Assembly: GCA_018402345.1 (NCBI GenBank)
Contig: JAGYIV010000010.1
Span: 248,001-312,000 of the forward strand
Length of the DNA: 64,000 bases
Reading direction: 5' to 3'
Source of the DNA: Terrimicrobiaceae bacterium
GTDB taxonomy: Bacteria; Verrucomicrobiota; Verrucomicrobiia; Chthoniobacterales; Terrimicrobiaceae
This document shows positions 1-64,000 of this stretch, in pieces (within the stretch, counting starts at the first letter, position 1; each line of letters starts with the position of its first letter). Under the pieces are notes generated by a model. It was not told the origin of the DNA, made no database searches, and saw only the letters and a list, made by a program, of their open reading frames with translations. The position numbers were made by a program, and so were the translations under genes.

Positions 1-2011
1 AATTCTCGACCTCCACCGCGACCTCATCACCCTGCAGGACGACACCGGCGCCCAAGCCCTTGCTGCAGCCCTCCTCGCTGGAATCGTCCCTCCCGAGGAA
101 CGAGCCTCGTGGCGCGACTCCCTCCGCAAGCATCCCAAATCCACACCCGCGTTGCTCCTCGCCGCCGATTCCGCCGAAGCCGCCTCAGACCCCGCCGCGA
201 TTCCGCTTCTGGCCGCCCAAGTCTCCTCCCGTCTCGAAAAATCCCCCGACGACCAACGCCGCGCCGGCTTCCTCTGGCTCACCCGCCATGGCCAACCCGA
301 ACGCGCTCTCCGCCTCCTCACCCTCGACGAGGCCCTCGCCGACCCCGATTCCTTCACCGCCTGGATCGAAGCCCTCGCCTCCACCAGCCAGACGGAAAAA
401 ATCCCCGAAACCCTCGACCTCCCCGCAAACCCTCTTCCCGCCTACCGCTCCGCGCTCTACCGCGCCCGCGCCCTGCAACTTCTCGGCCGCGCCGACGACT
501 CCGCCCAAGCCTACCAAGCCGCCCTCTCCGCCAGCTCCAGCAACTCCACCGAGACCCTCCGCGTCCTCACCTTCCTCCACGATGCCGGTGAAACCGCCCT
601 CTTCGAAACTGAACTCCAAAACTCCTCGCCACCCCCGACACCGCACGTCCAGTCCTCGACACCCTTCTACCCATCGTCGCCAAGCGCCGCGACATCGAGA
701 CCCTGCGCCACTTTCACACCCTCGCCCTCGCCGCGCCGGGCGTGCTTAACAAAACCCAAATCCAAAACCAAATTGACTACTGCGATCTCGTCCTCGGCCG
801 CCCCGTCGACACCCAAGCCATCGCCCAACTCGCACGCCGCAATCCCGACAACCTCCCCTTCCGCACCACCCACGCCCTCGCCCTCTTCCGCGCCGGGGAA
901 AACGCCCAAGCCCTTTCCGAACTCTCCACCCCACGCGATCCCGCCGAAAACCCCACCCTCCTCGCCCGCCTCGCCACCATTCAAGCCCTCGCCCACACAG
1001 CCCTCGCCGATCCCGTCGAAGCCGCCAAAACCCTCGCCCTCCTCGACCCCGCCCTTCTCACGCAGCAAGAAGCCGCTCTAATCCGCTCCACCCGCGCCAC
1101 ACCAGAAGCCACCGCCAGCCTCGTCCGCCGCACAAAAACCACCGCCGCCGAAAACCGCCTCCTCACCGCCGCCCTGCTTGCTCGCGAGAAAAATTTCGAC
1201 GCCGCCCTCGCCCTCGTGTCACTCGACGAGGTCATCGCCAAGCCTGAGACATTCATCCCCTGGCTCGACGCCTGCGCCGCCACCGGCCGCTGGAACGACA
1301 CCCTCGCCGCCCTCTCCAGACCCGACAATCCGCTCCCCTCCCACACCAGCGCCCTCCTCACCGGTATTGCCAAAAAAAACCTCGGCCAGCCCTTGGAAGC
1401 CCGCGCCGCCTTCGACTCCGCCCTCGCCGCCTCCGCCGACGACCCTGCGAAATTCACCTCCACCCTCGCCGCCCTCTTCCAAGCCCGCGAAACCGAACTT
1501 TTCGAAAAAAACCTCGCCACCCTCGAAGGGCGCCCCGACCTCGCCCGCGCCGCCATTAAGACCCTCCTCCCAGCCATCCAAGCCCAGCGCGACTCCGCGC
1601 TCACCCTGCGCTTCTACAAACTCACCGCCGTCGCTCTGCCCGACCTCTTCCAGCAGGCCGCCACCCAAAACGACCTCGCCTACCTCCGCCTCCTCCTCAA
1701 CCAGCCCCCCCCGCTCGAACCCCTCAAACAACGCGCCGCCGCCGAACCCTCGAACCTCTCCGCCCTCGCCACTCTCGCCCTCGCCCATCTCCAGAAAAGC
1801 GACCCCCGCCGCCCTCGCCGTCTTCCGGGAATTCCGCCCCGAGTCTGATTTCCAAGCCCTCCCGCCACGCATCAAAGCCATTTACGCCGCCACCCTCGCC
1901 GCCAACGGCCAAAAAGCCCCCGCCACACGCATCGCCGCCTCCATCCCCGCCGACAGCCTTTCGCTCCAAGAAGAAGCCTTCCTCCAGACCCACTTGGAGG
2001 AATTCAAATGA
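1..2011 (+). pseudogene. Exosortase-associated TPR-like protein, 5'-truncated and twice frameshifted
   Basis: The gene is open from the window edge, so its start lies outside. Translation begins in the frame of base 2, shifts near 621 (an AAAA run, one A too few) and shifts back near 1804 (a CCCCC run, one C too many); corrected, it runs to the TGA at 2009-2011. The product consists of degenerate TPR-like helical repeats. The segment around NQIDYCDLVLGRPVDTQA matches NDMDYLSLVLGRPVNTEA in the TPR protein at 48989-50767, and GAQALAAALLAGIVPPEE matches GAEALASGLTRGVVPPAE, so the two are paralogs. That paralog sits beside an exosortase, and this copy sits beside a PEP-CTERM gene, which suggests a role in exosortase-dependent export. 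Whether the shifts are sequencing errors or decay is open. Confidence 0.75.
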
Positions 2012-2084
2012 ACCGGCAACCATTTGCGCATTGCAGCCCCTTGCTTTTGTGGTTTGCTCCGCTCGCGCGCCCATCAACTTTCTT

Positions 2085-2895
2085 ATGACATTCAAAAACG
2101 CCTCGTCCCTGTTTCTCTCGGCCGCCCTCCTCGCCACCGCCCTCTTGCCGCATGCCGCCACATGCGTTTTCAATCGTCACCTGGGGCAGCGCCCACAATA
2201 TCAGCGGAGACTCCGATGTCAGCACCCTCGGTTCACTCCTCTACGCCTACAACGCCGGAGGCTCTGGAGTCACAGCCACCACGGTGAACGGAGTCACCTT
2301 CAGCCCCTATGTTTTTCCGTATAATGGAAGCACCACCACCACCACCGGCAATGTCACCTTCGCCGAGTCTCCAGACATTCTCTTATTCTCAGACAACCTC
2401 GGCTCCATTTCGGCGCCCTTCTCGAATCTCAGCTCCAACTACCAATCCCTCCTCTCCAGCGGTGGATCGGCAGGGGCTGTAAACACCATCACTGCCTCGC
2501 TGGGCGGCCTTACGGCAGGCCGCGACTACCTCTTCCAGTGGTGGACCAACGACTCCACCAATAGCCCTTATCTGCCTGCAGCACCCAGTCAAGCGCAGCC
2601 AACTGGCCCACTCCTACAACGGTCACACTCGACGCCAATACCAGCAACAGCTCCGGCGGCACCGGCCAGTATGTCATTGGCACATTCAATGCATCAGGCA
2701 CCTCACTGGATATCTTCTTGGATGGAATCGGCGGCTTCCCCTTGATCAATGCCTTCCAAGTGCGCGATCTCACAAGCTCCCCGGTCCCTGAACCCGGCCA
2801 AGTCGCCGCCTCGCTCCTGCTGCTCGCCGGCATCGGAGGTATATCTGGCTCAAGCGCCGGAAGCGGCGAAGGCCGCCGCTGCTTCAGTCACCTGA
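2085..2895 (+). pseudogene. PEP-CTERM sorting-domain protein, interrupted by several frameshifts
   Basis: ATG 2085 begins a good signal peptide (MTFKNASSLFLSAALLATAL) in one frame. The mature part (FSIVTWGSAHNISGDSD and onward) is one frame over from about 2160. A further shift near 2600 restores the C-terminal half, which ends in SSPVPEPGQVAASLLLLAGI, a VPEP motif followed by a membrane segment. The basic tail (YIWLKRRK) appears only after another one-base shift near 2845, and a last shift near 2865 is needed to reach the TGA at 2893. PEP-CTERM proteins are cut and processed by exosortase, here encoded at 47021-48967. The mature region is Ser/Thr/Gly-rich and beta-like, as is usual for these secreted proteins. 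At least four shifts in 800 bases point to a decayed gene or poor local sequence. Confidence 0.72.
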
Positions 2896-2912
2896 TTCTA
2901 GAACGAACTTAA

Positions 2913-3500
2913 AAACCAGTGCCAGCTTCGCTTCGAAAGTGGGCGCTGACCCGCCTTTCGTGCGACAAGAGTCACCCCTTCGTTCCCAAGGGGCAGATCG
3001 CCGATATGCCCCAAGATTCAGGCGCGAACGCGCCGTCCTTTCCTTTTCAAACTTCAGGTTTCAGGTCTCAACCCTCCTCTTTTCTTCATCTTCTCCTCCG
3101 TGCCTTGGTGCCTCCGTGAGAGCATTATCGGTTCCCCACTCAAAAAAACTGCTCCCCCCGTGGATGTCCTACCAGCCAGTTCAGGATTTCCCCCTCAAAG
3201 ATCAGCAAATTCATCCAAAACCTCGCCGCCACCCTCCGCCAAATCCTCCCACACAACCGCTCGCCACATGTGTTCTCGCTCCAAACCGAGTTTTCTTTCC
3301 TATCAAGTGAAGACTGCAAAGCCGTAAATTAGGGAGCCTTGGCACATGAATTTGCTCATTATCTCAGCCGATTCAAAAAGACGAGGGCTTGCGGCGACTG
3401 AAAATTTTAAGGATTACTGTGAAATTGATCCGGAGCAGTAGAGAGGTCGAGTTGGTCTACCAGATGCACCATTTCACGGCTTCATTCTTAACTGTGCCTC
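2913..3500. other. Gene-poor stretch between the PEP-CTERM gene and hsdR
   Basis: I see no convincing gene. It contains a CTCCGTG motif repeated within CTCCGTGCCTTGGTGCCTCC near 3099-3118. A short open stretch from about 3180 ends at a TAG near 3330 and could be the tail of a lost gene (readable segment KFIQNLAATLRQILPHNRS). The AT-richer region at 3330-3500 probably holds the promoter of hsdR, but no clear -35/-10 pair could be defended. Confidence 0.4.
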
Positions 3501-5885
3501 ATGAATAAAAAATCCCTTAGCGAGCGTGACATCTGCACCAAGTTCATTACGCCGAACTTGGTAGCAGCAGGTTGGGATCTCGAAACACAGATTCGGGAAG
3601 AAGTGAGCTTCACCGATGGCCGCATCTATGTTCGCGGAAAAATCCACGCGCGCGGCGCAAGGAAGCGTGTGGATCATATCCTCTATTACAAGCCCAACAT
3701 TCCTTTGGCCATTATCGAGGCCAAGGACAACAACCATACCGTCGGTGCGGGGATGCAGCAGGCCCTCGACTACGCGAAGCCTCTCGATGTTCCATTCGTT
3801 TTCAGCAGCAACGGGGATGGATTTCTTTTCCACGACAAGACGGTGAGTTCCGGTCCCGTGGAGACGGAAATCCCGCTACACGCCTTCCCGTCTCCCGAGC
3901 AGCTTTGGCGGAAATATAAAGCCTTCAAAGGCATCTCCGAACAGGCAGAGCCAATCGTCGCTCAGGATTATTTTTCCGACGGGTCCGCTCGCGCACCCCG
4001 TTACTACCAGCAAATCGCGATCAATCGCACCGTCGAAGCCATCGCCCGCAACGAGGGAAACAACCGGCACCTCCTTGTCATGGCCACAGGCACGGGCAAG
4101 ACCTACACCGCTTTCCAGATCATCTACCGCCTTTGGAAGAGTGGGCTGAAAAAACGAATCCTCTTTCTGGCCGATCGCACCTCGCTCATCGACCAGACCG
4201 CCCGTGGCGACTTCCGCCATTTCAAGGAGGCCATGACGATCATCCGGCACAAAAAGGTCGATCCCTCCTACAACATCTACCTCTCGCTTTACCAAGGCCT
4301 CTCGGATGGAAATTGGGAAGACGCCTACAAACAATTTTCACCGGATTTTTTCGATCTGGTGATTGTGGACGAGTGCCACCGAGGCAGCGCCCGCGAGGAC
4401 AGCCGCTGGCGCGAGATTCTGGAGTATTTCCATTCCGCGACGCATCTCGGCCTCACCGCCACACCGAAGGAAACCAAACAAATTTCCAGCACCGAGTATT
4501 TTGGCGAACCGCTCTACACCTACTCGCTCAAGCAGGGCATCGAGGATGGATTTCTTGCGCCCTACAAAGTGGTGAAGGTCACGCTCGACATTGATGTCGA
4601 GGGCTGGCGGCCACCCGCCGGTTTCACAGACAAGGAAGGCCATCTCGTCGAGGACCGTATCTACAACCGCACGGATTTCGATAAACACCTCGTCGTCGAA
4701 GAGCGCCGGCGCCTTGTGGCAAATAAGATCACCGAGTTCCTCAAAGGCAGCGACCGGTTTTCCAAAACCATTGTCTTCTGTGTGGACATCGAGCACGCCG
4801 AAGCCATGCGGCGCGAGCTGGCGAATGCCAACGCCGACCTCGTGGCCGCGAACTCGAAATATGTAATGCAAATCACCGGCGACAACGAGGAAGGCAAGCG
4901 CCACCTCGACAGCTTCATCAATCCCTCCGAGCTATATCCCGTCATTGCCACGACCTCGAAGCTCATGACGACCGGCGTGGATGCCCAGACCTGCAAGCTC
5001 ATCGTCCTCGACTCGAACATCGGCTCCATGACCGAGTTCAAGCAGATCATCGGCCGCGGCACTCGCATCAACGAGGATTTCGGGAAGCACTATTTCACCA
5101 TCATGGACTTTCGGAATGTCTCCGCGCTTTTCGCCGACAAGGAATTTGACGGCGACCCCGTGCGCGTGAAAGAGGCTTCGCAGTCCGATGATATCTCGGA
5201 CGCCGAGGAAGAAGCCGACACTGAACCCGTGATCGACGAATCCACCGGTGAGGAAGTTCTCTTCCCGGAGCCGGAAAAGCCAGACATCACGCTGTCCGAC
5301 GACATCACTCCCTATCGAGCCACGCGCAAGGTGATCGTGAATGGAGTCGAAGTCGTCATCCTCAAGGAGCGCGTCCAATACCTCGGCGACGACGGCCGCA
5401 TCATCACCGAGAGCCTGCTCGACTACACGCGCAGGAACATTCTCAAAAACCACGCCTCGCTCGATGATTTCCTGAACCGCTGGTCCCATGCCGATCGCAA
5501 GCGCGCCATCATCGAGGAACTCGAAAGCGCCGGTGTTCTCTTCGCCGCGTTGCAGGAAGAAGTCGGCTCCGCCTTCGACCCCTTCGATCTCATCTGCCAT
5601 GTCGCCTACGACAAGCGCCCGCTCACGCGCAAGGAACGCGCCGAGGCCGTGAAGAAACGCGATGTCTTCGGTCGCCACGAAGGGCTCGCACGGAAGGTTC
5701 TTGAGAGCCTTCTCGAAAAGTATGCCGATGACGGAGGCCTCGATTTCGAGCAACCGGAAATCATCCGCCTCGACCCGCTCAACAAGCTCGGTTCCCCGGT
5801 CGAAATCATTCGGGCCTTTGGCGGGAAGACCGGATACGACGAAGCGATTCACACGCTGGCCTCCGAAATCTACAAAGTCGCCTGA
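3501..5885 (+). CDS. hsdR: Type I restriction endonuclease subunit R
   Basis: HsdR is the motor and nuclease subunit of a type I restriction-modification complex: it translocates unmethylated DNA using ATP and cleaves it. The 794-residue protein resembles the EcoEI-type R family. The N-terminal ~150 residues contain the nuclease core (VDHILYYKPN then LAIIEAKDN, a PD-ExK pattern). Walker A is ATGTGKT near residue 198, motif II is DECHRGS near residue 290, and the GRGTRINEDF helicase motif VI lies near residue 510. The C-terminal third fits the EcoEI R domain. The gene is intact, unlike the hsdM and hsdS genes downstream. ATG 3501 fits the family start. It is followed after 4 bases by a DUF3800 gene. 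Confidence 0.95.
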   Translation: MNKKSLSERDICTKFITPNLVAAGWDLETQIREEVSFTDGRIYVRGKIHARGARKRVDHILYYKPNIPLAIIEAKDNNHTVGAGMQQALDYAKPLDVPFVFSSNGDGFLFHDKTVSSGPVETEIPLHAFPSPEQLWRKYKAFKGISEQAEPIVAQDYFSDGSARAPRYYQQIAINRTVEAIARNEGNNRHLLVMATGTGKTYTAFQIIYRLWKSGLKKRILFLADRTSLIDQTARGDFRHFKEAMTIIRHKKVDPSYNIYLSLYQGLSDGNWEDAYKQFSPDFFDLVIVDECHRGSAREDSRWREILEYFHSATHLGLTATPKETKQISSTEYFGEPLYTYSLKQGIEDGFLAPYKVVKVTLDIDVEGWRPPAGFTDKEGHLVEDRIYNRTDFDKHLVVEERRRLVANKITEFLKGSDRFSKTIVFCVDIEHAEAMRRELANANADLVAANSKYVMQITGDNEEGKRHLDSFINPSELYPVIATTSKLMTTGVDAQTCKLIVLDSNIGSMTEFKQIIGRGTRINEDFGKHYFTIMDFRNVSALFADKEFDGDPVRVKEASQSDDISDAEEEADTEPVIDESTGEEVLFPEPEKPDITLSDDITPYRATRKVIVNGVEVVILKERVQYLGDDGRIITESLLDYTRRNILKNHASLDDFLNRWSHADRKRAIIEELESAGVLFAALQEEVGSAFDPFDLICHVAYDKRPLTRKERAEAVKKRDVFGRHEGLARKVLESLLEKYADDGGLDFEQPEIIRLDPLNKLGSPVEIIRAFGGKTGYDEAIHTLASEIYKVA

Positions 5886-5889
5886 TCCG

Positions 5890-6654
5890 ATGCATCTGAT
5901 CTATCTCGACGAATCCGGCAACACCGGCAACAACCTGGCCGATCCGCAGCAACCGGTCTTCGTGCTCGGGGGATTGATTGTTCCCGAGCATACTTGGCAA
6001 GCGGTGGAGCTCGATCTGGAGCGTGCCTTGGAGCGCCACCTTCCTTCCGCCAGCCCCAAAGATTTCGAAATGCACGCCGGAGACTTGCGGCAGGGCACCG
6101 GTTGTTTCAAAGGCATCCCGGTCAAAACGCGTGTCGCGCTCCGCGACGATTGGCTTGGCATCGCAGCCTCCCATGACCTCCGTTTCATTTACCGCGCCAT
6201 CACAAAAAACCGCTACGAGCGCTGGATGCGAAGCGCGTTTGGAACCAACATCCGCGTCAACCCCCATCTCGCCGCGTTCCCTTTGGTGGCCCAAGTCGCC
6301 AACAGCTTCCTCAAATCCCACTCCCCCGAAGCCCTCGGCATTTTCATCTCCGACGACAACCGGGAAGTCGTTAGCGACATCGAACGCTTCCTGAAACTTC
6401 TCCGCGCCACTCCTGGCACGCTCCGCCTCGACCGGATCATCGAGAAAGGATTCTTTATCGACTCCCGCAAGAGCCTGCTTCTCCAACTCGCCGATCTCTG
6501 CACCCTCCATGCCAGAAAGCTGGAGGAGCGCAAACTCGGGCTCGATCCCAAAAAAATTGACGACACTGGCATCGAACTTCTCCAAAAACTCCTCCATCGC
6601 GGCGAGGAGGCATTCCCAGATGTGATCCAATGGCTCCAACAGGTCCAGAAATGA
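5890..6654 (+). CDS. DUF3800 domain protein inside the type I RM locus
   Basis: The 254-residue protein begins MHLIYLDESGNTGNN, the signature start of DUF3800, a family with a predicted RNase H-like fold and acidic residues (D6, E7, then D-D in SDDNREVV). The function of the family is not established; members often occur in phage, mobile and defence loci. The start at ATG 5890 lies 4 bases after the hsdR stop, so the two are probably co-transcribed. A gap of about 175 bases follows before hsdM. Its place between hsdR and hsdM suggests an accessory to the RM system, but no activity can be read from the sequence. Confidence 0.85.
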   Translation: MHLIYLDESGNTGNNLADPQQPVFVLGGLIVPEHTWQAVELDLERALERHLPSASPKDFEMHAGDLRQGTGCFKGIPVKTRVALRDDWLGIAASHDLRFIYRAITKNRYERWMRSAFGTNIRVNPHLAAFPLVAQVANSFLKSHSPEALGIFISDDNREVVSDIERFLKLLRATPGTLRLDRIIEKGFFIDSRKSLLLQLADLCTLHARKLEERKLGLDPKKIDDTGIELLQKLLHRGEEAFPDVIQWLQQVQK

Positions 6655-6830
6655 AAGGAGCGGCGAGGAGCCCCGGTGGGACTCGGGTCGCCTATGGGGC
6701 GGCCACGCTCGTCGCTGGGTGAAAACTATCCCGCCCAAACCTCATTTCAACACTCTTTTTTCTGAAGCCATACAAAAACGCCAAATCCAACCCTTCATCA
6801 TTTCTCCTCCCGCCTTCATCTTTACCAACA

Positions 6831-8266
6831 ATGCCCAACATCTCCTCCATCATCAAAAATGTCCGCAACATCATGCGGCAGGATCGCGGCGTCTCGGGCG
6901 ATGCCCAGCGACTGGAGCAACTCGGCTGGCTCCTCTTCCTGAAAATTCTCGACGACAAAGACCAGGAACTCGAACTCATCCGCGACCGCTACCAGTCCGT
7001 CATCCCGGAGAAGTTCCAGTGGCGGCACTGGGCTGCTGACGCCGAAGGTATCACCGGCGAGGAACTCATCCTCTTCATCGACCATCCCACCGACGGACTC
7101 TTCGCCACGCTCAAGAACCTCAAAGCTCCCCACGCCCCGCAGCGCGCCGCCCTCGTGAAGGAAGTCTTCGACGGCTCGAATAACTACATGAAATCCGGCT
7201 ACGAGCTGCGCAAGGTCATCAACCAGCTCAACGGTTTCGACTTCAACAACAGCGACGACCGCCATGTCTTCGGCACCGTCTATGAGTCCATCCTCGTCGA
7301 GTTGCGCGATGCGGGAAACAAGGGCGAATACTACACGCCCCGCGCCATCACCCAGCTCATGACGCAGATGTCTGCGCCCCGGCTCGGCGAAAAGGTGCTC
7401 GACCCCGCCGCAGGCACCGGCGGCTTCCTCAGCGCCGCCATCGATTACATCCGCGAAAAGGAAGTCCGCACCCTCGACGACGAGGCCATCCTGCAAAAAT
7501 CCATCACCGGCTGGGAGCTGAAGCCCGTCTCCTATGTCCTCGGCCTTACCAATCTCATCCTCCACGGGCTCGATGTGCCAGACTGGCATTACCTCGACAG
7601 CCTCAAGACCGAATACAACACCATCGGCCCGAAGCAGCAGGTGGAGTGCATCCTCGCCAACCCGCCCTTCGGCGCCAGCATCGCCGACGGCGTGGAGACG
7701 AACTTCCCGCAGTCGTTCCGCTGCCGGGAATCCGCCGACCTCTTTGTCATCCTCATGATCCAGTTGCTGAAGCCCGGTGGCCGCTGCGCCATCGTCCTGC
7801 CGGATGGCTGCATCACCGGCGACGGCTACAAGGAGCGCATCCGCGAAAAACTCCTTACCGACTGCAACCTCCACACCATCATCCGCCTCCCGCAGTCCAC
7901 CTTCTTCCCCGCCACCGTCTCCACCAATCTGCTCTTCTTTCAAAAAGGCACGCCCACGAAGGAAATCTGGTATTGGGAACACCGCCTGCCCGAGGGTCAA
8001 AAGAGCTACTCAAGACGAAGGCCATCCAGTTCGACGAATTCGCCCCGCTCATCGAGTGGTGGGACAAACGCGAGGAAAGCGACGTCGCGTGGAAGGTGAA
8101 GGTCGAGGATTTGAAGCGCGGCTTCGACCTCGATGTGAAGAATCCCACGTCCACCATCGAGGAGCGCGAGATGAGCGCGGAATTGTCAACGCGCGTTCGA
8201 AAGTTCGCTCGGCAACGCGCGGGTAAATGCCGGCAACCAGGAACAATGCATCATGGCGGCAAATGA
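6831..8266 (+). pseudogene. hsdM: Type I DNA methyltransferase subunit M, frameshifted and with a replaced C-terminus
   Basis: HsdM is the adenine-N6 methyltransferase of type I RM systems. The N-terminal helical domain (IKNVRNIMRQDRGVSGDAQR) leads to the SAM-binding motif DPAAGTGGFL near residue 193 and the catalytic NPPF motif near residue 280. A one-base loss near 8013 (TACTCAAGACG where TCAAAGACG is expected) moves the reading frame. The correct continuation KTKAIQFDEFAPLIEWWDKR lies in the next frame and runs to the TGA at 8264. From about 8180 (after EEREMSAEL) the sequence no longer resembles HsdM. Without the frameshift the catalytic core would be complete. This is either a draft error or an inactivated methylase. 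Confidence 0.85.
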
Positions 8267-8760
8267 GAGCACTCCGCGGACCTCACCCGAAGAAAACCCC
8301 GGTTCGGCCTGACGGCCCGGAGATACACGAGTACACGCAGGTCACGACAACTCGCGTCGCTGACTGCGCAGCTGCACGTCGAGATTACGGGCCAACCGAA
8401 CGGCTCAACAGATAGTCGTCGAACCCGGCGCGTCGTGTTCATTCTGGTCACACCGCATTGATGAAGCGGTACTGCGGGTTCCAACGAAGAGCTGAGCGGC
8501 GCTCATCACCTGAGCAGACTGACTCGCCTCGACTATCAACGACAGACGAGTCAGCCTGCGAGTTCTTCAACGTACTACATCGCAGTCAGCGAGCTTTCAG
8601 AAGTTGCTCAAGGCCAGCCCGCGAGCAAGTACAACGGCACTACGCGCACCGGAAAGCACGTGATCTTCCTGAAGCTTTCTCGTTCGACCGACACTGTCGG
8701 CCAGCACCGACCTCGTCAGCGAATACGAAGGTCCGCACAAAGCAGCTGCACTCGGAACCC
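8267..8760. other. Unassigned segment replacing the hsdM end and hsdS beginning
   Basis: About 0.5 kb with base composition and reading-frame structure unlike the flanking genes: runs of mixed codons and no C-ending bias. The hsdM-like sequence ends near 8180 and the hsdS-like sequence begins near 8767. In one forward frame a stretch reads plausibly as protein (for example YYIAVSELSEVAQGQPASKY at about 8573-8632) but is preceded by tandem TGA codons at 8459-8464. I recognise no family, mobile element or RNA here. It may be a foreign insertion, a recombination scar or a misassembly. Confidence 0.4.
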
Positions 8761-9600
8761 AGCGCTGAAATCGCCCACCAGCAATCCCTCCTCGCCAAGC
8801 TCAAGCAAGCCATCCTGCAGGAGGCGATTCAGGGCAAGCTGACCGCCGACTGGCGCGCCGCCCACCCGGACGTCGAACCCGCGAGCCAGCTCCTCCACCA
8901 CATTCAAGCCGAAAAAGCCCGCCTCATCGCCACCAAAAAACTCCGCCCCGAAAAGCCCCTGCCCAAAATCACCCCCGCCGAAATCCCCTTCGAGATTCCG
9001 CAGGGCTGGGAGTGGTGTCGCTACGGTGGCCTTTGCGAATATGTGACCAGCGGTTCCCGTGGCTGGCAGCAGTTTTACTCTGATAGTGGTGCGCTTTTCA
9101 TCCGTGCCCAGAATATCAAAACCGATAAGCTGCTCCTTGATGACAAAGCGTTCGTAGATCTTCCGAAAAAAGCCGAAGGAACGCGAGCAAGAGTCCTGCG
9201 AAACGACATCCTCATCACGATCACCGGCGGCAATCTGGCAAAAACGGCGGTGGTCGAAGACGATTTTGAAGAGGCTTATGTCAGCCAACACATCGCGCTG
9301 ACGCGCCTTGTTGATACCGGTCTAGCAACTTGGATTCACATGGCACTGATCACCGACAAAGGTCCTCGAGGAACGTTGCTAGGCTACTCGCGAGGCGACA
9401 AGCCCGGACTCAATCTTCCGAACATCCGTAGTGTCCCCATCCCCCTCCCACCCCTCGCCGAGCAAGCCGAGATCGTGGAGCGGGTGGAGGCGCTGATGAC
9501 GACCTGCCGGGCGCTGGAAGCGGAGATCGAGCACGCCCGCACCCACGCCGCCCACCTCCTCCAAGCCGTCCTCAAAGAAGCCTTCGCCCCCGCCTCTTGA
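8461..9600 (+). CDS. hsdS: Type I restriction specificity subunit S, apparently with only one target-recognition domain
   Basis: HsdS determines the DNA sequence bound by the RM complex and normally has two target-recognition domains (TRDs) joined by conserved helices. Here the conserved linker (QQSLLAKLKQAILQEAIQGK, from about 8780) is followed by a single TRD (WEWCRYGGLCEYV, FIRAQNIKTDK, RNDILITITGG) and the closing helix LLQAVLKEAFAPAS. The first ~100 in-frame residues from ATG 8461 resemble nothing in HsdS and come from the unassigned segment, so the true start is uncertain. A half-size subunit can in principle work as a dimer, but the loss of the N-terminal domain next to a damaged hsdM makes inactivation more likely. 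Confidence 0.75.
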   Translation: MKRYCGFQRRAERRSSPEQTDSPRLSTTDESACEFFNVLHRSQRAFRSCSRPAREQVQRHYAHRKARDLPEAFSFDRHCRPAPTSSANTKVRTKQLHSEPSAEIAHQQSLLAKLKQAILQEAIQGKLTADWRAAHPDVEPASQLLHHIQAEKARLIATKKLRPEKPLPKITPAEIPFEIPQGWEWCRYGGLCEYVTSGSRGWQQFYSDSGALFIRAQNIKTDKLLLDDKAFVDLPKKAEGTRARVLRNDILITITGGNLAKTAVVEDDFEEAYVSQHIALTRLVDTGLATWIHMALITDKGPRGTLLGYSRGDKPGLNLPNIRSVPIPLPPLAEQAEIVERVEALMTTCRALEAEIEHARTHAAHLLQAVLKEAFAPAS

Positions 9601-9620
9601 AATCCACTGCGCCCTGAACC

Positions 9621-9779
9621 ATGCCCATCAAACACGCCATCTGGAAAGTCGCCGCCCAGCCTACACCGCTGGCCACCGCCACCTTGCTCAACGAACAGCA
9701 GTTGGAGGACATGATCGTCGCCGCGCCGCAAATCCTCTCCAGCGAGTGGATGCTGATCGGGCGGCAGGGTGTGCTATAG
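9621..9779 (+). pseudogene. Truncated N-terminus of a probable DUF91/DUF4268-like nuclease-type protein
   Basis: ATG 9621 opens a 52-residue reading (MPIKHAIWKV, then LLNEQQLEDMIVAAPQILS) that ends at a TAG as soon as the inverted-repeat element at 9777 begins. The sequence resembles the N-terminus of proteins that accompany restriction systems and continue into an endonuclease-like fold. I place it from memory of that pattern, so the family name is tentative. The element junction near 9765-9777 appears to have cut off the rest of the gene, which is not seen downstream of the element. Confidence 0.55.
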
Positions 9780-9919
9780 GGGTCAGGAATTAATTATTGA
9801 CATAATTTCCATGTCAGTTTGCGGCGGGGCTTCCAAACATCCCCGAATTCTAACTTCAAATTCCCTTGGATTCTCCCGAGCGCTTGGACTGGAAGTCAAT
9901 AATCAATTCCTGACCCCTA
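9777..9919. mobile_element. 143-bp element with 25-bp terminal inverted repeats (MITE/REP-like)
   Basis: The left end (TAGGGGTCAGGAATTAATTA at 9777-9796, extending to 9801) and the reverse complement of the right end (9895-9919) match at 24 of 25 positions. The interior is non-coding, and the element interrupts the gene starting at 9621. Its AT-rich ends contrast with the GC-rich surroundings. This is the architecture of a non-autonomous transposable element mobilised in trans, perhaps by an IS200/RAYT-type or DDE transposase elsewhere. No target-site duplication could be confirmed. Confidence 0.75.
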
Positions 9920-9970
9920 AAACTCCACTCTGCTGGGGCGCAGGCGGTGGTCGTCTTTGCGAAGCCATCC

Positions 9971-9996
9971 GCCACACGGCAACAGAGTGCCGTGGC
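9971..9996. repeat. REP-like hairpin
   Basis: GCCACACGGCA (9971-9981) and TGCCGTGGC (9988-9996) form a 9-bp stem with a two-base bulge and a six-base loop, in a stretch with no gene. Short GC-rich intergenic hairpins of this kind are typical of REP sequences. Only one copy was found in the window, so the call rests on structure alone. Confidence 0.35.
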
Positions 9997-10137
9997 TACA
10001 CAAAATCAGCGCGCCTTCCTCCCCATCGCGCACGGATCGCCCCTGTTCTTCGAATGGCCGTGGCTTTGTGGGCAAAATGGGCATCAACCGCTTTCCCCGC
10101 GATGCGCAAGGCGATGAGGAGAGGCCAGGATGTCTGA

Positions 10138-10280
10138 AACTCTGGAGTCAGCCAGGTCTTCAATCTCGGCAAAATCCCGGTGCAGATCGCCTTGGAACTG
10201 CAATACTACGGCGAGTCGCCCGTCCCCGGCCAGCAATGGGGCATGAGGATCAACATTACTCCGATGTTTCCGGAGTTGGT
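10138..10280 (+). pseudogene. Remnant of an outer-membrane transporter-like protein (C-terminal strands)
   Basis: An in-frame stretch reads VFNLGKIPVQIALELQYYGE followed by GQQWGMRINITPMFPELV. This alternation of beta strands resembles the end of the outer-membrane proteins related to phenol-degradation transporters. There is no start codon, a TGA lies just upstream at 10135, and the reading runs out into the hicA gene on the opposite strand. It is a gene fragment, probably stranded by rearrangement in this island. The region 9920-10137 before it holds no other recognisable gene apart from the hairpin at 9971. Confidence 0.45.
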
Positions 10281-10523
10281 TTACAGTTCGAGTTGGTCGA
10301 GCAACTCGTCAGGCGTCGAATTGTGATGCTCGGCGACCAGCTTGATGATGCTCCGAAGAGTGCCGACTTTGATCGTATCATGATTTGGCACCGTGATGTG
10401 GAACTGGCCATCGACATTGGTGGTTGGGCGAATGTGTGACCCATCTTGCCGGACTTTTTCGTAGCCGAGTGCTCGCAATGCCTTGGCCAGGTCGCCCCCG
10501 GACACATCCCGCGGAGTTTTCAC
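10281..10523 (-). CDS. hicA: HicA-family toxin (mRNA interferase)
   Basis: The 80-residue protein matches the HicA fold, a small double-stranded-RNA-binding-like domain that cleaves mRNA. It begins MKTPRDVSGGDLAKALRALG, carries the GSHIRPT segment that holds the catalytic histidine, and ends with HITVPNHDTIKVGTLRSIIK, the usual second half. The ATG at 10523 overlaps the stop of the upstream hicB by four bases (ATGA), so the genes are translationally coupled. Antitoxin-first order is the less common arrangement but is known for this family. Nothing looks broken. Confidence 0.85.
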   Translation of the reverse strand: MKTPRDVSGGDLAKALRALGYEKVRQDGSHIRPTTNVDGQFHITVPNHDTIKVGTLRSIIKLVAEHHNSTPDELLDQLEL

Positions 10524-10738
10524 GCGGCCAGCACTTCGTCCCGCACAAAATGAAGACGAATGATCTTGGGCATCGGTCCTGCCGCGTCATCGCCGAAGTG
10601 GCAATTCACGGCATCCCTGACCATGGCGCGCAACTCCTCCAAAGTCTCTCCCTGTGTGACTATGGCGTGCCTGAGCGCCGTAGCCACGAAGCCGCCATCC
10701 GCCGCGTCCTCTTGGACTTCGAAAATGATCTCACTCAT
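10520..10738 (-). CDS. hicB: HicB-like antitoxin
   Basis: A 72-residue protein, starting MSEIIFEVQEDAADGGFVA, with the HicB pattern in which a short beta sheet (GGFVATALRHAIVTQGETLE) is followed by the EELRAMVRDAVNCHF helix. HicB proteins bind and inhibit HicA and many repress the operon. This one is short and shows no separate C-terminal DNA-binding domain; it ends at KIIRLHFVRDEVLAA. I chose the ATG at 10738 because all homologous sequence lies after it; the upstream extension to 10933 is not HicB-like. It is directly coupled to hicA. Confidence 0.8.
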   Translation of the reverse strand: MSEIIFEVQEDAADGGFVATALRHAIVTQGETLEELRAMVRDAVNCHFGDDAAGPMPKIIRLHFVRDEVLAA

Positions 10739-10924
10739 GTGGCATTGATAGCTCCGCCCGGCAGGTGCGTCAATGTCGCCTGCATCAATGCTGCCCCGGT
10801 TCGTGCCGCGGGGTCCCGCGTTTTGACGCTTTTTTTGGACCGGACCACGGTTTTCCCACCCACATGAATACAATTTGCCAAGGTTCTTTTGTGGCGACCC
10901 GCATGGGCTGGTAGAAGTTTCCCC

Positions 10925-11152
10925 ATGCCGCAACTGGCTCGATTTTTGCAGGAGGCGTTTGAGCGGAATTGCCCGAGGGGGTGGCGGTGCCGCACGGAGG
11001 CGCGGGTGGTGACGGCGGAGGTGGAGGATTTGCTGGGCTACGCGCCGCAGGCCAATGCGGTGCTGCAGGAGGTGGCGACGGGACGGAGGGTTTGGGTGGT
11101 TTTTAACAAAAATCTTGACCGTATATTTGTGGGGTATACGCTAGACGAGTGA
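10925..11152 (+). CDS. Hypothetical 75-residue protein, possibly a truncated gene
   Basis: ATG 10925 starts MPQLARFLQEAFERN; the central part (VTAEVEDLLGYAPQANAVLQ) reads as a genuine protein with conserved-looking hydrophobic pattern. I recall similar N-termini on longer proteins, and the abrupt end at FVGYTLDE suggests the original C-terminal part has been lost, but I cannot name the family. Its stop codon overlaps the GTG start of brnT, so the two could be translated together. No function is proposed. Confidence 0.5.
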   Translation: MPQLARFLQEAFERNCPRGWRCRTEARVVTAEVEDLLGYAPQANAVLQEVATGRRVWVVFNKNLDRIFVGYTLDE

Positions 11153-11448
11153 TTGACTGGTCTCAGATCGTCGGTTTCGAGTGGGATGCTGGTAATGCCC
11201 TGAAAAGTGTCGACAAGCATGGAGTCTCCTGTGAAGAAGCGGAATCTGTTTTTGCAGAAGAGGAAATACTTGTTCTCAAAGACGAGCTACACTCCGAAAC
11301 CGAAGATCGCTGGCATGCTTTCGGCCGGTCCAATCATGAGCGCCTTCTGAGCATCACATTTACAATGCGGGGAAATTTTCTGCGTGTGATTTCGGCAAGG
11401 CCGATGAACAAAAGAGAAAGGAAACACTATGCGCTCGATCAAAAATAG
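11149..11448 (+). CDS. brnT: BrnT-family ribonuclease toxin
   Basis: The 99-residue protein fits BrnT, a RelE-fold RNase toxin. The start is GTG 11149, giving the typical opening IVGFEWDAGNALKSVDKHGV, followed by SCEEAESVFAE and the C-terminal FLRVISARPMNKRERKHYAL, where the R-x-x-N-x-x-E-R catalytic residues lie. The next gene, brnA, starts 20 bases before the brnT stop, so they form one unit. In known pairs BrnA represses the promoter and neutralises BrnT. The gene appears complete. Confidence 0.88.
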   Translation: MIDWSQIVGFEWDAGNALKSVDKHGVSCEEAESVFAEEEILVLKDELHSETEDRWHAFGRSNHERLLSITFTMRGNFLRVISARPMNKRERKHYALDQK

Positions 11449-11659
11449 AGAGGTCGTTCGGGAATCTGCAAAGAGCACGGATCACTTGGATTTGTCCAAG
11501 GCGGAGCGTGTCTCAATGCCAAATCTGAAATTCTCCACAGAGACCATTTCGCTGCGGATGCCGGTCGCGTTGCTCAACGCCATTCGTCGAGAGGCTAATC
11601 GCAACGACATCCCTTATCAAAGCCTGATTAAAATGAGCCTCGCCGAGAAGTTCAGCTGA
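11429..11659 (+). CDS. brnA: BrnA/CopG-type ribbon-helix-helix antitoxin
   Basis: A 76-residue protein whose C-terminal half has the ribbon-helix-helix pattern: a beta strand (TISLRMPVALLNAIRREA) and helices ending PYQSLIKMSLAEKF, which is characteristic of antitoxins paired with BrnT. The N-terminal part is charged and likely flexible, consistent with the toxin-binding segment. It overlaps brnT and would act as both antitoxin and autorepressor. Confidence 0.82.
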   Translation: MRSIKNREVVRESAKSTDHLDLSKAERVSMPNLKFSTETISLRMPVALLNAIRREANRNDIPYQSLIKMSLAEKFS

Positions 11660-11672
11660 AGCAGCGAAAATA

Positions 11673-12068
11673 ATGATTCGAAAAGAAATACCCGATCTGC
11701 TTTTTGCAACATCACGCCCCGGCTATGACTACGGCTCAAATGCCCAAGTGTCGCCGGAAGTGGTTTCCCAATGGATCGCAGAGGCCAAATCCAGCGGAGC
11801 GAAATCGATCATCTGTCTTTTGAATGAGCAGCATTTGAAGCTGTATGCGGGGTTGCAGGTCGGATTGCTGCAGGCTTACCGTGACGCAGGTTTCGAAGTC
11901 GGGCATGTGCCTGTGGTGGATCATCAGAGACCGCCACTCTCAGGCACTGAACTGAAGGCCGTGGAGAAGCATTTCAACGAACTCCCCAAACCGGTGCTCA
12001 TCCATTGCAGCGCTGGCATCGACCGCACGGGGGCAGCGGTGCGGCACTTAAAGTGCCGGATGGCGTAG
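11673..12068 (+). CDS. Dual-specificity/tyrosine phosphatase-like protein, probably truncated
   Basis: The 131-residue product has the phosphatase loop HCSAGIDRTGAAV near residue 112, with the C-x5-R signature (C-SAGID-R) of cysteine-based phosphatases. An aspartate suitable as general acid lies earlier in HVPVVDHQRPP. The family usually continues for about 30-40 more residues after the loop; here the frame ends at a TAG just after a palindrome (12042-12058). The protein may therefore lack its last helices. It sits 13 bases after brnA, possibly in the same transcript. Confidence 0.65.
   Translation: MIRKEIPDLLFATSRPGYDYGSNAQVSPEVVSQWIAEAKSSGAKSIICLLNEQHLKLYAGLQVGLLQAYRDAGFEVGHVPVVDHQRPPLSGTELKAVEKHFNELPKPVLIHCSAGIDRTGAAVRHLKCRMA
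12042..12058. repeat. Short palindrome truncating the phosphatase gene
   Basis: CGGCACTTAAAGTGCCG is nearly a perfect palindrome (only the central bases differ) and coincides with the point where the phosphatase reading loses family resemblance. It resembles an intergenic repeat unit, but no second copy was found in the window. Confidence 0.35.
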
Positions 12069-12125
12069 GCAACCTCGCCGGCGGGTTTGCCAAACTTGGT
12101 GGTTACTTGAAGGGTTGGGATGCTT

Positions 12126-12238
12126 TTATTTGCCAGCGTTGAACAACTCCAGAGCGGTTATCCAAGGATTGTTGAGGTCCATTCCGGTGTCTTGATCCGG
12201 GGCGATGCGAAATGCGCTCCAAGCAGGTTGGAATCCAA
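12126..12238 (-). pseudogene. Remnant B of a duplicated gene end
   Basis: On the minus strand the stretch reads FRIAPDQDTGMDLNNPWITA followed by LELFNAGK and TAA at 12126. It matches remnant A at 12842-13018 (RIAPYQDAGMDLNEPWITAL then EFFNSGM) along about 27 residues. There is no start codon, so it is the C-terminal end of an unknown gene. It lies directly downstream of the DUF4926 gene on the same strand. Confidence 0.5.
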
Positions 12239-12248
12239 TTGAACCCGC

Positions 12249-12500
12249 TTAGGCAATAGCGAGCTTTTGGGAGCGGACGCTGAGGAGTTCGTCTTTCCGC
12301 AGGGATTCGATCTGCGATTCGCGGGCGGTCACCACGGCGAAGGTATCTCCCACTGCATTGAACACCTCCAACTCATAGCCTGGTTCCTGGCCGGGAGCGC
12401 CCTCGTAGTATTCGACAATGGTCGCCAGATCGCCGCGACGGAGACTTTCCTTCGGCAGGTCATCGGCAAGCGCAACGCGCGTGAAGAGTCGGTATTTCAT
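12249..12500 (-). CDS. DUF4926 domain protein (putative antitoxin/immunity-type partner)
   Basis: The 83-residue protein starts MKYRLFTRVALADDLPKESL and contains LRRGDLATIVEYYEGAPGQE and YELEVFNAVGDTFAVVTARE, the DUF4926 pattern. These small beta-rich proteins are commonly encoded next to DUF6883 proteins, as here: its ATG at 12500 overlaps the stop of the upstream gene by four bases. The pair is thought to act as a toxin-antitoxin-like or immunity module, but no activity is established. The gene itself appears intact. Confidence 0.75.
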   Translation of the reverse strand: MKYRLFTRVALADDLPKESLRRGDLATIVEYYEGAPGQEPGYELEVFNAVGDTFAVVTARESQIESLRKDELLSVRSQKLAIA

Positions 12501-12823
12501 GGTTTGTCGGGATACAAAGTGATGAAGCAGGTTTGACCTGATGACTGTATGGTAGCCCAAATGGAAACCACCGGCAAGCGAACGCCATTGGGACCCTGCA
12601 AAATGCCGCGAATCCTAAATTTCTCGCCATACTCGAACGGGCCGATGTGTTCTGCATCGAGAGGGAGGAACTGATTTCTGATATAATCCAACAGTCGTTA
12701 ACTATCGGCCAGTTCATATCCTGCATCAGCCAAAAACTCCGATCTGTCGCTCTCTTCCAGAGGTCGCAGCAGGTAGTGGGAGATTTTGCGCGGATCGATA
12801 AAGAAATCTGCCGGAATCTTCAT
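12497..12823 (-). pseudogene. DUF6883 domain protein with one internal TAA
   Basis: From the ATG at 12823 the reading MKIPADFFIDPRKISHYLLR proceeds to a TAA at 12698-12700 (codon 42), then continues in the same frame as RLLDYIRNQFLPLDAEHIGP to the natural stop overlapping DUF4926. Both halves fit one DUF6883 domain of 108 residues, including the YGEKFRIRGILQGPNG core and the FITLYPDK end. The stop could come from a CAA codon by one C-to-T change. A restart at TTG 12691 would give only the second half. It belongs to the DUF4926 pair. Confidence 0.7.
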
Positions 12824-12841
12824 GTTACTGAAATTCCCATT

Positions 12842-13018
12842 TTACATCCCGCTATTGAAAAACTCCAGAGCAGTGATCCATGGCTCGTTGAGATCCATGC
12901 CGGCATCTTGATAGGGAGCGATGCGTTTGAATCCGGCATACATGAGGCACATGAGCTGGAGACCGGAGAACGATTCGCATGGGTAATCTGAGAGGGAGTA
13001 TTTTTTCTCGGGGTTCGC
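12842..13018 (-). pseudogene. Remnant A of a duplicated gene end
   Basis: A 58-codon open stretch between stops at 13019 and 12842 reads KKYSLSDYPCESFSGLQLMC then FKRIAPYQDAGMDLNEPWIT. It lies just upstream of the DUF6883/DUF4926 pair and is homologous to remnant B just downstream of the pair, so two diverged copies of the same gene tail flank the module. No start codon fits the 5' end. The family is unknown to me. Confidence 0.5.
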
Positions 13019-13021
13019 TTA

Positions 13022-13400
13022 GTCGGTGAAAGCGTCAGTCCCCCAACGCCAAGCAGTCGCCAGTCTCTGCACGGCCGAGACGGCCATGCCCCCTTCTTCG
13101 TCCGGCTACCCTGAACAGTATTGGGCGGGACGCACCCGACGTCACCCGAGGCAGGCGCGCTCCCCGAGACCAGGCGCCACCGCTCCACTTTCCAAAAGTC
13201 CAAACGCAAGTGGATTTTGGCATTAATCCTCCAGCCACGGAGACATCAACTCGGCCACTCGAGCCCTCTCGGACTGAACTGCTGTTATCAATTTCACAAC
13301 ACGAGTGCTCTCCGTGAGAACCGCACTCCCGAAAACCGATTTTTAAACAGGATTTTCAGGATTTCATTAGAGCCTGCTGAAGACTGCACAGGGCCGGAAC
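13022..13400. other. Gene-free stretch
   Basis: No gene is supported on either strand. The first 200 bases are GC-rich with small inverted repeats (for example GGCCGAGACGGCC near 13072); the remainder is of mixed composition. It separates the accessory island from the housekeeping genes that follow. Confidence 0.4.
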
Positions 13401-15020
13401 CTAAATCGGGCACGCGATGCCGTCCAATCGCGGGTCACTCGCGCCGCAGAGGCTCTCGCCCTCGAGCAGGATCGCTTGGGCCGAGCCCTCAAAACTTTCT
13501 CCGACATCGCCCGGCGAGGCAAGAGTCGATCCGTCCCACACCACCTCGTGTCCCATGGCGGCGAGGCGTTTGCCAAGGTCAGGCACGTTGTGAGGTTCGA
13601 TCGAGATGCGGCGACCGTCGAGCACTCGCACGCGCGGCGCGTCGAGGGCCTGCTGCAGGTTCATGCCGCGATCGATGAGATTGAGCAGGATTTGCACATG
13701 GCCCTGGGGTTGCATGTTACCGCCCATGCAGCCGAACGACATTTTCAGCGCGCCCGACGCATCGAGAACCATGGCGGGGATGATCGTGTGGCGCACGCGC
13801 TTGTTCGGCGCCGCGGCATTCGGGTGGCCGTCAACAAGCATGAAATCGGCCAGTCGGTTGTTGAGGACCACGCCCAAGCCCGGCACAACGAGGCCGCTGC
13901 CGAATGGCCCAGAGATGCTGGTAATGAGCGAAACCGCCATGCGGTCGCGGTCCACGACCGTAAGATAAGTGGTGTCGCCGAAGACGCGACCCGCCGGCGG
14001 ACAATCCGAGGCGTGGTCGCTGTGGAGCGCCGCGCGCCGTTGCTTGATGTATTCGGGATCGAGCAAATTCTCGATCGGGGCTTTGAGAAAGCGATGGTCG
14101 GCAACCGTGGCGGAGGAATCGGCGTAGGCGAGCTTGATCGCCTCCAGAATCAGATGGTATGCCTGCACCTCGTCGGTCGCAAAGATGGCCGCCATGTCAT
14201 AGCCTTCGAGAAGAGCCAGCGTCTCGAGCGCGACGATTCCCTGCCCGTTGGGTGGCATTTCCAGGATGGTATGGCCGCGATAGCTGCCGCGGATCGGTTC
14301 GACCCATTCGGCTTGAACGGTATCGAAATCGCCAGCCTGAAGGTAACCGCCTCCCTTTTGCACGGTCTCGACAATGCGGTCACGAGTCTCACCGGCATAA
14401 AACGCCGCGCGCCCATCGCGTCCAATCCGCCGCCAGAGCCGCGCCAGATCGGGCTGTCGGAAGAGCGCGCCCGGTGCAGGCGCATTGCCGCCGGGAAGAT
14501 AGTCAGTGGAACCAGGCGAAATTTTCCGGAGCAATGCCGACCCCACTTCCCACACTTGCGCAATTTTTTGACCAACCGGAAAACCCCCATCAACCAGCGC
14601 GGCGGCGGGCTCGAACAGGTCGGCGAGTTCCATCGTCCCGAACTTGCTATGCAACGCCAGATAACCGTCCAACGCGCCGGGCACATTCACGGTGGCTGCA
14701 CCCGCATGCGGCATGGTGTCGCCGTGCTCAGCCCGAACGCGCTCAAGGGTCATGAGCGACCCCGAACGCCCGCTGCCATTGAGTCCGTGGACTTTCCCAT
14801 CCTTCCAAACCATGGCGAACATGTCGCCGCCGAGTCCGCTCATCATCGGCTCGGTGACATTCACCACCGCCGCCATGGCCAAGGCCGCATCAGCTGCGTT
14901 TCCGCCTGCTTTCAGAATGTCGCGTCCGACGACCGCAGCGAGCGGTGTGCTGGAACAAGCCATGCCATCGCGTCCGTAAACAGGAGCCCGCTGATTATTG
15001 AAGGGAAGAAGTGCGTTCAT
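13401..15020 (-). CDS. ggt: Gamma-glutamyltransferase family protein
   Basis: An Ntn hydrolase that transfers or hydrolyses gamma-glutamyl groups, as in glutathione breakdown. The 539-residue precursor has the family opening GMACSSTPLAAVVGRDILKA and GGNAADAALAMAAVVNVTEP. The autocleavage and catalytic threonine lies in GDTTYLTVVD (about T350), giving a large and a small subunit. The C-terminal half contains FGCMGGNMQPQGHVQ, also typical. No signal peptide or lipobox is visible, although many family members are periplasmic, so the protein is probably cytoplasmic or its start is misplaced. It is monocistronic, with about 150 bases of intergenic DNA to the transporter operon. Confidence 0.92.
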   Translation of the reverse strand: MNALLPFNNQRAPVYGRDGMACSSTPLAAVVGRDILKAGGNAADAALAMAAVVNVTEPMMSGLGGDMFAMVWKDGKVHGLNGSGRSGSLMTLERVRAEHGDTMPHAGAATVNVPGALDGYLALHSKFGTMELADLFEPAAALVDGGFPVGQKIAQVWEVGSALLRKISPGSTDYLPGGNAPAPGALFRQPDLARLWRRIGRDGRAAFYAGETRDRIVETVQKGGGYLQAGDFDTVQAEWVEPIRGSYRGHTILEMPPNGQGIVALETLALLEGYDMAAIFATDEVQAYHLILEAIKLAYADSSATVADHRFLKAPIENLLDPEYIKQRRAALHSDHASDCPPAGRVFGDTTYLTVVDRDRMAVSLITSISGPFGSGLVVPGLGVVLNNRLADFMLVDGHPNAAAPNKRVRHTIIPAMVLDASGALKMSFGCMGGNMQPQGHVQILLNLIDRGMNLQQALDAPRVRVLDGRRISIEPHNVPDLGKRLAAMGHEVVWDGSTLASPGDVGESFEGSAQAILLEGESLCGASDPRLDGIACPI

Positions 15021-15170
15021 AGGGGCGGCACACTAAGCAGCCTCTGTGACGCTGAAAAGCAGAAAGACATTGATTTTCTAAAGCTTCCGGAGAACACAGG
15101 CCCGCATCGAAGCCCGTCACTTCGAGCTACTTCCGCCATGCCAGAAAATCCATTCACCCCCCGCACCGCT

Positions 15171-16055
15171 TCACTTCCGCCACCGCTCGAGCGATTCTTC
15201 GTGCATGTGGCGGCGGCGCAGGAAGTGCCGGAGCACGCCGTAGCGGGGACTGAACAAGTAGGCGAGCAGGAAGACCGCCCCCAGAATCAACACGATCGCC
15301 GGACCAGAGGGAATGTTCGCCCAGAACGACAGCAGCAGTCCAGCCACGGCTCCCGTGGTCCCGAGCGCCGCACCTCCCCACAGCATCACTCCAAACCGGT
15401 CGCTCAGCAGGTAAATCGTGGCTGCTGGCAAAATCAACAACCCGAGCGACAACAACACCCCGACCGCCTGCAGCGAGGACACCATCGCCAATACAATGAG
15501 CATTATCAGCATCCCCAACAACCACCCGACTCGGATTCCAAGCGTCTTGGCGACTGACGCCTCGAAGATCGCGAGAAAAAGTGGCCGCTGGAACGCGACG
15601 AGCAACAACAAGGCCACACAAGTGATGGCGTAACTCGTCCACAAATCGCTGTTCCCCACCCCGAGGATGTTGCCGAAAAGAAAGTGGTCGAGGCTCACCT
15701 TGACCCCGCCGTATTTGATGATCGCGATGCCGAGCGCGAACGCGACGATGTAAAGTGCGGCGATGGCCGTTTCCTCCTTCACCCGCGAACTCCGAGAGAT
15801 CAGGTGGCCGCCGAGAACCACGAAGACCGCCGCCAGCAACCCGCCGAAGAGCAACCCGGCGGGCGACAACCCGATCACGATCGCCGCCAGCGCCAACCCG
15901 GGCAGCAGCGAGTGCGAGAGCGCATCGGCCATGAGCGCGAGTCGCCGCACCACGACATACGCACCGAGGAATCCATTCGTGAATCCAACAAGCACGCACG
16001 CGAGCAGCGCGCGCTGCATGAAATCGTAGGAAAAGGGTTCGGTGATCCAGTTCAT
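15171..16055 (-). CDS. znuB: Metal ABC transporter permease (ZnuB/MntB family)
   Basis: The 294-residue membrane protein of the ABC-3 family forms the channel of a zinc or manganese uptake system. About eight hydrophobic segments are visible. The opening FMQRALLACVLVGFTNGFLG and the conserved block ALMADALSHSLLPGLALAAI are diagnostic. Its ATG overlaps the stop of the ATPase gene by four bases. A histidine-rich tail (HFLRRRHMHEES) may contact metal. Zinc is the more likely substrate given the His-rich loop of the binding protein, but manganese is not excluded. Confidence 0.92.
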   Translation of the reverse strand: MNWITEPFSYDFMQRALLACVLVGFTNGFLGAYVVVRRLALMADALSHSLLPGLALAAIVIGLSPAGLLFGGLLAAVFVVLGGHLISRSSRVKEETAIAALYIVAFALGIAIIKYGGVKVSLDHFLFGNILGVGNSDLWTSYAITCVALLLLVAFQRPLFLAIFEASVAKTLGIRVGWLLGMLIMLIVLAMVSSLQAVGVLLSLGLLILPAATIYLLSDRFGVMLWGGAALGTTGAVAGLLLSFWANIPSGPAIVLILGAVFLLAYLFSPRYGVLRHFLRRRHMHEESLERWRK

Positions 16056-16771
16056 GGGTGTGCGTGGCCGCTGAAGACATGGACCGCATAGGCCTGGTCG
16101 AGGTGTTCCCGCGTGAACGCCTCGGCGGTTGGTCCGCTGGCGACGAGTTCACCGTTGATCAGGAGGACATGGTCGAAGAGGGACTCAACGCTCTTGAGGT
16201 CGTGATGCGATGCGATGACCAGTTTCCCGGCCTCCCGAAGTTTCCTCATGGCCTGCGCAAACGCCTCCGTGGCGTTCCTGTCAAGGCCGGTGAACGGTTC
16301 GTCGAGCAGGTAAATGTCGGCCTGCTGCGCCCAAGCGCGCGCGAGAAAGGCCCTCTGCTGCTGCCCACCCGAAAGCGCGGAGATCTGCCTCCCGGCGAGA
16401 ACCTCCAGATCGCACACCTGCAGCGCCTCGGCGACCGCGGCGTCGTCCGCCGCACCGAAGCGCCCCCAATTTCCGAGCGATGAAAAGCGCCCCATCTCGA
16501 CCAACCCCCGCACCGTCACGGGAAAATCCCAGTCCACCGCCTCGCGCTGCGGCACATAGGCGACAGCTCGCCGCCCGCCGTCGAAATCGATCCGCCCGGT
16601 CTCAAGAGGCAACAGCCCAGCGACCGCCTTCAACAATGTCGTCTTTCCAGCCCCGTTCGGACCGAGCAATGCCACACACGAGGCACTTTCAAACGTGGCG
16701 CTCAAATGGTGCACCGCGGGAATGCGGTTGTAGCTCACCGTGACATTCTCGAGAACAAGCTTCCTTGTCAT
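16052..16771 (-). CDS. znuC: Metal ABC transporter ATP-binding protein
   Basis: A 239-residue ATPase that powers metal uptake. Walker A is GPNGAGKTT near residue 40, the signature is LSGGQQQRAFLARAWAQ near residue 140, and Walker B is DIYLLDEPFTGLD followed by the H-loop ASHHD. I chose the ATG at 16771 (MTRKLVLENVTVSYNR) because upstream residues are not conserved and this start overlaps the preceding stop in an ATGA junction. It is the third gene of the four-gene operon. Confidence 0.93.
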   Translation of the reverse strand: MTRKLVLENVTVSYNRIPAVHHLSATFESASCVALLGPNGAGKTTLLKAVAGLLPLETGRIDFDGGRRAVAYVPQREAVDWDFPVTVRGLVEMGRFSSLGNWGRFGAADDAAVAEALQVCDLEVLAGRQISALSGGQQQRAFLARAWAQQADIYLLDEPFTGLDRNATEAFAQAMRKLREAGKLVIASHHDLKSVESLFDHVLLINGELVASGPTAEAFTREHLDQAYAVHVFSGHAHP

Positions 16772-17193
16772 GGCGCGGCCACCTCCACCACATCGTGAAT
16801 CTCCCCCTCGCCCCAAAATGTCCTGTCGACCACAAGCCTCCCGGCGGACCGCACCTCGACACGAAGCGCCTGGGGACCGGCCTCGGCCTCAAATGCCGCA
16901 AACACCGCCAAATCCTCGGGCTGCGCAAGCGGCATCTCGAAGCGAGCTTCAAAACGCCTGACGCCCCCATCGGATTCCCTCACAGCATCGTTCACAGCGG
17001 TCACCGACAGCCGCGCCGGCGTCGTGGAGGTCATCACCACACTGAAATCCGCCATCCCTGTCGCCTCGCGCTCCTCGACCACAGGCGCAGCGATGCCCTC
17101 GACGCGGTCGCGAGTGAGCATCCACACGGGCACCCCAAGCATCAACAACGCGCCGGCAACAACCAAAATCCGCAACAGCGGAAATCCCCTCAT
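16768..17193 (-). CDS. Membrane-anchored protein of unknown function in the metal transporter operon
   Basis: A 141-residue protein with one N-terminal membrane segment (LLRILVVAGALLMLGVPVWM) and an extracytoplasmic domain of alternating strands (MADFSVVMTSTTPARLSVTA, then ALRVEVRSAGRLVVDRTFWG). I do not recognise the family. It lies between the binding-protein gene and the ATPase gene, four bases after the former and overlapping the latter by four, so it is certainly part of the operon. A role in metal delivery or in binding-protein folding at the membrane is inference from position only. Confidence 0.7.
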   Translation of the reverse strand: MRGFPLLRILVVAGALLMLGVPVWMLTRDRVEGIAAPVVEEREATGMADFSVVMTSTTPARLSVTAVNDAVRESDGGVRRFEARFEMPLAQPEDLAVFAAFEAEAGPQALRVEVRSAGRLVVDRTFWGEGEIHDVVEVAAP

Positions 17194-17197
17194 GCCC

Positions 17198-18118
17198 CTA
17201 TTTCAAGGCCTCCACAATGGTGCCGACGTTGTGCTTCATCATCCCTTCATAGGTTGATGCATCGCCTTTTCCAAGCCCGTCGGCATAGAGCACGCCGCCG
17301 GATCGCACCCCGGTCTCGGCGGTGATTTGCCCGAGCACCTTGGGGTTCTCCAGACTCTCCGCAAAGATTGCCTTCACCCTGCGCTCCTTGATCTCCCGGA
17401 TCAACCTCGTGACATGTTGCGAGGAGGGCTGGCTCGATTTTGTCACCCCCTGCACCGGCAACACCTCAAACCCGTATTCGCTGGCGAGATATCCCAGCGC
17501 GTCGTGAGATGTCACCAATACCCTGTTGGCCTTGGGAAGCGACACCACCTGCAAACGCACCCATTTCTCCAACGCCTCGAGCCGCTGGTCGAATGCCGCC
17601 GCATTCGCTTCGTAACTCTCCCGCCCGTCGGGATCTTGTGCCATCAACGCATCGCGGACCTGCATCACCACCGCGCGTGTGTTGGAAACACTATGCCACC
17701 AGTGCGGATCCATCTCGCCGTGGTGGTGATGATGCCCCTCCTCGCCATGCCCCTCGCAGGCACCCTCGATCGGTGTCACCACATCCCCGCCGGCCACCAC
17801 TCGCACACCGGCATTGGCAAGCACCGGACGCATCCGCTCCAGATACGGCTCGAACCCCAATCCGCCGGCCAACAGAACATCCGCCGTCTCGATCCTTTTC
17901 CAATCCCCAGGCGCCGGCTCGTAGAGATGCGGGTCGACCCCCGCATGGACGATTTCCTCAACCTCGACACGCTCTCCCCCCACATTTCTCGCCACATCCG
18001 CCATCACCGTGTTCAGTGAGGCGATCCTTACCGGCCCGGCCTGCACCCCCGCAGACAGAAAAACCCCGATCACGCCCATCAATAAAAGTCTCAACATCGC
18101 GACACACTTGCCTTTCAT
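17198..18118 (-). CDS. znuA: Periplasmic zinc/manganese-binding protein
   Basis: The first gene of the operon encodes the solute-binding component. A signal peptide (MLRLLLMGVIGVFLSAGVQA) precedes RIASLNTVMADVARNVGGER. Metal ligands are visible: HAGVDPHLYEP, the His-rich loop GEEGHHHHHGEMDPHWWH, TSHDALGYLASEYGF and FAESLENPK. The charged His-rich loop is typical of zinc-binding members. Two starts are possible, ATG 18118 (MKGKCVAMLRLL) and ATG 18097; the first places the start directly after the likely operator, the second has an AAGG at a long 13-base spacing. I list the longer form. Confidence 0.9.
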   Translation of the reverse strand: MKGKCVAMLRLLLMGVIGVFLSAGVQAGPVRIASLNTVMADVARNVGGERVEVEEIVHAGVDPHLYEPAPGDWKRIETADVLLAGGLGFEPYLERMRPVLANAGVRVVAGGDVVTPIEGACEGHGEEGHHHHHGEMDPHWWHSVSNTRAVVMQVRDALMAQDPDGRESYEANAAAFDQRLEALEKWVRLQVVSLPKANRVLVTSHDALGYLASEYGFEVLPVQGVTKSSQPSSQHVTRLIREIKERRVKAIFAESLENPKVLGQITAETGVRSGGVLYADGLGKGDASTYEGMMKHNVGTIVEALK

Positions 18119-18120
18119 AA

Positions 18121-18140
18121 ATTGCAAGTCAATTGCAAAT
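18121..18140 (-). promoter_or_regulatory. Possible Zur/Fur-family operator before znuA
   Basis: ATTGCAAGTCAATTGCAAAT contains two copies of the palindrome TTGCAA five bases apart, immediately upstream of the metal transporter operon. TTGCAA half-sites are common in Fur-family operators. The site lies in the 88-bp divergent region shared with lpdA. No regulator gene is present in the window to pair it with. Confidence 0.4.
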
Positions 18141-18206
18141 ACTCCATCCATTGGGTTTGCATCCGGCGATGAATGCCCTCAGACTGCCGCGCTCAATTTA
18201 AAAACT

Positions 18207-19586
18207 ATGGCTGATTATGATTTGATTGTGGTTGGTGGCGGACCTGCGGGCTACGTGGGTGCGATCCGGGCCGGGCAACTTGGAAAAAAAGTCGCGGTGG
18301 TGGAAATGGACCGCGCCGGCGGCACCTGCCTGAACTGGGGCTGCATCCCCACGAAATCCCTCCTGAAAAACGCGGAGGTCTACCAAACCGTCAAAAACCA
18401 CGCGGGCGACTTCGGGCTCAAGATCGAGGGCCTCTCCTACGAGTGGGACAAGGTCATCGGCCGCAGCCGCAAAGTAGCGGACCGCCTCGCGGGCGGCATC
18501 GAGATGCTCTTCAAGAAAAACAAGGTCGACTACATCCGCGGCGAGGCCGAAATCCCGAAGGAGGGAGTGGTCGAGGTCACAGACAAGGACGGCAAGAAAA
18601 CCAGCCACAACGCGGCGAACATCCTCATCGCCACCGGCGTCGTGAGCCGTGAGATGCCGGGCTTCCCCTTCAATGGCAAAAGCGTCATCGGCAGCCGCCA
18701 GGCCATGGTCCTGCCAACCCAGCCCAAAGACATCATCATCATCGGAGCGGGTGCCATCGGCATCGAGTTCGCCTATTTCTTCAACGCCTTCGGCACGAAA
18801 GTGACCGTGGTCGAGATGATGCCGAACATCCTCCCCGTCGAGGACACCGAGGTCAGCCAGACCCTTGAGAAATCCCTCGCGAAGCAGGGCATCAAGCTCC
18901 TCACCGGCACGAAAGTCGACAAGGCTGAGACCACAAATAAAGGCGTCCGCCTCACCGTCTCGGGGAAAGCCACCGAGACACTCGAAGCCGAGATCGCCCT
19001 CGTGGCCATCGGCGTCTCGCCCCTCATGCCAAAAGGCGTCGCGCTCGAGACCGATCCCAAGGGCTACCTCAAAACCAACGACCGCTACGAAACCAGCGTC
19101 AAGGGCGTCTACGGCGCAGGCGACATCATCGGCCCACCTTGGCTCGCCCACGTGGCCAGCTACGAGGCTGTCCAATGCGTGGAGGGCATCTTCGCCGGAA
19201 AGAAACCAAAAAAAGTCACCGTCTTTCCAGGGTGCACCTACTGCCAACCCCAAGTCGCCAGCGTGGGACTCACCGAGCGCGCCGCTACCGAAAAGGGCAT
19301 CAAGTTCAAGGTCGGCAAATTCCCGTTCATGGCCAGCGGCAAGGCCCTCGCCGTGGGCGAGAGCGAGGGCTTCGTGAAGCTCCTTGTGGGCGAGAAACAC
19401 GGCGAAATTCTCGGCGCGCACATCATCGGGGCTGACGCCACCGAAATGATCGCCGAACTCGGACTGGCCATCACCATGGAGGCGACCTACGAAGAGATCG
19501 TAGCCACCATTCACGCCCACCCGACCCTCAGCGAAGCGGTCCACGAGGCCGCCCACGCCTCTCAGGGCCACGCGATCCACTTCTAA
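18207..19586 (+). CDS. lpdA: Dihydrolipoyl dehydrogenase (E3)
   Basis: The flavoprotein E3 re-oxidises dihydrolipoamide in pyruvate, 2-oxoglutarate and related dehydrogenase complexes. The 459-residue protein has the FAD motif VVGGGPAGYVGAIRAGQLGK, the redox disulfide GGTCLNWGCIPTKS, the NAD motif IIGAGAIGIEFAYFFNAFG, the second FAD motif GVYGAGDI, and the C-terminal active-site base in HAHPTLSEAVHEAA. The ATG at 18207 is the family start. No E1 or E2 genes are nearby, so it is probably a shared E3. A strong terminator follows. Confidence 0.97.
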   Translation: MADYDLIVVGGGPAGYVGAIRAGQLGKKVAVVEMDRAGGTCLNWGCIPTKSLLKNAEVYQTVKNHAGDFGLKIEGLSYEWDKVIGRSRKVADRLAGGIEMLFKKNKVDYIRGEAEIPKEGVVEVTDKDGKKTSHNAANILIATGVVSREMPGFPFNGKSVIGSRQAMVLPTQPKDIIIIGAGAIGIEFAYFFNAFGTKVTVVEMMPNILPVEDTEVSQTLEKSLAKQGIKLLTGTKVDKAETTNKGVRLTVSGKATETLEAEIALVAIGVSPLMPKGVALETDPKGYLKTNDRYETSVKGVYGAGDIIGPPWLAHVASYEAVQCVEGIFAGKKPKKVTVFPGCTYCQPQVASVGLTERAATEKGIKFKVGKFPFMASGKALAVGESEGFVKLLVGEKHGEILGAHIIGADATEMIAELGLAITMEATYEEIVATIHAHPTLSEAVHEAAHASQGHAIHF

Positions 19587-19608
19587 ACTTCGCGCCCCGT
19601 CGCATTCG

Positions 19609-19646
19609 AAGGCGTTCGGCCACCATTTGGCCGGACGCCTTTTTTT
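19609..19646 (+). terminator. Rho-independent terminator of lpdA
   Basis: AGGCGTTCGGCCA and TGGCCGGACGCCT form a 13-bp stem (one G-U pair) with a short CCATT loop, followed by a run of T. It lies 23 bases after the lpdA stop. Confidence 0.9.
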
Positions 19647-19714
19647 CTCGCCTCAAATAAGGGTTCCCACTTTTCATTTCCCCACAGGTGGCTTAATTCA
19701 TTTCTTCTTCAAGC

Positions 19715-20713
19715 ATGAACGGACCCACTCGAAACGCCCCCATCGCGCCTGCCCCCGCCGGTCCGGCATTCAGGATCGCGATGACCCTGCTTGCGGGATT
19801 CCTCCTCGTCCAACTCGCCGCCGTCGGCATCCATTACCTCCCAGGCCTGCGCGACGTGATCGTGGAACGCGCCACCACCTCGCCAAAAGCGGAACCTCAA
19901 CCCACAACCGCAGCCGCGCCTGAACCAACCCCCGCCCAAGCAGCTAAACCAATAGAAGAGGGGCCCGATCCCGCCCTCATGGAAAAAATCACCCGCCTCG
20001 TCGAGGAAAGCGACCAGGCATTCCGCGTCGGCGAGCACGCCCCAGCCATGCAGAAAATCCAGGAAGCCGACACTCTCCTCCCCAACGACCCAGGCATCCT
20101 CCTGCGCATGGCGCGCATTCTGGAACGCAAGGACGAACCAAGCCCAGCCGCCGCAATCTACAACCGCGTCCTCGCCCTTCCCGGACTCCCGCGCGACCTG
20201 CGCGCCCAGACCGAGCGCAAACTTTCCATGATGCGCCTGCCCGAAACCCCCGCGACCCCGACAGTCCAAGCCGCTGAAGAGGGGGCCGACATGCGCGATG
20301 AAACCGGCCTTCAACCTGGAGCCACCCTCGGAATCGTCGACACCCGCATCGCTGATACACCAGGCGGTCAAAAAGTCCTGCGCGTTTCAATCAAATCCCT
20401 CCCGGACACCAAAATCGACCCCTCCCGGGTCACCCTCCATGTCTTCTTCTACGAACGCGACGCATCCGGCACCACTTCGCTCACCGACTCGAAGGTCGTG
20501 CCGGAGTGGATCAGCCCACCGATCGATTGGCTGGACAACGAACCAGAACTCCTCAACGCGACCTACCCCGCCCCTGTTCTCGAAGGCACGTCCTACGCGG
20601 GCTTCGTGGTCGGCGTTTACTACAAGGACGAACTCCAAGACACCCGCGCGGATCCAGGCAACCTCGCCCGCGAACATCCCCTCCCTCTTTACCTTCAGAC
20701 ACCCGCCCCATGA
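19715..20713 (+). CDS. Membrane-anchored TPR protein, first gene of the REC/pseudokinase/FGE operon
   Basis: The 332-residue protein has an N-terminal membrane segment (FRIAMTLLAGFLLVQLAAVG, residues ~19-38), a Pro/Ala-rich linker, and TPR-like helices around residues 85-170 (AFRVGEHAPAMQKIQEADTL, then ILERKDEPSPAAAIYNRVLA). The C-terminal 130 residues are beta-rich (LHVFFYERDASGTTSL; YAGFVVGVYYKDE) and resemble a domain found at the end of many verrucomicrobial TPR proteins, but I cannot name it. Its stop overlaps the ATG of the next gene, so the products are made together. A role in assembling a membrane-associated complex with the downstream proteins is inference. Confidence 0.75.
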   Translation: MNGPTRNAPIAPAPAGPAFRIAMTLLAGFLLVQLAAVGIHYLPGLRDVIVERATTSPKAEPQPTTAAAPEPTPAQAAKPIEEGPDPALMEKITRLVEESDQAFRVGEHAPAMQKIQEADTLLPNDPGILLRMARILERKDEPSPAAAIYNRVLALPGLPRDLRAQTERKLSMMRLPETPATPTVQAAEEGADMRDETGLQPGATLGIVDTRIADTPGGQKVLRVSIKSLPDTKIDPSRVTLHVFFYERDASGTTSLTDSKVVPEWISPPIDWLDNEPELLNATYPAPVLEGTSYAGFVVGVYYKDELQDTRADPGNLAREHPLPLYLQTPAP

Positions 20714-22713
20714 GGATTCTTGTGGCTTTGGGCGCACCGGGCGCTGCCGAATCCCTCGGCAGGTTGCTCGTTGAAATCGGTTGGCCGGCACCCTCGATCG
20801 CCACCAACTCGACCGAGGCTCTCGAGTGGATCGAGGCATCCGGCGGATGCGACATTCTCATTGCCGACACCCACCTCACGCCGATGGACGGATTCACCCT
20901 GCGCGATGAGATTCGCTCACGCCTTCCCGCCCTGCGGGCCATCCTGACCAGCCCGCCCGGCGTCTCCCCGCCACTGGAGCTCCTCGGCAACGACCCCTTC
21001 CTGCCGACCCCGTTCACACCCGCCATCCTCGCCGATTGCCTTCACCAACTGCTCTCCGACAAACCCGTCGCCGCCCCCCTGCAAACGGAAGAAACAGCCG
21101 ACACCCCGCCACCTCCGCCAAGAGAGACACTCATCGGCTCGACCCTTGGCAATTACAGGATCGAGGCGATTGTCGGCGAGTATCCTTGGGAGATTCTCTA
21201 CCACGCCAACCAGACAAATGTCGGCCGCAACGTGATCCTCCACGTCCTCAAGCCGGAGTTCTCCTCCGACCCGGCCGCCGTCACCGCCTTCCAACACCGC
21301 GCAAGCCTCAAAGCGGCACTCGACCATCCGAAAATCGCCTCGGTTTACGAGGGTGGCGAGTGGCGCGGCGTCCACTACTTTTCCATGGAGAACATCTCCC
21401 TCCCCTCGCTTGCTGCCCGCATGCACTCGGGGAAAACCCTCCCCGGCCTCGGTGCCATGGAAATCCTCGCCCTCGTCGCGGAAATCCAAAAGCAACTCGC
21501 CGCCTCGGGCGCGGGTAGCGATTCGATCGATACGGAGGATATTTTTTTCAAACGCGGAAAACCTCCCCGCCTTGCCAATATCGCAGCGCCTCTCGTGGAA
21601 CCTGCCACTCCGCCATCCATCGAAATCGCCCGTCTCGCCTCGATACTGCTCGCGTGCATCGATCCCTCCCCAGCCTCGGAACCCGCCCGAATCATCCTGC
21701 AGCGCGCGGCAAACGCCGCCACCGATCCGCTCGACTGGGAACAACTCGCGGAACTCGCCCGCGCCAGCTTTTCAAGGACACCGGCACCCCCCGCCCCACC
21801 ACCTCCACCCGCACCTCCGCAATCCACCCCCTTCCCTCGCCCTCTCCTCTGGGCCATCGCAGCTGCGGCATTGATTCTCCCGCTCGCTGCCTATCTTCTC
21901 TTCACGGCCCTCAACAGCAGCCACCGCGTCACCATTGATGACCTCGGAACCATGGTCGCCATCCCTGCTGGCACCTTCACCTACCAAGGCAAACCAATCG
22001 ACCTGCCGGAATTCCTCATCTCGAAATACGAGGTCACCATCGCCGAATACGCCGAGTTCCTCGACTTCCTTGAGAAAAATCCCTCATTGGCAACCTCATT
22101 CGACCACCCGGACCAACCACCAGGAAAATCCCACATTCCGCGCAACTGGGCCGACAGGACGGATGTCACCCCGCCCCACCCGGGCTACTTCAACCGCGTC
22201 AAACGCTGGGGCCAATACCAAGGCGCCCCGCTCACCCTGGACTCGCCGGTCTTCGGCGTGGATTGGTTCGACGCCTACGCCTACGCCAAATGGAAAGGCC
22301 ACCGCCTGCCCACCGAGCAGGAATGGGAAAAAGCCGCTCTCGGCCCGAATGGCTCCGCGTTCCCTTGGGGAGATTCAGCCGACCCGAAACGCGCCAACAC
22401 CGGCAAGGACTACACTCCGAACCCCGATCCGAAAACCGGCGGCGACATCGATGGATTCAAACGCTGGAGTCCCGCAAACCAACCCGCCACCGATACCAGC
22501 GGATCGGGCGTCATAGGCACTTCGGGCAATGTCTCGGAGTGGACCGCAACCCAACTGGACCGCCCGAACGGCGCAAAGACCGCCGTCATTCGCGGGGGAA
22601 ACTGGAAGACCAACCCGTCTCCAGCGACATTCCGCATCACCCGCCTCCCTCCCACCCACTCAGACGAGGCCCTCGGCTTCCGCACAGCCATGGACCCGCC
22701 GAAAACACCATGA
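20710..22713 (+). CDS. Receiver - pseudokinase - TM - FGE-like fusion protein
   Basis: A 667-residue protein with an unusual domain order. Residues 1-115 resemble a response-regulator receiver (D53 in LIADTHLTPMDGF). Residues ~143-355 follow the Ser/Thr kinase fold (GNYRIEAIVGEYPWEILYHA, then VILHVLKPEF with K181), but there is no HRD loop or DFG, so it is most likely a pseudokinase. A Pro-rich linker (357-370) leads to a membrane helix at ~379-400, and residues ~412-662 are an FGE-sulfatase/SUMF1-like domain (GTFTYQGKPIDLPEFLISKY, RLPTEQEWEKAA, GTSGNVSEW, RGGNWKTNP). The FGE active-site cysteines are absent. The cytosolic half may sense phosphorylation or a ligand while the FGE-like half lies outside the membrane. 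Confidence 0.8.
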   Translation: MRILVALGAPGAAESLGRLLVEIGWPAPSIATNSTEALEWIEASGGCDILIADTHLTPMDGFTLRDEIRSRLPALRAILTSPPGVSPPLELLGNDPFLPTPFTPAILADCLHQLLSDKPVAAPLQTEETADTPPPPPRETLIGSTLGNYRIEAIVGEYPWEILYHANQTNVGRNVILHVLKPEFSSDPAAVTAFQHRASLKAALDHPKIASVYEGGEWRGVHYFSMENISLPSLAARMHSGKTLPGLGAMEILALVAEIQKQLAASGAGSDSIDTEDIFFKRGKPPRLANIAAPLVEPATPPSIEIARLASILLACIDPSPASEPARIILQRAANAATDPLDWEQLAELARASFSRTPAPPAPPPPPAPPQSTPFPRPLLWAIAAAALILPLAAYLLFTALNSSHRVTIDDLGTMVAIPAGTFTYQGKPIDLPEFLISKYEVTIAEYAEFLDFLEKNPSLATSFDHPDQPPGKSHIPRNWADRTDVTPPHPGYFNRVKRWGQYQGAPLTLDSPVFGVDWFDAYAYAKWKGHRLPTEQEWEKAALGPNGSAFPWGDSADPKRANTGKDYTPNPDPKTGGDIDGFKRWSPANQPATDTSGSGVIGTSGNVSEWTATQLDRPNGAKTAVIRGGNWKTNPSPATFRITRLPPTHSDEALGFRTAMDPPKTP

Positions 22714-23642
22714 AATCCCTCCTCTGCCTTTTCTTTTTCACCCTCGTCCTGACGCCGCTCGCCCAGGCGCAACTCCAGGTGAACATCGCACTCAAGCGCT
22801 CGCTCTACGTCTCCTACGAACCCCTCGTCGTTAACGTGACCGTCCAGAACCTCACCGGCAACTCCCTCCACCTCGCCGATGCAGAGGCCGCCCCGTGGTT
22901 CGGGTTTCAGATCGAAACCCTCGACGGACGCCCCCTCGCTCCACGCACCTCCCGCTACTCGAACGCTCCGATCATGATCCCGGCCGGCGGAAAAATCTCC
23001 CGCTCGATCAACCTCACCCCCCTCTTCCCCATCGCAGAATTCGGTGGCTACCGCGTCCGAGCGAACATCCACGACGCCTCAAGAAGCCAATTTCACACCT
23101 CTCCGCCCCTCACCTTCGAAATCACCGAGGGCCGTCCGCTCTTCAAAAAAACCGTCGGTGTGCCCGCCGACCAACCCGGCGGCGGCGGCATGCGCGACAT
23201 CACCCTCATGACCCACCGACTCCCCGCGAGCACACAACTCTACCTCCGCATCCAGGATGCAAAAACCGGCACCGTCTACTGCACCCACCGCCTCGGACGC
23301 ATCGTCTCCTACGGCACCCCGCAGATCGAACTCGATGCGAAAAACACCATCCACATCCTTCAAAATGTCGCGCCAAAAGCATTCCTCTACTCCCGCATCG
23401 GCCTGAACGGCCAGGTGCTGGACCGCAAAACCTACAACCAACTCTCCAAGCGCCCGGGATTGAAAAAAACGGCTGACGGCGGGTATCAAGTCTTCGGAGC
23501 CTTGCTCATCGACCCCAATGAGGCCGCAGCCAAAGCCGAACAACCCCTCCCCTCACTCTCGGACCGCCCTGTGCCCCTCCCCAGCGGCAGCGACATCAGC
23601 AACCCAGAGGATGCCCGCCCGAAAAACCTGCTCTCGCGCTGA
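22710..23642 (+). CDS. Secreted protein of unknown function, third gene of the operon
   Basis: The 310-residue protein has a clear signal peptide (MKSLLCLFFFTLVLTPLAQA, cleavage after AQA). The mature part looks like immunoglobulin-like beta sandwiches: LYVSYEPLVVNVTVQNLTGN and YRVRANIHDASRSQFHTSPP fit strand patterns used for binding. The C-terminal third is Pro-rich and disordered. The ATG overlaps the upstream TGA, placing it in the same operon as the receiver-pseudokinase-FGE fusion. I do not recognise the family; a periplasmic partner for the FGE-like domain is a reasonable guess only. Confidence 0.7.
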   Translation: MKSLLCLFFFTLVLTPLAQAQLQVNIALKRSLYVSYEPLVVNVTVQNLTGNSLHLADAEAAPWFGFQIETLDGRPLAPRTSRYSNAPIMIPAGGKISRSINLTPLFPIAEFGGYRVRANIHDASRSQFHTSPPLTFEITEGRPLFKKTVGVPADQPGGGGMRDITLMTHRLPASTQLYLRIQDAKTGTVYCTHRLGRIVSYGTPQIELDAKNTIHILQNVAPKAFLYSRIGLNGQVLDRKTYNQLSKRPGLKKTADGGYQVFGALLIDPNEAAAKAEQPLPSLSDRPVPLPSGSDISNPEDARPKNLLSR

Positions 23643-23645
23643 TCC

Positions 23646-24230
23646 TCAGCCCGCAAGCGGCCCCCGCACCTCCGCCTCCAGCGCCCTTCCAAGCAACTCC
23701 AGGTAATCATCCCGCGGAATCTCCAACCCGCCGAACCCCGCAAGGTGCGGCGTCACCCACTGCGTGTCGTGCAGCAAAAATCCCCCCTCGAGCAACAGAT
23801 CGTTCAGCCGGCACAATGCCACCTTCGAGGCCCCGGGCACCGTGTGGAACATCGATTCCCCGAAAAACGCCCCGCCGATCGCAATCCCATAAAGCCCGCC
23901 GGCCAACCTCCCTCCACGCCAGACCTCGACCGAATGCGCATGCCCCATCGCATGCAACTCCACACAACTCCGCAAAATCGTGCCGTCGATCCACGTCTCC
24001 TCCCGCCCGGCGCATCCACGCACCACCTCCTCGAAGCACGTGTTGATTCGCACCTCCCAAGCCGGATCCCTCAACACCGCCCGCGCGCCGTGAGGCACAT
24101 GAAACCCCTCGATCGGCAGAATCCCCCTTGGGTCGGGCGAGAACAACCTCAACTCGCCGCCCGCCGCCATCGGAAACACCCCGCGACGATACAAATCCAA
24201 CAACACTTCGGGCGGAATCATGTTTGCCAT
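23646..24230 (-). CDS. aat: Leucyl/phenylalanyl-tRNA-protein transferase
   Basis: Aat attaches Leu or Phe to proteins with an N-terminal Arg or Lys, marking them for ClpAP through the N-end rule. The 194-residue protein carries the family motifs YRRGVFPMA, WIDGTILRSCVELHAMGHAH, GGLYGIAIGGAFFGESMFH and LLHDTQWVTPHLAGFGG. It is slightly short but complete. The gene runs convergently with the secreted-protein gene, leaving three bases between stops. Confidence 0.95.
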   Translation of the reverse strand: MANMIPPEVLLDLYRRGVFPMAAGGELRLFSPDPRGILPIEGFHVPHGARAVLRDPAWEVRINTCFEEVVRGCAGREETWIDGTILRSCVELHAMGHAHSVEVWRGGRLAGGLYGIAIGGAFFGESMFHTVPGASKVALCRLNDLLLEGGFLLHDTQWVTPHLAGFGGLEIPRDDYLELLGRALEAEVRGPLAG

Positions 24231-24259
24231 GCTTGGTCGAACGATTAATCTCCCGCCGC

Positions 24260-24436
24260 ATGAAGGGCATCCTCTTTTTTCTCACCGCCTGCGCGGCGAT
24301 CCTCCTCGGCGCCTGCGCCAATACCGAACTCCAAGTGGATCAAGTCGGCTCGAAACTCGAGCGCGGCCTCCGCGGCCAGGGCCAGATCGTTCCCAACGAC
24401 CCGCTCAAAGACTCGTTCGGCCAGGAATTCAATTAA
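24260..24436 (+). CDS. Small lipoprotein
   Basis: A 58-residue protein with a lipoprotein signal peptide: MKGILFFLTACAAILLGAC, where LLGAC is the lipobox and Cys19 would be lipidated. The short mature part (TELQVDQVGSKLERGLRGQG) is hydrophilic and reads like an entericidin-like envelope peptide. Its start lies about 29 bases from the divergent aat start. It ends 12 bases before guaA and may share its transcript, although a functional link is unlikely. Confidence 0.65.
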   Translation: MKGILFFLTACAAILLGACANTELQVDQVGSKLERGLRGQGQIVPNDPLKDSFGQEFN

Positions 24437-24448
24437 GCCGCATCCAGT

Positions 24449-26017
24449 ATGTCCGCCGCTCCCGTTTCCGAAAAAATCCTCATCCTTGATTTCGGCTCCC
24501 AATACACCCAGGTCATCGCTCGCCGCATCCGCGAGTGCGGGGTCTACTCCGAGATCGTCCCCTTCCACACCAAAGCCTCCGCCATCGCGAAGCTGAAGCC
24601 CTCGGGCATCATCCTCTCGGGCGGTCCCGCGAGCGTCTACGCGAAGAAGGCCCCGCAGGTGGATACAAAAATCTACTCCCTCGGCCTCCCGGTGCTTGGC
24701 ATCTGCTACGGCATGCAACTCATCGCCCATGGCCTGGGCGGCAAGGTGGAACGCTCGACCGAACGCGAATACGGCCCGGGCCACCTCAAGGCGGACCGCT
24801 CCTGCGCCCTCTTCCACAAACTCCCCGCCTCCCTCGAGGTCTGGAACAGCCACGGCGACAAGATCACAAAACTCCCCACCGGCTTCAAACCCCTGGGCAA
24901 AACCGAAAACTCCCCGCACGCTGTCATCGGCGACACGAAACGCCACATCTACGGCCTCCAATTCCACCCCGAAGTCGTCCACACCCCGCGCGGCGGCGAG
25001 ATTCTCGCGAACTTCGTCCACCGCATCTGCGGCTGCAAATCCTCTTGGACCATGGGCTCGTTCATCGAGCGCACCTGCGAGGACATCCGCAATCAAGTCG
25101 GCGATGCCAAAGTCATCCTCGGCCTCAGCGGCGGCGTCGATTCCTCTGTTGCCGCCGTCCTGCTCCACAAGGCGATCGGCGACAATCTCACCTGCATCTT
25201 TGTGGACAACGGTCTCCTCCGCGCGGGCGAGGCGGATGCCGTGAAGAAACTCTTCGCGGGCGAATTCCGCATCCGCATGCAGACAGTTCACGCCGCCGAC
25301 CAATTCCTCAAAAAACTCAAGGGCGTCACCGATCCAGAACGCAAACGCAAGATCATCGGCAACGAATTTATCAAGGTCTTCGAGGCGGCCGCACGCGATC
25401 TCAAGAAATCCGACCCGGGCCATTACCGCTTCCTCGCCCAAGGCACGCTCTACCCCGACGTCATCGAAAGCGTCTCGATCTCGGGAAATCCCGCCGCGCT
25501 CATCAAGAGCCACCACAACGTGGGCGGCCTCCCGGAGCGCATGAAGTTCGAACTCGTCGAACCCCTCCGCCAACTCTTCAAGGATGAGGTCCGCAACGTG
25601 GGAGCCGAACTCGGCCTCTCGAAGGAAATCATCCACCGCCAACCCTTCCCGGGCCCAGGCCTCGCGGTCCGCATCCTCGGTGACATCACCGCCGAACGTC
25701 TCCGCATCGTCCGCGAGGCGGATTCCATCGTGCTCGAGGAAATGAAGGCGTCGGGCTGGTATTACAAAGTCTGGCAATCCTTCGCCGTCCTCCTCCCCGT
25801 TCGCTCCGTGGGCGTCATGGGCGACGAACGCACCTACGAATACACCATCGCCCTCCGCATCGTGACCAGCCACGACGGCATGACAGCCGACTGGGTCCGC
25901 GTGCCCTACGATCTCCTCGCCAAAATCTCCTCGCGCATCATCAACGAGGTGAACGGCGCGAACCGCGTCTGCTACGACATCTCCACAAAACCACCCGCCA
26001 CCATCGAGTGGGAGTAA
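24449..26017 (+). CDS. guaA: GMP synthase (glutamine-hydrolysing)
   Basis: GuaA converts XMP to GMP, using ammonia from glutamine. The 522-residue protein has an N-terminal class I amidotransferase domain ([20 protein letters not shown], catalytic Cys in [16 protein letters not shown], and the His/Glu in FHPEVVHT). The ATP-pyrophosphatase domain has the [20 protein letters not shown]-loop, and the C-terminal dimerisation domain ends [10 protein letters not shown]. All parts are intact and the length is normal. Confidence 0.97.
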
Positions 26018-26043
26018 TCCAAGCATCCAGCCAGGTCTGCAAG

Positions 26044-27831
26044 ATGATCCCCGTCACCTCCACCGATCCCCGCCTCGAGGCATTCACCACCTTTGCCAAC
26101 TCGGGCGCCCTCACCGAGGCGCAATCCACCCTCTGCGCCGCCCTCCTCGCGGAAAACCAGCACCACCTCTTTGCGGACTGGGACCCCGCCGGCACCCGCG
26201 ATGCCGACAAGCTCGCCTTCCTCGACTCCCTCCTCCAAGCCGACCAATCCTACCCCGGAGGCCTTCCTGCCTACATCCGCAACGCCCGCCACCTCCTTGC
26301 GGAGGCCTCCGCGGGCACGAATCCCTTCGACGGTTGCACCCCCGCCCAACCCGACATCGTCGACCTCTCCACCTTCGGCCCGGAATATGACAAAGCCGAA
26401 GCCACCGGCCTCGAATGCCTCGGCCAGACCGCCATTGTCCTCGTCGCTGGCGGTCTCGGCGAGCGCCTCGGCTACCATGGCATCAAACTCGACATCCCCG
26501 TCGAGACCACCGAGTCCACGACCTACCTCGCCCACTACGCCTCGTTCATCCGCGCCGCCTCGAAGCGCACCGGGCGCCGCATTCCGCTGATCATCATGAC
26601 CAGCCGCGACACGCATCCCGGCACCATCGCCTCGCTCAAGGCCAACGCAAATTTCGGCCTGGCGGACGACCAGATCACCATCCTGCGCCAAGAACTCGTC
26701 CCCGCCCTCTCGGACCTCGATGCCCACCTCGCCCTCGAGGAAAAATACAACCTCATCCTCAAGCCCCACGGCCACGGCGATATCCACACCCTCCTCCACA
26801 CCAGCGGCACCGCCGCGAGACTGGCAGCAGAGGGATTCCGCTACCTCATGTTCATCCAGGACACGAACGGCCAGGTCTTCAACGCAGCCCTCGCCGCCAT
26901 CGGCGTATCGGAGGCTCGCGGCTACGATTTCAATTCCATCGCCGTGAACCGCGTTCCGGGCGAGGCGGTGGGCGGCATCGCACGCCTCGTCAAACCCGGC
27001 CACCCCGACCTCACGCTGAATGTCGAATACAACCAACTCGACCCACTCCTCCGAGCCACCGTTTCGCCGGAGGGTGACGTGCCCGACGCCCGCGGATACT
27101 CGCTCTTCCCGGGGAACATCAACCTCCTCGTCATCCGCCTCGCCCCATACATCAAGGTCCTCGAGGCCTCGGGCGGCATCGTTGCCGAGTTCGTGAACCC
27201 CAAATTCGCCGACGCCTCGCGCACGACCTTCAAAAAACCTGCCCGCCTCGAGACCCTCATGCAGGATTTGCCGAAATCCTTCTCCTCGGGCGAAAAAACA
27301 GGCGTCACCATCTTCGATCGCACCTGGTGCTTCAGCGCTTGCAAAAACAATCTTGCGGATGCCGCAGCGAAGGCCGCCGCAAACTCACCCGCCGAAAGCG
27401 CCTCGAGCGCTGAAAACGACTTCTACCTCGCCGGACGCCAGAAGCTCCGCATGGCGGGCATGACCGTCACCGACGGACCAGTGCGCTCGATCCGCGGCAT
27501 CCCCTTCACCACCGGCCCGCGCGTCATTCTCCGCCCCTCCTTCGCCCTCACCCTGCAAGACGTCCGCGACAGAATCACCGGCGGCGCAATCTCCGGAAAC
27601 GCCACGCTCATCCTCGAAGGCGACACCCGCCTCGAACACGTCGTCATCAAACCCGGTGCCACCTTCGTCGCCAAAGCACCCGAGGGCACCCAGGCCATCC
27701 ACACGAACACCACCATCCCAGCCGGCGCCACCTACACCCTCCACGAACTCACCGACGCCGAAATGTCATCCCCCGACACCCCCGAATTCCTCAAAATCCG
27801 CGGCTACCGCATCACCCCGCCCGCTGCATAA
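26044..27831 (+). CDS. UDP-sugar pyrophosphorylase-like protein
   Basis: The 595-residue enzyme belongs to the large nucleotidyltransferase family that includes eukaryotic UDP-sugar and UDP-GlcNAc pyrophosphorylases. The uridine-binding loop reads VLVAGGLGERLGYHGIKLDI, very close to the plant/protist UDP-sugar pyrophosphorylase motif (VAGGLGERLGYxGIK). Later blocks such as ILKPHGHGDIHTLLH, MFIQDTNGQVFNAAL and LTLNVEYNQLDPLL are also typical. It would make UDP-sugars from sugar-1-phosphates and UTP. I start at ATG 26044; the preceding in-frame codons overlap the guaA end. The C-terminal left-handed beta-helix-like tail is present. Confidence 0.85.
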   Translation: MIPVTSTDPRLEAFTTFANSGALTEAQSTLCAALLAENQHHLFADWDPAGTRDADKLAFLDSLLQADQSYPGGLPAYIRNARHLLAEASAGTNPFDGCTPAQPDIVDLSTFGPEYDKAEATGLECLGQTAIVLVAGGLGERLGYHGIKLDIPVETTESTTYLAHYASFIRAASKRTGRRIPLIIMTSRDTHPGTIASLKANANFGLADDQITILRQELVPALSDLDAHLALEEKYNLILKPHGHGDIHTLLHTSGTAARLAAEGFRYLMFIQDTNGQVFNAALAAIGVSEARGYDFNSIAVNRVPGEAVGGIARLVKPGHPDLTLNVEYNQLDPLLRATVSPEGDVPDARGYSLFPGNINLLVIRLAPYIKVLEASGGIVAEFVNPKFADASRTTFKKPARLETLMQDLPKSFSSGEKTGVTIFDRTWCFSACKNNLADAAAKAAANSPAESASSAENDFYLAGRQKLRMAGMTVTDGPVRSIRGIPFTTGPRVILRPSFALTLQDVRDRITGGAISGNATLILEGDTRLEHVVIKPGATFVAKAPEGTQAIHTNTTIPAGATYTLHELTDAEMSSPDTPEFLKIRGYRITPPAA

Positions 27832-27853
27832 CGCCCGCCGCCGCTCCAAAAAG

Positions 27854-27893
27854 TCCGCAACTTTTTTGTCCGATCGGCCATTTTTTTGGCGGA
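27854..27893. repeat. 40-nt palindromic intergenic element, copy 1
   Basis: A segment beginning TCCGCAACTTTTTTGTCCGA and centred on the palindrome CCGATCGG, with TCCGC at one end and GCGGA at the other. It lies between two convergent genes. A second copy of the same length occurs at 34535-34574, also between convergent genes, with 36 of 40 positions identical by hand alignment. Each arm has a T or A tract, so it could serve as a bidirectional terminator. Confidence 0.75.
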
Positions 27894-27908
27894 AATCCGC
27901 TGCTCGCC

Positions 27909-28394
27909 TCACCACGTCGTGTAGGGATTCTTGACCAGACAGGAGTTGTAATACCGGTGGTCCTCCGAAACCTCCTCGCCGACCCAATCGGGCAACTCGA
28001 CAGGCTGGTCGGGGCGCTCGAGTTCGACCTCGGCGACACGGAGTCCCTCGTTCTCGCCGTGGAAAATATCGACCTCCCAACGCATCCCGCCGAACTGCGC
28101 GATATGCCGGGTCTTGTCGATCAGCGGCCTCATGCAGAGCGCGAGCAGGTTTTCCGCATCGGCGACAGGGATCGCATACTGGAATTCCGAGCGCGTGATT
28201 CCCTCCCTCGCGCCTTTGACCGTAAGGGTCGCCACATTACCTGCGATCCGCACCCGAATACTGCGTGTGGCATCGGCACACAGGTAGCCTTGCGAAAGCC
28301 GCTTGCCGGGGCCTTCCACACACTCCTTCCAGCCGTCACCGGAGAGCAGAAATTTTCGTTCGATTTCGAGATTGGATTCATTGGTTGTGGACAT
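27909..28394 (-). CDS. CYTH domain protein
   Basis: The 161-residue protein has the CYTH signature EIERKFLL near its start, followed by alternating charged strands (TRSIRVRIAGNVATLTVKGA; EFQYAIP; MRWEVDIFHGENEGLRVAEV). CYTH enzymes act on triphosphates such as inorganic triphosphate or thiamine triphosphate, using the ring of Glu/Lys/Arg residues seen here. The specific substrate cannot be read from the sequence. It is the last gene of a minus-strand run after the AsmA-like gene. Confidence 0.88.
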   Translation of the reverse strand: MSTTNESNLEIERKFLLSGDGWKECVEGPGKRLSQGYLCADATRSIRVRIAGNVATLTVKGAREGITRSEFQYAIPVADAENLLALCMRPLIDKTRHIAQFGGMRWEVDIFHGENEGLRVAEVELERPDQPVELPDWVGEEVSEDHRYYNSCLVKNPYTTW

Positions 28395-28407
28395 GGGAAA
28401 AATAGGG

Positions 28408-30804
28408 TCAGCGACTCTCCTTCGTTTTTGAGCCGCGCCCGCCGAGGGGAAAGCGCGGAATCAACCTCGGCATCCAGCGGGGATCGGAGATCGTGCCGTC
28501 GGAGTGGTATTCGAGGATTTTGCTGACAGGGAAAAAAACAATGCCGGGAATGCCCTGCGCATTGATGCGCATGTTCATGTCGAGCCCGCCGTTCAGGAAA
28601 TAGATGTCGCCGTTTCCATACATGGTAAACCCTTTCCCGATGATCTCGATGTTCGGCGTGGTGATTTTCTCGTCCGCCACCGTGAAGTCCGCCGTCGCCA
28701 ATCGCGCGGTGTTGTAAAAAACGCCCGGCAGGATGCCTCCGAGAATCGTTGAAAAGGGCCCCAGCCATGGAATCGCAAACACATTCCCGTCCTCGATCCG
28801 CAAGTTTCCATTGCCGGTCATCAGGTTTTCCTGGCCCATCCGCGTCTTAAAGCGATACCGACCGGTGACCACTCCCTTCGAGTCGTCGTAGTCGAAATAC
28901 AAATTCGTCAGCTTGGAAAAATCCACGCGCGTCAGGTTCACATCGGCGCTGAATACGGGCTTGGCGGGATCGATCGAGACATCCGCCACCATGGACACCA
29001 CCCCGCCCATGAGACTGGCTCTCGTGACATTCGCCAGCACGCTGTTCCCTTTCACCTCGACCCGAGCGGACGTGCTCCCGAACACAAGCGTCTTCCCGAG
29101 CAAATCGTATTCCATGCCGGCGGGGGATTCGATGCGAATGGCGAGATCGTTTCCCTTGGGCAGTTTCATGTGGACCTTGCCATTGACCCGCACGTCGGGA
29201 TTGGCGCGGAAACGATACGGGCGGATCGCCTGGGCGATCTGCGGATTGATCCACATCAACACATCCACTGGCACCAGCGTGGATTGGATGTTTTGCAAGC
29301 GCACCTCCTGGCGGCCGATATCGTAGGCGAAGGCCCCAGTGCCTTTTCCAGGGCCTGTCCTGATCACAAGGTTGGTGTAGTCGATGCACCTGTCAGCAAT
29401 CGAAAAGTCGGTGGATCCGCTGTCGATCCACGCGCCGCGAGTGGCTGTGCGACCGAGCTTGATCGATCCGTTTCCTGTGAACGTCGCGAAGTCGGGACTC
29501 CGCGCGCGCAGCGAACATTCGATCTCGGGCAGATCGGCGAATTCCATGTTGCCGATGAACTCCCTCGCGCCGCGGTCCTTCAGCAAAGGCAGAAACTCGA
29601 CCGGCGGGATCGTCGTGCGGGCGCTCAATCTGTAGTCACTTGGACCAACCCATAGGATGCCCTCGAACTCGCCACGCCCGACGGAAAAACCAACCTCCCG
29701 CGCATGGAAGACGCCGTTGTGCCAGGCAAAAAGCAACTGCGGGGACACAAGCCTCACCCCCGTGACATCAATCGCCGCCGCACGGAAATGCCCTGTCACC
29801 CGCGGAGACAAACGCCCCCCAACCATCTCAACCCGGACCTCCGCCCCCAACTCGGGCGCACTCTCGAAGGAAACACCCTCGGGCATCTTGAACACACCCG
29901 CCGCGGCAAGAATCGGGAAGGGATTCAGGCCCGAAAGCACCGACATCTCGCCGTATGCAGCAGAGGTGTCCCAATAACCAGATGCTTGGAATCCGCCCTC
30001 GGCATCGCGCATCCGCCAGCGGGAAATCTTCGCAATCCCGTCATCGTATTCCCCAAGCACCTCAAGATCCCTCAACACCGCATCCCCATAGGCCACCTGC
30101 GCAACATTCACCGAAAAGTGCGGCACCTCCACTCCGGAGGGATTCGTGGCGTCGATCCTGAAATCGGCCCGCACATGCGGGGGCCCCTTGGCGAACACGA
30201 CCTTGTCGACGATCTTGCGCACCTCCTCGACAACACGTTCGAAATCCACCCCGCCCCCTTCCTTGTCGGGCTCCGGAAAGACCATCTGGAGTGGATTCAA
30301 CACCTCGCCGGCGACCTCGAACCTTATGCCCTCTGCAAGGCACTCGAACCGGCTCACACGCAACTTGTCACCAAGCAACAAAATCTCGGCCCCGATCCGC
30401 GTCACCGTCAACCGCGGGGCATCGAGCGCGGGCCCAGAGGGAATCGAGGCCTCCGCTCCGTTCAACCTCAGACTGTCGACGACGATCCTCCGGTGAAGCA
30501 ACTCGGACAAGTTCAGCGACACCGACACCCGGCTGATCCGCGCGAGCACCCGTCCATGGTTGATTTTCTCGGCTACCACGACCCCGCTCGCCACCAGGCC
30601 ACTGAAGGGATCCAGAGCCAGCTTTCCCACCTCGACCTCGAGCGTGGGCGTGCTTAGAGCACGCCCCAGCGCCTCCCGCGCTCCGAATCCAATCCCCTCG
30701 AAACGTAAAAAATACAGCAACACCGGAATCCCGATGAAGATCAGCACCAGCGCCGCGCGGCTAAGGAACTTCAGTAAAAAATAGACAACAGGATGAACTC
30801 GCAT
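28408..30804 (-). CDS. Large AsmA-like membrane-anchored protein
   Basis: A 798-residue protein with one N-terminal membrane segment (LVLIFIGIPVLLYFL) and a long beta-rich body. The C-terminal ~200 residues (GNGNLRIEDGNVFAIPWLGP, IIGKGFTMYGNGDIYFL, MNMRINAQGIPGIVFFPVSK) match the AsmA/DUF3971 pattern found in proteins that span the periplasm and move lipids to the outer membrane. I start at ATG 30804 because a GAGG ribosome-binding site lies six bases upstream within the priA stop region; GTG 30816 is an alternative. It is adjacent to priA and cyth in one direction. Confidence 0.8.
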   Translation of the reverse strand: MRVHPVVYFLLKFLSRAALVLIFIGIPVLLYFLRFEGIGFGAREALGRALSTPTLEVEVGKLALDPFSGLVASGVVVAEKINHGRVLARISRVSVSLNLSELLHRRIVVDSLRLNGAEASIPSGPALDAPRLTVTRIGAEILLLGDKLRVSRFECLAEGIRFEVAGEVLNPLQMVFPEPDKEGGGVDFERVVEEVRKIVDKVVFAKGPPHVRADFRIDATNPSGVEVPHFSVNVAQVAYGDAVLRDLEVLGEYDDGIAKISRWRMRDAEGGFQASGYWDTSAAYGEMSVLSGLNPFPILAAAGVFKMPEGVSFESAPELGAEVRVEMVGGRLSPRVTGHFRAAAIDVTGVRLVSPQLLFAWHNGVFHAREVGFSVGRGEFEGILWVGPSDYRLSARTTIPPVEFLPLLKDRGAREFIGNMEFADLPEIECSLRARSPDFATFTGNGSIKLGRTATRGAWIDSGSTDFSIADRCIDYTNLVIRTGPGKGTGAFAYDIGRQEVRLQNIQSTLVPVDVLMWINPQIAQAIRPYRFRANPDVRVNGKVHMKLPKGNDLAIRIESPAGMEYDLLGKTLVFGSTSARVEVKGNSVLANVTRASLMGGVVSMVADVSIDPAKPVFSADVNLTRVDFSKLTNLYFDYDDSKGVVTGRYRFKTRMGQENLMTGNGNLRIEDGNVFAIPWLGPFSTILGGILPGVFYNTARLATADFTVADEKITTPNIEIIGKGFTMYGNGDIYFLNGGLDMNMRINAQGIPGIVFFPVSKILEYHSDGTISDPRWMPRLIPRFPLGGRGSKTKESR

Positions 30805-30812
30805 CGAACGCC

Positions 30813-33026
30813 TCACATAAGATGCAGCGGATCGATGTCCACCGCCACAAAAACGTCCTCTGGCATCGGAAGCGCATCCAGCACCTCCCGCGCAAGCCGC
30901 GACAATTTCTGCGATGACGCCCCGCGCAGCGACACCTGAAAGCGGAAATATGTCTTCGCCTTCTCGAGCGGCGCGGGCACGGCCTCGCCGACCACGATCT
31001 GCGCGGGAGCCGCCGCGCGGAGCTTGCGCGAGAGCGTCTGCGCGGAGAACTCCACACGCTCGCGCATCGTCCCGCGCAGCGTGATCATCGCCATGCGGCC
31101 GAAGGGCGGGTAGCCGAAGTTCCTCCGGAACTCCATCTCCTGCTCCATGAACCCCTCGTAGTCGTGATGCCGCGCAAATTGGATCGATGGGCTGAAGGGG
31201 GTGTAAGTCTGCACAATGACCTCGCCTTCCATCTCGCCCCTCCCGGCGCGCCCGGCGACCTGCGTGAGGAGTTGGAACACCCTCTCGCCGGCCCGAAAGT
31301 CGGGAATGTGCAATCCAAGGTCGGCATTCACGATCCCCACCAGCGTGACATTTGGAAAATGCAGCCCCTTGGCGATCATCTGAGTCCCGACAAGGATGTC
31401 CAACCGCCCTTCCTTGAACGCCCCGAGCGTCTCCCGATACGCCTCCTTGCGCGTCATGGAATCGGCATCCATCCGCGCGATCCGTGCCTTGGGGAAGATT
31501 TTATTGAGTGCCTCCTCGACCTTCTGCGTGCCTGTGCCGGAGTGCCTGATCTTGGGATCGGCACACTTGGGACAGACCTTTGGCGAGCGCCGGTTGTGGC
31601 CGCAGATGTGGCACACCAGGCGCTCGGCGGCGCGGTGGTAGGTGAGCGACACACTGCAATCGGGACACTCGCACACATGCCCGCACACCTCGCACAGCAT
31701 CGATGTGGAAAACCCTCGCCGGTTCAAAAACAAAATCGACTGCTCGCCTTTGCCCATGCGCCCCTCGATCGCCTCCCGCAGCGCGCGCGAAAGAATGCCA
31801 CCCTCGGGATCGTTCCGCGCGGGCCTGCGCAGGTCGATCACCCGCACCACAGGCATGCTCTTGTCGTCGACCCGCTGGTTCAACCGCACAAGCCGGTATT
31901 TTCCCGATTGGGCGTTGTGCCAACTCTCGAGCGAGGGCGTGGCGCTGCCGAGCAACACCGCCGCGCCTTCGCGCTTGCCGCGCAGCACGGCGAGATCCCT
32001 AGCATTGTAGCGCGGCGCCTCGTCCTGCTTGTAGGAACTCTCGTGCTCCTCGTCGACGATAATGATCCCGGGATTCTCGACCGGCGCGAAAATCGAACTC
32101 CGCGCGCCGATCACAATCCGCGCCTCGCCGCTGTGGATTTTATGCCACTCGTCATACCGCTCGCCCTCGGACAAATGGCTGTGCATCACCGCAATCGCAT
32201 CCTGCATGTCGGCGAAGCGGGATTTGAACCGCTCGACCGTCTGGGGCGTGAGAGCGATCTCGGGCACCAGCACCAACGCCGTCTTGCCGGCATCCACCGC
32301 ACGCCGGATCGCTCGCAGATAGATCTCCGTCTTGCCGGAACCGGTCACCCCGAAGAGCAGGATTGGCTTTTCGGGCCGCGCCATTTCCGTCTCGACGGCT
32401 TTCATGGCCTCGACCTGCTCGGGGTTCAACACTAACTCCGCCCCCGCGACAAACCGCTCGGCATAGGGATTCCTCGCGACCTTCATCGCCTCGATCGCCA
32501 CAAGGCCGTTTTTTTCCAATGCGCGAAAGACACTCTCGGACACACCCGCCTTCGCTGCCGCGAGCGTCACAGCCATCGGCCCGCCTCCGGCCTCGATCAG
32601 CACGCGCAGCGCATCGACCTGCCTGGGGGCTTTTTTCTCGAGCTTCGCCAACTCGTCATCTCCGATCTCGCGCGCAACCCGGGCGGCATTCTGAGTTTTC
32701 GCGCCGACCTTCCCGTCGCGCACAGCCACAGGCAACACGCCGCGCACGGCGGCCTCGAGCGGACAGCAGTAATAGTCGGCAATCCACGCCGCGAGATCGA
32801 GCAACGCCGGACGGATCATCGGCTTTTCATCAAGCAATGCGGCGACATCCCTCACGCTCTCAAAGGCACATTCATCCATGACCCCGATGACCGTGCCTGT
32901 GAGCAACCTCGTTCGCACCGGCACGCGCACGCGGGACCCGATTCCCACCGAGGCCTCCATCGGCCTAGGCACACGGTAATCCAGCATGCGCCCGGCGGCT
33001 TGGTCGGGCAGGACTCTCACAAACAT
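30813..33026 (-). CDS. priA: Primosomal protein N' (replication restart helicase)
   Basis: PriA reloads the replisome at stalled forks. The 737-residue protein has the N-terminal 3'-DNA-binding domain (LLTGTVIGVMDE), Walker A GVTGSGKTE, the DEEH helicase box, and a zinc-binding insert with paired cysteines (CEVCGHVCECPDC and CHICGHNRRSPKVCPKC). The helicase C-terminal motif QVAGRAGRGEMEGEVIVQT follows. The ATG at 33026 begins the conserved MFVRVLPDQAAGRMLDYRVP; upstream codons are not conserved. Overlap with the AsmA-like gene suggests co-transcription. Confidence 0.96.
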   Translation of the reverse strand: MFVRVLPDQAAGRMLDYRVPRPMEASVGIGSRVRVPVRTRLLTGTVIGVMDECAFESVRDVAALLDEKPMIRPALLDLAAWIADYYCCPLEAAVRGVLPVAVRDGKVGAKTQNAARVAREIGDDELAKLEKKAPRQVDALRVLIEAGGGPMAVTLAAAKAGVSESVFRALEKNGLVAIEAMKVARNPYAERFVAGAELVLNPEQVEAMKAVETEMARPEKPILLFGVTGSGKTEIYLRAIRRAVDAGKTALVLVPEIALTPQTVERFKSRFADMQDAIAVMHSHLSEGERYDEWHKIHSGEARIVIGARSSIFAPVENPGIIIVDEEHESSYKQDEAPRYNARDLAVLRGKREGAAVLLGSATPSLESWHNAQSGKYRLVRLNQRVDDKSMPVVRVIDLRRPARNDPEGGILSRALREAIEGRMGKGEQSILFLNRRGFSTSMLCEVCGHVCECPDCSVSLTYHRAAERLVCHICGHNRRSPKVCPKCADPKIRHSGTGTQKVEEALNKIFPKARIARMDADSMTRKEAYRETLGAFKEGRLDILVGTQMIAKGLHFPNVTLVGIVNADLGLHIPDFRAGERVFQLLTQVAGRAGRGEMEGEVIVQTYTPFSPSIQFARHHDYEGFMEQEMEFRRNFGYPPFGRMAMITLRGTMRERVEFSAQTLSRKLRAAAPAQIVVGEAVPAPLEKAKTYFRFQVSLRGASSQKLSRLAREVLDALPMPEDVFVAVDIDPLHLM

Positions 33027-33132
33027 GCGCGGACTATCCCCGCACCACCTCCCACCGGCAAGCCCTCGCGCCACCACCCGCAGGGTTTTCCACCCTTGTC
33101 AGACAAATCGAATTTCTTCACCTTCCGCCCAC

Positions 33133-34134
33133 ATGAAAAAATCCGGCTGCCTCCTTGCCTTTCTCCTCGTTGCGGTCTGCTTGAGCATGCTTGTGAACTT
33201 CCTCCTCGTCGCGGCCCTGGGCACAAAACAAGCGATCCATGTCGCTGCCGGACAGGCCATGCCACCCCACTCCTTCGAGGAGGAACTCGTCCAACCAGGC
33301 TCGGATCGACACGCCAAGATCGCCGTCATCCCGATCCACGGCATCATCGCCTTCGGCTCGGAGGGCCCTCTGGGTCTCGACATGGTGGAGGATGTCAAAA
33401 ATGCCCTCGCCCAAGCAGAGGCGGACCCCGAGGTGAAGGCCATCGTGCTGGATGTCGATTCCCCCGGAGGCGAGATCACCGCCTCGGATGTCCTCTACCA
33501 CGCCCTCCGCCAGTTCCGCTTCAGCAAACCAGCTGTCGTCTATTTCAACGCCATTGGTGCCTCGGGTGCCTATTATATGGCCTGCGGGGCTAATTGGATC
33601 ATGTGCAACGACACGACATTCACCGGCAGCATCGGCGTCATCATCTCGACCCTCAACTACCGCAACCTCTTCGGGAAAATCGGCCTCGAGTCGGTGGTCT
33701 TCAAAAGCGGAAAATTCAAAGACATGCTCAACGGCGCGCGCGAGATGACTCCCGAGGAGCAGGAATACGTCCAGAGCCTCGTCATGCAAAGCTACGACCG
33801 ATTCCTCGGCATCGTCTCGGAGGCCCGTGGCATCAGCGCCCAAACCCTCCGCGAGGGACCGGCCGATGGACGCATCCTCAGCGGCACAGACGCCCGCACG
33901 GCGAAACTTGTCGACCAACTCGGCTATGTCGAGGACGCCTACGACAAGGCCCGCGAACTCGCCGGCCAACCCGATGCCAAGGTCGTGCGCTACATGCGCA
34001 CCTACAGCTTCGATCGCATCCTCCGGTTCTTTGGCGAATCCACGGCCACCACCCTCCAGATCGACCTCCCCGGCAAAGAATACGCCCTCGAGCCGGGCCG
34101 CGTGTATTTGCTGCCGCCGTTTTTCGCCCCCTGA
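33133..34134 (+). CDS. sppA: Signal peptide peptidase SppA-type serine protease
   Basis: A 333-residue membrane-anchored protease of the SppA family that digests cleaved signal peptides. One N-terminal TM segment (LLAFLLVAVCLSMLVNFLLV) places the domain outside the cytosol. Substrate and active-site motifs are LDVDSPGGEITASDVLYHAL and FNAIGASGAYYMACGAN (nucleophile Ser about 144), with the general-base lysine in FKSGKFKD (residues ~190-197). It is the short single-repeat form. It runs divergently from priA with about 100 bases between. Confidence 0.93.
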   Translation: MKKSGCLLAFLLVAVCLSMLVNFLLVAALGTKQAIHVAAGQAMPPHSFEEELVQPGSDRHAKIAVIPIHGIIAFGSEGPLGLDMVEDVKNALAQAEADPEVKAIVLDVDSPGGEITASDVLYHALRQFRFSKPAVVYFNAIGASGAYYMACGANWIMCNDTTFTGSIGVIISTLNYRNLFGKIGLESVVFKSGKFKDMLNGAREMTPEEQEYVQSLVMQSYDRFLGIVSEARGISAQTLREGPADGRILSGTDARTAKLVDQLGYVEDAYDKARELAGQPDAKVVRYMRTYSFDRILRFFGESTATTLQIDLPGKEYALEPGRVYLLPPFFAP

Positions 34135-34145
34135 GCCACCCCGCC

Positions 34146-34512
34146 ATGAAAAAGCCCCGCATCGACCTCTCGGGCAATCAAGCGGCCCTCCAGTCCCCCT
34201 TTGCCTCCCTCGCCCTCGACAACCTGCCGGATGGCCCGGCCGAGCCGATTCTCCACGAAGCCCCCGGCGAAAAACGGCCGCGTTGTCCTCCGCCGCGAAA
34301 AGTCCCAACGCGGCGGAAAAACAGTCATCGTCGTCTCGGACTTCGCCACCCATTTCTCCAGCGGTGACATCGAACGCCTCGCAAAAAAAGCCCGCCAATC
34401 CTGCGGCTGTGGAGGCACCGTGCGCGGCCGCGAAATCGAACTCCAAGGCGACAACCCACAACTCGCCCGCGCCTTTTTCGAGAAAGAAGGCTTCCGAGTC
34501 GCCGGAATCTGA
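34146..34512 (+). pseudogene. SUI1/eIF1-like translation factor (YciH family), frameshifted
   Basis: From ATG 34146 the frame reads MKKPRIDLSGNQAALQSPFA up to HEAPGEK, then a one-base gain at the AAAAA run near 34270 shifts it. In the corrected frame GRVVLRREKSQRGGKTVIVV continues through RQSCGCGGTVRGREIELQGD to QLARAFFEKEGFRVAGI and TGA 34510. The whole corrected protein of ~121 residues is a normal bacterial SUI1 homologue, which tunes start-codon selection. The shift lies in a homopolymer, so a sequencing slip is plausible. It overlaps nothing else and follows sppA by 11 bases. Confidence 0.8.
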
Positions 34513-34534
34513 ACCCATCCAACCCCCACTCAAA

Positions 34535-34574
34535 TCCGCAACTTTTTTGTCCGATCGGCCAAATTTTTGCCGGA
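34535..34574. repeat. 40-nt palindromic intergenic element, copy 2
   Basis: It begins TCCGCAACTTTTTTGTCCGA as in copy 1, carries the same CCGATCGG core, and ends GCCGGA. Like copy 1 it separates two genes that end toward each other (the SUI1-like gene and recF). Confidence 0.75.
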
Positions 34575-34589
34575 TTCCAAAGGTGGGCA

Positions 34590-35639
34590 TCAATTGCCTT
34601 CGGACAATTTTCCCGACTCGAGTCGATAGACGCGGTCCTCTTCGCCGGGCTGCATCCAATCAAGAAAGGTGGTCGTGATGATCGTCTGGGCACCCTGGGG
34701 CAGGGCCGCCAGAAGCAGATTCCGCCGGCCGGCATCGAGTTCCCCGAAGATGTCGTCGAGCAGGAGAAGCGGGGGCGTTCCATGCAAGGCATGCAAATGC
34801 CGCGCCTGCGCGATTTTCAACGCCAGCGCGATCGTGCGTTGCTGCCCCTCGGAGGCAAAGGCCGAGGCCTTGAGACCATTCAAAACCAACTCCAAATCGT
34901 CCCGGTGCGGACCGCAGACCGTTTGGCGAAGCCGTTCCTCACGGCCACGTGAACCCGCCAGCGCCTCGCCGAAATCCCCTTCGCAGCCTGGCTTGTAAAC
35001 GACACGCAACTCGTCCCCACCCCCGCTGATCATCCGGCACGCCTCGGCAAGATCGGACGCCAGATTTGCCGTCAGCCTCGCCCTCGCCTCCAGCAACACC
35101 CCGCCGGTTTCCAAAAGCACCGGCGTGAAGGCATCCACCTCGACCCTCGGACGCCCCTCCTTCAACAACGCGTTTCTGGCTCGCAAGGCCCGCTCGTAGG
35201 AGCGAAGGGTCTGCCTGTATCCCGGCACTGCCTGCATCCCGAGGAAATCCAGATACCGCCGACGCGGCACCCCGGAGCCATTCACCAATTCCAAATCGGC
35301 GTTCGAAAACCATGTCAACCGCGCTGTGGCGAGATAGTCGTCCGCCTTCGACTGCGGCTTGGAATCAAGAAATAGACTCCGCCCCCGCGCCGATTGACGA
35401 CATTCCATGTGCGTATCGCCGAACCTCCCACCAAGCGCAAACCCTCCCACCCCGCCGAGAAACATGTCCGAAGGCTGCGAAGTGCGCGGGGACTGCAACC
35501 GCAACAACACACACACCGCCTCGAGGATCGATGTCTTCCCCTGAGCGTTCCTCCCAACCACATACGTGCGCCCAGGCCCCGGAAAAAACTCCAAGGCCTC
35601 GAAACACCTGAATCGACTCATCCGCACCTCGCTCAGCAC
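34590..35639 (-). CDS. recF: DNA replication and repair protein RecF
   Basis: RecF is an SMC-like ATPase that loads RecA at gaps with RecOR. The protein has Walker [17 protein letters not shown], the signature [16 protein letters not shown] and Walker [17 protein letters not shown]. The conserved N-terminus [18 protein letters not shown] shows a GTG start at 35639; a GTG further upstream at 35678 would add 13 unconserved residues. At about 349 residues it has normal length. It is not next to dnaN or gyrB, as is also true in several other phyla. Confidence 0.92.
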
Positions 35640-35789
35640 AACGCTGATTCTGCCCGCGGATCGCCACCCGTCAAACACAGGCTGGAAGCCCCTTCCACCC
35701 CAAATTGCCCGCTTGTCATTTCCACCAGCAAAATGCAGGGTTGCCCTCCCTCCACCCTACAAAGACCTAACCAAAGATTTTCCGAATCC

Positions 35790-36806
<1,017 letters not shown>

Positions 36807-36819
36807 TCAATTCGACACA

Positions 36820-38481
36820 ATGAAGGGAAGAATCCCGGTTGTCATCGCGCTGATCATATTGCCAGCGGGAGCATTCATCGGCGGGATGACTTTAGAGAAA
36901 AATTCCTCGCAAAAGCTGCTCAATTTGGATTTGGCGAAGGCATTTGGATTGCTGGAAAGCGATCTCGACTCTCTGCGCAGATATTCCGCAGACGCATCCA
37001 AACCCCTGCATGAAGATCCCGCAAACAAACCGCTTGTTCCTCTGACAGACAAACTCTCTGCCGTCGCAACGAAGGAGGAACTACAAGCCAGGTTGTTGAA
37101 AATTCGCTCTTCGATTCTTCTCGAGATTCAAAACAAATCCGTCCCCGCGAGATTCTTGCAGAACACATTGCACTCGGATCCATTCCGCGTTGAAAGCGGC
37201 CGATCTTTCCCTTGGGAAACGACCAATAGAGCCATTCCGCTAGGAATATCCCTTAAAAACCCGGGCCCTGAAACGATCACCCGTCTCAGAGTTCAATTGG
37301 ATGGAAAACAAACCCCTGTTTCGATCGCGGAAATCGTGGAAATCTGTGTCTCTGGAAAATCCGGTGCGGAGGAAAAGGCCCTCTCGCTCTGGAATTATGT
37401 TTCCGAAAATAGAATTCACGACTGGCCTGCTCACTCGGGCAAAGAGGCTTTCGACCCCGTTAAACTCATGTCGGTTTACGGGTATGGATTCTGCAGCCAT
37501 GCCGCGAAAGCGCTCGCCATTCTTGCACAACATGCTGGGCTAGAATCTCGAGTCCGCCATGCCAAAAGCCAGCATGTTGTATGTGAAATTCTCATAGATG
37601 GCCACTGGGCCATGTTCGATCCGGACGGCCAGGTTTTTTTCAGAACCGAGGATGGCAGAATCGCCTCAGTCGAGGACATTGCCAATAAACCCCGACTCAT
37701 TCTGTCCCGAAAAAGCCCGATTTACCCCAACTGGAAACTCCAGGACATTTTTACAAACCACGATTTCATCACCACTCCCCTTGAGAAATTTACACAACTC
37801 AGTCCGCACATCATTTTGCCAACGCTTCGACCAGGGGAGGAACTAGAGATTTCAAATCAAAAAAAAGGCCTCTTCTTTGCTTCCAGGTATCTTTAGGTTC
37901 CCAAAGAATATGCCAACGGAGCATGGCGATATCAGCCCATCTGGTCGGATCAGGAAAAAATCCCCGAAGGCCTGACCCTTGCCAATATCCGAATTGAATC
38001 CGAAGAAGGGAATCCATCCTTGATCATAAACGATCCCGAAGCCGAGACCTCAATAACCTGTTCTTTCGATCTCCCATACCCGGCTCTGCGAACAGAGGTT
38101 CAATGGGATTTCCCCACCGATCACTTGAAAGAATATTCTCCTAAAGTGATGGCCTCCCGCGATGGCCACACTTGGATCGATGCCAAACAAATTGAACGCG
38201 ATCATAAAACTATTCATAGCTTCAGCGACTTTCCAAATCGCCTATGTGGCGAGCCTGATTACAAATTCCGCTTAAAACTTATCATCCCCGGGGGCGCAGG
38301 ATTGATTGCATTCCCTGAATTCCGCATCACTCACGATCTGCAAATGGCACCTCGTTCACTTCCGATTCCAAACCACAATGGTGGCATCCTTCGCGCAACT
38401 TACGAACCTCCGGAGAACCAAAAGATCGAAATCACTCTGATCAACGAGACTGCTCAAACGCCGTTCCATGAATCGAAGTAG
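36820..38481 (+). pseudogene. Transglutaminase-like exported protein interrupted by one TAG
   Basis: From ATG 36820 an N-terminal signal/anchor (RIPVVIALIILPAGAFIGGM) precedes a transglutaminase-like domain with C225 (GYGFCSHAAKAL), H252 (KSQHVVCEILIDG) and D267 (AMFDPDGQ), the catalytic Cys-His-Asp triad. TAG at 37894-37896 (codon 359) interrupts the frame, which continues unbroken as VPKEYANGAWRYQPIW and on to 38481, giving 552 residues in all plus a beta-rich C-terminal part. The two halves share codon use. Such secreted enzymes may crosslink or cleave envelope proteins. The stop could derive from CAG. The gene is AT-richer than its neighbours. Confidence 0.75.
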
Positions 38482-39586
38482 CATCATCATTCCCGCCTTC
38501 AACGAGCGCGACAACATCCCGCTTGTTGTCGAGCGTCTTGAAAATCTCCTCCCCGGCGACAATTGGGAGATTGTTTTCGTCGATGATGACTCGAAAGACG
38601 GCTCGCTTGAGGTGTTGATGCGGTTGTCGCGGGAGAAGCGGCATGTGCGGTTTATCCGGCGGATCGGGCGGCGGGGACTGGCTTCTGCGTGTCTTGAAGG
38701 AATGGCATCGAGTGACGCGGATGTTTTTGCGGTCATGGACTGCGATCTGCAGCATGACGAGACGATCCTCCCGGCAATGCTCAGGGCTTTTGAGGATGAT
38801 CCGAGATTGGAACTTGTTGTCGGGAGCCGCTACACCGGCCAGGGTGGCGGGACGGGTGAGTGGTCGAAGTCACGCGTATTCGTCAGCCGCTTCGCCACGA
38901 AAATCGGCTCGATCGTTCGAAAAACCCCGCTCACCGATCCGATGAGCGGCTTTTTTGCCATCCGGCGCGAGCTTTTCGAGGAGACAGTGCGCTCGATGAC
39001 CGGCAAGGGGTTCAAAATCCTCCTCGATATTGTCCTCTCGGCCGGCCGACCGCTGCGTGTGCGCGAGTTTCCCTACGAGTTCCGCACCCGACAGCATGGC
39101 GAGAGCAAACTCGATATCGTCGTCGCTTTCGAATACCTCTACCTACTTGCAGACAAAATTTTCGGACGCTTTGTCCCGGTGCGCTTCGTTCTTTATGTCC
39201 TCGCCGGGTTGAGCGGCCTGGTGCTCCATGTGGGAGTCCTTGGCATCCTCCACCAAATACTCGCCACCCCCTTTGTCACCGCCCAAATCGCCGCCACGCT
39301 GACCGCAATGGTGTCGAATTTTCTGGTGAACAATTCCGTCACCTTCCGTCAGCAGCGCCTCAAGGGCAGCATCCTCCTGCCGGGCCTCCTTGCCTACATG
39401 ATCATCTGCGGCATCGGCGCGGTGGTGAATGTCCAGGCAGCCGAATATCTCTACGCAAACCAAATCCCCTGGTGGTTCGCCGGAACCGCCGGCGCGCTCG
39501 TGGGAGCGGTATGGAATTACGCGGTCTCGACGCAAATCGTCTGGACATGGCTGCCGGGAATCCTGCGACACTCCCGCAACGCCTGA
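38468..39586 (+). CDS. Dolichol-phosphate-mannose-synthase-like glycosyltransferase fused to GtrA
   Basis: The first ~245 residues are a GT-A glycosyltransferase of family 2 (SIIIPAFNERDNIPLVVERL, DDDSKDGS, then VMDCDLQHDE and the DPMSGFFAIRRELF block), which transfers a sugar from a nucleotide donor to a polyprenyl phosphate. The C-terminal ~125 residues form a four-helix GtrA domain (FVLYVLAGLSGLVLHVGVLG; MVSNFLVNNSVTF), thought to flip or carry the lipid-linked sugar. The fusion links synthesis and membrane movement. The start overlaps the end of the transglutaminase-like gene by 14 bases. Confidence 0.93.
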   Translation: MNRSSIIIPAFNERDNIPLVVERLENLLPGDNWEIVFVDDDSKDGSLEVLMRLSREKRHVRFIRRIGRRGLASACLEGMASSDADVFAVMDCDLQHDETILPAMLRAFEDDPRLELVVGSRYTGQGGGTGEWSKSRVFVSRFATKIGSIVRKTPLTDPMSGFFAIRRELFEETVRSMTGKGFKILLDIVLSAGRPLRVREFPYEFRTRQHGESKLDIVVAFEYLYLLADKIFGRFVPVRFVLYVLAGLSGLVLHVGVLGILHQILATPFVTAQIAATLTAMVSNFLVNNSVTFRQQRLKGSILLPGLLAYMIICGIGAVVNVQAAEYLYANQIPWWFAGTAGALVGAVWNYAVSTQIVWTWLPGILRHSRNA

Positions 39587-39589
39587 CTC

Positions 39590-40684
39590 ATGGATTTCAT
39601 CGATCTCAAAACCCAATACAAAAAATTCCAGCCTGATATCCTGGCACGCATCACTTCCGTTCTTGAACACGGCCGCTTCATCATGGGCCCCGAGATCGAG
39701 GAACTCGAAGCCACCCTTGCCGATTACCTCTCCTGCAAGCACGCGATCACCGTGGCCAGTGGCACTGACAGCCTCGAGATCGCCCTCCGCGCCCTTGATA
39801 TCGGCCCCGGCGACGAGGTGCTCACCGTTCCCTTCACCTGGATCAGCACTGCGGAAGTTATCCTGCAAGTCGGCGCGAAACCTGTCTTCGTGGATATCGA
39901 CCCGTTGGATTTCAATATCGCTGTGAACCGTATCGAGGCTGCGATCACTCCGGCCACCAAAGCCCTCCTCCCCGTGAGCCTCTTTGGTCAAATGCCGGAC
40001 TACGACGCCATCAATGCCATCGCAGAAAGGCACGGCGTCACTGTCATCGAAGATGCCGCCCAGAGCTTCGGCGCGACGCGCCACGGTCGCAAAAGCGGCA
40101 ATGTCACCACGATCGCCAGCACGAGCTTCTACCCCGCCAAACCCCTCGGATGCTACGGCGAGGGCGGCGCGCTCTTCACAAACGACGACGAACTCGCGAC
40201 AAAAATGCGCGCCATCCGCACCCACGGCGGCATCCGCCGCCACTTCCATGACCTCGTCGGAATGAACGGCCGCTTCGACACGCTCCAAGCCGCCATCATG
40301 CTCGCAAAATGGCCTGGCTTCGCCGAAGAAGTCGAAGCCCGCAACAGCATCGGAGCCCGCTACACCGAGGCCCTCCGCGACGTGTGCGAAACCCCCGCCG
40401 TGCGCGAGGGAAACACCCACGTCTACGCCCAATACACCATCCGCGTGCCCGACCGCGACACCCTGGCCGAGACACTCAAAGCCGATGGCATCCCGACCGC
40501 CGTCTACTACCCGAAATGCCTGCACGAGCAACCCGTCTTCGATCCTCTCGGGTATGCCTACGGCGATTTTCCGGAATCCGAAGCCGCCTCGCGGGAAGTC
40601 CTCAGCCTCCCCCTGAACCCCTATTTAAGCCAATCCGACCAAGACCGCGTCATCGCCGCCGTGCGAAAAGCTCTGGGGAGGTAA
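39590..40684 (+). CDS. DegT/DnrJ/EryC1 family sugar aminotransferase
   Basis: The 364-residue PLP enzyme transfers an amino group to a keto-sugar nucleotide for surface glycans. It begins with the classical FIDLKTQYKKFQPDILARI. PLP binding is shown by ASGTDSLEIALRALDIGPGD, VIEDAAQSFGATRHGRKSG, and the Schiff-base lysine in STSFYPAKPLGCYGEGGAL. The final YYPKCLHEQPVFDPLGY block is also diagnostic. It follows GT2-GtrA by 3 bases and so belongs to the same operon. Its exact sugar substrate is not determined. Confidence 0.95.
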   Translation: MDFIDLKTQYKKFQPDILARITSVLEHGRFIMGPEIEELEATLADYLSCKHAITVASGTDSLEIALRALDIGPGDEVLTVPFTWISTAEVILQVGAKPVFVDIDPLDFNIAVNRIEAAITPATKALLPVSLFGQMPDYDAINAIAERHGVTVIEDAAQSFGATRHGRKSGNVTTIASTSFYPAKPLGCYGEGGALFTNDDELATKMRAIRTHGGIRRHFHDLVGMNGRFDTLQAAIMLAKWPGFAEEVEARNSIGARYTEALRDVCETPAVREGNTHVYAQYTIRVPDRDTLAETLKADGIPTAVYYPKCLHEQPVFDPLGYAYGDFPESEAASREVLSLPLNPYLSQSDQDRVIAAVRKALGR

Positions 40685-40718
40685 TTTCGGATTGAGGATT
40701 CATCGCGGAGATTTTTAT

Positions 40719-41012
40719 TCATGCCGCAACACGACCGTATTGTCGTGCAAAGAATTTCTCCAAGGCCTTTCGCGCCAGGCCGGGCATCTCTTTCGCGCCT
40801 GTCAGCAAACCTTCCACGCTCAGATCACAATCCAATTCCTCCCAATGTAGCGAGCGGTCATAAACTTCCATCGCCTGACGCTCTTTCTCTGTTGCCAAAA
40901 GGAGTGTTGGCACATGCTCCAATGGCATCAAAACTGTTATCCCCGAGTCCAGTTTCACCTTGAGCTGGGAAGATGTTATTTCGGCTTCAAGAATTTTGGG
41001 AGGCGGATTCAT
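40719..41012 (-). CDS. DUF2442 domain protein
   Basis: A 97-residue protein (MNPPPKILEAEITSSQLKVK, then LDSGITVLMPLEHVPTLLLA) with the DUF2442 pattern. These small proteins often lie with toxin-antitoxin genes and are suspected antitoxins, but no activity is proven. It follows the ParE-like toxin by 11 bases on the same strand. The reading ends in FFARQYGRVAA; a small inverted repeat (CACGAC...GTCGTG at 40730-40747) sits across its 3' end. Confidence 0.75.
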   Translation of the reverse strand: MNPPPKILEAEITSSQLKVKLDSGITVLMPLEHVPTLLLATEKERQAMEVYDRSLHWEELDCDLSVEGLLTGAKEMPGLARKALEKFFARQYGRVAA

Positions 41013-41023
41013 AGTGCGTCTTC

Positions 41024-41338
41024 TCAAGCATCAGATGGGGATCGTCCTTTCAACTTTTTGCGAATCCAAGCGGGATTTCTGCGTAGGTCGAGAATGGCGA
41101 ACACCTCAGTAGCAGCGGGAGTTTCGCGGTAGTAGATTCCAAAAGGAAACCTCTCCGAGAGCAGGCGATGAAATCCAAAATGTTTGGAATGAATCCCATG
41201 AAAAAGCCCCAAGCTTTCCATGTCGGACAAAATTGTATCTTCAAAATAGGCTCCAATGCCAATTTCTTGCAGGTCGTAAAATTCGCGCCCGCACTCGATG
41301 TCCTCGGCAGCTTCCTCGAGAACAACGATTTTCCTCAT
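41024..41338 (-). CDS. ParE/RelE-type toxin
   Basis: The 104-residue product matches the ParE branch of the RelE fold: RKIVVLEEAAEDIECGREFY at the N-terminus and FPFGIYYRETPAATEVFAIL then DLRRNPAWI at the C-terminus, the usual ending of this group. ParE proteins inhibit gyrase; RelE relatives cut mRNA, and the sequence does not settle which applies. The ATG overlaps the upstream antitoxin stop by four bases. Confidence 0.82.
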   Translation of the reverse strand: MRKIVVLEEAAEDIECGREFYDLQEIGIGAYFEDTILSDMESLGLFHGIHSKHFGFHRLLSERFPFGIYYRETPAATEVFAILDLRRNPAWIRKKLKGRSPSDA

Positions 41339-41553
41339 GCTTGTTTTGAGGCCAATCGGGTCTTGAGTTCGGAGAGACTGAGAAATTTCCCTTCGCCGGC
41401 TTCCACTTTTGCCAGTCGCTCGGTGAGGACGTCACCATGCCAGTCAGGTGACGGAACCTCATGCTCCGAATCCGAGAAGGATTTCCATAGGAGTTCCATC
41501 GTCTGCAAGCGCTGCGTCGGACTCATGCTTCTGATTTCGGATTCTGCTAACAT
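41335..41553 (-). CDS. Addiction-module antitoxin of the short unstable type
   Basis: A 72-residue protein with the pattern EIRSMSPTQRLQTMELLWKS, the helical opening of antitoxins that pair with ParE/RelE-like toxins, then VPSPDWHGDVLTERLAKVEA and a charged tail. It has no clear DNA-binding domain of its own. It overlaps the toxin gene by four bases, and with DUF2442 forms a three-gene island between the glycan genes and acnA. Confidence 0.8.
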   Translation of the reverse strand: MLAESEIRSMSPTQRLQTMELLWKSFSDSEHEVPSPDWHGDVLTERLAKVEAGEGKFLSLSELKTRLASKQA

Positions 41554-41562
41554 GGCATGAAC

Positions 41563-44355
41563 CTAGTTAGCCTCGGCAATCAACTGCCTCAACACAAACG
41601 GCAGAATCCCGCCGTGGCGGTAGTAATCCACCTCGATCGGGGTATCGATGCGGAGTTTGACCGTTTGCTCGACCTTGGAGCCATCCTTCCGAGTGATGGT
41701 CAACGTGAGGTCTTGGCGGGGTTGGACGCTGTCGCTCAGGCCGGTGATGTCGTAGGTCTCGGTGCCGTCGAGGTCCAGCGTTTGGGCGGTGACACCTTCG
41801 GGGAATTGGAGCGGAAGCACGCCCATGCCAACGAGGTTCGAGCGGTGGATGCGTTCAAAGCTTTGGGCGACGACGGCTTTGACACCGAGGAGGCGGGTGC
41901 CTTTGGCGGCCCAGTCGCGGCTGGAGCCGGTGCCGTATTCCTGACCGGCAAAGACGATGAGCGGAGTGCCAGCAGCCTGGTATTTCATGCAGGCATCGTA
42001 GATGCTCATTTGCTCACCAGTGGGCTGGTGGATCGTGAGGCCACCTTCCACGCGGGTGCCGTCAGCCTTGGCGGGGATCATGAGGTTTTTGATACGGACA
42101 TTCGCAAAGGTGCCGCGGGTCATGACGCGGTCGTTGCCGCGGCGGCTGCCGTAGCTGTTGAAATCAACGGCCTCGATACCGTTTTCGACGAGGTATTTTC
42201 CAGCGGGCGAGCTGGCTTTGATCGCACCGGCAGGCGAGATGTGGTCGGTCGTGACACTGTCACCGAAGATGCCCATGGGGCGCGCGCCGGTGATGTCGGC
42301 GATTGTGCCGGCTTCCATGCCGAAGTTCTCGAAGAACGGCGGCTCTTGGATGTAGGTGCTCTTGCTGTCCCACTCGTAGATCTGGCCAATGCTCGAGGGC
42401 ACTTCGTTCCACTTGGGGTTTTGGTCCGCAAAGCCGGTGTAGAGTTTTTTGAAAATCTCGGGTTTGAGCGCTGCCTGCATTTCGTTGCGGATTTCCTCGA
42501 GGCTGGGCCAGATGTCCTTCAGGAAAACATCCACGCCGGCGCTGTCCTTAGCGATCGGTTCGGTGGTGAGGTCGATATCCACCCTCCCGGCGAGCGCGTA
42601 GGCGACGACAAGCGGGGGCGACATGAGGAAGTTGGCGCGGATGTTTTGGTGAATGCGGGCCTCGAAGTTGCGGTTGCCCGAGAGGACAGCGGCAGTGACG
42701 AGGTCGTTCTCCACAATGGCGCTTTCGATCTCGGGGGCGAGCGGGCCGGAGTTGCCGATGCAGGTCGTGCAGCCGTAGCCGACGATCTGGAAACCGAGCT
42801 GGTCGAGGTAAGGCTGGAGGCCGGTGGTCTCAAGATAATCCTTCACCACGCGGGAACCCGGTGCGAGGGAGGTCTTGACGGCGGGATCGACGCGGAGGCC
42901 GCGGCTGGCGGCTTTTTTCGCGAGAAGGCCCGCGCCGATCATCACGCTCGGGTTGCTGGTGTTTGTGCAACTCGTGATGGCGGCGATGAGCACCGAGCCG
43001 TTGCGGAGGTGGAGGTCGCCTTTGGCGTGGGCGCCAGTGATGGCATCCGGCGTCGGACGGTCATTAACCATTTCGGCCTCGTCGGCGCTTTGCGATCCGT
43101 TGCGTTTCACTGGAGCAGACTTCACGAGGGCATCGTGGTTTTTTCCATAGCCCCCGTCGGCAACCGGCTTGGTGAGCAGGTTCGTGAAGGTGGATTTCAG
43201 GTCGGGGACATTGATACGGTCCTGCGGGCGCTTTGGACCAGCAACGCCGGGCTGCACGGTGGAGAGATCGAGCTCGATATCCACGCTGTATTCGATATCG
43301 CCTTTTTTCGGCATGCCAAAAAGGTTCTGGGCCTTGAAGTAGTTCTCGAACGCGCGGCACTGCTCATCGGTGCGGCCTGTGGCGGCAAGGTAGTTGACCG
43401 ATTCGCCATCGACGGGAAAAAATCCCATCGTCGCACCGTATTCGGGAGCCATGTTCGCGATGGTCGCTCGGTCGGTGAGCGGCAGGCTCGCGGCGCCTTC
43501 ACCGTAGAACTCGACAAATTTGCCAACGACCTTCGCGGCGCGGAGGAGTTGGGTGACATGGAGAGCCAGGTCGGTCGCCGTCACGCCCTCGCGCAGGCGA
43601 CCGATCAGGTGGACACCGACGACTTCAGGCGTGAGGAAATAGACAGGTTGGCCGAGCATTCCGGCCTCGGCTTCGATGCCGCCCACGCCCCAGCCGACAA
43701 CACCAAGACCATTGATCATGGTGGTGTGCGAATCGGTGCCGACGAGTGTGTCGGGGTAGTAGAGGTCGCCGGCGTTGAGCACGCCCTTCGCGAGATACTC
43801 GAGGTTCACCTGGTGGACGATGCCGATACCGGGAGGCACGACGCCGAAAGTTTTGAAGGCCTGCTGGCCCCATTTGAGGAACTGATAGCGCTCGCGGTTG
43901 CGCTTGAATTCCATGTCGAGATTGAGTTGGAGCGCCTGGGCGGAGCCGTAGAAATCCACCTGCACCGAGTGGTCCACGACGAGATCGACAGGCACGAGCG
44001 GCTCGATAATGGCGGGATTCGAGCCGAGGTGTTTCACCGCGCTGCGCATGGCGGCGAGGTCCACCAAAAGCGGCACGCCGGTGAAGTCCTGCAGCACAAT
44101 GCGGGCAACAACAAACGGAATCTCTTCGGGCGCGGGGGCCTTGGCGTTCCAGTTCGCGAGCGTCTCGACATCGCGGGCCTGGACTTTTTTCCCGTCGCAG
44201 TTGCGTAGGACGGATTCAAGAACGATGCGAATGCTGATGGGAAGTTTGGAAATCTTGCCGATGCCAGCCTCCTCGAGGGCGGGAAGCGAGTGGAGGTGGC
44301 CGGTTTTTCCGTTGCCGAGGTCAAACGGACGCAGGGTGTTGAAGGGTGCGCTCAT
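41563..44355 (-). CDS. acnA: Aconitate hydratase A
   Basis: AcnA interconverts citrate and isocitrate in the TCA cycle with a [4Fe-4S] cluster. The 930-residue protein is the full AcnA/IRP1-type length. Cluster cysteines occur in [20 protein letters not shown] and [10 protein letters not shown]. Other family blocks are [40 protein letters not shown] and [20 protein letters not shown]. The start [20 protein letters not shown] is conserved. It is probably monocistronic; 70 bases separate it from trkA. Confidence 0.97.
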
Positions 44356-44425
44356 AAATGCGCGCTCGTTAAATCAAATTTCCCCGCCGCTCGGCAATGC
44401 ATCATTGCAGCGCGAATGCTGAAAT

Positions 44426-45106
44426 TTATTCGGTTTGCGCCATGAAGTTGGCGATATCGAGCACGCTGCCTGAAAACGCCATGATCTCGCCGGCCTTCAG
44501 CTTTTGATCCGGCGAAGGAACAGCATTGAAGGATTTGATCACCGTCGATCCGTCCTCGGCGGTTTCCACGGTCTTCGTGGCGATGAGGTTGATGCGGTAT
44601 TTGCGGCGCAAGTCGAGTTCCTGGATCGTCTTTCCAACGATCGCGGCGGGCACGGCAATTTCCACAATGCTGAACCCGTCGGCCAACTCGAAATAATTCG
44701 TCATGTCCCGGATCAGCAAACGCTGCACGATCCAACGCGCCGCCTCCTCCTCGGGATTGAACACATCATGCGCGCCAACGGCCTTCAGCACCTTGATGTG
44801 GTCCGGCGACGTGGCCCGGGCGACGATGCGAGGGATACCATGTTGGCGCGCATGGACGACCAACAGCACCTGTGCCTCGAAATTCCCGGAGATACCCGCG
44901 ATCAGCACATCCACATCCCCGATGCCATGCGTTTGGAGAAGCTTGCTGTGGCTTCCATCCATGCAAATCGCGAGCGACACCTGATCCTTCACCGCATCGA
45001 CACGCTCCATGTCGATATCCACCGCGATGACCTCCGCGCCCCGCTTTGCGAGGCCGAGGGCGGTGGAGGTTCCGAATTCGCCGAGTCCGACAACTGTGTA
45101 TTTCAT
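44426..45106 (-). CDS. trkA: Potassium uptake regulator TrkA/KtrA
   Basis: A 226-residue gating protein that binds NAD(H)/ATP and controls the membrane subunit encoded upstream. The RCK N-domain starts KYTVVGLGEFGTSTALGLAK and binds nucleotide with a GxGxxG motif and a D at IAVDIDMERVD. The RCK C-domain (FSIVEIAVPAAIVGKTIQEL) follows. The size matches single-unit KtrA-type proteins rather than the duplicated E. coli TrkA. It begins 21 bases after the trkH stop. Confidence 0.93.
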   Translation of the reverse strand: MKYTVVGLGEFGTSTALGLAKRGAEVIAVDIDMERVDAVKDQVSLAICMDGSHSKLLQTHGIGDVDVLIAGISGNFEAQVLLVVHARQHGIPRIVARATSPDHIKVLKAVGAHDVFNPEEEAARWIVQRLLIRDMTNYFELADGFSIVEIAVPAAIVGKTIQELDLRRKYRINLIATKTVETAEDGSTVIKSFNAVPSPDQKLKAGEIMAFSGSVLDIANFMAQTE

Positions 45107-45127
45107 GGATTTTTGTGTGATTGGCCC

Positions 45128-46921
45128 CTAACCGACCACGACCTCCTCTTCGGGAAACTCGTAGTTCGCGGCTCGGGTGGATTGAAAGACGGAAAGCACC
45201 ATGGCGATCGGCCCGATGCGGCCGACAAACATCAGGACGCAGAGCACAATTTTCCCTCCAGTGCCGACTTGGGGAGTCACCCCCGTGCTCAGCCCCACCG
45301 TGCTCAATGCCGAAAAACACTCGAAAAAGACGTCCCTCATGGCGAACTCCGGATGGAACCACGCCAGCGCCATCATGCCGAAAATCGCCGACGCCATGTA
45401 GAGCAGAAACACATTCAACGCCGAAAAGACCACACGCGCCGGAACCGAGCGGCCGAACGCCTCGATGCGTTTCGCGCCGGTGACCAGCGCCCTCAGGCCC
45501 AGCAAAAGCACTGCGAAGGTGACTGTCTTGGTTCCCCCCGCCGTGGTCACGGGACACCCGCCCACCACCATAAGGAAGGCGAGGAAAATGAGCGTGGCAT
45601 TTTGAAACTCACCCACCGGAAGCGTATTGAAGCCCGCCGTGCGACTGGAGACTGATTGGAAGAGCGACGCGGTGAATGCCTCGCCGGGCCCCAACCCCCG
45701 CAGCACCCCGCCGGCCTCGAAAACCCAGAATCCCGCCAGTCCGCACCCCAGCAACACGCCGGTCATGATCAATGACAAGCGCGACTGGTTGCTCAGACGA
45801 AAGACCCTGAACATCCCCCGCCTCGCCGACCGACCGGGCAGAAGCTTGGTCCTCCCCCGCCAGATCAACGCGAGCAATTCTGGAATCACCAGAAACCCCA
45901 ACCCGCCGAGCACAACAAGCACCATGATCGTCCAAACCGCGCCGGGATTGCCCGAAAGCGACTCCATGCTGTCCGACTGAAGCGAGAAGCCTGCATTGCA
46001 AAACGCCGAGATGGAGTGAAACACCGCCCACTCGAGACGCTCAAGCCGCGTCCCACCCGTCTCGACTAAGACAAACAAAAGCACCGCCCCCACCGCCTCC
46101 ACCGCAAGAGTGATCGACACAATCCCAAGAATCCGCCGCCGCAGATCCCCAAGCGCCGGCGCGTTCACCAACTGACGGAAAGCCACCATCTGCGACACCG
46201 GCAGGGTTTTTTTTGAAAAACTCGACAGCAACGCAACAAACGTCGCGATCCCAAGACCGCCAATCTGGATCAATCCCATAACGATCACCTGCCCGAGCGG
46301 AGAAAACTCGCTGCCAAGATCCCGCACGGAGAGGCCGGTCACACAAGTCGCGCTTGTCGCGGTGAACACCGCATCCGCGAGCGAAAGGGGGCGCACGCCA
46401 TCAGCCATGGCATTTGGCAACAGCAACAGAAGCGCACCCGCCGCAATAATCCCGAGAAACGATCCGGCCAGCAGGATCTCGGCGCGCAGCCCGTGGGATA
46501 GCAACCACTCGCCGGCGCGCAGCAACTGAAGCAGCACACACCCGAAGAGAAAAACCCTCACAAGCCACACCCCCAATTGACCGACCTGTCCAGGCAGTTC
46601 CTCTGCGACAATCCGCTGAAACGCCTGCGGCATGAACACCAGAAACACCAAAGCCAACAACCCTGTCGACAAAAGCAACCACTCGGCCCGGCGGTAGCGC
46701 ACCGCCTCCCCGGGCTTGGAAGCAAGCACCAACTACACCAACCACAAGGCGACAAACAGCAATGCCACCACCACCTCCACCCACTTCAGACGCACCGCCA
46801 ACCAAGCAGGAATCTCGAACCCACCGGCGGCCACAAGCAATGCAGAGGCAAGAATCGCCAACAGGGCACCCGCCCTGTCACGTAGAACTTCATGCGGTGC
46901 CGCCAATGCGGTGGTTTTCAT
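45128..46921 (-). pseudogene. trkH: Potassium uptake channel subunit TrkH/KtrB, with one TAG near the N-terminus
   Basis: The membrane subunit of a Trk/Ktr potassium system. Selectivity-filter motifs are visible (TSATCVTGLSVRDLGSEFSP; FNTLPVGEF; CFSALSTVGLSTGVTPQVGT). From ATG 46921 the frame runs through two predicted helices to a TAG at 46733-46735 (codon 63), then continues without shift as LVLASKPGEAVRYRRAEWLL to the normal stop, for a full length of 596 residues plus the stop codon. The sequence before the TAG (VALLFVALWLV) fits the next helix, so a Gln codon (CAG) is the likely original. A shorter protein starting after the TAG would lack two helices. Confidence 0.85.
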
Positions 46922-47020
46922 CAACTCATCGAGAATCGCCGAGACCCGCCGCCGGACTCCAGCCAAATTTCACCTCCTCGAAGTCGAATCAGTGCCCCAT
47001 GCGCGGCATGACCTCCGGCA

Positions 47021-48967
47021 TCACCTGTCGCCGGAGGGCTTCTCCCCGCCAGCCTTTGCCTCCTGGGCCTCCTTCACCGCCTCCATAATCACCCTCTTGG
47101 TCGCATCCAGCGTTTCTCCGCCGGAATCCTGGGCCGATCGGACAGCCTCGCGCACCGCCTTGTCCGTCGCGTCAGGCAGGGATTCCGCTCCCTCGCGTGC
47201 GGCCTTGATGGCCTCCTGCACGGCACGCTCGGTGGCGTCGGGTGCCGATTCAACTCCCTCCTGCGCGGCTTTGGCCGCATCCCGCAACGCACGCTCGGTG
47301 GCATCGGGCGTGGCCACAGCCACTGGCTGAACCTCGACAAACTGGTTTGCCAGGTGTGCGCGCGCTTCTTGAAAGAGCCTCTGCACATCACGGCGTTGCA
47401 CCGTGGACAAGCCCCCGCGCGCCGCCGCCAGCAACTGGATGCGGTAGTTCATGGCACTGTCCATCGAATCATCGGCGTATGGCAACTGCCGCAGACGATG
47501 GGTCAACCGCTCCATCAACCCGCCCTCGGCGAGCGGGCTTCCATCCTCCCCGAAAGGGGATCCCCCGCCGGGCTCTTCGAGCCACACGCCAGATTCGTTG
47601 ATCGTGCTGAAAAGCAGATCGGCGTTGATGCCACCCACTTTCTGCATCGCGACTTCCATGGATGGAACCATTCCGTTACCCGCCGAGGCCCGCTGCAACG
47701 TTCTGTCTCCAATTTCCCATCCCGCTCCCCGGTAGCACACAGTCACATCGTGATAGTTGAAAAAGGGGTAATCCAACGACACCGTGACGACCATGCCACC
47801 CTTGGCGTATTGCCAGATGTGAGAGTAGACCCCGTCCTCGAACGCTGCGCGCTTGGGCACGGGTAGCACGTCGGAAACCAACCTCCAACCGCCCAATTCC
47901 TGCGGCATGGTGAACTTCGCCGATCCATCCATCCACTCGGGATTCACCACCTGCGCGGTCTCCCTGCCGTAGTGGAACTGCCATCCGCGCAGCAACTGCA
48001 CCCCGCCGAGGAGGACCATCAACACCGCCACAAACTTGACGCCTCCCTCGAAAAACACGCCCTCAAGAATCGGCGTCTTGTCGGCATTCGGTTCGGGAGC
48101 ATGGCGCCTCTGACGGTGAATTGTCGTCAGCGCGGCAAGCAGGGCGTCCATCCCGACAATGAAGCCCAAATACACCCCGGTCAGCACCAACCCCAGCGCC
48201 TCGTGTTTCCATCCGTGAAAAAGATCGATCTGGTAATGAAAAAGCAGCCAGGCGCCCGAAGTGATGCGCACCAGGTTTCCTACCAGCACGCAACAAATCG
48301 TTCCCGCGTAGAGGACGCCGAGAAACAGCAGGGAGCGCCTCTGCCACATCGCGTAGAACACACACGCGGAGGTCATGAAAAGAACGGAGTTGATCCCGCT
48401 GCAGGCCTCCTCGACCAGCAACCGCTGCCCTGGGATTTCAATAATCAGGCCAGAGAGAAAATGGGGAATTCCAAGGATCGCCAACACGCGACTGCTTCCC
48501 GCCGTGGCCCACTCCTGCAGCAAGAGGGCGAAGCGCGCATCGAGCTTCAGCGGCGGCGGGAGCACGGTCAGAAACAACAACCACGCTGGAAAGACCGCCT
48601 TCCACAACGGCCAACCACCAAGCCACCACGCCCCGGTCGCAAGAGCCAACAGGAAGGCTGCCGCGCCGAGCCACGGAGACCACATCACCGCTGCCGCAGA
48701 AAGAACCGCCAGAAAGACCAGCACCAGCGGAAATGTCAGCCAACCGGATCCATAGCCCAGCGGACGCTCGACTTCGTTCAGTCCGCGCCAGAGCAACAAG
48801 CCCGCCCCGGCCAGCGCCAGCGGGAAGAACTGGTAGGTGTCGAATTTCCAGAGATTGAAAAAGAACGCTGCCAGCAAAGGGCCGAAGCCGATCGCCAGAA
48901 ATGTCCCGGCGAGCACCGGTGTCAGCGGCCTGCCCGCATGGCTTGAGTCGTGTGTCGTGGATTGCAT
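47021..48967 (-). CDS. Exosortase fused to an EpsI-like domain and a four-repeat tail
   Basis: The 648-residue membrane enzyme cuts PEP-CTERM proteins and probably passes them to the cell surface. Residues ~15-290 are the multi-pass core with catalytic C189 (VEEACSGINSVLF), R234 (GNLVRITSGAW) and H255 (FHGWKHEALG). Residues ~340-475 fit the EpsI/DUF3485 domain (WRLVSDVLPVPKRAAFEDGV; YHDVTVCYRGAGW), often a separate gene. Residues 553-642 hold four charged repeats of ~22 residues (PDATERALRDAAKAAQEGVE, PDATERAVQEAIKAAREGAE, PDATDKAVREAVRSAQDSGG and a diverged fourth), likely coiled coil. A PEP-CTERM substrate lies at 2085-2895. Confidence 0.9.
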   Translation of the reverse strand: MQSTTHDSSHAGRPLTPVLAGTFLAIGFGPLLAAFFFNLWKFDTYQFFPLALAGAGLLLWRGLNEVERPLGYGSGWLTFPLVLVFLAVLSAAAVMWSPWLGAAAFLLALATGAWWLGGWPLWKAVFPAWLLFLTVLPPPLKLDARFALLLQEWATAGSSRVLAILGIPHFLSGLIIEIPGQRLLVEEACSGINSVLFMTSACVFYAMWQRRSLLFLGVLYAGTICCVLVGNLVRITSGAWLLFHYQIDLFHGWKHEALGLVLTGVYLGFIVGMDALLAALTTIHRQRRHAPEPNADKTPILEGVFFEGGVKFVAVLMVLLGGVQLLRGWQFHYGRETAQVVNPEWMDGSAKFTMPQELGGWRLVSDVLPVPKRAAFEDGVYSHIWQYAKGGMVVTVSLDYPFFNYHDVTVCYRGAGWEIGDRTLQRASAGNGMVPSMEVAMQKVGGINADLLFSTINESGVWLEEPGGGSPFGEDGSPLAEGGLMERLTHRLRQLPYADDSMDSAMNYRIQLLAAARGGLSTVQRRDVQRLFQEARAHLANQFVEVQPVAVATPDATERALRDAAKAAQEGVESAPDATERAVQEAIKAAREGAESLPDATDKAVREAVRSAQDSGGETLDATKRVIMEAVKEAQEAKAGGEKPSGDR

Positions 48968-48988
48968 GGAGAATTGGATCGCCGCTGG

Positions 48989-50767
48989 CTATTTCTTGCT
49001 CTTCTTGTGGACAGGCGAGGGATTCGGGGAGGACTGTTGAAAATACCGCTTGAGCAATTCCACCTCCTGCCGGGAGACAGCGTAGGGGGGCACAAGAGAC
49101 ATGACGCCATTTGCCTCTTGCGGGCGGTTGTTCGCCGCGAGGGCCAGCGCCACCACCAGCTTCTGGTGCGGAGGCAGGCTCGCGACATGCACGTCGGGCT
49201 CGCACGCGTCGAGATACGCAAGCGCCTCCTGAGGCTTGTCGGCCAACAAGAGCGCCAACCCCCGTGTGGACCGAAGGGCGAAATCCCTGGGATTCCCCTC
49301 GCTGCGGAGGGCCACCGCCTCGGTGTTGACCGGGCGTCCAAGCACCAACGACAGGTAATCCATATCGTTTTGAAGTGTCATTTCGGCTGCCAGAACGGGA
49401 GAGGTGTTCCGAGCGATCTCGTAAGCCTTCAGCATACGCGCGGCATCCTGCCGGGCCGCAATCGAAGGCACGATCCCGCGAAATGTCTCGGCGGCCGTGG
49501 CGTCGTCCTTCAACACCTGCGCCAACCCCTGCTCGAACAAGGCATCCTGGCCTGCAAGAATCAAATAGCCGAGCACCTGCCGGAACTCGTCCAGATTGCT
49601 CTCGGCCATGCGGTAGGCCTCTTGAAACTCCTTAGCCCCCTCATCCTGCCTGCCCATCGCGTTGAGCGTGCGCCCCCTGTAAAGCCTGAGGAAATGACCA
49701 GGCAGCGGCACGCTTTCCTGCGACAGAACATCCAGAACAGCCGGCCAATTCCCGGCCTGCGACTGGGCGTCGAGCCAGGCCATAAGCACCTCGCGCCGCT
49801 GCAGCGCCTCGTCCCTCCCGATCAATCCCGCAGCCTTCGCCGGCTCGCCAAATCTCGCCAACCACTGCAACCCGGCGAACCTTTCCTCAAGCGGCTTGCC
49901 TTGCATGCGGCCCACCACCGAGGCCACAATCCTGTCTTTCTCACCGGGGGTCGACTGCACTTCGGCGGCATCCGCCAACAGGAGAAAACCCGCATTCACC
50001 GCCGGATGGGCCCTCAGCCCGGCGATCCACTCGACCATCTCCGCGGGAGGCACGACCCCGCGCGTGAGGCCGCTCGCCAACGCCTCGGCACCGGTCGCAT
50101 CCTGTCGGGCCGCCAGCTCGCGCAGCATCCCGCGCAACTCGGTGGCGGACTCGGCATTCAGCGGGCGCTGCAGCAAAAACCGCGCGAGCATCGCTTTGGC
50201 ATTCCCCGTTGTGTCCGCCTCGACAGCGGCTCGCAACTCGACCTCCATGGCCTCGGGATCGTTCTGCCTGCCTTTCAACTGCGCCCGCAACATGTGGCGC
50301 AACGCAGTGTTCCCGCCACGTGCGGCAGCATCGGCCAACCGCTCCGCAAGCGCCAAATCACCGGCAGCCGCCGCCACGACAGCATAGGCAGACAAATCCT
50401 CGAGCGTCATCCCGCCCGACCCCGCCAGTTTCTCCCAAGTCCCCAACGCCGCCGCCCCATCCCCGCTCGCTCCCTGGAGCCTGGCAAGCATCCGCAACGC
50501 CGACACATTCGCCGGTTGGAGTCGCAACGCCGTTTCGAGCGCCATGCGCGCCTCGCTCGGCTTGCCGTCCTTCAAATACCCCACCGCCATCTCCGCCAGC
50601 GCGGCGCTCCGATGCCCTTTGAACTTCCTGTAACCCCACAAGCTCCCCCAACCGGATCCGGCCAACGCCAGCAACAGCAACAAAACAAGAAAAAGCCTCT
50701 TTCGCCTCAAAAAGCGACGGATTGCAACGCACCTGCGCGCGCCGCGTCGTATGGGATGTCCAAGCAT
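48989..50767 (-). CDS. TPR-like protein next to the exosortase
   Basis: A 592-residue protein with one membrane segment near residue 25-45 (LFLVLLLLLALAGSG) and about ten degenerate TPR-type helix pairs (for example YLKDGKPSEARMALETALRL and LYRGRTLNAMGRQDEGAKEF). It is paralogous to the broken gene at 1-2011, sharing DYLSLVLGRPVNTEA. In known exosortase systems a TPR protein of the PrsT type often accompanies the enzyme, so a support role is likely. I start at the ATG 50767 because the conserved basic/TM part begins there. The gene ends 21 bases before the exosortase start and is probably in its operon. Confidence 0.85.
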   Translation of the reverse strand: MLGHPIRRGARRCVAIRRFLRRKRLFLVLLLLLALAGSGWGSLWGYRKFKGHRSAALAEMAVGYLKDGKPSEARMALETALRLQPANVSALRMLARLQGASGDGAAALGTWEKLAGSGGMTLEDLSAYAVVAAAAGDLALAERLADAAARGGNTALRHMLRAQLKGRQNDPEAMEVELRAAVEADTTGNAKAMLARFLLQRPLNAESATELRGMLRELAARQDATGAEALASGLTRGVVPPAEMVEWIAGLRAHPAVNAGFLLLADAAEVQSTPGEKDRIVASVVGRMQGKPLEERFAGLQWLARFGEPAKAAGLIGRDEALQRREVLMAWLDAQSQAGNWPAVLDVLSQESVPLPGHFLRLYRGRTLNAMGRQDEGAKEFQEAYRMAESNLDEFRQVLGYLILAGQDALFEQGLAQVLKDDATAAETFRGIVPSIAARQDAARMLKAYEIARNTSPVLAAEMTLQNDMDYLSLVLGRPVNTEAVALRSEGNPRDFALRSTRGLALLLADKPQEALAYLDACEPDVHVASLPPHQKLVVALALAANNRPQEANGVMSLVPPYAVSRQEVELLKRYFQQSSPNPSPVHKKSKK

Positions 50768-50887
50768 GGTGATTAAATCAGGCGAACTTAGCATACAACC
50801 CAGCCAACCGGCCTGAATCAATCCCCGTGAGTGTGTAAACCCGAATCCGCCTTGCCAAACACCCCTCCCGCCACTAAGCGGAACCCA

Positions 50888-51577
50888 ATGCCCGTCTTGA
50901 CCTCGCTTCGCTTGCCCATGGCGGCCCACGTGCTCCCCTTCGCCGCCTTCATGGCCTGCCTCGTGCTTGTCTCTGCGGTCCAAGCCCTGCCGGGGGGCTC
51001 GCTCTGGGTCGACTCGCCGGAATACTGGGTTTATCCCCTCCAGACCTTGCTCTGCGGCGCACTGCTTGTTTTTTACCGCCGCCAATACGCTCTTGAATTC
51101 TCGAAGGGAACCGCCCTAGCGATCGTTGCGGGCATTGTCGTGCTCGGCATCTGGATCGCCCCTCAAGCGCTGGGCATCGCCCCCCCGCGCCTCGAGGGGT
51201 TCAATCCGGATGTCTTCGCTGCCAGTCCAGCCCTCTACTGGTTCACCGTGATCATGCGCTTCCTCCGCCTTGTCGTCGTCGTCCCGCTCGTGGAGGAAAT
51301 TTTTTGGAGGGGGTTTTTGATGCGGGTGATCATCCGCGAGGATTTCACCAGCGTGCCGTTCGGCACCTTCCGTTGGGGGTCGTTTATTGCAGTCGCGGTG
51401 TGTTTCATGCTCGTCCACAGCACCGCCGACTGGCCTGCCGCGCTTCTCTGCGGCCTCGCCTACAACGCCCTCGCCGTGCGCACCAAAAGCCTCGCCGCCT
51501 GCGTGGCGGCCCACGCCCTCACCAACCTCGGCCTGGGCATCTACATCATGGCCACGAAACAGTGGGGTTTCTGGTAA
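50888..51577 (+). CDS. CPBP (CAAX-like) intramembrane protease
   Basis: The 229-residue protein is an integral membrane metalloprotease of the CPBP family (about six helices). The EEIFWRGFLMRVIIREDF block carries the catalytic glutamates, and later His residues occur in FMLVHSTADWPAAL and AAHALTNLG. A branch of this family co-occurs with exosortases, and here it lies next to the exosortase/TPR pair but on the other strand, with 120 bases between starts. A role in processing surface proteins is suggested by position, not proven. Confidence 0.86.
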   Translation: MPVLTSLRLPMAAHVLPFAAFMACLVLVSAVQALPGGSLWVDSPEYWVYPLQTLLCGALLVFYRRQYALEFSKGTALAIVAGIVVLGIWIAPQALGIAPPRLEGFNPDVFAASPALYWFTVIMRFLRLVVVVPLVEEIFWRGFLMRVIIREDFTSVPFGTFRWGSFIAVAVCFMLVHSTADWPAALLCGLAYNALAVRTKSLAACVAAHALTNLGLGIYIMATKQWGFW

Positions 51578-51628
51578 CCCACCGAAGCTGTTCAACGCCC
51601 GTTTTCGCGTTATTCTGACCGGCATCGC

Positions 51629-53251
51629 ATGCAAGTCGGCCTCGCTCAAATCAACTCCACCGTCGGCGACATCCACGGAAATGCCCGCCGCATTATCGAT
51701 GCCTGCCTTTGCCTCGAGGAGGCCGGGGCGGATGTCATTCTCACCCCCGAACTCGCCCTCACAGGCTACCCTCCCCAAGACCTGCTTTTCCAATCCGACT
51801 TCATCCCACTGAGCCTCGAAGCCCTTGAGGAAATCCACCGCGCCGTGCGCAAGGCGGTGTGGATCGTAGGCTGTGTTCAACCCAACCCTGCCGCCGGCGG
51901 CAGGCCGTTTTTCAACTCCGCCGCCATCCTGGAGGCAGGCCGTCCCCAACGCCACGCCTACAAGACCCTCCTGCCCACTTACGATGTCTTCAACGAAACC
52001 CGCTATTTCGAACCCTGCGCCAATCCCCAACCGGTGGAACTCCTCGGCCGACTGGTGGGCATCACGATCTGTGAAGACATCTGGACCCCCGATTACCTAA
52101 ACCGCCCGCTTTACTCCACGGATCCAGTGGCCGCGCTGGTCTCTGGGGGTGCGGAAACCATCCTGAATCTCAGCGCCTCACCCTTCCAACTCGGAAAACC
52201 CGCCCGCCGCGAGGCCATGATCCGCGCTCAAGCCCTGAAATGGCGCGTGCCTTTCCACTATTGCAATGCGGTTGGTGGAAACGACCAACTCGTCTTTGAC
52301 GGAAACTCCCTTTCGGTCGCGGCTGATGGCACCCTCACGGCGCGCCTGCCTGCGTTCGAAGAAGCCGCATGCCTCTCCTCCTCTGCGGGGATCGTTGCCC
52401 AGATGCCGGAAATGGAAGACCTCCGCCGCGCCCTCGTGCTCGGCTTGCGCGACTACGCCTCAAAATGCGGTTTCCGCTCCGCTGTTCTCGGCCTCAGCGG
52501 CGGAATCGACAGTGCCGTTGTCGCCTGCCTTGCCGTCGACGCCCTCGGTGCGGACAAGGTAACCGGTGTCGCCATGCCATCGCCCTACTCTTCGGCGCAC
52601 AGCGTGGAGGACGCCCACGCTCTCGCGAAAAACCTCGGCATCGCCTGCTTGAACATCCCGATCTCCGACAGCTTCGAAGCGTTCAAAGCACAGATGCGCC
52701 CAGCCTTCGGCGACCGCTCCGAGGACGCCACCGAGGAAAACATGCAGGCCCGCCTCCGCGGCCTCACCCTCATGTCGCTCTCGAACAAATTCGGACATCT
52801 CCTCCTCACCACCGGCAACAAAAGCGAACTCGCCGTGGGCTATTGCACCCTCTACGGAGACATGTGCGGCGGCCTCGCGGCGATCTCCGACGTGCCGAAG
52901 ACCCTCGTCTACCAACTCGCGCATCATTTGAATTCCGACCGCGAACTCATCCCCACCCGCACCATCGACAAAGCCCCCAGCGCGGAACTAAAACCCGGCC
53001 AACTCGACCAAGACACCCTCCCCCCTTACGACATTCTCGACGACATCCTCCGGCTTTACGTGGAGGAAAACCAAAGCGTGCGATCCATTTGTGCGAGGGG
53101 ATTTGACCCCGAGACCGTGCGCTGGGTCGCCCGCCGCGTGGACCTCAACGAATACAAGCGTGAACAAGCCGCTCCGGGACTTAAGGTCACCAGCCGCGCC
53201 TTCGGCATGGGCCGCCGCATGCCGATCGCCCAGCGGTTCTTGCAGCCTTGA
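51629..53251 (+). CDS. nadE: NAD+ synthase (glutamine-hydrolysing)
   Basis: NadE makes NAD from nicotinate adenine dinucleotide, with ammonia from an N-terminal glutaminase. The nitrilase-type domain shows ILTPELALTGYPPQDLLFQS (catalytic Glu), YKTLLPTYDVFNETRYFEP (Lys) and LVGITICEDIW (Cys). The synthase domain has LGLSGGIDSAVVACLAVDAL. The 540-residue length and PRxE-like end (RRMPIAQRF) are normal. It precedes nadK closely, a natural pairing in NAD(P) synthesis. Confidence 0.97.
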   Translation: MQVGLAQINSTVGDIHGNARRIIDACLCLEEAGADVILTPELALTGYPPQDLLFQSDFIPLSLEALEEIHRAVRKAVWIVGCVQPNPAAGGRPFFNSAAILEAGRPQRHAYKTLLPTYDVFNETRYFEPCANPQPVELLGRLVGITICEDIWTPDYLNRPLYSTDPVAALVSGGAETILNLSASPFQLGKPARREAMIRAQALKWRVPFHYCNAVGGNDQLVFDGNSLSVAADGTLTARLPAFEEAACLSSSAGIVAQMPEMEDLRRALVLGLRDYASKCGFRSAVLGLSGGIDSAVVACLAVDALGADKVTGVAMPSPYSSAHSVEDAHALAKNLGIACLNIPISDSFEAFKAQMRPAFGDRSEDATEENMQARLRGLTLMSLSNKFGHLLLTTGNKSELAVGYCTLYGDMCGGLAAISDVPKTLVYQLAHHLNSDRELIPTRTIDKAPSAELKPGQLDQDTLPPYDILDDILRLYVEENQSVRSICARGFDPETVRWVARRVDLNEYKREQAAPGLKVTSRAFGMGRRMPIAQRFLQP

Positions 53252-53257
53252 TCCGCG

Positions 53258-53464
53258 CTACACGCGCGGTTTCCACATCGCGGCATTCACGCACGACCAC
53301 AGGTGGATCAGCCAACCCATCAGGAAAATCCACGCGATCCCGGCGCCAATGAAAAAGATCAACGCCGTCAACCACCGTCCCTGCACCAATTGGCCCAACC
53401 CAGGGCACACAAAACTGCACAATGCCGAAATCACGTTTCCTGCCGAACCTTGTCCATCGCTCAT
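53258..53464 (-). CDS. Small membrane protein
   Basis: A 68-residue protein with two hydrophobic stretches (VISALCSFVCPGLGQLVQGR; ALIFFIGAGIAWIFLMGWLI), similar to TM2-type small membrane proteins with a PGLGQ motif. It lies between nadE and nadK on the opposite strand; its function is not known. The start at ATG 53464 fits the hydrophobic pattern. Confidence 0.65.
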   Translation of the reverse strand: MSDGQGSAGNVISALCSFVCPGLGQLVQGRWLTALIFFIGAGIAWIFLMGWLIHLWSCVNAAMWKPRV

Positions 53465-53610
53465 GGACGCGACTATTCAACCTCCTCAGCTCCCGTTCAA
53501 GCCAATCCAGAGCATTGCAATGCTCCCCTGGATTTGAGTAATTCGCACAAACGCTTCTTCATGACGCAGCCCCACCGCCGCTCCCGAGGCCCAACCAATA
53601 CATCCAGCCA

Positions 53611-54465
53611 ATGATCGGCGTTATCGCCCATTCCGAAAAGCCGGCCGCCGCATCGGTTCTCCGCGAACTCCTCGGCGAACTCCGCGCGGGCGGCATCCCA
53701 CACGCTCTCGAACGCCACACCGCCGCGCTTGTCGGCGAAATTTCCCCGCTGGAGGAACCCGCCCTCGCCGCCCAAAGCGAACTCCTCGTCGTCATGGGGG
53801 GCGATGGCACCATTCTCCGCGTGGCCCAGAAACTCCAAGACCGCATCCCGCCCGTCTTCGGCATCAACATCGGCACGCTCGGATTCCTCACCTGCCTGGG
53901 ATCAAACGAAATCCCGCGCGCCGTCCAAAGCATCCTCGCGAAGGATTTCACCATCAGCCCGCGCGCTCTCATCGAAGCCGTCCTCCGCAAGGACTCGGGA
54001 GAAACCGAAACACTCTTCGCCTTGAATGATGTCGTCGTGAGCCGCGGCGAGCGTTCCCAACTCGTCCAAACACGCGTGGCGATCGACGGCATCCCGCTCA
54101 CCAATTACAACGCCGACGGCCTTGTCGTGGCCACGCCCACTGGCTCGACCGCCTACTCCCTCTCCGCAGGCGGCCCGATCCTCATGCCGGACTCGGGCAG
54201 CTTCGTCATCACGCCGATCTGCCCCCACGTTCTTACTAATCGCTCGGTGGTCATCAGCGATCATTCCATAGTGGAAATCGGAGTCGCAAAAGAGGGCCAG
54301 ACCGTCTTTGTGTCGGCGGATGCCCAGCGCTGGAGCGCGATGACGCCCGGCGACACCCTTCTCCTCAAGAAAAGCTCGCGCTCGCTCCCGCTGGCCATGC
54401 TTCCCGAACGCCCCTTCAGCGAAGTCCTCCGCCAAAAACTCAAGTGGAGCGGCACCAACATATGA
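53611..54465 (+). CDS. nadK: NAD kinase
   Basis: NadK phosphorylates NAD to NADP. The 284-residue protein has the ATP/NAD motifs MGGDGTILRVAQKL (residues ~62-75), INIGTLGFLT and the VATPTGSTAYSLSAGGPILM block. The NDVVVSRGE segment takes the place of the usual NE/D motif. The ATG at 53611 is the standard start. Its stop overlaps the start of the next gene, so they are co-translated. Confidence 0.95.
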   Translation: MIGVIAHSEKPAAASVLRELLGELRAGGIPHALERHTAALVGEISPLEEPALAAQSELLVVMGGDGTILRVAQKLQDRIPPVFGINIGTLGFLTCLGSNEIPRAVQSILAKDFTISPRALIEAVLRKDSGETETLFALNDVVVSRGERSQLVQTRVAIDGIPLTNYNADGLVVATPTGSTAYSLSAGGPILMPDSGSFVITPICPHVLTNRSVVISDHSIVEIGVAKEGQTVFVSADAQRWSAMTPGDTLLLKKSSRSLPLAMLPERPFSEVLRQKLKWSGTNI

Positions 54466-54926
54466 TCTCGATCCCATCGGTCCTCCACCCCTCCCACATC
54501 AACCTCTCCCTCTCGGCCCCAAATCCCACTTCCGCAGTGACTGCGCTTCTTGATGTCCTCCGCGGCGACCCCCGCATCTTGAAATGGGACGACTTCAGGC
54601 AATCGGTTCTTGGACGCGACGCCTCGCCCATTTCATCCAACAATTGCGGCATCCTCATCGCCCACGGCCGCACAAACTCGGTCGGCTCGCTCGTCATGGC
54701 CGCCGGCATCAGCCCCGAAGGCATTCCGTCGGCATCCAGCGATTGCCCACCGCTGCATGTCATTTTCGTCGCGGGCATCCCTGCGGCGTTCAACAACGAC
54801 TACCTCCGCGTCGTCGGCACCATCGCCCGCCTCTGCGGCAAACCTGAACTCCTCACCAACCTCCTCGAAGCCACGTCGCCCAGTGCCTTTCTTTCGATCC
54901 TCTCCATGGAAGAGGACCGATTGTAA
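54462..54926 (+). CDS. PTS EIIA (fructose/nitrogen type)-like protein
   Basis: A 154-residue protein with the EIIA-2 fold pattern. The phosphorylatable histidine is in GILIAHGRTNSVGSLVMAAG (H68). The C-terminal helices TIARLCGKPELLTNLLEA match the family. No PTS permease or HPr is encoded here, so it is likely a regulatory, PtsN-like protein rather than part of a sugar transporter. The ATG (54462) overlaps the nadK stop by four bases, an unusual link to NADP synthesis. Confidence 0.7.
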   Translation: MISIPSVLHPSHINLSLSAPNPTSAVTALLDVLRGDPRILKWDDFRQSVLGRDASPISSNNCGILIAHGRTNSVGSLVMAAGISPEGIPSASSDCPPLHVIFVAGIPAAFNNDYLRVVGTIARLCGKPELLTNLLEATSPSAFLSILSMEEDRL

Positions 54927-54979
54927 AAAATACCACCGGGGTTTCCCTGCTTGCTCAATTTCCCAAGGCGAATAAGTTT

Positions 54980-55405
54980 CCCAGCGATGGCGAACGGTCG
55001 CTCTCCGTTGCCGCAAGGCCCCGGGGAGAGGAAAGTCCGGACACCAAAAGGCAACATGCCGCGTAGAACACGCGGGAGGAGACGGCGAAAGCCGGCTTCG
55101 ACGGAAAGTGTCACAGAGAACATACCGCCAACCCGGCGCAAGCCGGCGGCAAGGGTGAAAAGGCGGGGTAAAAGCCCACCGCCCCGCGCGCAAGCACGGG
55201 GGCATGAAAAACCCCATGTGGTGCAAGACAGAACAGGAAGGCAAGGGTCGCCTGCCCGATCCCGAGCGAAAGCAACGGAGCCTTCCGGGTATTGGTCGCA
55301 GCCCGCAAGGGCTGTCCGCTCCGCAAGGCGCGGACAAGACAAATGACCGTTCAGGCCTCCGGCGCAAGCCGACAGGCTGGACAGAATCCGGCTTACAGCC
55401 GTCAC
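54980..55405 (+). ncRNA. rnpB: RNase P RNA (bacterial class A)
   Basis: The catalytic RNA of RNase P, which trims tRNA 5' ends. Conserved blocks occur in order: GAGAGGAAAGTCCGGACACC near 55026, CACAGAGAACATACCGCC near 55110, GGGTGAAAAGGCGGGGTAA near 55155, and the end GACAGAATCCGGCTTAC near 55380. Helix P2 pairs AACGGTC (54993-54999) with GACCGTT (about 55343). The P1 helix pairs GATGGC with GCCGTC. The ends are estimates from these pairings. A hairpin terminator follows. Confidence 0.95.
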
Positions 55406-55409
55406 AAAG

Positions 55410-55440
55410 CGGGGGCGCTCCTCAAAAAGGAGCGCCCCCG
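55410..55440 (+). terminator. Hairpin terminator after rnpB
   Basis: GGGGGCGCTCCT and AGGAGCGCCCCC form a perfect 12-bp stem with a CAAAA loop. The T-tract after it is weak (GCCATTTTCC). Confidence 0.8.
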
Positions 55441-55548
55441 GCCATTTTCCGCTCCCGATACTCTCCGGGCACCGACCCAACCTGCTTATGCTTGTAGGCA
55501 TGAAAAATTCCCTGGTTTCCGGAATATAAGCAGAGCAGTCGTTCAAAA

Positions 55549-55567
55549 CCCCCGAAGCTTTCGAGGG
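55549..55567 (-). terminator. Probable terminator after tRNA-Asn
   Basis: On the minus strand CCCTCGAA-AGC-TTCGGGGG forms an 8-bp stem directly downstream of the tRNA, followed by TTTTG. Confidence 0.5.
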
Positions 55568-55577
55568 TCAAAAAAAC

Positions 55578-55652
55578 TGGCTCCTGAGGTAGGATTCGAA
55601 CCTACGACCAATCGGTTAACAGCCGACCGCTCTACCACTGAGCTACTCAGGA
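55578..55652 (-). tRNA. tRNA-Asn (GTT)
   Basis: The minus strand gives TCCTGAGTAGCTCAGTGGTA at the 5' end, anticodon loop CTGTTAA (GTT, Asn), T-loop GGTTCGAATCC, and acceptor CTCAGGA with discriminator G and an encoded CCA. All four stems pair well. Confidence 0.97.
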
Positions 55653-55835
55653 TCAAGTGAAGAAAGGGGCGGCAATACACCCCAAATCCCTCTCCCCTTC
55701 AAGGCCAATTTTAGAATTTTTTGGGATGCCGTGGGCGCCGTTGTGTCGCCGCCCACCACACCGGCCACAGTCCCGCACGCATCTGGCATAACAGTTGCTC
55801 CACACACCCAACCACACGCTCGAATTCCTTTCTCC

Positions 55836-56357
55836 ATGAATCCTCTCCTCGCAATCACCGCAGCTCGCGTCGGCAGCAACATCCTCAACAACCTTTCCAA
55901 CCCAGTTGGCTCCTCGAAAAACACCCCCTCCCCTGAGGACGCAAAAAAGGCCGCCTTCGCCCAGATGATCGCCAAAGCGGCCAACACCCCACAGGCCAAA
56001 CACACCCGCGCCCTCGACGCCAAGGGCATCGCCAGCCGCTCCGACGCCGAATCCTCCGTCAACCAAATGGCCCAAAAAATCCTTCAGTCCCCCGAAGTTT
56101 CGAAAGCCCTCGGCGGCGGTGCCGAAGCCTTCGAACTCCGCTTCCTGCCGGATGGCAAGGTCGCGGTCAAAAGTGCCGACGGCTCCGAAGAAATCTTCAC
56201 GCTCGACGGCCAATTGCAGCAAACCGCGAAAGAGGCCGTAGCCATTATCGAAAGCGTGAAGATCGCCTACCCCCAGGCAGCATCCACCACCGCATCCAGC
56301 GAGCCCGGCGGTTCCCTCCGCATCGTTCCCGGTGGCCGCGCCAGCCTCCTGGCCTGA
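55836..56357 (+). CDS. Hypothetical protein at the head of the flagellar cluster
   Basis: A 173-residue protein without signal or membrane segments. It begins MNPLLAITAARVGSNILNNL, has an Ala/Ser/Pro-rich middle, and a C-terminal strand-rich part (AFELRFLPDGKVAVKSADGS). I do not recognise it. It lies 220 bases before flgB on the same strand; position and soluble nature suggest a cytoplasmic or secreted flagellar accessory, perhaps a chaperone or hook/rod substrate, but this is inference. The intergenic stretch 56358-56576 holds no other gene. Confidence 0.6.
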   Translation: MNPLLAITAARVGSNILNNLSNPVGSSKNTPSPEDAKKAAFAQMIAKAANTPQAKHTRALDAKGIASRSDAESSVNQMAQKILQSPEVSKALGGGAEAFELRFLPDGKVAVKSADGSEEIFTLDGQLQQTAKEAVAIIESVKIAYPQAASTTASSEPGGSLRIVPGGRASLLA

Positions 56358-56576
56358 TCCCCTCCCCGTTCCATCGGAGAAACCCAAGCCCCACCCAGCG
56401 CGGTGGCGCGTTGACTTTTTTGCCCCCAGCCCCAACAGGCTGCCTCGCTGCGGCAATATTTTCCCACCCCGCTCTTCCGGTGGCATCTTCTGCCATCCCG
56501 GCATCCGCAACCCCTCGCCAATCATCTCTCACTCGACGACGATGCAACTGGCACACTCCATGCTCTGATTCACAGC

Positions 56577-56966
56577 ATGGAACTGGTCGCCTCTCTCTTC
56601 AAAAGCGATAATTACACGGCGGTGAAAAAAATGATGGACGTCACAGCCCTCCGCCACGACGCCATCGCCAGCAACATCGCCAACGTCTCCACCCCAGGCT
56701 ACAAACGCGTCGATCTCGCCAAATCCTTCGAGGACGAACTCCGCAACACCATCGGAGACCGCGAATCCTCCCGGATCTCCGCCCTCCAACCCCGCCTCGA
56801 GAGTGACACCTTCACCCCCTCCACCCGCGCGGACGGCAACAATGTTCAAATCGACAGCGAGCTCCTCGCCATGACGAAAAACACCACGAATTTCGACGTC
56901 CTCACCGATTTCGCCAGCGGTTCCTTGAAACAACTCCGCCACGCCATCATCGGCCGCCCGGCATAA
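56577..56966 (+). CDS. flgB: Flagellar proximal rod protein FlgB
   Basis: A 129-residue rod protein. The conserved rod motif is ALRHDAIASNIANVSTPGYK near residues 25-44, followed by RVDLAKSFEDEL. The C-terminus (ELLAMTKNTTNFDVLTDFAS) forms the coiled-coil partner. It begins the flgB-flgC-fliE run that builds the inner rod. Confidence 0.93.
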   Translation: MELVASLFKSDNYTAVKKMMDVTALRHDAIASNIANVSTPGYKRVDLAKSFEDELRNTIGDRESSRISALQPRLESDTFTPSTRADGNNVQIDSELLAMTKNTTNFDVLTDFASGSLKQLRHAIIGRPA

Positions 56967-56985
56967 CCTCCACCCCGTCCGCTCC

Positions 56986-57396
56986 ATGAATATCCTTCCC
57001 GCAAGCACCATCACCGCAAGCGCCCTCGACGCCGAAAAAATGCGCGTTGAGATTACCTCCCAAAACATCGCCAACGCCCACACCACCAAGGGACCAGACG
57101 GACAACCCTACCAACGCCGTATCGTCGCCTTCGAATCCGTCCTCGATGCCGCCACCGGCAACAACCTCCAAGGCGTTAGAATTTCCGACATCAAACGCGA
57201 CGAAACCAAAGGCGAGGTCATTTTCAGCCCCGAACACCCACACGCCGACGAAAACGGCAACGTGCAAATGCCAAACGTCAACCTCCCCTTCGAGATGGTC
57301 GACATGGTCACAGCCACCCGCGCCTACGAGGCGAACCTCGCCGTCGTCCGCAACGCCAAGCAAATGGCCAGCCAGGCACTCACCATCGGCCGATAA
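56986..57396 (+). CDS. flgC: Flagellar proximal rod protein FlgC
   Basis: The 136-residue rod protein has the N-terminal motif ITSQNIANAHTTKGPDG and the C-terminal motif NLPFEMVDMVTATRAYEANL, both characteristic of FlgC. It follows flgB by 19 bases. Confidence 0.94.
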   Translation: MNILPASTITASALDAEKMRVEITSQNIANAHTTKGPDGQPYQRRIVAFESVLDAATGNNLQGVRISDIKRDETKGEVIFSPEHPHADENGNVQMPNVNLPFEMVDMVTATRAYEANLAVVRNAKQMASQALTIGR

Positions 57397-57420
57397 CCCT
57401 TTTAACCACCCCACCACCCA

Positions 57421-57783
57421 ATGATTCCCATCGACTCCATCTCCTCGAACCTCTCCGGCATGCAGGCTCCCCTGACCATGCGCAATTTCCAACCCGAGAT
57501 CGATCGCCCGAACGCGATCCGCGAAGCAGGCCTTTCCGCCGGCGGATCCCAAGTCGCCGGCCCCGATCCCTTCGGTTCCATGATGAAGAAATTCGTCAAC
57601 GACGTGGATGGAAAAATGAAAACCGCCGCCACCGAGAAATCACGCATCCTCTCAGGCGAGTCCACGAACCTCCACCAAGCCATGATCGCCAGTCAGGAGT
57701 CCAGCGTCTCCTTCACTCTCATGGTCGAACTCCGCAACAAACTCGTGGAGAGCTACCAAGAACTCATGCGCGCCCAAGTCTGA
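57421..57783 (+). CDS. fliE: Flagellar hook-basal body protein FliE
   Basis: A 120-residue protein joining the MS ring to the rod. The C-terminal part (NLHQAMIASQESSVSFTLMV, then ELRNKLVESYQELMRAQV) is the diagnostic FliE end. It has a somewhat longer N-terminus than usual. Confidence 0.93.
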   Translation: MIPIDSISSNLSGMQAPLTMRNFQPEIDRPNAIREAGLSAGGSQVAGPDPFGSMMKKFVNDVDGKMKTAATEKSRILSGESTNLHQAMIASQESSVSFTLMVELRNKLVESYQELMRAQV

Positions 57784-57832
57784 TATCTTGACGCCCCCCG
57801 CTTCCCAACCCGCTTTTATTTCTGCCTAAAGG

Positions 57833-59449
57833 ATGAATCAATTCTTCCAACAAATCACAAAAATCTGGACCGAACTCGGCAACACCCACCGCATCATCGT
57901 CGGAGCCTCCGCCCTCGCCGTCATCCTCGGCATCGGCGGCCTTCTCTATTGGGCTCAAAAGCCCGACATGAAACTCCTCTACGGCAAACTCGGTGAAAAA
58001 GAAGCCAGCGAAGTCGTCCAAGTCCTCGAGGAACAAAACATCCCCTTCCAACTCGGCGGTGGAGGCACTTCGATCTACGTCCCCTCCAAGGACGTCTACC
58101 GCCTCCGCATGGACCTCGCCTCTAAAGGCCTGCCTAACACCGACGGCGTCGGCTTCGAAATCTTCGACCGCAGCAACTTTGGCATCAGCGACTTCGTCCA
58201 ACGCACCAACTATACCCGCGCCCTCCAAGGCGAACTCAGCCGCACCGTCGCCCAAATGAAAGGCGTCCAAGCCGCCCGCGTCATGGTCGTCATGCCCGAA
58301 AGCCGCCTCCTCGTCCGCACCAACGACTCCCGCCCCACCGCCTCGGTCTTCGTCGACACCGGCTCGCAAACCCTCGACGCCGCAGCCGTCAATTCCATCC
58401 GCTCTCTCGTCGCCAGCTCCGTCGAGGGCCTCAAAGTTGACGACGTTGCCGTCATCGACAACTCAGGCAATGTCCTCTCCGAGGAACTCAAGTCCGACCC
58501 CCAACTCGGAAACGCCGCCAGCATCGTTAAATACCGCCAGCAAGTTGAGGAATACCTCACCGGCAAAGTTGAGACCATGCTCGGCAAGGTCCTCGGACCA
58601 GGAAACGCCGTCGTGCGCGTCTCGGCCACCATCAATACCGAACTCGCCAGCACCACCGAGGAGAAGTTCGATCCCGAAGGCCAAGTGCCCCGCCAGGAAG
58701 TCCTCGTCGAGGACACCTCCAACACCTCGGAGACAAATCCCGACGCCAACCAAGGCGCTGGCGTCGCTGCCAACGTCCCGGCCGAACAACAACCAAACGA
58801 ACAAGCCCCCACCAAAACCAGCAACACCAACCGCACCTCCCGTAGCCAAAGCTACGAAATCAACAAAACCCTCACCAGCGTCACAAAAAACCCCGGCGAC
58901 ATCACTCGCGTCTCCGCCGCCGTCTTCGTCGCTGAGCGCTCGTCCGAAACCGGCGAACCACAACCCCGCACCCCGGAACAACTCGACGAACTCCGCAACA
59001 TGGTCGTGAACGCTCTCGGCATCGAAATCCCCAAGGGCAAAAACGCCGACGCCTTCGTCTCGATCAAGGAAGTCGCCTTTCCGAACACCGTCACCACCGC
59101 CGGCGTGCCCATCACCGACCAGATCGGTGGCTACATGGAAATCGTCCGCCCCGTCGCCGCTCTCCTCATCGCCGCCATTGTCTTCGCCGTCTTTTTCTTC
59201 ATGCTCCGCCGCGCGAAACCCGAAGAAATCTCATTTGAACTCGTTGAAGATATGCCAACTGACAATACCCAAAACGCACTCCCGCCCGCCGAGACCGACA
59301 AGGACCCCGAGGAGGTCGACATGTCCTTTCTCCCCTCCTCCAAGAGCCTGAAGGTCTCCCCGGAACTCCTCAACAACCTCATCCGCCAAAAACCCGAAAA
59401 CGTGGGCGCCACCCTCCGCGATTGGCTCATCAGAAAAACCGACTCCTGA
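57833..59449 (+). CDS. fliF: Flagellar MS-ring protein FliF
   Basis: The 538-residue MS-ring subunit. It has an N-terminal membrane segment (IIVGASALAVILGIGGLLYW), the ring-building domains (FGISDFVQRTNYTRALQGEL; LDAAAVNSIRSLVASSVEGL; VVRVSATIN), a disordered Pro/Asn-rich linker, and a second membrane segment near residue 445 (VAALLIAAIVFAVFFFMLRR). The cytoplasmic tail ends ENVGATLRDWLIRKTDS, the FliG-binding part. Length is near the family mean. Confidence 0.95.
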   Translation: MNQFFQQITKIWTELGNTHRIIVGASALAVILGIGGLLYWAQKPDMKLLYGKLGEKEASEVVQVLEEQNIPFQLGGGGTSIYVPSKDVYRLRMDLASKGLPNTDGVGFEIFDRSNFGISDFVQRTNYTRALQGELSRTVAQMKGVQAARVMVVMPESRLLVRTNDSRPTASVFVDTGSQTLDAAAVNSIRSLVASSVEGLKVDDVAVIDNSGNVLSEELKSDPQLGNAASIVKYRQQVEEYLTGKVETMLGKVLGPGNAVVRVSATINTELASTTEEKFDPEGQVPRQEVLVEDTSNTSETNPDANQGAGVAANVPAEQQPNEQAPTKTSNTNRTSRSQSYEINKTLTSVTKNPGDITRVSAAVFVAERSSETGEPQPRTPEQLDELRNMVVNALGIEIPKGKNADAFVSIKEVAFPNTVTTAGVPITDQIGGYMEIVRPVAALLIAAIVFAVFFFMLRRAKPEEISFELVEDMPTDNTQNALPPAETDKDPEEVDMSFLPSSKSLKVSPELLNNLIRQKPENVGATLRDWLIRKTDS

Positions 59450-59452
59450 CCT

Positions 59453-60460
59453 ATGCCCACCGTTGCATACGAAGCCATGAACAAAACGCAGAAACTCGCT
59501 GCGTTCTACATCATTCTCGGCCCCGAACTCGCCCCGGAGCTCATGAAACAACTCCGCGACCAAGAACTCGAGGCTGTCGCCCGCGAAATGGCGACCATGG
59601 ATGTCGTCGATTTCAAACTGCAGGAAAAAATCATCGACGAATTCTGCGGACTCATCGGCGAGGGACTCTCCAGCTCCCTCGGCGGCATGTCCTTCGTCCA
59701 AAAAACCCTTGAGGCCGCCATGGGCCCCCAAGCCGCCTCCAGCATCCTCCTCCGCGCCCTCCCAGCCAGCGACTCGATTGATGCCGTCCGCGAACTCAGC
59801 CAGATGGATTCGCGCCAGATTTTCAACATCATCAAAAATGAACAACCACAGACCGTGGCATTCATCATGTCCTATCTGGACTCGAAGCAGGTCTCCCAAA
59901 TCATCCCGCTCTTCACACCGCAAGAACGCGAGGAGATCGTCGAACGCCTAGGTTCCATGGACTCGATCTCCAGCGACCTCATCAACAAGGTCCTCAAAAG
60001 CCTCGGCCGCCACTTCGCCTCTGGCCCCCAGCGTTACAGCATGGACCGCCGCGGCGGCGTCCAGGCAGCAGCCACCCTTCTCAACTCACTCGACAAGGAA
60101 CTCAGCAAAAACCTCCTTGCTCAAATCGAAGAGAGAAATGCCGACCTGGGCCAGGCAATCCGCAACAAGCTGTTCAACTTCGAAGACATCGAACGTCTCA
60201 GCCTACCCCACATCCAGCGCCTCCTGCGCGATGTGGAAACACAGGAACTCGCTATCGCTCTCAAAACCGCTCCGGACCCCATCAAAAATGCCTTCTACGG
60301 CGGCATGTCGAAGCGCGCCATCGAATCCCTCAAGGAGGAAATGGAAGTCCAAAACGCCGTGAAGAAAAAAGACATCCTCGGCGCCCAAGAACGCATCATC
60401 CAGCAAATCATGCAACTCAACGAGGCGGGTGAAATCGATATCTCGCCGGAGGACGAATAG
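59453..60460 (+). CDS. fliG: Flagellar motor switch protein FliG
   Basis: A 335-residue switch protein that transmits torque from the stator. The N-domain (KTQKLAAFYIILGPELAPEL), middle domain (QPQTVAFIMSYLDSKQVSQI) and C-domain with charged torque helix (NKLFNFEDIERLSLPHIQRL) are all present. It ends in TAG, which overlaps the GTG start of the next gene. Confidence 0.95.
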   Translation: MPTVAYEAMNKTQKLAAFYIILGPELAPELMKQLRDQELEAVAREMATMDVVDFKLQEKIIDEFCGLIGEGLSSSLGGMSFVQKTLEAAMGPQAASSILLRALPASDSIDAVRELSQMDSRQIFNIIKNEQPQTVAFIMSYLDSKQVSQIIPLFTPQEREEIVERLGSMDSISSDLINKVLKSLGRHFASGPQRYSMDRRGGVQAAATLLNSLDKELSKNLLAQIEERNADLGQAIRNKLFNFEDIERLSLPHIQRLLRDVETQELAIALKTAPDPIKNAFYGGMSKRAIESLKEEMEVQNAVKKKDILGAQERIIQQIMQLNEAGEIDISPEDE

Positions 60461-61050
60461 TGACCGCCCAGGCACGCGTCTTGGAATTCAATACAGTCCC
60501 TGCCTCGCTGGCGATTGTTGACGAAATTCCAGACGTGCCGGACACCCGCGTCTCCCTCGAAGAACACGAAGCCGCCTGCGAAGCCGCTTACAAACGAGGG
60601 GCGGAGGAGACCAACACCCTCCTCACCGAACAAATCCTCGCCCAGCGCGCCGAAGTCGCCCAACTCCAGGACGCCCTCTTCAAATCACTCGCACTCCAAT
60701 CCGAATCCCTCGTCCACCAAGTCTCGGAACCGCTCCCGGACCTTGTCATGGAAATCGCCCGCCGCGTCCTCGCAGGGCACACGCCGGATGCCGCCACCAT
60801 CCGCTCCATCGTCACCGAAACCCTCGCCGAGATCGCTCCCGACTCGACCGGCGTGGAAGTCTGGCTCAGCCCCTCGGACCTCGCACTCGTTCAGGGCATC
60901 ACGAAGGACTTCGACCACAAATACCCGGGCATCACCATCTCGGCGGACCCCGAACTTGTTCCCGGCGACTGCCGCGCCAAAAGCCGATTCGGCGCGATCG
61001 ATGCCCGCCTGTCCACGAAACTCGACGCCATCGCCCGCTCGCTCCAATGA
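60460..61050 (+). CDS. fliH: Flagellar assembly protein FliH
   Basis: A 196-residue protein, GTG start at 60460, with the FliH/V-ATPase E-like layout: a coiled-coil stretch (ILAQRAEVAQLQDALFKSLA), then LPDLVMEIARRVLAGHTPDA and a C-terminal globular part with the typical end DARLSTKLDAIARSL. It inhibits and docks the FliI ATPase. It is translationally coupled to both neighbours. Confidence 0.85.
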   Translation: MTAQARVLEFNTVPASLAIVDEIPDVPDTRVSLEEHEAACEAAYKRGAEETNTLLTEQILAQRAEVAQLQDALFKSLALQSESLVHQVSEPLPDLVMEIARRVLAGHTPDAATIRSIVTETLAEIAPDSTGVEVWLSPSDLALVQGITKDFDHKYPGITISADPELVPGDCRAKSRFGAIDARLSTKLDAIARSLQ

Positions 61051-62378
61051 CCCCCGCCCAATCACCCATCCTCCCCGCGCTCATGCAAACCCTGCGCGGC
61101 CGCATCGAGGCGACCTCCCCGGTCGCCCGCATGGGTGAGGTAGTTCAAGTCACCGGCCTCGTCATCGAATCGATCGGCCCGAGCGTTTCCCTCGGCGACA
61201 TCTGCGAAATCCGCTCGAACCGCCTCTCGGGCCTCCAAGCCGAGGTCGTGGGCTTCCGCGACCACCGCGTTCTCCTCATGCCCCTCGGCGAAATGCAGGA
61301 AATCCACGCAGGCTGCGAAGTCGTCGCCACTGGACGCGCCGCAGGCATCAATATCGGCCCGGGCCTCGCCGGACGCATCATCGACGGCCTCGGACGCCCG
61401 ATCGATGGCAGAGGCCCGCTCCCAAACGGCCCGCTCCGCCCGCTCCACTGCGACCCGCCGAACCCCCTCACCCGCCAACGCATCTCGACTCCCTTCCAGA
61501 CGGGCGTCAAATCCCTCGATCTCTTCACACCCGTCGGTCGTGGCCAGCGCCTGGGCATCTTCGCGGGCTCGGGCGTTGGCAAATCCACCCTCCTCGGCAT
61601 GATCGCCCGCGGCGCGGAATCCGACATCAATGTCATCGCCCTCATTGGCGAACGCGGACGCGAACTCCGCGAGTTCATTGAAAAAGACCTCGGCCCCGAG
61701 GGCATGGCCCGCTCGATCATCGTGGTCTCGACCTCGGACCAACCAGCCCTCATTCGCCGCCGCGCCGCCCATATCGCCACCGCCATCGCGGAGCACTTCC
61801 GCGACGAGGGAAAAAGCGTCCTTTTCATGATGGATTCCGTCACCCGCTACGCGATGGCCCAGCGCGAAATCGGCCTCGCCGTGGGCGAACCTCCCGCCAG
61901 CCGCGGCTACACCCCCTCCGTCTTCTCCGTCCTCCCACGCCTCCTCGAGCGCACCGGAAACGGCGAAACAGGCTCGATCACCGCCCTCTACACGGTTCTG
62001 GTGGACGGCGATGACATGAACGAACCCATCGCCGATGCCGTGCGCGGTATCCTCGACGGCCACGTCGTCCTCAGCCGCGCCCTTGCCACCTCGAATCACT
62101 TCCCGGCGGTGGATGTGCTGGAGAGCGTCAGCCGCGTCACCCTCGAAATTTGCTCGAAGGACGAACTCGCCACCATCGGCAAGGCCCGTGATCACCTCGC
62201 CACCTACCGGAAAAACGAGGACGTCATCGCCATCGGCGCCTACGCCAAGGGCACCAATCCCCTCATCGACGCCGCCATCGAGAAACACCAACCCCTCAGA
62301 AACCTCCTCATCCAACCCATCGAGGACAAGTGGACCCGCGACAAAAGCTTCGCCGAACTTAAAAAACTCGTCGCATGA
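61047..62378 (+). CDS. fliI: Flagellum-specific ATPase FliI
   Basis: A 443-residue export ATPase of the F1-beta type. Walker A is FAGSGVGKSTLLGMI near residue 175; the Walker B region is VLFMMDSVTRYAMAQREIGL near residue 260. The GERGREL and PSVFSVLPRLLERTG motifs also match. It drives export of flagellar subunits with FliH and FliJ. Overlaps of four bases with both neighbours indicate coupled translation. Confidence 0.96.
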   Translation: MTPAQSPILPALMQTLRGRIEATSPVARMGEVVQVTGLVIESIGPSVSLGDICEIRSNRLSGLQAEVVGFRDHRVLLMPLGEMQEIHAGCEVVATGRAAGINIGPGLAGRIIDGLGRPIDGRGPLPNGPLRPLHCDPPNPLTRQRISTPFQTGVKSLDLFTPVGRGQRLGIFAGSGVGKSTLLGMIARGAESDINVIALIGERGRELREFIEKDLGPEGMARSIIVVSTSDQPALIRRRAAHIATAIAEHFRDEGKSVLFMMDSVTRYAMAQREIGLAVGEPPASRGYTPSVFSVLPRLLERTGNGETGSITALYTVLVDGDDMNEPIADAVRGILDGHVVLSRALATSNHFPAVDVLESVSRVTLEICSKDELATIGKARDHLATYRKNEDVIAIGAYAKGTNPLIDAAIEKHQPLRNLLIQPIEDKWTRDKSFAELKKLVA

Positions 62379-62818
62379 TCCCGAAGAAATTCAGCCTCCA
62401 AGCGGTGCTCGACATCCGCGAACGCGCGAAGGACGAGGCAAAGGACGCCCTCGCCATCGCACTCCGCGCCCGTGACGCAGCCGCCGCCCGCTGCGCGGAA
62501 GCCGTCGAGCGCCTCCGCGAACTCACCGGCATGATGTCCGGCGAGCGTTTCCCGGCCTACCAGCGGGAACAATACTGGACCGCCCTCAATAACCAACGCG
62601 ACCTCCTCCGCACCCTCGAGGCCCGTCTCGCCAAGGAGGAGAAAATCGTCACCGCCAAACGCGACATCCTCATTGCCGCCGACAGGGACCTCCAACTCGT
62701 CCAAAAACTCCGCGAAAAATGGCTCGCCAACCGCAATGCCGCCATCGCCCGCTTTGAAGAAAAACAACTCGAGGACTTCATCACCACCCAGCACGTCCTC
62801 CAATCGGCCACTCCTTAA
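62375..62818 (+). CDS. fliJ: Flagellar export protein FliJ
   Basis: A 147-residue, almost wholly alpha-helical and charged protein (FSLQAVLDIRERAKDEAKDA; EARLAKEEKIVTAKRDILIA) of the FliJ type, which sits in the centre of the FliI ring. It is weakly conserved, as usual for FliJ. It overlaps fliI by four bases and the next gene by one base. Confidence 0.85.
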   Translation: MIPKKFSLQAVLDIRERAKDEAKDALAIALRARDAAAARCAEAVERLRELTGMMSGERFPAYQREQYWTALNNQRDLLRTLEARLAKEEKIVTAKRDILIAADRDLQLVQKLREKWLANRNAAIARFEEKQLEDFITTQHVLQSATP

Positions 62819-63273
62819 TGAACCCGCCCACCCTCGACCCTTTTCCCTCGCGATCGAACAACGACATTTCCATCGGCTCCCTCGCCATTACCGCGATCAT
62901 CCTTGGCATCGCCACAGTCGCAGTGGTCTTTTACTTCAAAATGCCAAAACCGGCTGCGGAAGACCCCAAAGCTAATGATCCGCTTGCGGGTGTCTTCTCG
63001 GAAACCCTCACGGAAAAAATGAAAGACTGGGATTTCTACACCGCCGAGATCGGCACCGCGCTCCAGGAACTCCGGGATGCCAAGGAAAAATACGAGAATC
63101 AAAGCAAGGCCCTCTTAGAAACCGAACTCCGTCTCGAAGCTGAAAAAGAGGATCTCGCCCGCATCCGCAAGGACATCGAAACCATGCGCTCCCAACTCAC
63201 CGGGTCAATTCACACCATCACCTCCTCGAAAGCCTCCACCACCTCGCCAACCACACCTCAAAAGCCCCAATGA
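62818..63273 (+). CDS. MotE-like single-pass membrane protein, short copy
   Basis: A 151-residue protein with one membrane helix (ISIGSLAITAIILGIATVAV) and a coiled-coil domain (DWDFYTAEIGTALQELRDAK; EAEKEDLARIRKDIETMRSQ). It is homologous to the next gene along its length but ends before the MgtE-N-like part. Such MotE-like proteins support the flagellar stator and export gate in other bacteria. It overlaps the next gene by four bases. Confidence 0.72.
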   Translation: MNPPTLDPFPSRSNNDISIGSLAITAIILGIATVAVVFYFKMPKPAAEDPKANDPLAGVFSETLTEKMKDWDFYTAEIGTALQELRDAKEKYENQSKALLETELRLEAEKEDLARIRKDIETMRSQLTGSIHTITSSKASTTSPTTPQKPQ

Positions 63274-63980
63274 GCGACTCGCCCTCACCCACACTCAACC
63301 CATTTCCGACCAAAGAGCCCGCATCCTCAGGCTCCAACTGGGGCATCATCATCGCTGCAATCATCCTCGGCATCGCGACCGCCGCCGGCGTGCTCCTCTG
63401 GCGCATGGACTCGATCACCGCCGCCCCCCAGACAGAATCCGCCTCCACTACCCGCGATACCAGCGCCCAACCAGAGAATTTCATCGATGCCACCCACTCG
63501 AAGATTTTTTCCCAAACCAAAAACTGGGACTTCTTCACCCGGGAACTCGAAACCTTCGTCAACGAACTCCACAAGGAACGCGAAGCGCTCGCCGCCCAAA
63601 GCAAGGACCTCGCCGCCGCAGAACTCCGCATCAAGGCCGAAAAAGAGGAACTCGTCCGCATCCGCAAGGAAATCGATTCCATGCGCTCCCAACTCAATTC
63701 CCTCACCACCGAACTCACCGAGGTCGAAAAAATCAACCTGGCTTCCATCGCCAAGACCTACTCCAAGATGCCTCCGGAAAACGCCGTCGCCATCCTTTCG
63801 GAAATGTCTGAAAACAACAGCGTCAAAATCCTCGCTCTCATGAAGGCGGACGTCGCTGCCAAAATCCTCGCCCAAATGGCGGCCACCAAGGAATCGCCCG
63901 ACAGCAATTCGACCATGGCCTCCAAAGCCGCCGATCTCACCAACAGGCTCCGCCTCTATAAACAGGACGACTTGGAATGA
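63270..63980 (+). CDS. MotE-like flagellar membrane protein, long copy
   Basis: A 236-residue paralog of the preceding gene: one membrane helix (WGIIIAAIILGIATAAGVLL), coiled coil (KAEKEELVRIRKEIDSMRSQ), and a C-terminal MgtE-N-like helical domain (IAKTYSKMPPENAVAILSEM then VKILALMKADVAAKILAQMA). This domain layout is that of MotE, which stabilises the stator. The pair probably arose by tandem duplication. Confidence 0.8.
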   Translation: MSDSPSPTLNPFPTKEPASSGSNWGIIIAAIILGIATAAGVLLWRMDSITAAPQTESASTTRDTSAQPENFIDATHSKIFSQTKNWDFFTRELETFVNELHKEREALAAQSKDLAAAELRIKAEKEELVRIRKEIDSMRSQLNSLTTELTEVEKINLASIAKTYSKMPPENAVAILSEMSENNSVKILALMKADVAAKILAQMAATKESPDSNSTMASKAADLTNRLRLYKQDDLE

Positions 63981-64000
63981 ACATCACCCCTCAATCCATG
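63977..64000 (+). CDS. Start of the next flagellar gene (cut by the window edge)
   Basis: ATG 63977 overlaps the previous TGA by four bases, in line with the coupling seen through this cluster. Only MNITPQSM is visible, so the product cannot be named; position suggests a hook-length or other export gene. Confidence 0.5.

Follow-up and report, generated by a model that had tools for sequence, protein, structure and literature searches.

A conserved three-gene operon in a Terrimicrobiaceae bacterium encodes a predicted membrane scaffold-receptor with pseudokinase and FGE-like domains

Organization of the locus

Three genes lie head to tail in the window, by which we mean the whole stretch of 64,000 nucleotides analysed here, from a Terrimicrobiaceae bacterium (Table 1). 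Both junctions, between genes 1 and 2 and between genes 2 and 3, are ATGA overlaps of four bases each, in agreement with the first-pass annotation, which had read the three open reading frames as being made as one unit. The terminator-like stem-loop that precedes them has the longest stem among six such sites found in the region, where 5.2 were expected from shuffled sequences, and no sigma-70-like promoter was found within positions 19400-24000.

Table 1. Features of the three-gene operon and its upstream border (positions in the window)
Feature	Position	Strand	Evidence
Terminator-like stem-loop, 3' of the upstream lpd-like gene	19608..19642	+	15-pair stem followed by a T run; consensus match only
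Gene 1, membrane-anchored TPR protein with C-terminal beta domain, 332 aa	19715..20713	+	ORF, orthologues in the taxonomic order, AF2 model
Gene 2, pseudo-receiver / pseudokinase / membrane helix / FGE-like domain, 667 aa, ATG at 20710	20710..22713	+	ORF, profile matches, aligned residues
Gene 2, receiver-like domain, residues 1-118; D53 kept, acidic pair and Lys gone	20710..21063	+	Pfam match, aligned residues
Gene 2, pseudokinase domain, approximately residues 140-350; VAIK Lys replaced by H178, HRD Asp by S272, DFG Asp by N290	21127..21759	+	Profile match, aligned residues, control kinases
Gene 2, probable membrane helix, residues 377-401	21838..21912	+	Hydrophobic stretch
Gene 2, FGE/SUMF-like domain, residues 414-660; cysteine-free, probably periplasmic	21949..22689	+	Pfam match, family-profile match to SUMF2
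Gene 3, secreted tandem beta-sandwich protein, 310 aa, ATG at 22710, no Pfam family	22710..23642	+	ORF, profile search, AF2 model

The outer genes had been described from the sequence as encoding a membrane TPR protein and a secreted beta protein, and structure models agree with both descriptions. The AF2 model of the gene 1 product (pLDDT 79, pTM 0.42) contains a helix at residues 17-54, TPR-like helices at 86-173 and a beta domain with strands between 205 and 313; Pfam TPR matches in this protein fall below the cut-off. Its TPR block resembles those of TPR envelope adaptors such as LpoP (Z 13.4; rmsd 2.1 for 92 residues), from which the gene 1 product differs by the additional C-terminal beta domain, and the LpoP score is tied with those of many TPR proteins. 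Such matches being generic, we dropped the idea of a kinship to one particular TPR protein. The gene 3 product has a signal-peptide-like start followed by beta-sandwich domains (AF2 pLDDT 84, pTM 0.65). Residues 21-141 were found to be Ig/CARDB-like in a fold search (best Z about 12), which was not retained as an informative fold identity because sandwiches of this type are common. No Pfam family covers gene 3, and its profile, searched against the sequences of solved structures, found no match with an E-value better than 0.055.

Distribution and linkage of the three genes

A search of relatives for the domain order and for conserved three-gene neighbourhoods recovered both. Of the 34 order-level loci holding gene 2, 29 have the three genes in unbroken order; these 34 were reached from 40 loci by leaving out L026 (contig ending after the receiver), L054 (FGE-like domain missing) and L057-L060 (other proteins). 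The four-base overlap recurs in 20 of 32 gene 1/2 pairs and in 20 of 34 gene 2/3 pairs, counted with the start codon nearest to the preceding stop, a choice that favours overlaps. At the class level, where the sample comprised 236 genomes throughout and loci were picked for spread rather than at random, gene 2 was found in 110 genomes (G134 and G260, with FGE-only matches, being left out), with all three genes together in at least 40 of them and genes 1 and 2 in at least 24 more. No recognised partner adjoins gene 2 in at most 44 of the 110, a count that scores L131-L133 as having neither partner although genes 1 and 2 are adjacent there; the three genes therefore need not always act together. 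Gene 3 is present in 175 class genomes. Gene 1 was detected at E <= 0.001 in 222, a figure that takes in plain TPR matches, and the co-location count used gene 1 places in at least 124 genomes among the matches listed. Among these matches, genes 1 and 3 are adjacent in at least 11 genomes without a listed gene 2, in two of them with a receiver-only gene in between. The loci thus form a natural series of states: a full receiver, a worn receiver, no receiver, a lone receiver flanked by genes 1 and 3, and the pair of genes 1 and 3 by itself.

That the three genes are unrelated and have transcription alone in common seems unlikely to us. Gene 3 does stand without genes 1 and 2 in 11 of 20 class-level gene 3 loci fetched, many of the 20 loci fetched for gene 1 show no recognised partner beside it, and the partnerless copies of gene 2 point the same way; however, genes 1 and 2, genes 1 and 3, and all three genes are adjacent across many families, and the same gene order in many families is far beyond chance.

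The worry that gene 2 might be a recent chimera of two separate genes is not borne out, since the fusion occurs across the order and beyond. An apparent split of gene 2 in genus g4 (L032 and L033) falls in a tandem-repeat linker, and L033 has unresolved bases there, so that two genes are a less likely explanation than a frameshift or an assembly error. Wide distribution and an earlier description would together cost the layout its novelty according to the first-pass annotation; the former is seen, in many families, and the latter is not: no published account of the three-gene layout was found in the open-access literature, as covered by titles and abstract openings with few subscription papers or preprints.

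The receiver-like domain of gene 2

The Pfam Response_reg model matches gene 2 at residues 14-80 with E 0.0014, under its curated cut-off. The phospho-acceptor D53, which had been recognised at the outset, is indeed present, and S81 is also kept; the acidic pair is replaced by L7 and G8 and the conserved Lys by T100, so the domain in the window is probably a pseudo-receiver, judging from the aligned residues. The complete set (acidic pair, Asp and Lys) was found in 13 of 56 relatives.

These residues bear on a receptor switched by phosphate, in which a histidine kinase would phosphorylate the receiver and the pseudokinase would relay this state to the outer domain. The relatives with a complete set, together with D53 and S81 in the window, are compatible with such a switch, whereas none of the 12 sequences from the window's genus has the complete set, eight of them carry Glu at the phospho-Asp position, and the profile used found no receiver in the eight loci of family f15 that carry gene 2. 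We consider this reading decidedly unlikely, and a phosphate-responsive receiver, as first proposed, is unsupported in the window's genome.

The pseudokinase and FGE-like domains of gene 2

Residues 148-257 of gene 2 match the NCBIfam PknB model (E 2.5e-13, under the model's cut-off), and Pfam Pkinase matched 13 of 21 aligned orthologues, the window's own protein not being among them. The proposal of a kinase fold without HRD and DFG motifs holds for the window's copy and for its sampled relatives alike: the HRD catalytic Asp is absent from all 66 family members sampled, as is the metal-binding Asp of DFG, which is replaced by Asn in 61, and the VAIK Lys is kept in 16 of the 66, with His in the window. 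Three control kinases of other families, taken from the fetched loci and aligned in the same way, all have HRD, and in the DFG column, readable in one of the three, that one has Asp. Five of the 66 sequences, including the window's copy, have an Asp one position ahead of the HRD Asp column, which leaves a small doubt about the alignment register. A DFG string in L022 sits near the start of the domain, away from the motif position.

Gene 2 resembles the Hanks-type transmembrane Ser/Thr kinases (PknB-like) in having a kinase fold, a single membrane helix and an outer domain, with sequence similarity to PknB/StkP; unlike them, it lacks the HRD and DFG Asp residues, as do all 66 family members sampled, has an FGE-like domain in place of PASTA, and carries a receiver-like domain in front. 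To our knowledge, few dead kinases have been well studied in bacteria.

The outer domain is matched by Pfam FGE-sulfatase (PF03781) above the cut-off (E 3.3e-36), and its best solved match is SUMF2 (8.5e-37, family profile). It had been described as an FGE/SUMF1-like domain without the active-site cysteines, and this proved correct: the domain in the window has no cysteine at all, and at the two active-site positions, placed according to the FGE motif, Cys was found in 0 of 65 sequences at the first and in 0 of 63 readable sequences at the second. The loss of these cysteines and the fusion to a membrane pseudokinase set it apart from SUMF2 and FGE/SUMF1. It is also the best conserved part of gene 2, with a mean pairwise identity of 52%, against 36% for the receiver and 33% for the kinase domain (29 of 37 aligned sequences, the eight partial or broken ones being left out).

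Kinase-FGE-like fusion proteins similar to 5nxl exist in chlamydiae. Compared by the FGE-like domain alone, 5nxl_A, a chain named Ser/Thr protein kinase, is related to gene 2 (2e-29); gene 2 differs from these fusions in its dead kinase, its added receiver-like domain and its partner genes on both sides. A weak likeness (E 5.5e-11) to the FGE-like domain of GldK/PorK, from the type IX secretion ring, was also seen, with NCBIfam TIGR03525 scoring 42.4 bits, far under its cut-off of 350; GldK has, as far as we know, no receiver or kinase parts. The domain is also matched, below the respective cut-offs, by the models of EgtB and SenA, two enzymes whose chemistry is different.

The EgtB and SenA matches and the VAIK Lys of 16 relatives would suit an enzyme of a non-canonical kind, either a nucleotide-binding pseudokinase that modifies its target by other chemistry or an FGE-like domain of different activity. 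We find this improbable, given that the two catalytic Asp residues are missing from 66 of 66 sequences, that the VAIK Lys is His in the window and that Cys at the FGE positions is absent in 65. With the receiver set complete in 13 of 56 relatives and the VAIK Lys present in 16 of 66, some family members may still make use of phosphate or nucleotide.

A role in defence or conflict appears very improbable. Systems of this kind contain kinase-like and FGE domains; residues 143-258 of gene 2 are matched by the PADLOC models of the PD-T4-6 kinase (E 5.4e-15), and parts of two reports place FGE-like domains beside conflict systems as effectors or sensors (PMC7159879, PMC9612521). However, the PD-T4-6 matches are limited to the kinase stretch, with none for genes 1 and 3, and genes 2 and 3 almost always occur once per genome and have a broad distribution over many families, not a patchy one. 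A target of a diversity-generating retroelement was rejected, the one reverse transcriptase match of the genome being separated from the operon by about 316 kb of the same contig.

Neighbouring genes in relatives

Of 100 loci searched (96 with an anchor gene), 12 have an HtrA-like gene upstream in the same orientation (families f1, f9, f12 and f13), 6 an ExbB-like neighbour and 5 a long TPR protein. Genes for an ABC-2 permease, ABC_transp_aux and DUF4340 occur near gene 1 in four loci of four families, a cluster that we take to recall GldA/F/G. The HtrA, ExbB and DUF4340 neighbours are missing from most loci, and none is beside the window's own copy; the window's genome has ExbB, ExbD and a long TPR protein side by side, unlinked to the three-gene operon. 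The presence in some relatives of HtrA, ExbB/ExbD, long TPR or ABC/DUF4340 neighbours points to an envelope machine.

Proposed function

As its kinase domain is dead, its receiver worn and its enzyme-like outer domain likewise dead, gene 2 probably acts by binding rather than by chemistry. Our preferred reading, in which we place about even confidence, is that the operon encodes a predicted complex of the inner membrane and periplasm, with gene 2 as a non-catalytic scaffold-receptor. The suggestion of a sensor or scaffold rather than an enzyme, made by the first-pass annotation, is supported, the catalytic residues being gone in all sampled relatives.

In the arrangement that we infer (topology, complex formation, docking role and envelope process alike), the FGE-like domain would lie outside the inner membrane and bind a partner, most likely the beta domain of gene 1, gene 3, or an envelope glycan or peptide, while the pseudokinase and the receiver-like domain would dock cytosolic partners inside and relay a conformational signal without catalysis. 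We would assign gene 1 the part of a TPR adaptor anchored in the membrane and gene 3 that of an adaptor in the periplasm; this pair persists in some genomes where gene 2 has been lost. In the window's genus the receiver is probably no longer switchable by phosphate and would hence present a fixed docking surface. The complex may serve an envelope process that in some relatives would be tied also to HtrA, ExbB/ExbD and the long TPR protein.

A bolder extension of this scaffold-receptor reading, which we put forward tentatively and regard as possible yet doubtful, is that the three genes make up, together with HtrA and a proton-motor set (ExbB/ExbD plus the long TPR protein), one widespread, single-copy and undescribed envelope machine of the Verrucomicrobiae, in which an ancestral kinase receptor would have become a purely structural membrane hub, its outer domain kept and its inner signalling domains decaying lineage by lineage.

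The retention of a dead kinase across the class, with graded states, makes the role of a transmembrane kinase after the loss of catalysis directly testable. Gene 3, secreted and without a Pfam family, occurs in 175 of the 236 genomes of the class sample, so what is at issue may be an uncharacterised component of the cell envelope in a common group of bacteria.

Organization of the operon and its proteins

The three reading frames proposed in the first-pass annotation, with an ATGA overlap of 4 bases at both junctions, were confirmed in the window sequence, and a stem resembling a terminator separates this three-gene unit from the upstream lpd-like gene. Gene 3 matched no Pfam family; its model consists of beta-sandwiches, the first domain being Ig/CARDB-like, and gene 1 is modelled as a long N-terminal helix followed by TPR and then a beta domain. 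In a search with the family profile, the outer domain of gene 2 matched SUMF2 best among solved structures.

Coordinates of the operon, the domains of gene 2 and other features discussed
Feature	Located in	Position	Strand	Detail
Gene 1, membrane-anchored TPR protein	window	19715-20713	+	332 aa
Gene 2, middle protein	window	20710-22713	+	667 aa
Gene 3, secreted beta-sandwich protein	window	22710-23642	+	310 aa
Receiver match (Pfam)	gene 2	residues 14-80		weak, E 0.0014, under cut-off
PknB-like stretch	gene 2	residues 148-257
Hydrophobic stretch	gene 2	residues 377-401
FGE-sulfatase domain (Pfam)	gene 2	residues 414-660		E 3.3e-36
Secreted protein with histidine-rich run	window	17198-18151	-	beside ABC-transporter-like genes
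Middle gene with receiver and kinase parts, no FGE domain	locus L054	6549-7952		flanked by intact genes 1 and 3
Lone gene 3	locus L070	8704-9546		directly ahead of mreB-like gene

Loss of catalytic residues in gene 2

Residues were counted in gene 2 as encoded at the fetched loci (n=66 sequences for kinase motifs). Because the Asp of HRD and that of DFG are both absent from all 66 sequences, the gene 2 kinase is, as judged from its motifs, dead in all sampled relatives, as had been claimed for the window. The DFG Asp column holds Asn in 61 sequences, His in 3 and Gly in 2. Of the 66, 16 retain the VAIK Lys and none contains an HRD string; five, including that of the window, have an Asp one position ahead of the HRD Asp column. 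HRD is in place, at the same columns, in three control kinases of other families taken from these loci; the DFG column was readable in one of them. Five matches in the window's genome exceed the Pfam kinase model cut-off, none at the operon locus. The FGE active-site cysteines reported missing are indeed absent, with no Cys among 65 sequences readable at the first position and 63 at the second.

The receiver is less uniform. D53 is present in the window as described; the full receiver set (acidic pair, Asp and Lys) is retained in none of the 12 sequences of its genus, where position 53 is Asp in four, the window's included, and Glu in eight. Since the full set is kept in 13/56 gene 2 sequences overall and in 0/12 of this genus, the receiver has, by these residues, decayed in some lineages. 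Overall, position 53 carries Asp in 23 gene 2 sequences and Glu in 25, and DUF4388 is present in 4/21 aligned orthologues.

Constraint and lineage states

Across 29 of 37 aligned gene 2 sequences (8 partial or broken ones were left out), mean pairwise identity was 52% in the FGE-like domain, versus 36% in the receiver and 33% in the kinase; therefore, the outer FGE-like domain is the most constrained part in the order. At the f15 loci, the FGE-like domain is without a middle stretch, and the profile detected no receiver at the 8 of them that carry gene 2. A receiver-only gene sits between genes 1 and 3 at L076 and L077, and genes 1 and 3 stand alone at L075, L078 and L079. Gene 1 is without much of its TPR stretch at the f13 loci L078 and L128; because it keeps this stretch at other loci lacking gene 2, L075 among them, the link between TPR loss and gene 2 absence is a loose one. 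Separately, the receiver-kinase linker of genus g4 (L032, L033) is a tandem repeat, holding a run of unresolved bases in L033, and the frame appears to be broken there, probably through repeat length or assembly.

Distribution and gene order

The gene 2 protein has matches in 53 of 58 genomes, the window's own counted, the weak ones being single domains. Kinase and FGE domains share one frame at 34 order-level loci; at 29 of these, genes 1, 2 and 3 follow one another in order, a conserved three-gene neighbourhood. At the others, gene 3 lies about 2.2 kb further along (L044) or on another contig (L049), gene 1 was not recognised (L048), or the locus starts within gene 2 (L055, L056). Across the 236 genomes sampled from the class, gene 3 was matched in 175 (three with two matches) and gene 2, at E <= 1e-40, in 112, two of which match by the FGE domain alone and were left out. 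All three genes are close together in at least 40 of the remaining 110; among the matches listed, 24 have genes 1 and 2 only, 2 have genes 2 and 3 only, and 44 have neither gene 1 nor gene 3 by gene 2. Where no gene 2 is listed, genes 1 and 3 adjoin in at least 11 genomes. In the phylum search, gene 1 was found at E <= 1e-12 in 46 of 240 genomes, 7 of them outside the class. None of the three genes was found by the class sample searches in two reduced f7 genomes (G031 and G040), and no description of the operon layout turned up in the open-access library that was searched.

Neighbouring genes

Among 100 loci searched, 96 of them with an anchor gene, an HtrA-like protease gene lies upstream on the same strand at 12 (at L053 with one further gene before the operon), an ExbB-like gene occurs at 6 and a long TPR protein at 5, these neighbours belonging to families f1, f9, f10, f12 and f13; at five further loci the HtrA-like matches are weaker and lie on the other strand. 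Near gene 1, four loci of f30, f37, f40 and f44 carry genes for an ABC-2 permease, ABC_transp_aux and DUF4340, Pfam naming DUF4340 in all four and the other two in L125. The window's genome has ExbB, ExbD and the long TPR protein together on the same contig, away from the operon, and it also contains HtrA and DUF4340 relatives.

Some neighbours were named by eye. The mreB-like gene of L070, named from first residues only, is accompanied by more cell-shape-like genes. Gene 1 adjoins an lpxB-like gene at L111-L113 (family f20); two of these three f20 genomes, G064 and G070, yielded no gene 3. The histidine-rich protein upstream of the operon and its neighbours look like a zinc uptake cluster.

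Proposed role

The observed genes, with their linkage, spread, residue loss and constraint, favour a membrane hub that lacks catalysis and is accompanied by two envelope adaptors, in agreement with the earlier reading of a scaffold or sensor rather than an enzyme. From this we infer a topology, a complex, docking and an envelope process, in which gene 2 would act without catalysis as a membrane hub docking partners, and genes 1 and 3 would serve as envelope adaptors in complex with it.
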